Shown one piece after another: positions 1 through 14,371 of a stretch of DNA of 14,371 bases; position 1 is the first letter of the stretch; the number at the start of each line of letters is the position of its first letter. This DNA is from Martensiomyces pterosporus (Eukaryota; Kickxellomycota; Kickxellomycetes; Kickxellales; Kickxellaceae): positions 1,756-16,126 of the forward strand of contig MU604145.1 of the NCBI GenBank assembly GCA_025201845.1. The letters run 5' to 3'. The notes beneath the pieces are model-generated. The model ran no database searches. It had not been told where the DNA came from and was given only the letters and a program-made list of their open reading frames with translations. Made by a program: the position numbers and the translations under genes.

Positions 1-50
1 GGATGCCTTTCCACAGTGACCTCGTTCCCATGGCATCACACGCCCTCTAA

Positions 51-295
51 CACCATCTGTGGCTGATATGTCGTGATTCGTGCAGCTCAGTTAACTCCAA
101 TAGCTACCCGGTGCTGCTGTCGACCTTCATGGATGCCAGTTACCACAACGGGTATTTAACCAGCGGCCCTATGGCCACATTTAGTAGTATCATTATCTTC
201 ATTTTTACTATCCTTTTCGATATCTATTTTGGAATAGATCCTTCGGAACGGCTAGGTTTACCTCAGCCTGCGGATCTCTCCGCCGACCAGTGACC
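51..295 (+). other. Unassigned open frame with a hydrophobic segment
   Basis: An open frame runs from just after a TAA at 48-50 to a TGA at 293-295. It has no convincing start codon; GTG at 111 or the first internal ATG at 129 would be needed. It encodes a hydrophilic stretch (YPVLLSTFMDASYHNGYLTS), then an isoleucine/phenylalanine-rich stretch of about 16 residues that could span a membrane, then a polar tail. The hydrophobic part comes from AT-rich DNA (about 180-240) and may be a composition effect. A pyrimidine-AG at 78-85 could be a splice acceptor, so this could be a terminal exon of a gene to the left or debris of the adjoining retroelement. I do not recognise a family. Confidence 0.15.
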
Positions 296-528
296 GGCGA
301 ACAACACCACCCCCGGTCGAACTAGACAGGCACCTTGAGTACACAGTCGAAGCGATTGTGAACCACCGCACCAGAAGGAACAAGCGCGAGTACCTGGTGC
401 ACTGGGAAGGCTATGGCGAGAACGAAAGGACATGGGAGTCAGAAGACAACCTCAAGAACGCACAGCGCCTGCTGAAGGCCTACAAGACTAAGCACAAGGT
501 ACCGCCGATCTCCAGAGTTCGATCTTAA
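256..528 (+). pseudogene. Orphan chromodomain, C-terminal remnant of a Ty3/Gypsy chromovirus polyprotein
   Basis: This open frame begins after a TAG at 253-255 and ends at TAA 526-528. A proline-rich linker (PPPVELD) leads into a chromodomain at about 334-492. Its landmarks are EYTVEAIVNHR, REYLVHWEGY and ERTWESEDNLKNAQRLLK, with the aromatic positions (Tyr, Trp, Trp) expected of the methyl-lysine cage. Chromodomains preceded by a PPPVE linker are the known C-terminus of chromovirus integrases, where they direct integration to heterochromatin. No integrase core, RNase H or reverse transcriptase is encoded just upstream, so this is a 5'-truncated copy or a recombinant. A host chromodomain gene is less likely because the frame has no ATG and is followed by LTR-like sequence. 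Confidence 0.75.
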
Positions 529-539
529 GTGAGGGTGAA

Positions 540-674
540 TGTGACGACGTCATCATCACGTGCAGAACTCTCTCTCTCTCTCTAGTATTTAAGGCACCCA
601 AGAACGCCGCCTCTTTTGATTCCCTAGCTTGTGTTTCTGATTCTAATACACTTAACACCCTCTTATCATTAGCA
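540..674 (+). repeat. Probable LTR (or LTR fragment) of the chromovirus remnant
   Basis: Eleven bases after the chromodomain stop, a purine-rich stretch (GTGAGGGTGAA, 529-539) resembling a polypurine tract is followed by a TG. A CA 135 bp later (673-674) could close an LTR with TG...CA ends. Inside are a GACGTC palindrome (546-551), an E-box CACGTG (557-562), a CT dinucleotide run (about 568-583) and a TATA-like TATTTAA (586-592), which together look like an RNA polymerase II promoter. No second copy exists in the window, so the boundaries cannot be confirmed and no target-site duplication was identified. Confidence 0.4.
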
Positions 675-678
675 GTGA

Positions 679-1030
679 TGTGCTGCGGGTGACCATGAAG
701 AAGCCCCCCGAAGGAGGGCTGTGCAGACGGCGAGAGACATGCGCCGCCAAGACATCCTGGAGTACTTGCTCACACAGATGCTTCAGCTGTTACAGGCAGA
801 GGGGGCCCACACATAGGAGGTAATTTCTAGTGCCACTAGGCCTGGCATTTATGTAGCAATGCCGAGGAGGTGAGGATGATGCTCAGCGGCTGAAAGACGT
901 GCTACAGCACGCAAGCGGAGTCGGCGCCAAAGCAGATGCACAGATCAACAATGCCGAGCAGCAAAACACAGCGCACCGACCCCGGACACGCAGCCACACC
1001 CCCAGCGGCCAGCACAGTGGCCTAGTTTGA
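679..1030 (+). pseudogene. Coding-like fragments, possibly gag relics
   Basis: Two short open frames follow the LTR-like segment. Frame A (679-816, ATG at 739, TAG at 814-816) gives an amphipathic peptide containing DILEYLLTQMLQLLQAEG. Frame B (857-1030, TGA at 1028-1030) gives AQRLKDVLQHASGVGAKADA followed by a polar Gln/Arg/Ser-rich tail. Both lack the bias of noise peptides and resemble the helical, hydrophilic style of retroelement Gag N-termini, which is what should follow a 5' LTR. They are in different frames with stops between them, so they are broken if real. I see no zinc knuckle. This is inference from position and composition only. Confidence 0.25.
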
Positions 1031-1070
1031 ATTGCGGTAAGCAAACGTTCTGTCGAGTATGTAAACACTT

Positions 1071-1108
1071 TGCTGCTGGAGCCCAATGATCCAGCAGCAC
1101 TGAATAAA
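1071..1108 (+). terminator. 10-bp hairpin followed by AATAAA poly(A) signal
   Basis: TGCTGCTGGA (1071-1080) and TCCAGCAGCA (1090-1099) are perfect inverted repeats with a 9-nt loop. AATAAA follows at 1103-1108. The pair reads as a plausible transcript 3' end for whatever is transcribed rightward from the LTR-like promoter. The hairpin alone is near the level expected by chance in 14 kb; its position next to a poly(A) signal is what makes it worth recording. Confidence 0.35.
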
Positions 1109-1600
1109 CTTACACCTCCCAACCCTCTTGGATCTTTGTAACATTAGCTTTCTACGTTCACAAAATAAAAACACCAGCAGCCACTCCGGGATACCTGACA
1201 CAGCATGTGCGATTGGTGGCCTCAGTAGTGAGGCACCAGCGCTGGAACTATAAACCAGCGAGTCCAATAGATGGCTCAATACTGGAATTGTGCTGCAGCA
1301 AACGAGCTCGGAGAAGAAATGCAAGCGGCCTTTCCTTGGTGGTGGTGTAGAGTGCTTGCGCTTTTGTGGAATGCCAGGCGAGGCTGTCCGGGCAGTGCGC
1401 ATAAAGGTGGCCAGCAGGCTGTATCAGACGACATGGCCTTGGCTCGCCATAAACAGTCACTACAGCTGCCGCACTGCAAATAATTTCCGATGCTGCCAGT
1501 TGCTCAGGCCACGCGATGCATGCAGCCACTACGCTTGGCGGTGTCTGGCTGCTTGCATCTTTGCGGCCCAGCCCTCTTTCCCCGGCTCTTGGTGAATCAT
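1109..1600. other. Intergenic DNA between retroelement debris and the ValRS promoter
   Basis: No supported gene is present. Many overlapping short open frames exist on both strands but show no recognisable motif. The stretch holds one TATAAA-like word (1248-1253) and the first copy of CCAATAGATGGC (1264-1275), which recurs in the ValRS promoter. I see no RNA gene here. Confidence 0.6.
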
Positions 1601-1614
1601 TTTCCTGGCGCAAC

Positions 1615-1665
1615 CCAATAGATGGCAGTAGAGAGCGTGGCGGTGCGAGTCGTTGCTGTATAAAA
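1615..1665 (+). promoter_or_regulatory. ValRS core promoter: CCAAT box and TATA box
   Basis: A CCAAT box lies at 1615-1619, inside the 12-mer CCAATAGATGGC (1615-1626). A clear TATAAAA lies at 1659-1665, followed by T- and C-rich sequence. TATA to ATG is 154 bp, leaving a 5' leader of roughly 100-120 nt. The CCAAT box would be a site for the HAP/NF-Y complex, as known for fungi. The assignment rests on motif match and spacing. Confidence 0.6.
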
Positions 1666-1812
1666 TTTTTCCCATTTCCCCTTGGGCCAAAACAAAACAC
1701 CAACTCGGCAGCTTTTTCTCTCCCAAGTGCAACACTAGTACGTACATTCGCGCCACTCGTCTCTCTAGCCTTATAATTTTGAAAAGGACCGGCATTAACG
1801 CTTAATTCAATA

Positions 1813-4800
1813 ATGCCTGCTGAAAACGAATCGAATGCACCTGCTGCCCAGCAGCAAAATGCAGCGGCGGAAAGTCCTGCAGAGCCGAAATCCAAGAACC
1901 AGGAGAAGAACGAGGCCAAGCGCAAGGCCAAGATGGAAAAGTTCCTCGCAAAGCAGGCAGCAAAGGTAAGCTTGCTGGCAGAGCTGATCGCCACAGGTCG
2001 CACCCTCTACACAGCAGCAAACGCGCAGTTTGTCTTTGCTAATCATTACCTTCCGATTCACATACATGTAGGTGGCCGCTGCTGCTGGAAGCGACACCGG
2101 CGCAAACAAGGGAAAGAAGGAAAAGGAGGCCAAGCCCGCGGCGAAGCCCAAAGCCAAGCCTGCCTTTGTCAACACCGTTCCCAAGGGCGAGAAGAAAGAT
2201 ATGAGCCAGCCGATGGCTGACAGCTACGATCCGGTTGCTGTCGAGTCGGCCTGGTACGACTGGTGGGAGAAGCAGGGCTTCTTTGATCCAAACACGGAGG
2301 CCAACGGCGACATCAGCCCAAAAGGCAAGTTTGTCATGGCGACTCCCCCACCAAACGTCACGGGAAAGCTTCACATTGGCCATGCCCTGTTCATTTCCAT
2401 CCAGGACTCCATTGTGCGCTGGAACAGGATGCGCGGGCTGACTACCCTTTTTGTGCCTGGAGCCGACCACGCCGGCATCTCGACGCAGGCTGTTGTTGAG
2501 AAGCAGCTGTGGAAGCAGGAGAAGAAGACCCGGCACGACCTTGGCCGCGAAGCCTTTGTGGACAAGGTGTGGGAGTGGAAGAACGAGTACGGTCACACGA
2601 TCATGAGCCAGATCAGACGTCTCGGCGCCTCGTACGATTGGTCTCGCGAGCGGTTCACCCTTGACGACATGCTCTCGCGTGCGACCCGCGAAACATTTGT
2701 CCGTCTTTTCGATGACGGCATTGTCTATCGCTCGAGCCGCCTGGTCAACTGGTGCCACTACTTGAACACTGCGCTTTCCAACCTTGAGGTTGAGAGCATG
2801 GAGCTTCCTGGCCGTACTCTTATGAGCGTTCCCGGATACCCGGCCGACGAAAAGTTTGAGTTTGGTGTTCTGGTCCAGTTTGCTTATGAGGTCGAGGATA
2901 GCGACGAGCGCATCGTCGTTGCTACCACCCGTATTGAGACCATGCTGGGCGACACTGCGATCGCGATCCATCCTGAGGATAAGCGCTACACGCACCTGCA
3001 TGGCAAGTTTGTGCGCCATCCGTTTGTTGAGCGGCGTATCCCCATCATCACCGATGCCGAGGCGGTTGACATGAGCTTTGGTACTGGTGCAGTCAAGATC
3101 ACGCCCGCGCACGACCACAATGATTACAGTGTTGGCAAGAGGCACGGCCTGCCGTTCATTAACCTGCTCAACGAGGACGGCACCTACAACGACAATGCTG
3201 GGCCCTACAAGGGCATGCTCCGCTTCCGCGTTCGCAAGCAGATCGTCGAGGACCTCAAGGCCAAGGGTCTTTATGTGGACACTACGGAGAACCCAATGAG
3301 CGTTCCAATCTGCGAAAAGTCGGGCGATATCATCGAGCCTCTGATGAAGCCGCAGTGGTGGGTCAAATGCAAGGGACTTGCAGAGCCCGCAATGCAGGCT
3401 GTGCGCGACGGCCGTCTGGAGATCACACCAGTGACTTCGGAGAAGGAATGGTTCCGCTGGCTCGAGAACATCCAGGACTGGTGCGTGTCGCGCCAGCTGT
3501 GGTGGGGACACCGCATTCCAGCCTACTTTGTGCGCATCCCTGGCCAGGACAACGACTCGTGCGACGGCAAATACTGGGTTGTCGGCCACAGCGAGGCCGA
3601 GGCGAGGAAGCGCGCCGAAGAAAAGTTCCCGGGTGTCGAGTTCACTCTGGAGCAAGACCCGGATGTGCTGGACACGTGGTTCTCGTCCGGTCTGTGGCCG
3701 TTCGCCGTGATGGGCTGGCCCGAGAACACCGAGGACCTGAAGAAGTACTACCCAACGTCCTTGCTCGAGACTGGATGGGACATTCTGTTCTTCTGGGTTG
3801 CGCGCATGGTTATGCTTGGCATGTATCTCACAGGCGAGGTTCCCTTCAAGAAGGTGTTCTGCCACGCCATGGTCCGCGATGCGCAGGGCCGCAAGATGTC
3901 CAAGAGCCTTGGGAACGTCATTGACCCCATCGACGTCATCGAGGGCATCAGCCTTGAGGAGCTCCATGCCAAGCTTGAGAGCGGCAACCTCGACCCGCGC
4001 GAGGTCAAAAAGGCAAAGGTGGGCCAGACCAAGGACTTCCCCGACGGCATCCCCGAGTGCGGGTCCGATGCGCTGCGGTTCACTCTCTGCGCTTACACCT
4101 CTGCTGGGCGCGACGTCAACCTCAACATCCTGCGTGTCGATGGCTACCGCAAGTTCTGCAACAAGCTGTGGAACGCAACTCGCTTTGCGCTTATGAAGCT
4201 CGGCGACGACTTTGTCCCCCGTGCCGAGGCAAAGCTCGACGGCCAAGAGTCGCTCGCTGAGCGCTGGATCCTCCACAAGCTCAACATTGCGGCTCGCGAC
4301 GTCAACGCAGCCCTTGCGGATATGAACTTTATGGCTGCGACCACCGCTGCATACAGCTTCTGGCTGTACGACCTCTGCGACGTGTACATCGAGTACATCA
4401 AGCCCATCACCGCGCCCGAGGCCGACGCCAACGCCCGTCGCTCGGCGCAGGAGACCCTGTTCACCTGCCTTGACCAGGGAATGAAGCTTCTGCACCCCTT
4501 CATGCCGTTTGTCACCGAGGAGCTGTGGCAGCGTCTCCCGCGCCGCGCCAGCGAGACCAGCCCCTCGATCTCCCTCACCCCCTTCCCTGAGCCACGCGAC
4601 GATTATGAGAGCAGCCAGGCGGAGCGCGACTTTGACCTCGTCATGTCTATTGTCAAGGCTGGCCGTGCCCTTGCATCGGACTACAATGTCCTGTCAAAGT
4701 CGACGTTCTACATCGGCAATGCCAGCGAGGCAAGCTACTCGCTGACTTCCTCTCAGACCGACGGCATCTGCACCCTGATCAAGGGCTGCATGGACGTTGT

Positions 4801-5116
4801 TGCCTTGAAGCCCGGCGAGGCTGCTCCTGCTGGCTGCGCTGTCAACTCGATCAGCGACGAGGTCACCATCCACCTTCTTGTCCGCGGAAGAGTTGATATT
4901 GACCAGGAGGTCAAGAAGATCGAAAAGAAGCTTGCCAAGACCACCAACCTGAAGGAGGGGCTTGCTGCAAAGACCCAGGCCCCTGACTACGAGGAGCACG
5001 TTCCTGAAGAGGTCCGCGAGGCCAACAGCTCAAAGATCAGCAACTACGAGGCTGAGATTGAGGTTCTGCGCCAGGCCATCGAGACCTTCCTCACCCTCAA
5101 GGGCGCCGACGAGTAA
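1813..5116 (+). CDS. VAS1: Valyl-tRNA synthetase, cytosolic form, two exons
   Basis: Charges tRNA-Val with valine (class I aminoacyl-tRNA synthetase, EC 6.1.1.9). Coding exons are 1813-1965 and 2072-5116, joined in phase 0, giving 1065 residues, close to the roughly 1,100 usual for fungal cytosolic ValRS. The N-terminus (residues 1-90) is a Lys/Ala-rich extension typical of eukaryotes. The ATP-binding HIGH motif is at 152-155 (PPPNVTGKLHIGH) and KMSKS at 659-663. The CP1 editing domain lies between them, with ATTRIETMLGDTA from about 335 and GTGAVKITPAHDHND. DTWFSSGLWPF begins at 585. The anticodon-binding helical domain starts near 781 (ERWILHKLN), and a charged coiled-coil arm occupies about 992-1065. 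The start at 1813 is supported by an in-frame TGA at 1780-1782 and by the TATA box 154 bp upstream. No mitochondrial presequence is encoded in this frame. Confidence 0.97.
1966..2071 (+). other. Intron of the ValRS gene
   Basis: A 106-nt GT-AG intron. The donor is AAG|GTAAGC and the acceptor is TGTAG|GTGGCC. A branch-point-like TGCTAATC lies near 2036-2043, about 30 nt before the acceptor. It splits codons 51 and 52 in phase 0, joining the N-terminal Lys-rich extension encoded by both exons. Without splicing, the first-exon frame runs into unrelated sequence and stops near 2220. Confidence 0.9.
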
Positions 5117-5327
5117 CTTTTTGCTTTCGCTCCGATCCAGCCCCAGCTTTGCTCTGCCGACTTCTTTTTTTTTTTTACTAGGCATACAATCTAGAGAGTA
5201 ATAAGAGCTTTTCAAACAAAGAATACAAGAAGAACGCAGGCGGTAGGGGAAGGCCTTTTTGATGCATGTGTGGCAGCCTGCTGATGCTGTGTGCTGGTTT
5301 TTGCGGTGTGAGGGAGAGGGCTGCTGG

Positions 5328-5363
<36 letters not shown>
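5117..5363. other. Convergent 3' UTR region of ValRS and bZIP genes
   Basis: This 247-bp gap separates two convergent genes. On the plus strand it has a T12 tract (5165-5176) and an AATAAG poly(A)-like word (5200-5205) suited to the ValRS transcript. On the minus strand it starts with the CAG microsatellite that directly follows the bZIP stop codon. No other feature is evident. Confidence 0.6.
5330..5362 (+). repeat. (CTG)11 trinucleotide microsatellite
   Basis: Eleven uninterrupted CTG units on the plus strand, read as (CAG)11 on the bZIP sense strand. The tract begins one base after the bZIP TGA (5364-5366 on the minus strand) and so lies at the start of the 3' UTR. In one alternative minus-strand frame it would encode eleven glutamines. 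Confidence 0.95.
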
Positions 5364-5365
<2 letters not shown>

Positions 5366-6788
5366 ACCATGGGCGCCGTCTGCTGCCGCTTGCGTCATCC
5401 ATGCGTCTGCTGCTGGGGCTGGCCGCGTCGTTGGCACTAAACGCATCTGCAGGAGTGGTCGCGCCTGTCTCTCCTTGAAATTGCGTGCTAGAGGCTGCCT
5501 GGCGGTCTGGGTGTGGGCTGCCTGGCAGCAAGGAGCCAATGGATCTGGTAATCTCCCTTACAGATGGAAGTGGGTGGGTGCTGGCGACGGGTGTGTTTGC
5601 GCTGCTCGTGTCAGAGCCCCCCGGCGGTCGCCTAAATGGCGATGTGCTGGCGGCAGGCACGCATGGCTGAGTCTGGCTGATCTCGGCATCTCTCATCATG
5701 CTCGGCGGAGCGGGGGGTGCTGTGTGCGCTGGAGCCGACGCTGGGGCTGCCTGGCTGGACAGCGGCCGTGGAATTCGATGCGGGGTGCTGTCTTGGTAGT
5801 ACGGCGGTGGTTGTGGCGGCTTTGTGTGTGCTGGAGGCTGCTTTGGGGGCAGGCTTTGGTGTGGTACAAGGTGCTCTCGTCGCATATGGCCGTGCTGCAG
5901 CGCTGTTGTGTGGTGGCGAATGTGTGGGTGATGGCTGCTAGAGCCTTGCGGCAAGTGGCCTGAAGAGGCAGAGGGGGCAGCGGGAAAGTGCTGGTGGTGT
6001 GCTGGCAGCTGCGGCGAGACAGTGGTGTGCGGTGCTGCTGTGGAGGAGGAGAGGAGGTGAAAGGGGCGGTCGTGGCTCTGTGAGTACTTGGAGTGGTCCA
6101 CACGCGACGCGTAAGAGTGCCTGGTGTCGTAGGGAAACTGGCTGCGATGGCGGAGGTGGCTGCTGGCCTCCATGTCTTGTGGTGGTTGCTGTGGTAGGCT
6201 CAGCGATTCCAAGGGCACAACAACACCCGCAATGGGTGTTGTCGGGATTGTAGGCGAAAAGGCTGTGGACACTGCGGACGATGGAGACGGAGATATGGAC
6301 GAGCTTGACGCCAGGCGGCTGCGCAGTGCCATGTTTTCGGCATGCACCTCACGCAACCGCGCTTGCAGCTCGTAGTTTGCCTTTTGGAGATCCAGATAGG
6401 CAGCCTCCAGCTTGTTGTATTGCCGCGCCTTTTCCTCCAGGTTGGCAACGTATTTTTCCCTCCTTAGTCTGAACGCACGCTGAGCCGCCCGGTTCTGGGC
6501 TGCGCGCTTGGAGCTATTGATGCTCCGCCGCTTAGCGAGCGAGTCGCTGGCTGTGTGGGTGCTGCTATCTTTGGCGAAATCAATTCCAGACGACGTGATG
6601 TCTTGGTGGCTGCCGTCTGCAGGAGGCATGCCTTGATTGGGCAGCGTGGCGGTGGAGGATGGAGCTGTGGCAGCAGCGTTTGCGACAGCGGGAGACAGAG
6701 ACTGAGAAGCGCGCGCCAGAATGTTTTGAATGCTTGAGGCTGCCATGCCTTGCTGGTGAGAAGAGGTGTACCCATTAGGACAGTCCAT
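5364..6788 (-). CDS. bZIP transcription factor, fungal Yap/Pap1-like
   Basis: A predicted nuclear DNA-binding regulator of 474 residues. The basic region (about 86-110) carries NRAAQRAFRLRR, matching the N-x-x-A-Q-x-A-F-R-x-R signature that separates fungal AP-1-like Yap/Pap1 factors from GCN4-type bZIPs. The zipper follows with d-position residues L127, L134, L141, V148 and L155, and a-positions L117, Y124, Y131, N138, L145, N152 and L159. The N-terminus is Ser/Ala/Thr-rich. The C-terminal 300 residues are low-complexity, rich in His, Pro, Ser and Gln. It has almost no cysteine, so the redox-sensing cysteine-rich domains of Yap1/Pap1 are absent. The ATG at 6788 is the only Met after an in-frame TGA about 16 codons upstream. 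No intron is needed. The target genes cannot be told from the sequence. Confidence 0.88.
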
Positions 6789-7190
6789 ATCTTGCTGTTC
6801 GCCCGCCTGCTCCAGATGCAGTATATGGCCCCACGCTCAAAAGACACGCCGTGTTTCCAGAATCAAGAGGGGAGGAGGTGTGCTGGGCTGCGCGTGTGTA
6901 TATGCAGGCTGATCGTGCAGCCTAGTGCGAGGGGCGAGAGCGTGCACTCTAGTGGCGAATGGAAAGGCAGCAGCAGAGGAAAAGAGTCAGTATATACACG
7001 GGGCGGCAGAATTGGCGGGTATGTGGGTGCTACAGAGAAGGGCCAGCACAGCAGAGTTGAGAGGAGAGGGAAAAGCAAAAGGGGGAAAATAGTGAGCCAA
7101 GGCAGATATACAAGTGAGGAAAGAAGCATTGTGAGCATGGATAGAGCGTGTGCGGTCCTACACCACTCCCTCAGATGATGCTTGGCCGGT
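6789..7190 (-). promoter_or_regulatory. Upstream region and probable leader of the bZIP gene
   Basis: Read on the bZIP sense strand, this region is strongly pyrimidine-rich, a common property of fungal promoters and 5' leaders. A TATATA lies at about 6991-6996, some 200 bp upstream of the ATG. The many open frames here consist of Leu/Pro/Ser-rich peptides caused by that composition and are not supported as genes. Confidence 0.35.
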
Positions 7191-7193
7191 GGG

Positions 7194-7233
7194 AAGGCGG
7201 CAAGGCGGCAAGGCGGCAAGGCGGCAAGGCAGC
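7194..7233 (+). repeat. 8-bp minisatellite, five units of AAGGCGGC
   Basis: Four perfect AAGGCGGC units are followed by a fifth with one change (AAGGCAGC). It is a short head-to-tail tandem array in gene-free DNA, probably from replication slippage. Confidence 0.95.
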
Positions 7234-7540
7234 GAGACGAAGAGAAGCGATGGACGAAAGAATTGAGAACAGCGCACGAAATCTGGGATAGGCACAAGAG
7301 AGGCTAGGATAGGAAATAAAAGGAGGACAATGGATGGCGATGACCCATCGATACAAACAACGGAGATGACCAAGGATAGCCTATACGTGGCGAGAGTGCC
7401 TGGTTTGTTCACAGTCATATAGTGGGATGAACGAGGAGAATAGTGCGTTCGCTCTTATGTATTATTACTATTACTATTGTGCTGGGTCTTGCAGCGTACA
7501 GGTGAGCTGAGGCTGCTGGAAGAGCGGAGCCATGGGGAAG

Positions 7541-7589
7541 GGATGGATGGATGTGTGGATGGGTGGGTGGGCGGGCGGGTGAATGGGGG
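7541..7589 (+). repeat. GGAT/GGGT repeat with G-quadruplex motif
   Basis: GGAT repeats (from 7541) grade into five GGG runs at 7561-7563, 7565-7567, 7569-7571, 7573-7575 and 7577-7579, each separated by one base, with a further GGGGG at 7585-7589. One-base loops are the most stable class of intramolecular G-quadruplex. It sits about 770 bp upstream of the bZIP ATG, with the G-rich strand opposite the bZIP sense strand. Confidence 0.85.
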
Positions 7590-8066
7590 AGGGGCATTAT
7601 CACCATCATGGGTTGTGCTGGAGCAGCGAGCGGATAAAAGAGCGTGCTGAACAGACAATTGCGGCTTGGCACGCGGCATTCAATACTCCCCCTGCCTGCC
7701 GAGAGGTATGCGTTCGGCAAAGCGAGAGCTGAAGGTGCATACCTATTGCATGCACAATTTGGCTACAACATGGCGTTTTTGCTGGGCTATCGATGCTGTG
7801 AGGGAATGCGTAACTGGGATAATAGCAGGCGTGTAGGCAGACAGGAATTAGGCGTGTATGCATCAATGAGCCAGTCAATCAATCAATGGGAGACACCATT
7901 ACTAATGGAAGCTGGCCTTGTCTCTTTTGGCTGTGGCAAGTGAGCTGAGATAATGGAGCGAAAAAGGGGTTTGGGCACACATTATTTGCGTCCCAGAAAA
8001 AATATTTTTTTATTTGCGGCGCACGCATGCAACACTTTCTGGCCGGCACCAAAATCTAGATTTAGA

Positions 8067-8095
8067 AGCAGGCGAGCAAGCAGGCGAGCAAGCAG
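8067..8095 (+). repeat. 12-bp tandem repeat, two units plus partial
   Basis: AGCAGGCGAGCA is repeated at 8067-8078 and 8079-8090, followed by a partial third unit. It is a simple local duplication with no gene attached. Confidence 0.9.
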
Positions 8096-8462
8096 CAGTG
8101 GCAGGCCACAGCAGCGATGCAGATGATTGTGCGCAGCACAACTGCAACCACAGCCACAACCAAAACACGACCAGCTGAGATGTGGATTTTTATACACTCC
8201 ATTGTTGCTGCTGCTGTGGTGGTGCTGGAAAGGTGTGATAATGTAGACATAGCCACAGACACGCCCAACAACAAAACAAGCTGGTTGGCGGCGAGCTTCA
8301 AACGAAGAACTGGCATAACCAACTCCAGCGGGTGCGGGGGTGTAGCAAATATTGGAGACTAAACACCTACCTCGGGGAAGAGGCGAGATGCTGCAGGAAC
8401 TGGCAGGCAGCGGGAAGGGCTATCCCTGGAAACAGCAGCCTGACGTAGCACAACAAGCAGCG

Positions 8463-8480
8463 GCAGCAGCAGCAGCAGCA
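8463..8480 (+). repeat. (GCA)6 microsatellite
   Basis: Six uninterrupted GCA units lie in gene-free DNA. A looser GCA/AGC-rich stretch recurs at about 8576-8600. No supported reading frame uses it. Confidence 0.9.
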
Positions 8481-8830
8481 GCGTTGATAGCAGCGACAGA
8501 ACGCAACAAGGGCAGCATAAACAAGGAGGCACCTACCCCCAAATAATGCGTGAATGGAGTGCTAGAGCCTGAACGCAGCAGCAGCAAGAGCAGCAAGAGC
8601 CAAAACGACACAATATCTAAAGAATAGGAGTAGAAAGCATGGATGTTTGCAATGGGCGTGTGTCTATGTGTGGCTGCAGGTGTGGCCAAATAACTACCTT
8701 GTTTACGGCTTAGATCTCGCTAAACAGGCCCCCCCAGTTAGCAGTTCCCAATGCTGCCAAGCTGGTGTTCTTGAGGCAGCACGGGCTTTATGGCTGAAAT
8801 TAGCTCTTCTTTTGCCGAGCTACAGAAAGT

Positions 8831-8862
8831 GCAGAGGGCGCAGAGGGCGCAGAGGGCGCAGA
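8831..8862 (+). repeat. 9-bp tandem repeat, three units of GCAGAGGGC plus partial
   Basis: Units occupy 8831-8839, 8840-8848 and 8849-8857, with GCAGA continuing at 8858-8862. The period is a multiple of three, so it leaves the overlapping frame open, but that frame has no family signature and no convincing start. Confidence 0.95.
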
Positions 8863-8869
8863 AACGAGC

Positions 8870-10330
8870 ACGCTGGAAAGTGCCGAGAGTGCCCGGTTAG
8901 TTTCGTTGGGCTGTTGCTAGTGGAACACGGAGCCCCCAGTGCGCCTGCGTTTACTACTGTACCTGTAAGCAGCCCCTTGGATACAAGGGCTGAATCGCGG
9001 GGCGGGAGAGCTGCTCCTCTGCACTGTATGCGCGCGAGAGTCGGAAGGCAGAGACAACGAGCGGACCGCGGCAACTACCTTGGCTATTCGAGATTTATCC
9101 CTCCAGAGCGGGATAGCTGCGTGCTGCAGGTGCTATAGGTGTCTAGAATAAGAACGAAAGTACGTGGTACCTGCAGTGGACGGGGAGGATAAATACGTTG
9201 TGTAGGGCAAGCGTGTTCGAACGCACAAGAGCAGAGACAATAGTTGGAATAAAGCCCGCTGCTGGCGTCCTCGCAGTAATTCTTTGCCTGGGCGCTGTAG
9301 CTCGGAACTAGTGTGCAAGTATCAATGAACTGCCGACATACAGCGAGCAACAATGGAGCCAGGACTAGCGCTGTTGGGCTAGTGCTTTTCTAAAAGGAAA
9401 GGAAATAAATAAATAAAACAGCTAGTCAGAGAGGCAAACCGCTGCCGCCTCTCTTGCTCACAGACACTAAGCAAAGAAACACCTCAGTCTAGGGACACGG
9501 GAGCGAGGAATCCCGATGACTCTGCAACTGGAGATTAGCAACTTTTGTGCAGCTCAGCTGTCTCTGACAAAGCTGCTCTGGAGCTGAGAGCTGGACAGCA
9601 GGCACATATGGCCGGACTGCTGGGCTTGCAGCTTGCTCTGAGTCTACTCGTTCCAAAACTTCGGTTGCCTGCCTAAGCGTGGGGCTAGTGGTATTGTGAT
9701 TAGTAATATTTTTTCTTTGCTTTCGCTGCAGACCCATGCTGGGATGCCGAAGTCCGGCGTGCGGGCAATAATGGGCGCTTTGCCAAGCCGTCCTGTAGTC
9801 CGCAAATCACTACTCTTTCTAACAGATGTCCACGCCGATCGTGCCCACTGTGCACAGCACGCCAGCCCACCACCACGCCCCCAGCTGGATCGATTTCTGT
9901 GTGGTTCTGTGCGCGCTCCTGTGTACGCACTCTAAATAGCTGACTCTGGCAAAGAGAAAGAGCGCGTGCAGGCTTCTCTTTTGTTGCTTCTGGCCTTTAC
10001 CAGGGGCGACATTAACACGCTGGTGCTTGGCTTTTTCGCCAGCCGCCTTTTGGGACTGCCCACTGCCATCCGAAAAAGAGGTGTCCTTTGGGGAGGAAGA
10101 AACCTAGTGGCAGATGGCCTGTAGAGGCTGGGCTCCCGCCCTGCTCTCTAGCCACATAAAGCGCAGCACACCTCACGGGAGGTGGCCATCCTGTTTGCAG
10201 AAAGTAGCTAAAGTGCAAATGCTCCACGCGCGTCTCACTTGGGCGTACCTGAGCAGTGCGTGCCGGGCTACGCAGAATAGTACATTCTGCCGGTGCTCCC
10301 AGCGCGCACCCTGCACCACTGCTGCCATCG
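8870..10330. other. Gene-free intergenic DNA
   Basis: I found no coding region, RNA gene or mobile element that I can support. Short frames on both strands overlap each other and lack domains. A bulged inverted repeat around 9551-9594 (CAGCTCAGCT against AGCTGAGAGCTG) and an AAATAAATAAATAAAA run near 9402-9417 are the only local structures noted. A transcribed non-coding RNA or an unrecognised multi-exon gene cannot be excluded. Confidence 0.5.
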
Positions 10331-10339
10331 CTCTCGCTC

Positions 10340-10347
10340 TATATATA
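10340..10347 (+). promoter_or_regulatory. TATATATA element
   Basis: A TATATATA lies 630 bp upstream of the LRR-like gene and 50 bp before an ATG that opens a 104-residue frame (10397-10711) of no recognisable family. It could be a distal promoter, or chance. Confidence 0.25.
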
Positions 10348-10804
10348 GCCTCGCTCCCCATGCACCCTGCTCGCTCTCCTGCCCATCTGCCTAATCATGG
10401 ATACTGTGCCAGCCTGGGGCCTCTCTTTCTGCAATGCTTCTGCGTGTGCGTCCGCATCAGTGGTTCCTTGTAGCAATGCCAAAGCTCGCTCCCACCTTGA
10501 ACTTGTAGCTTGGCAGAGGCACTCATTGCTCATCCACTTTGATGTCTGGGCTTGCATTGTTGATCGCTGCTGCTTGGCAGAGAATTTCCTGCTTTCTTTT
10601 CTGCTTGCGATGGCTATGCATCCCGTGGCATGCAAGAGAGCGTTCTCAGCTGCATCAGCTGGACTGCCGCCCCATGTTTGGCGTTCTGATTTCCCTTGTT
10701 TTGCTTGCTAGCTTGTCTACTACGTCCCTTCACCTCGGCAGTGTCGCTGGTTGCTTCCTTGCCCTTGCCCTTCTATTTTTCTCTCGCTCTTGTTGAATAG
10801 GAAC

Positions 10805-10811
10805 TATAAAA
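10805..10811 (+). promoter_or_regulatory. Probable TATA box of the LRR-like gene
   Basis: TATAAAA lies 172 bp before the ATG at 10977, similar to the 154 bp TATA-to-ATG spacing of the ValRS gene in this window. A second AT-rich word, TATATAT, occurs at about 10905-10911. Confidence 0.45.
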
Positions 10812-10976
10812 AACACTCGGCACACGCACACGACTATACCAAGGAGACGGACTTTCAGCAACAGCCAGCCCGCGCACCCACCTTCACTCCCAGCTACTGC
10901 TTTTTATATATTTCCTGCCCATCCTCCAGCCGTTTCAGGCGAACCACAAAAGGAGCTGCAGCTTTAGAGACGTAGA

Positions 10977-13019
10977 ATGGTATCCGTTGGGATGCCCTTT
11001 AAACGGAATGGTGCTCCCAAGACGCCGCTATCCCCGCCAACGAGCTTCGCCTCACTGGGGACCAGACACTCGTGCTCGACTCCACAGACAGCCACAGATG
11101 GACCTAGCGCTTCTGCTGCTCCGGCTCCTGCTGCAAGTGTATTAACAGCCGGCCCCAAAGACAGTGGCAGCGCAGGCGATGTGGGCGATGGCGACCCAGG
11201 GACAATGTGGTACGGCACACCTGTCTTTGACATAGGGCATTGGTACGCTGAGGGCGGGCTGGACTTGGTGCATGCAAAGCACGCAGAGCTGCACGAAACA
11301 GTGGAGGCTCTGATCATCGTGTGCTCTAGCAATGAGCCCGACTGGCACTGGCGTAGCCTAGCGCTTGGATGGCCAAGCGTCACAGTAATTGATATCGAGT
11401 ACGACGTGTGCAGCGTAGAGTCCGACCCAAGAGCAGTCCAGTGGCTCCGCATGGTTCAGGACCGGTCGTTTTTCCCTTGTGCGCGCATGTACAGGCTAAC
11501 GACGCGCTGGGCTGGGTGCACCGAGGTATTTGAGCATCCAGTTGATGGAAGCAGCATCGGCAGCGGGCGTGTGGAGCGACTGTCGCTGCTGGATCGTCTG
11601 CCAGTGCACATTCTCGGCTCGGAATCCGAGGTCCTCTTCTACAAGTACCGTATACTGTTTCTTGTCGGCGTGTCATTTGAAATGGGCGAGCTTGCAAAGA
11701 CTAGCCAGGGTGCGCTGTCCATGTATACGTACATCATGTACCTGCTAAAAACGGACGTTTTTGCGCCCAGTGTCCTGGAGCTCACCAACGCACAGCCCCA
11801 CCACATGCAGACGATCCTCAGCACTATCAACAAGAACGAGCAAAAGCTCGACTACGCGAACATGCGCACCGCTACAGGGACCGCAGCGCTGCAGTCCTCG
11901 CTCAGGCGGCTGCACTTCGACATGCACAACATGGCCGAAGGGCGCCATGGAATCCCGTTTTGCGCCGCACATTTCCCGCAGCTGGAGTCGCTGACTGTGC
12001 GGCACACGCCGGACTTTAAGGGTGGAAAGAGCTCGCTGATGAGCCTGGGTGTGCTGTTTAGCCTCCCGTGGAGCCGCCTTGTCGAGCTCCAAATCCCATT
12101 CATCTCTGACGAGTACACCAAAGTACTCTGCGACAAGTGTCCTAGCCTGCAGCACCTCACTGTTCGCCCGGAACCTCGCTACGAGAGGTGGTCGGCGTAC
12201 TCGCAGCCTTTCGCCCCAGAATCCCTTCGCAAGCTGGCATGCCAGTGGCCCAACATGCGCCAGCTGGCAGTAAGCTATGCATTCCGCCAGCCCTTGCAGA
12301 GCCAGGAGACGGCGCATCCATATTTTGGCGGGCCCCGTCTGTCACTCAGCCTTCACAGAGTGGGAAGTCGATCGACTAAAGGCGGAGGCAGCAGCAGCAG
12401 CATCGCCGCCAAATCCCCTAGAACCAGCACCACGCCGAATGCCAAGCTTGCCATCCCTGGGCCAATGTCGCTTGACTCATTCCTGCTCCAGCCCAAAAAT
12501 ATGACCTTGAGAGTCCTTTGCGCGCCTTACTTGCAGCTCCCATTTTCATCAGCGATGGCGCTGCTGGAGACTGCCCCACAGCTGCGGATTCTCGAGTTCA
12601 CACCAACTTTAAGGCGCCCCGAGCCCGCATCATTGAGCATTGCCGCGTCGCTACGTAAGCGGTCGAATGCACCTACCGCGGCGGCGCCAGAAGTCGAATT
12701 TGGCGACTCCAGCGTCGTTTACCGGCTGAAAGGAATGAAGCACCCTCTGGAGAACATGATTCTGCACGATGCCTGCTCGGTGGAATACGCCCAGAGAGGC
12801 TTCGTACAGGTGATGAACTCGTTCGCAAGACTCGAGGCGGTTACATTCGTTGCCATCAAGACACTCGACTTTCAGGTCCTTACTGGCCTGTCGAGCTCTT
12901 TAGCCAAGCAAAACGCAAGGTTCGCCATCGAGGTTGACGACCAGTCGCAGAACCACAACACATGCATTGACTTTACAAACAGCTGGGAAAAGGCCGGCAA
13001 TTTAATGTGGAGTCAGTGA
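10977..13019 (+). CDS. Leucine-rich-repeat-like protein of unknown function
   Basis: An intact single-exon gene for 680 residues. The start is supported by an in-frame TAG at 10965-10967, four codons upstream of the ATG. Residues 1-75 are Ser/Ala/Pro/Thr-rich and probably disordered. About 76-300 form an ordered region with no motif I recognise (starting at MWYGTPVFDIGHWY). From about 309 to the end, phrases of leucine-rich or RNI-like repeats recur: LRRLHFDM, FPQLESLTV, CPSLQHLTV, MRQLAVSY, APQLRILEF, LEAVTFV. A low-complexity insert with GGGSSSS is near 469-476. Fungal proteins with this build are often F-box/LRR substrate receptors of SCF ubiquitin ligases, but no F-box is visible at the N-terminus, so that role is not claimed. 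No signal peptide or membrane segment is obvious. It converges on the Fanzor gene 306 bp away. Confidence 0.85.
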   Translation: MVSVGMPFKRNGAPKTPLSPPTSFASLGTRHSCSTPQTATDGPSASAAPAPAASVLTAGPKDSGSAGDVGDGDPGTMWYGTPVFDIGHWYAEGGLDLVHAKHAELHETVEALIIVCSSNEPDWHWRSLALGWPSVTVIDIEYDVCSVESDPRAVQWLRMVQDRSFFPCARMYRLTTRWAGCTEVFEHPVDGSSIGSGRVERLSLLDRLPVHILGSESEVLFYKYRILFLVGVSFEMGELAKTSQGALSMYTYIMYLLKTDVFAPSVLELTNAQPHHMQTILSTINKNEQKLDYANMRTATGTAALQSSLRRLHFDMHNMAEGRHGIPFCAAHFPQLESLTVRHTPDFKGGKSSLMSLGVLFSLPWSRLVELQIPFISDEYTKVLCDKCPSLQHLTVRPEPRYERWSAYSQPFAPESLRKLACQWPNMRQLAVSYAFRQPLQSQETAHPYFGGPRLSLSLHRVGSRSTKGGGSSSSIAAKSPRTSTTPNAKLAIPGPMSLDSFLLQPKNMTLRVLCAPYLQLPFSSAMALLETAPQLRILEFTPTLRRPEPASLSIAASLRKRSNAPTAAAPEVEFGDSSVVYRLKGMKHPLENMILHDACSVEYAQRGFVQVMNSFARLEAVTFVAIKTLDFQVLTGLSSSLAKQNARFAIEVDDQSQNHNTCIDFTNSWEKAGNLMWSQ

Positions 13020-13114
13020 CAGCAGCACCGCATTAGCATTTCATTTCTGCTTTCCTTTTTCTCCCTCCATTGTCAAATACTGTGCAAATGAAAATGTGTT
13101 AAGAAAAAGCGGGT

Positions 13115-13247
13115 TTTGCGTCAATGCGGGTGTGGTTTGCAGTGGCTGCACATCGAATTTGCGCCGCGATGGAAGTGCGGTTTGCGTTTGGCGTGGCCGC
13201 AGTGTTTGCGTCGGTTGGTCGCTGTTTGCATCGGCAGCAGACAGGGG
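13115..13247 (+). repeat. Degenerate ~22-bp periodic array of TTTGC words
   Basis: TTTGC starts at 13115, 13136, 13158, 13181, 13205 and 13225, at intervals of 21, 22, 23, 24 and 20 bp. Bases after each word are often G, T, C or G-rich (GTC, GTT, ATCGG), but units are otherwise diverged. It lies 3' of the Fanzor frame on the minus strand, where the word reads GCAAA, and 3' of the LRR-like gene on the plus strand. Confidence 0.5.
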
Positions 13248-13296
13248 AGAGAAAACACAGAGACACAGTCGAGTATTGCCCCGAAGGCATCTTGGT

Positions 13297-13319
13297 GAGA
13301 TGTCGATATTCCACATCTC
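13297..13319 (-). other. Hairpin immediately 3' of the Fanzor stop codon
   Basis: GAGATGT (13297-13303) and ACATCTC (13313-13319) form a perfect 7-bp stem with a 9-nt loop. It begins six bases after the Fanzor TAA (13326-13328 on the minus strand). In TnpB and Fanzor loci the guide RNA often overlaps or follows the 3' end of the protein gene, so this could be part of it, or just a UTR stem. Confidence 0.4.
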
Positions 13320-13325
13320 GGACAG

Positions 13326-14273
13326 TTATTGTTGATGCTGTTTCTTGGTCGGGCCCTTGCGCTGGCGCTTCGCAGGGGGCTGCTGCGGCTGCGGCTGCTC
13401 CTGCTCCTGCTGTCCATCCGTGGTCTGGACAGGCGGCCTCCCACGTCTGAGCCGCTCAGGGCGCTCACGATTCTTGCGGATTCCGCTGAGGATATGTCTG
13501 AAATTCAAAACGGCAGCGAGATCCCTGTTCCACAGGCGCCAGCACGGCAACGACTCCAAACACCTGCTGGCCTTGGACTCCAAACACTTTTCGTTTGTGC
13601 ACTTGAGGAGTCCATGGCAGGTGACATTTGGCTTTTTCTTGATCATGTATGGCCGTGGGTTGCGCACTGTCTTGAAAGTCTTGAGGGCGCCAGTCTCGCA
13701 GGAGGGGCAGATCTTGGACGTCTTGAACTCGTCGATCAGATACACCGTGAAGCCGTGGCGCTGGAGCATCTCGCGTAGTCCTTTGCCCCGGATGGGCTCG
13801 TGGTAACGCACCATGGGTGCCGACCAATTCCCGATGACAAGAACAGCATCCTTGCCGAATTTCTCATGAAGGCTCTGCACCAGCTGCTCGTCCGCCTGCT
13901 GTTGATTGATGTGCGCCGAGAGGCGGAGCTTCCGATGAACAGGATAATCCGGAGTGGGTTCGCCATTGGAAATTGTAGACACCCCGCTGGCCTTGTATGG
14001 TGTTGTCGCATGCGTTGTCATTGTCCCCGAATAGAATGTGCTAAGAATTGGCCAGACAGCAGCCCGAGTCTCGACATATTTGCGATACTTGACAGGATCC
14101 ATGGTGCTGCAGCGCACCTTTGTGAGTTGATCCTCTGCTGCGCGAACATCTGGCGACCCATCCTTTAGCTCCTCACACAGCTTATGATAATGTGTCGATT
14201 TCGCGTCCATCGCCTTTTGATTCCGCGTATAGCAAAATAAAATGGGGTTATCTGCCGTGCTGTTCTCCGCCAT
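13326..14273 (-). CDS. Fanzor (eukaryotic TnpB-like RNA-guided endonuclease), C-terminal half
   Basis: A 315-residue frame matching the RuvC half of Fanzor, the eukaryotic relative of IS200/IS605 TnpB that cuts DNA using a guide RNA made from its own locus. The RuvC-II strand reads VLVIGNWS (144-151), with Gly148 where TnpB has its catalytic Glu. IDEFKTS (180-186) holds the alternative Glu182 of the rearranged Fanzor site. A zinc-ribbon follows with C189, C192, C219 (or C225) and C230. RuvC-III is WNRDLAAVLNF with Asp251. The tail (about 285-315) is Gln-rich and ends in AKRQRKGPTKK, a likely nuclear localisation signal. Fanzors usually have 500-800 residues, so the N-terminal half is missing here. 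This frame extends without a Met to a stop at 14352-14354. RuvC-I is not found in frame. It is either 5'-truncated or frame-shifted, or its first exons lie beyond the window. Confidence 0.88.
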   Translation of the reverse strand: MAENSTADNPILFCYTRNQKAMDAKSTHYHKLCEELKDGSPDVRAAEDQLTKVRCSTMDPVKYRKYVETRAAVWPILSTFYSGTMTTHATTPYKASGVSTISNGEPTPDYPVHRKLRLSAHINQQQADEQLVQSLHEKFGKDAVLVIGNWSAPMVRYHEPIRGKGLREMLQRHGFTVYLIDEFKTSKICPSCETGALKTFKTVRNPRPYMIKKKPNVTCHGLLKCTNEKCLESKASRCLESLPCWRLWNRDLAAVLNFRHILSGIRKNRERPERLRRGRPPVQTTDGQQEQEQPQPQQPPAKRQRKGPTKKQHQQ

Positions 14274-14370
14274 GCAAAAGTGCAGGCATGTGTGCAGGCT
14301 TCCAGCCGATGGCCCTGAGCGGGCACTTGACGGAAGTGCCCGACTTTCGCTTCATAAAGAGAGAGAGAAC
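14248..14370 (-). pseudogene. Overlapping frame at window edge, possible frame-shifted RuvC-I of the Fanzor
   Basis: A second minus-strand frame is open from the window edge to a TAA at 14248-14250, with an ATG at 14355. It contains KCPLRAIGWKPAHM. In Fanzor and TnpB, RuvC-I is an I-G-x-D-P-G motif, and it should lie directly before the residues that start the main frame. The IGWKPA here aligns with that pattern but has Lys where the catalytic Asp belongs. A one-base shift somewhere in about 14274-14310 would connect the two frames. The match is short and could be chance. Confidence 0.35.
14320..14342. other. 9-bp perfect hairpin near the Fanzor 5' side
   Basis: CGGGCACTT (14320-14328) and AAGTGCCCG (14334-14342) pair perfectly around a 5-nt loop. 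It lies within the overlap of the two frames at the window edge. It may be a structural or recombination scar, a subterminal repeat or chance; a stem of this size is expected about once by chance in a window this long. Confidence 0.4.
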
Positions 14371-14371
14371 T

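Follow-up and report, generated by a model that had tools for sequence, protein, structure and literature searches.

Fanzors are the eukaryotic relatives of bacterial RNA-guided DNA cutters, and a Fanzor-like open frame at the right end of the locus analyzed here raises the question of whether this fungal genome encodes a working nuclease of that kind. The window, the whole stretch of 14,371 nucleotides that was analyzed, corresponds to positions 1756 to 16126 of contig C199 in an assembly of 17.4 Mb and 216 contigs. A sequence-only reading had placed a Fanzor-family nuclease at 13326-14273 and assumed that its N-terminal half lay off the right end of the window. Our analysis points with good confidence to a different answer: a Fanzor1-bearing transposable element is present here as a dead copy with an internal deletion, and it belongs to family A, one of two such families in the genome.

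To establish descent, the minus-strand frame was compared with known proteins. The frame comprises 319 codons and a stop codon (13328-13326) and represents the C-terminal part of a Fanzor1 gene (13326-14285, minus strand), holding the RuvC-II region, the TNB/zinc ribbon, RuvC-III, and a basic tail. The motifs quoted by the sequence-only reading, VLVIGNWS, IDEFKTSKICPSC, CHGLLKCTNEKC, and WNRDLAAVLNF, all occur in this frame, and the basic tail it described is present as PPAKRQRKGPTKK. The lower end of its span also stands; the upper end, however, is merely an internal Met at 14273, and homology to the C-terminal half reaches 14285, where it starts at LHFCMAENS. A phmmer search of PDB sequences returned Parasitella parasitica Fanzor1 (PpFz1) as the best match (E=1e-55), together with Spizellomyces punctatus Fanzor1 (SpuFz1, E=1.2e-25), the protein of the SPu-1 element and a member of the same family as the window copy; Guillardia theta Fanzor1 reached an E value of only 0.25. 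At E≤1e-3, 110 protein matches were found (best 4.2e-90), and the organisms named among them are all zygomycete-type fungi, some rows carrying no organism. A search of a phage collection with the feature gave no match. That the feature is a Fanzor1 by descent is confirmed, and the claim of a Fanzor family member in a fungal genome holds.

The residues kept by the window copy were read from alignment A2, which has 38 rows (the window copy and 37 of 157 relatives). The Fanzor-type RuvC-II glutamate (E-alt, residue 186, 13728-13730) is Glu in 37 of the 38 rows, the zinc ribbon cysteines C193, C196, C229, and C234 (13584-13709) occupy columns with Cys in 38, 38, 37, and 31 rows, respectively, and the RuvC-III aspartate of NRDLAA (residue 255, 13521-13523) is Asp in 34; the window copy keeps every one of these minus-strand residues. 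Part of the Fanzor/TnpB motif, given as [TS][TS]-X-X-[C4 zinc finger]-X(5,50)-RD in PMC3627910, is found here as T189 S190, the four cysteines, and R254 D255, the last pair standing 19 residues past the final zinc Cys. According to PMC10711439, the RuvC-II glutamate of Fanzors precedes the zinc finger by six residues, in contrast to about 50 in TnpB/Cas12, and the window copy has the Fanzor spacing, with six residues between E-alt and the first zinc Cys (E186-FKTSKI-C193).

Profile and structure comparisons, both proposed in the sequence-only reading, were also carried out. The profile check gave a divided result: phmmer linked the frame to Fanzors in the PDB, but the Pfam TNB profile PF07282 scored 23.7-24.1 bits, below its cut-off of 26.3, which is a curated library threshold and not a family definition. 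This profile is insensitive here because all five relatives scanned miss the cut-off as well (four score below it and one has no match). The check for a RuvC/TNB fold came out in favor. An AlphaFold2 model built on window positions 13329-14285 (mean pLDDT 80.8, pTM 0.67) gave seven Foldseek matches in the PDB at E≤1e-3, all of them Fanzors (entries for PpFz1, SpuFz1, and GtFz1); the TM-scores were moderate, at 0.43-0.53 by query length. Bacterial TnpB and Cas12 distantly share their architecture with Fanzors, and Cas12 entries rank behind the Fanzors in the same search, at E values of 0.08 and more. By sequence and by fold, PpFz1 (PDB 9cf0-9cf3) is the best solved relative of the window copy and resembles it in the E-alt spacing, the zinc ribbon, and the NRD motif. 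It differs in that the window copy is without RuvC-I and the parts preceding it. In addition, about 106 PpFz1 residues stand opposite 22 window residues in the pairwise alignment, a stretch that is probably its RuvC insertion (FRI).

The fate of the N-terminal half can be followed within the window itself. A remnant of a Fanzor N-terminus, 25 codons long, lies on the minus strand at 14281-14355, with its start codon at 14355-14353 and in a frame other than that of the C-terminal part; these 75 nt (14355-14281) translate as MKRKSGTSVKCPLRAIGWKPAHMPA, and the frame opened by the start codon ends after 35 aa. The remnant was scored on the N-terminal 80 residues of 43 relatives (≥500 aa, Met start), and none of 300 shuffles equaled its best or mean score. 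The matches are short, at 13-20 residues per relative, the best being to P0150 (residues 20-36), P0066 (23-42), and P0079 (13-28). In a whole-protein comparison, 23 of the best 25 listed matches fell within the first 42 residues, and those to P0151 and P0048 lay elsewhere in the protein. An approximate internal-deletion junction was placed at 14281-14295, as P0079 matches the window at residues 10-31 and resumes at 356; the missing stretch corresponds to about residues 32-355 in P0079 numbering and includes the RuvC-I DPG motif. Between the two parts lie about 324 residues in P0079 and about 300 in P0066, and relative to these proteins the window copy is short of about 300-320 residues, which by the published domain order would be REC and WED. 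The RuvC-I Asp occupies column 700 of A2 (D in 29 of 38 rows, a gap in 8, S in 1); the window copy has a gap there, and its first homologous C-terminal residue is in column 706. No continuous open reading frame joins its C-terminal part to an N-terminal REC/WED part. Long relatives such as P0115 and P0150 retain the N-terminus as well as the residues that the window copy has lost, and P0115 has the DPG.

The window copy has been deleted internally, with a change of frame, and lacks a complete D-E-D site. Because the missing residues include the RuvC-I aspartate, it cannot be a working nuclease. An intact relative would act as an RNA-guided endonuclease; it would bind a guide RNA made from sequence around the gene's 3' end and cut matching DNA through the D-E-D RuvC site. 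In the window copy, the last 319 codons remain, as do the start codon and about 25 codons of the N-terminus, but the two parts are in different frames and no nuclease is encoded. It persists as a relic, possibly mobilizable in trans; its mobility, like the cause of the deletion, we infer.

The feature is a member of a multicopy element. At least 20 Fanzor1-derived fragments are present in the genome and fall into two families, A and B, with 47-50% protein identity between them. A protein query located at least six places and 3'-end DNA queries more, with at least four copies of family A (on C199, C63, C5, and C78) and at least 16 places for family B; four further family B rows were discounted as a hairpin matching itself. 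The closest relatives of family A are Dispira (P0001) and Piptocephalis (P0002) proteins, at 52% identity, and those of family B are the same Dispira protein and one from Coemansia sp. RSA 1933 (P0005), at 70-71%. Contig ends adjoin 18 of the 20 copies, and the internal ones (C92:35044-35252 and C198:6160-6283) are short, 5'-truncated pieces. The simplest explanation of this placement is that the interior of a multicopy element collapsed into short contigs absent from the assembly searched. A subtelomeric location was considered because the copies lie at contig ends and point their 3' ends inward. It was rejected, as the assembly contains no (TTAGGG)3 and repeat collapse suffices; the inward orientation is evidence neither way because the 3' end was the search query.

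The same placement bears on the best surviving alternative, an assembly chimera, in which reads from several near-identical copies would have been merged where the contig ends, giving a false deletion at a locus that carries a full-length Fanzor. We consider this unlikely, although it deserves weight. The frequency of contig-end copies and the size of the shortest of 12 contigs examined (C216, 11,077 bp) are as expected after collapse and size filtering, and the junction falls within a repeat family only 70-90 nt from the contig end, which is also the window end (C199 position 16126). However, a contig that continues for so short a distance past the junction is, we infer, what one would see where unique sequence gives way to a collapsed repeat. 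Furthermore, the 104-nt 5' end of the window copy has no second occurrence in the genome searched, and P0007, a protein spanning much of the missing stretch, found no other piece of that stretch in the genome.

A second alternative is a host-domesticated C-terminal fragment (TNB and half of RuvC) that binds RNA or DNA, for example as a competitor of intact copies for guide RNA. The frame is open from the internal Met at 14273, and the comparison of C199 with C63 over 121 codons gave 6 synonymous and 10 nonsynonymous differences (dN 0.032, dS 0.094, dN/dS about 0.35). With all 319 codons free of stops and divergence this low, decay would be recent or slight. The other pairs compared, however, range in dN/dS from 0.24 to 0.98, so that any constraint may be older than the deletion or may not exist, and the fragment would be without WED and REC, the domains by which solved Fanzors grip the guide (PMC11423790). 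Domestication is very improbable. Equally hard to sustain is an intact nuclease with its N-terminal half just beyond the window, as the sequence-only reading implied. In its favor, the C-terminal half is well conserved and open for 319 codons; against it, the contig ends at the window end, Fanzor N-terminal codons in a different frame directly precede the C-terminal part, and the RuvC-I DPG is absent.

Several observations on the assembly accompany these copies. A run of N (C198:1-1249) lies directly upstream of the Fanzor copy at that contig start, and another occurs shortly before C181:5418. Two pairs of contig ends have a Fanzor end plus flanking DNA in common: L029 (start of C155) and L013 (end of C181), at 99.5% over 426 nt, and L032 (end of C82) and L037 (end of C86), at 95% over 260 nt. 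Each pair could represent haplotypes or duplications.

The dead element copy still has a 3' region from which a guide RNA may be predicted. According to PMC10432273, the SpuFz1 guide RNA comes from sequence past the stop codon of the gene, and a 75-nt scaffold precedes its guide of 14-15 nt; in PMC11423790, SL1 has seven base pairs in three solved Fanzor1 complexes, and in PpFz1 it is followed by an SL2 of only 4 bp before the guide. Folding and copy comparison suggest that the 3' part of an omegaRNA scaffold lies at 13277-13328 (minus strand), beginning at the stop codon, with a 7-bp SL1 (13319-13297) and a 5-bp SL2 (13289-13277), stem-loops much like those of PpFz1. The 52-nt fold of 13328-13277 has a z of -2.18, with 5 of 200 shuffles equally stable; an 89-nt fold retains SL1 and is without SL2 (z -1.77, 7 of 200 shuffles). 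Among C199, C5, and C78 this stretch shows 0-1 differences in 51-52 nt, versus 12 of 194, 12 of 174, and 12 of 174 between these copies beyond it, as raw counts. Family B folds are stronger (C126 z -2.94, C181 z -3.42), the terminal hairpin being formed in the C126 fold and absent from that of C181, and CAAGATGC plus a hairpin at the scaffold end are common to both families. An Rfam search of the region gave no match at E≤1. The stem-loop region past the stop codon thus resembles a Fanzor1 guide-RNA scaffold, and we predict it as a candidate with moderate confidence.

If this prediction is right, a 15-nt guide, its length taken from SpuFz1, would occupy 13262-13276 (minus strand). Where the scaffold stops, the following sequence is unrelated in C63 and C126, interrupted by a 50-nt insert in C78, and different after 2 nt in C92; these changes support, without proving, a scaffold end at this point. 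Against it, the outer element end lies about 200 nt further on, and a constant GTGRGTGTGAA stands at the guide position in 12 of 16 copies of family B (C3b and 11 of the 14 whose scaffold motif is complete). Kickxellalean Fanzor1 elements could have the guide position inside the element, so that most copies carry one fixed guide, whereas C63, C126, C78 (the insert), and nearly C92 change sequence at the scaffold end, as if an outer, TA-flanked transposon end coexisted with a right end further in whose guide can be exchanged; we regard this as a doubtful idea with little probability. A clustering of breakpoints at the scaffold end was rejected, its small probability coming from seven hand-chosen junctions, as further family B junctions (BLAST ends) were found at about -30, +13, +58, +61, +87, +90, and +140 nt, and that of C107 is readable as 0 to +7.

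The family B hairpin (CTGCTTC...GAAGCAG) carries a 7-nt loop that is inverted in four copies (C126, C55, C92, and C46), with TACATGG versus CCATGTA or CTATGTA, as a flip of the whole hairpin (L010, L026, L031, and L036 versus the other family B copies). The variable SL1 loop of this family was discarded as a conservation signal, since the reverse complement arises by one inversion and not by seven substitutions. In the long copies of family B (e.g., C198:1656-1718, L071), the stretch that follows the hairpin is constant; it starts with GTGAGT and later has CTGCAG, and by eye these resemble intron ends past the stop codon.

The sequence-only reading expected that the boundaries and guide RNA could be mapped, and this was realized for the right (3') boundary, while for the guide RNA a candidate region could be outlined; the left boundary was not found. 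The right subterminal region (13080-13276, minus strand) contains CGCAAAC-type motifs, and the homology of C199, C5, and C78 stops at about 13080, at ACAGTA, so that the element ends with CTGT beside a TA flank (13078-13079). The far right ends of family B read CAGTA in C55, C3 (start), and C171 (start), and CAGTC in C161. PMC3627910 describes TA flanks for SPu-1, as putative target-site duplications, and for Mariner-type Fanzor elements. In SPu-1, the guide lies beyond the right-end repeat, whereas here about 200 nt of element separate the predicted scaffold from the outer terminus. Neither a left end nor a target-site duplication was found in the assembly searched. A terminal-pattern search for the left end gave 13 matches, versus 2 with a reversed-pattern control; four of the 13 are the known ends of C5, C78, C3, and C171, and the remainder were dismissed as left ends, none being homologous to the element end. 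Searches for DDE_3 and DDE_1 transposases found none in the assembly, which appears to be without its short contigs, and the DDE_1 control likewise found none in any of 14 genomes. CGCAAAC-rich right-end pieces with no Fanzor detected adjoining them occur at C181:5418-5544, C28:98388-98477, and C171:78-113, and are possibly non-autonomous relatives or solo ends.

This kind of element is already known, and the window copy is an ordinary member of it. The analysis adds two Fanzor1 families in this Coemansia-like fungus, whose 3' ends provide a first map of candidate guide-RNA scaffolds; among the papers searched, none covered both Fanzor and Coemansia. A 'hallmark series' of motifs can stem from a dead Fanzor copy because the conserved C-terminal half outlasts the rest. 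The Fanzor1-like relatives in Coemansia, Dispira, Piptocephalis, and Mucorales are uncharacterized, the long ones having 707-784 aa, and for usable Fanzors in this group the full-length Coemansia relatives, such as P0112 (729 aa), would be a better starting point.

The element lies beside host genes, as had been noted. A neighboring ORF of 683 aa (10968-13019, plus strand), with no Pfam match at 1e-3, converges on the element and stops about 60 bp before its terminus. Further away, a valyl-tRNA synthetase ORF (2072-5113) has, among the best 120 of 7,995 matches, 72-81% identity to Coemansia proteins and 78% to a Kickxella alabastrina protein, which places the host among fungi of the Kickxellales type, near Coemansia. 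An ORF at 5367-6836 (minus strand) matches a bZIP transcription factor, with 27.7 bits against a Pfam cut-off of 27.6.
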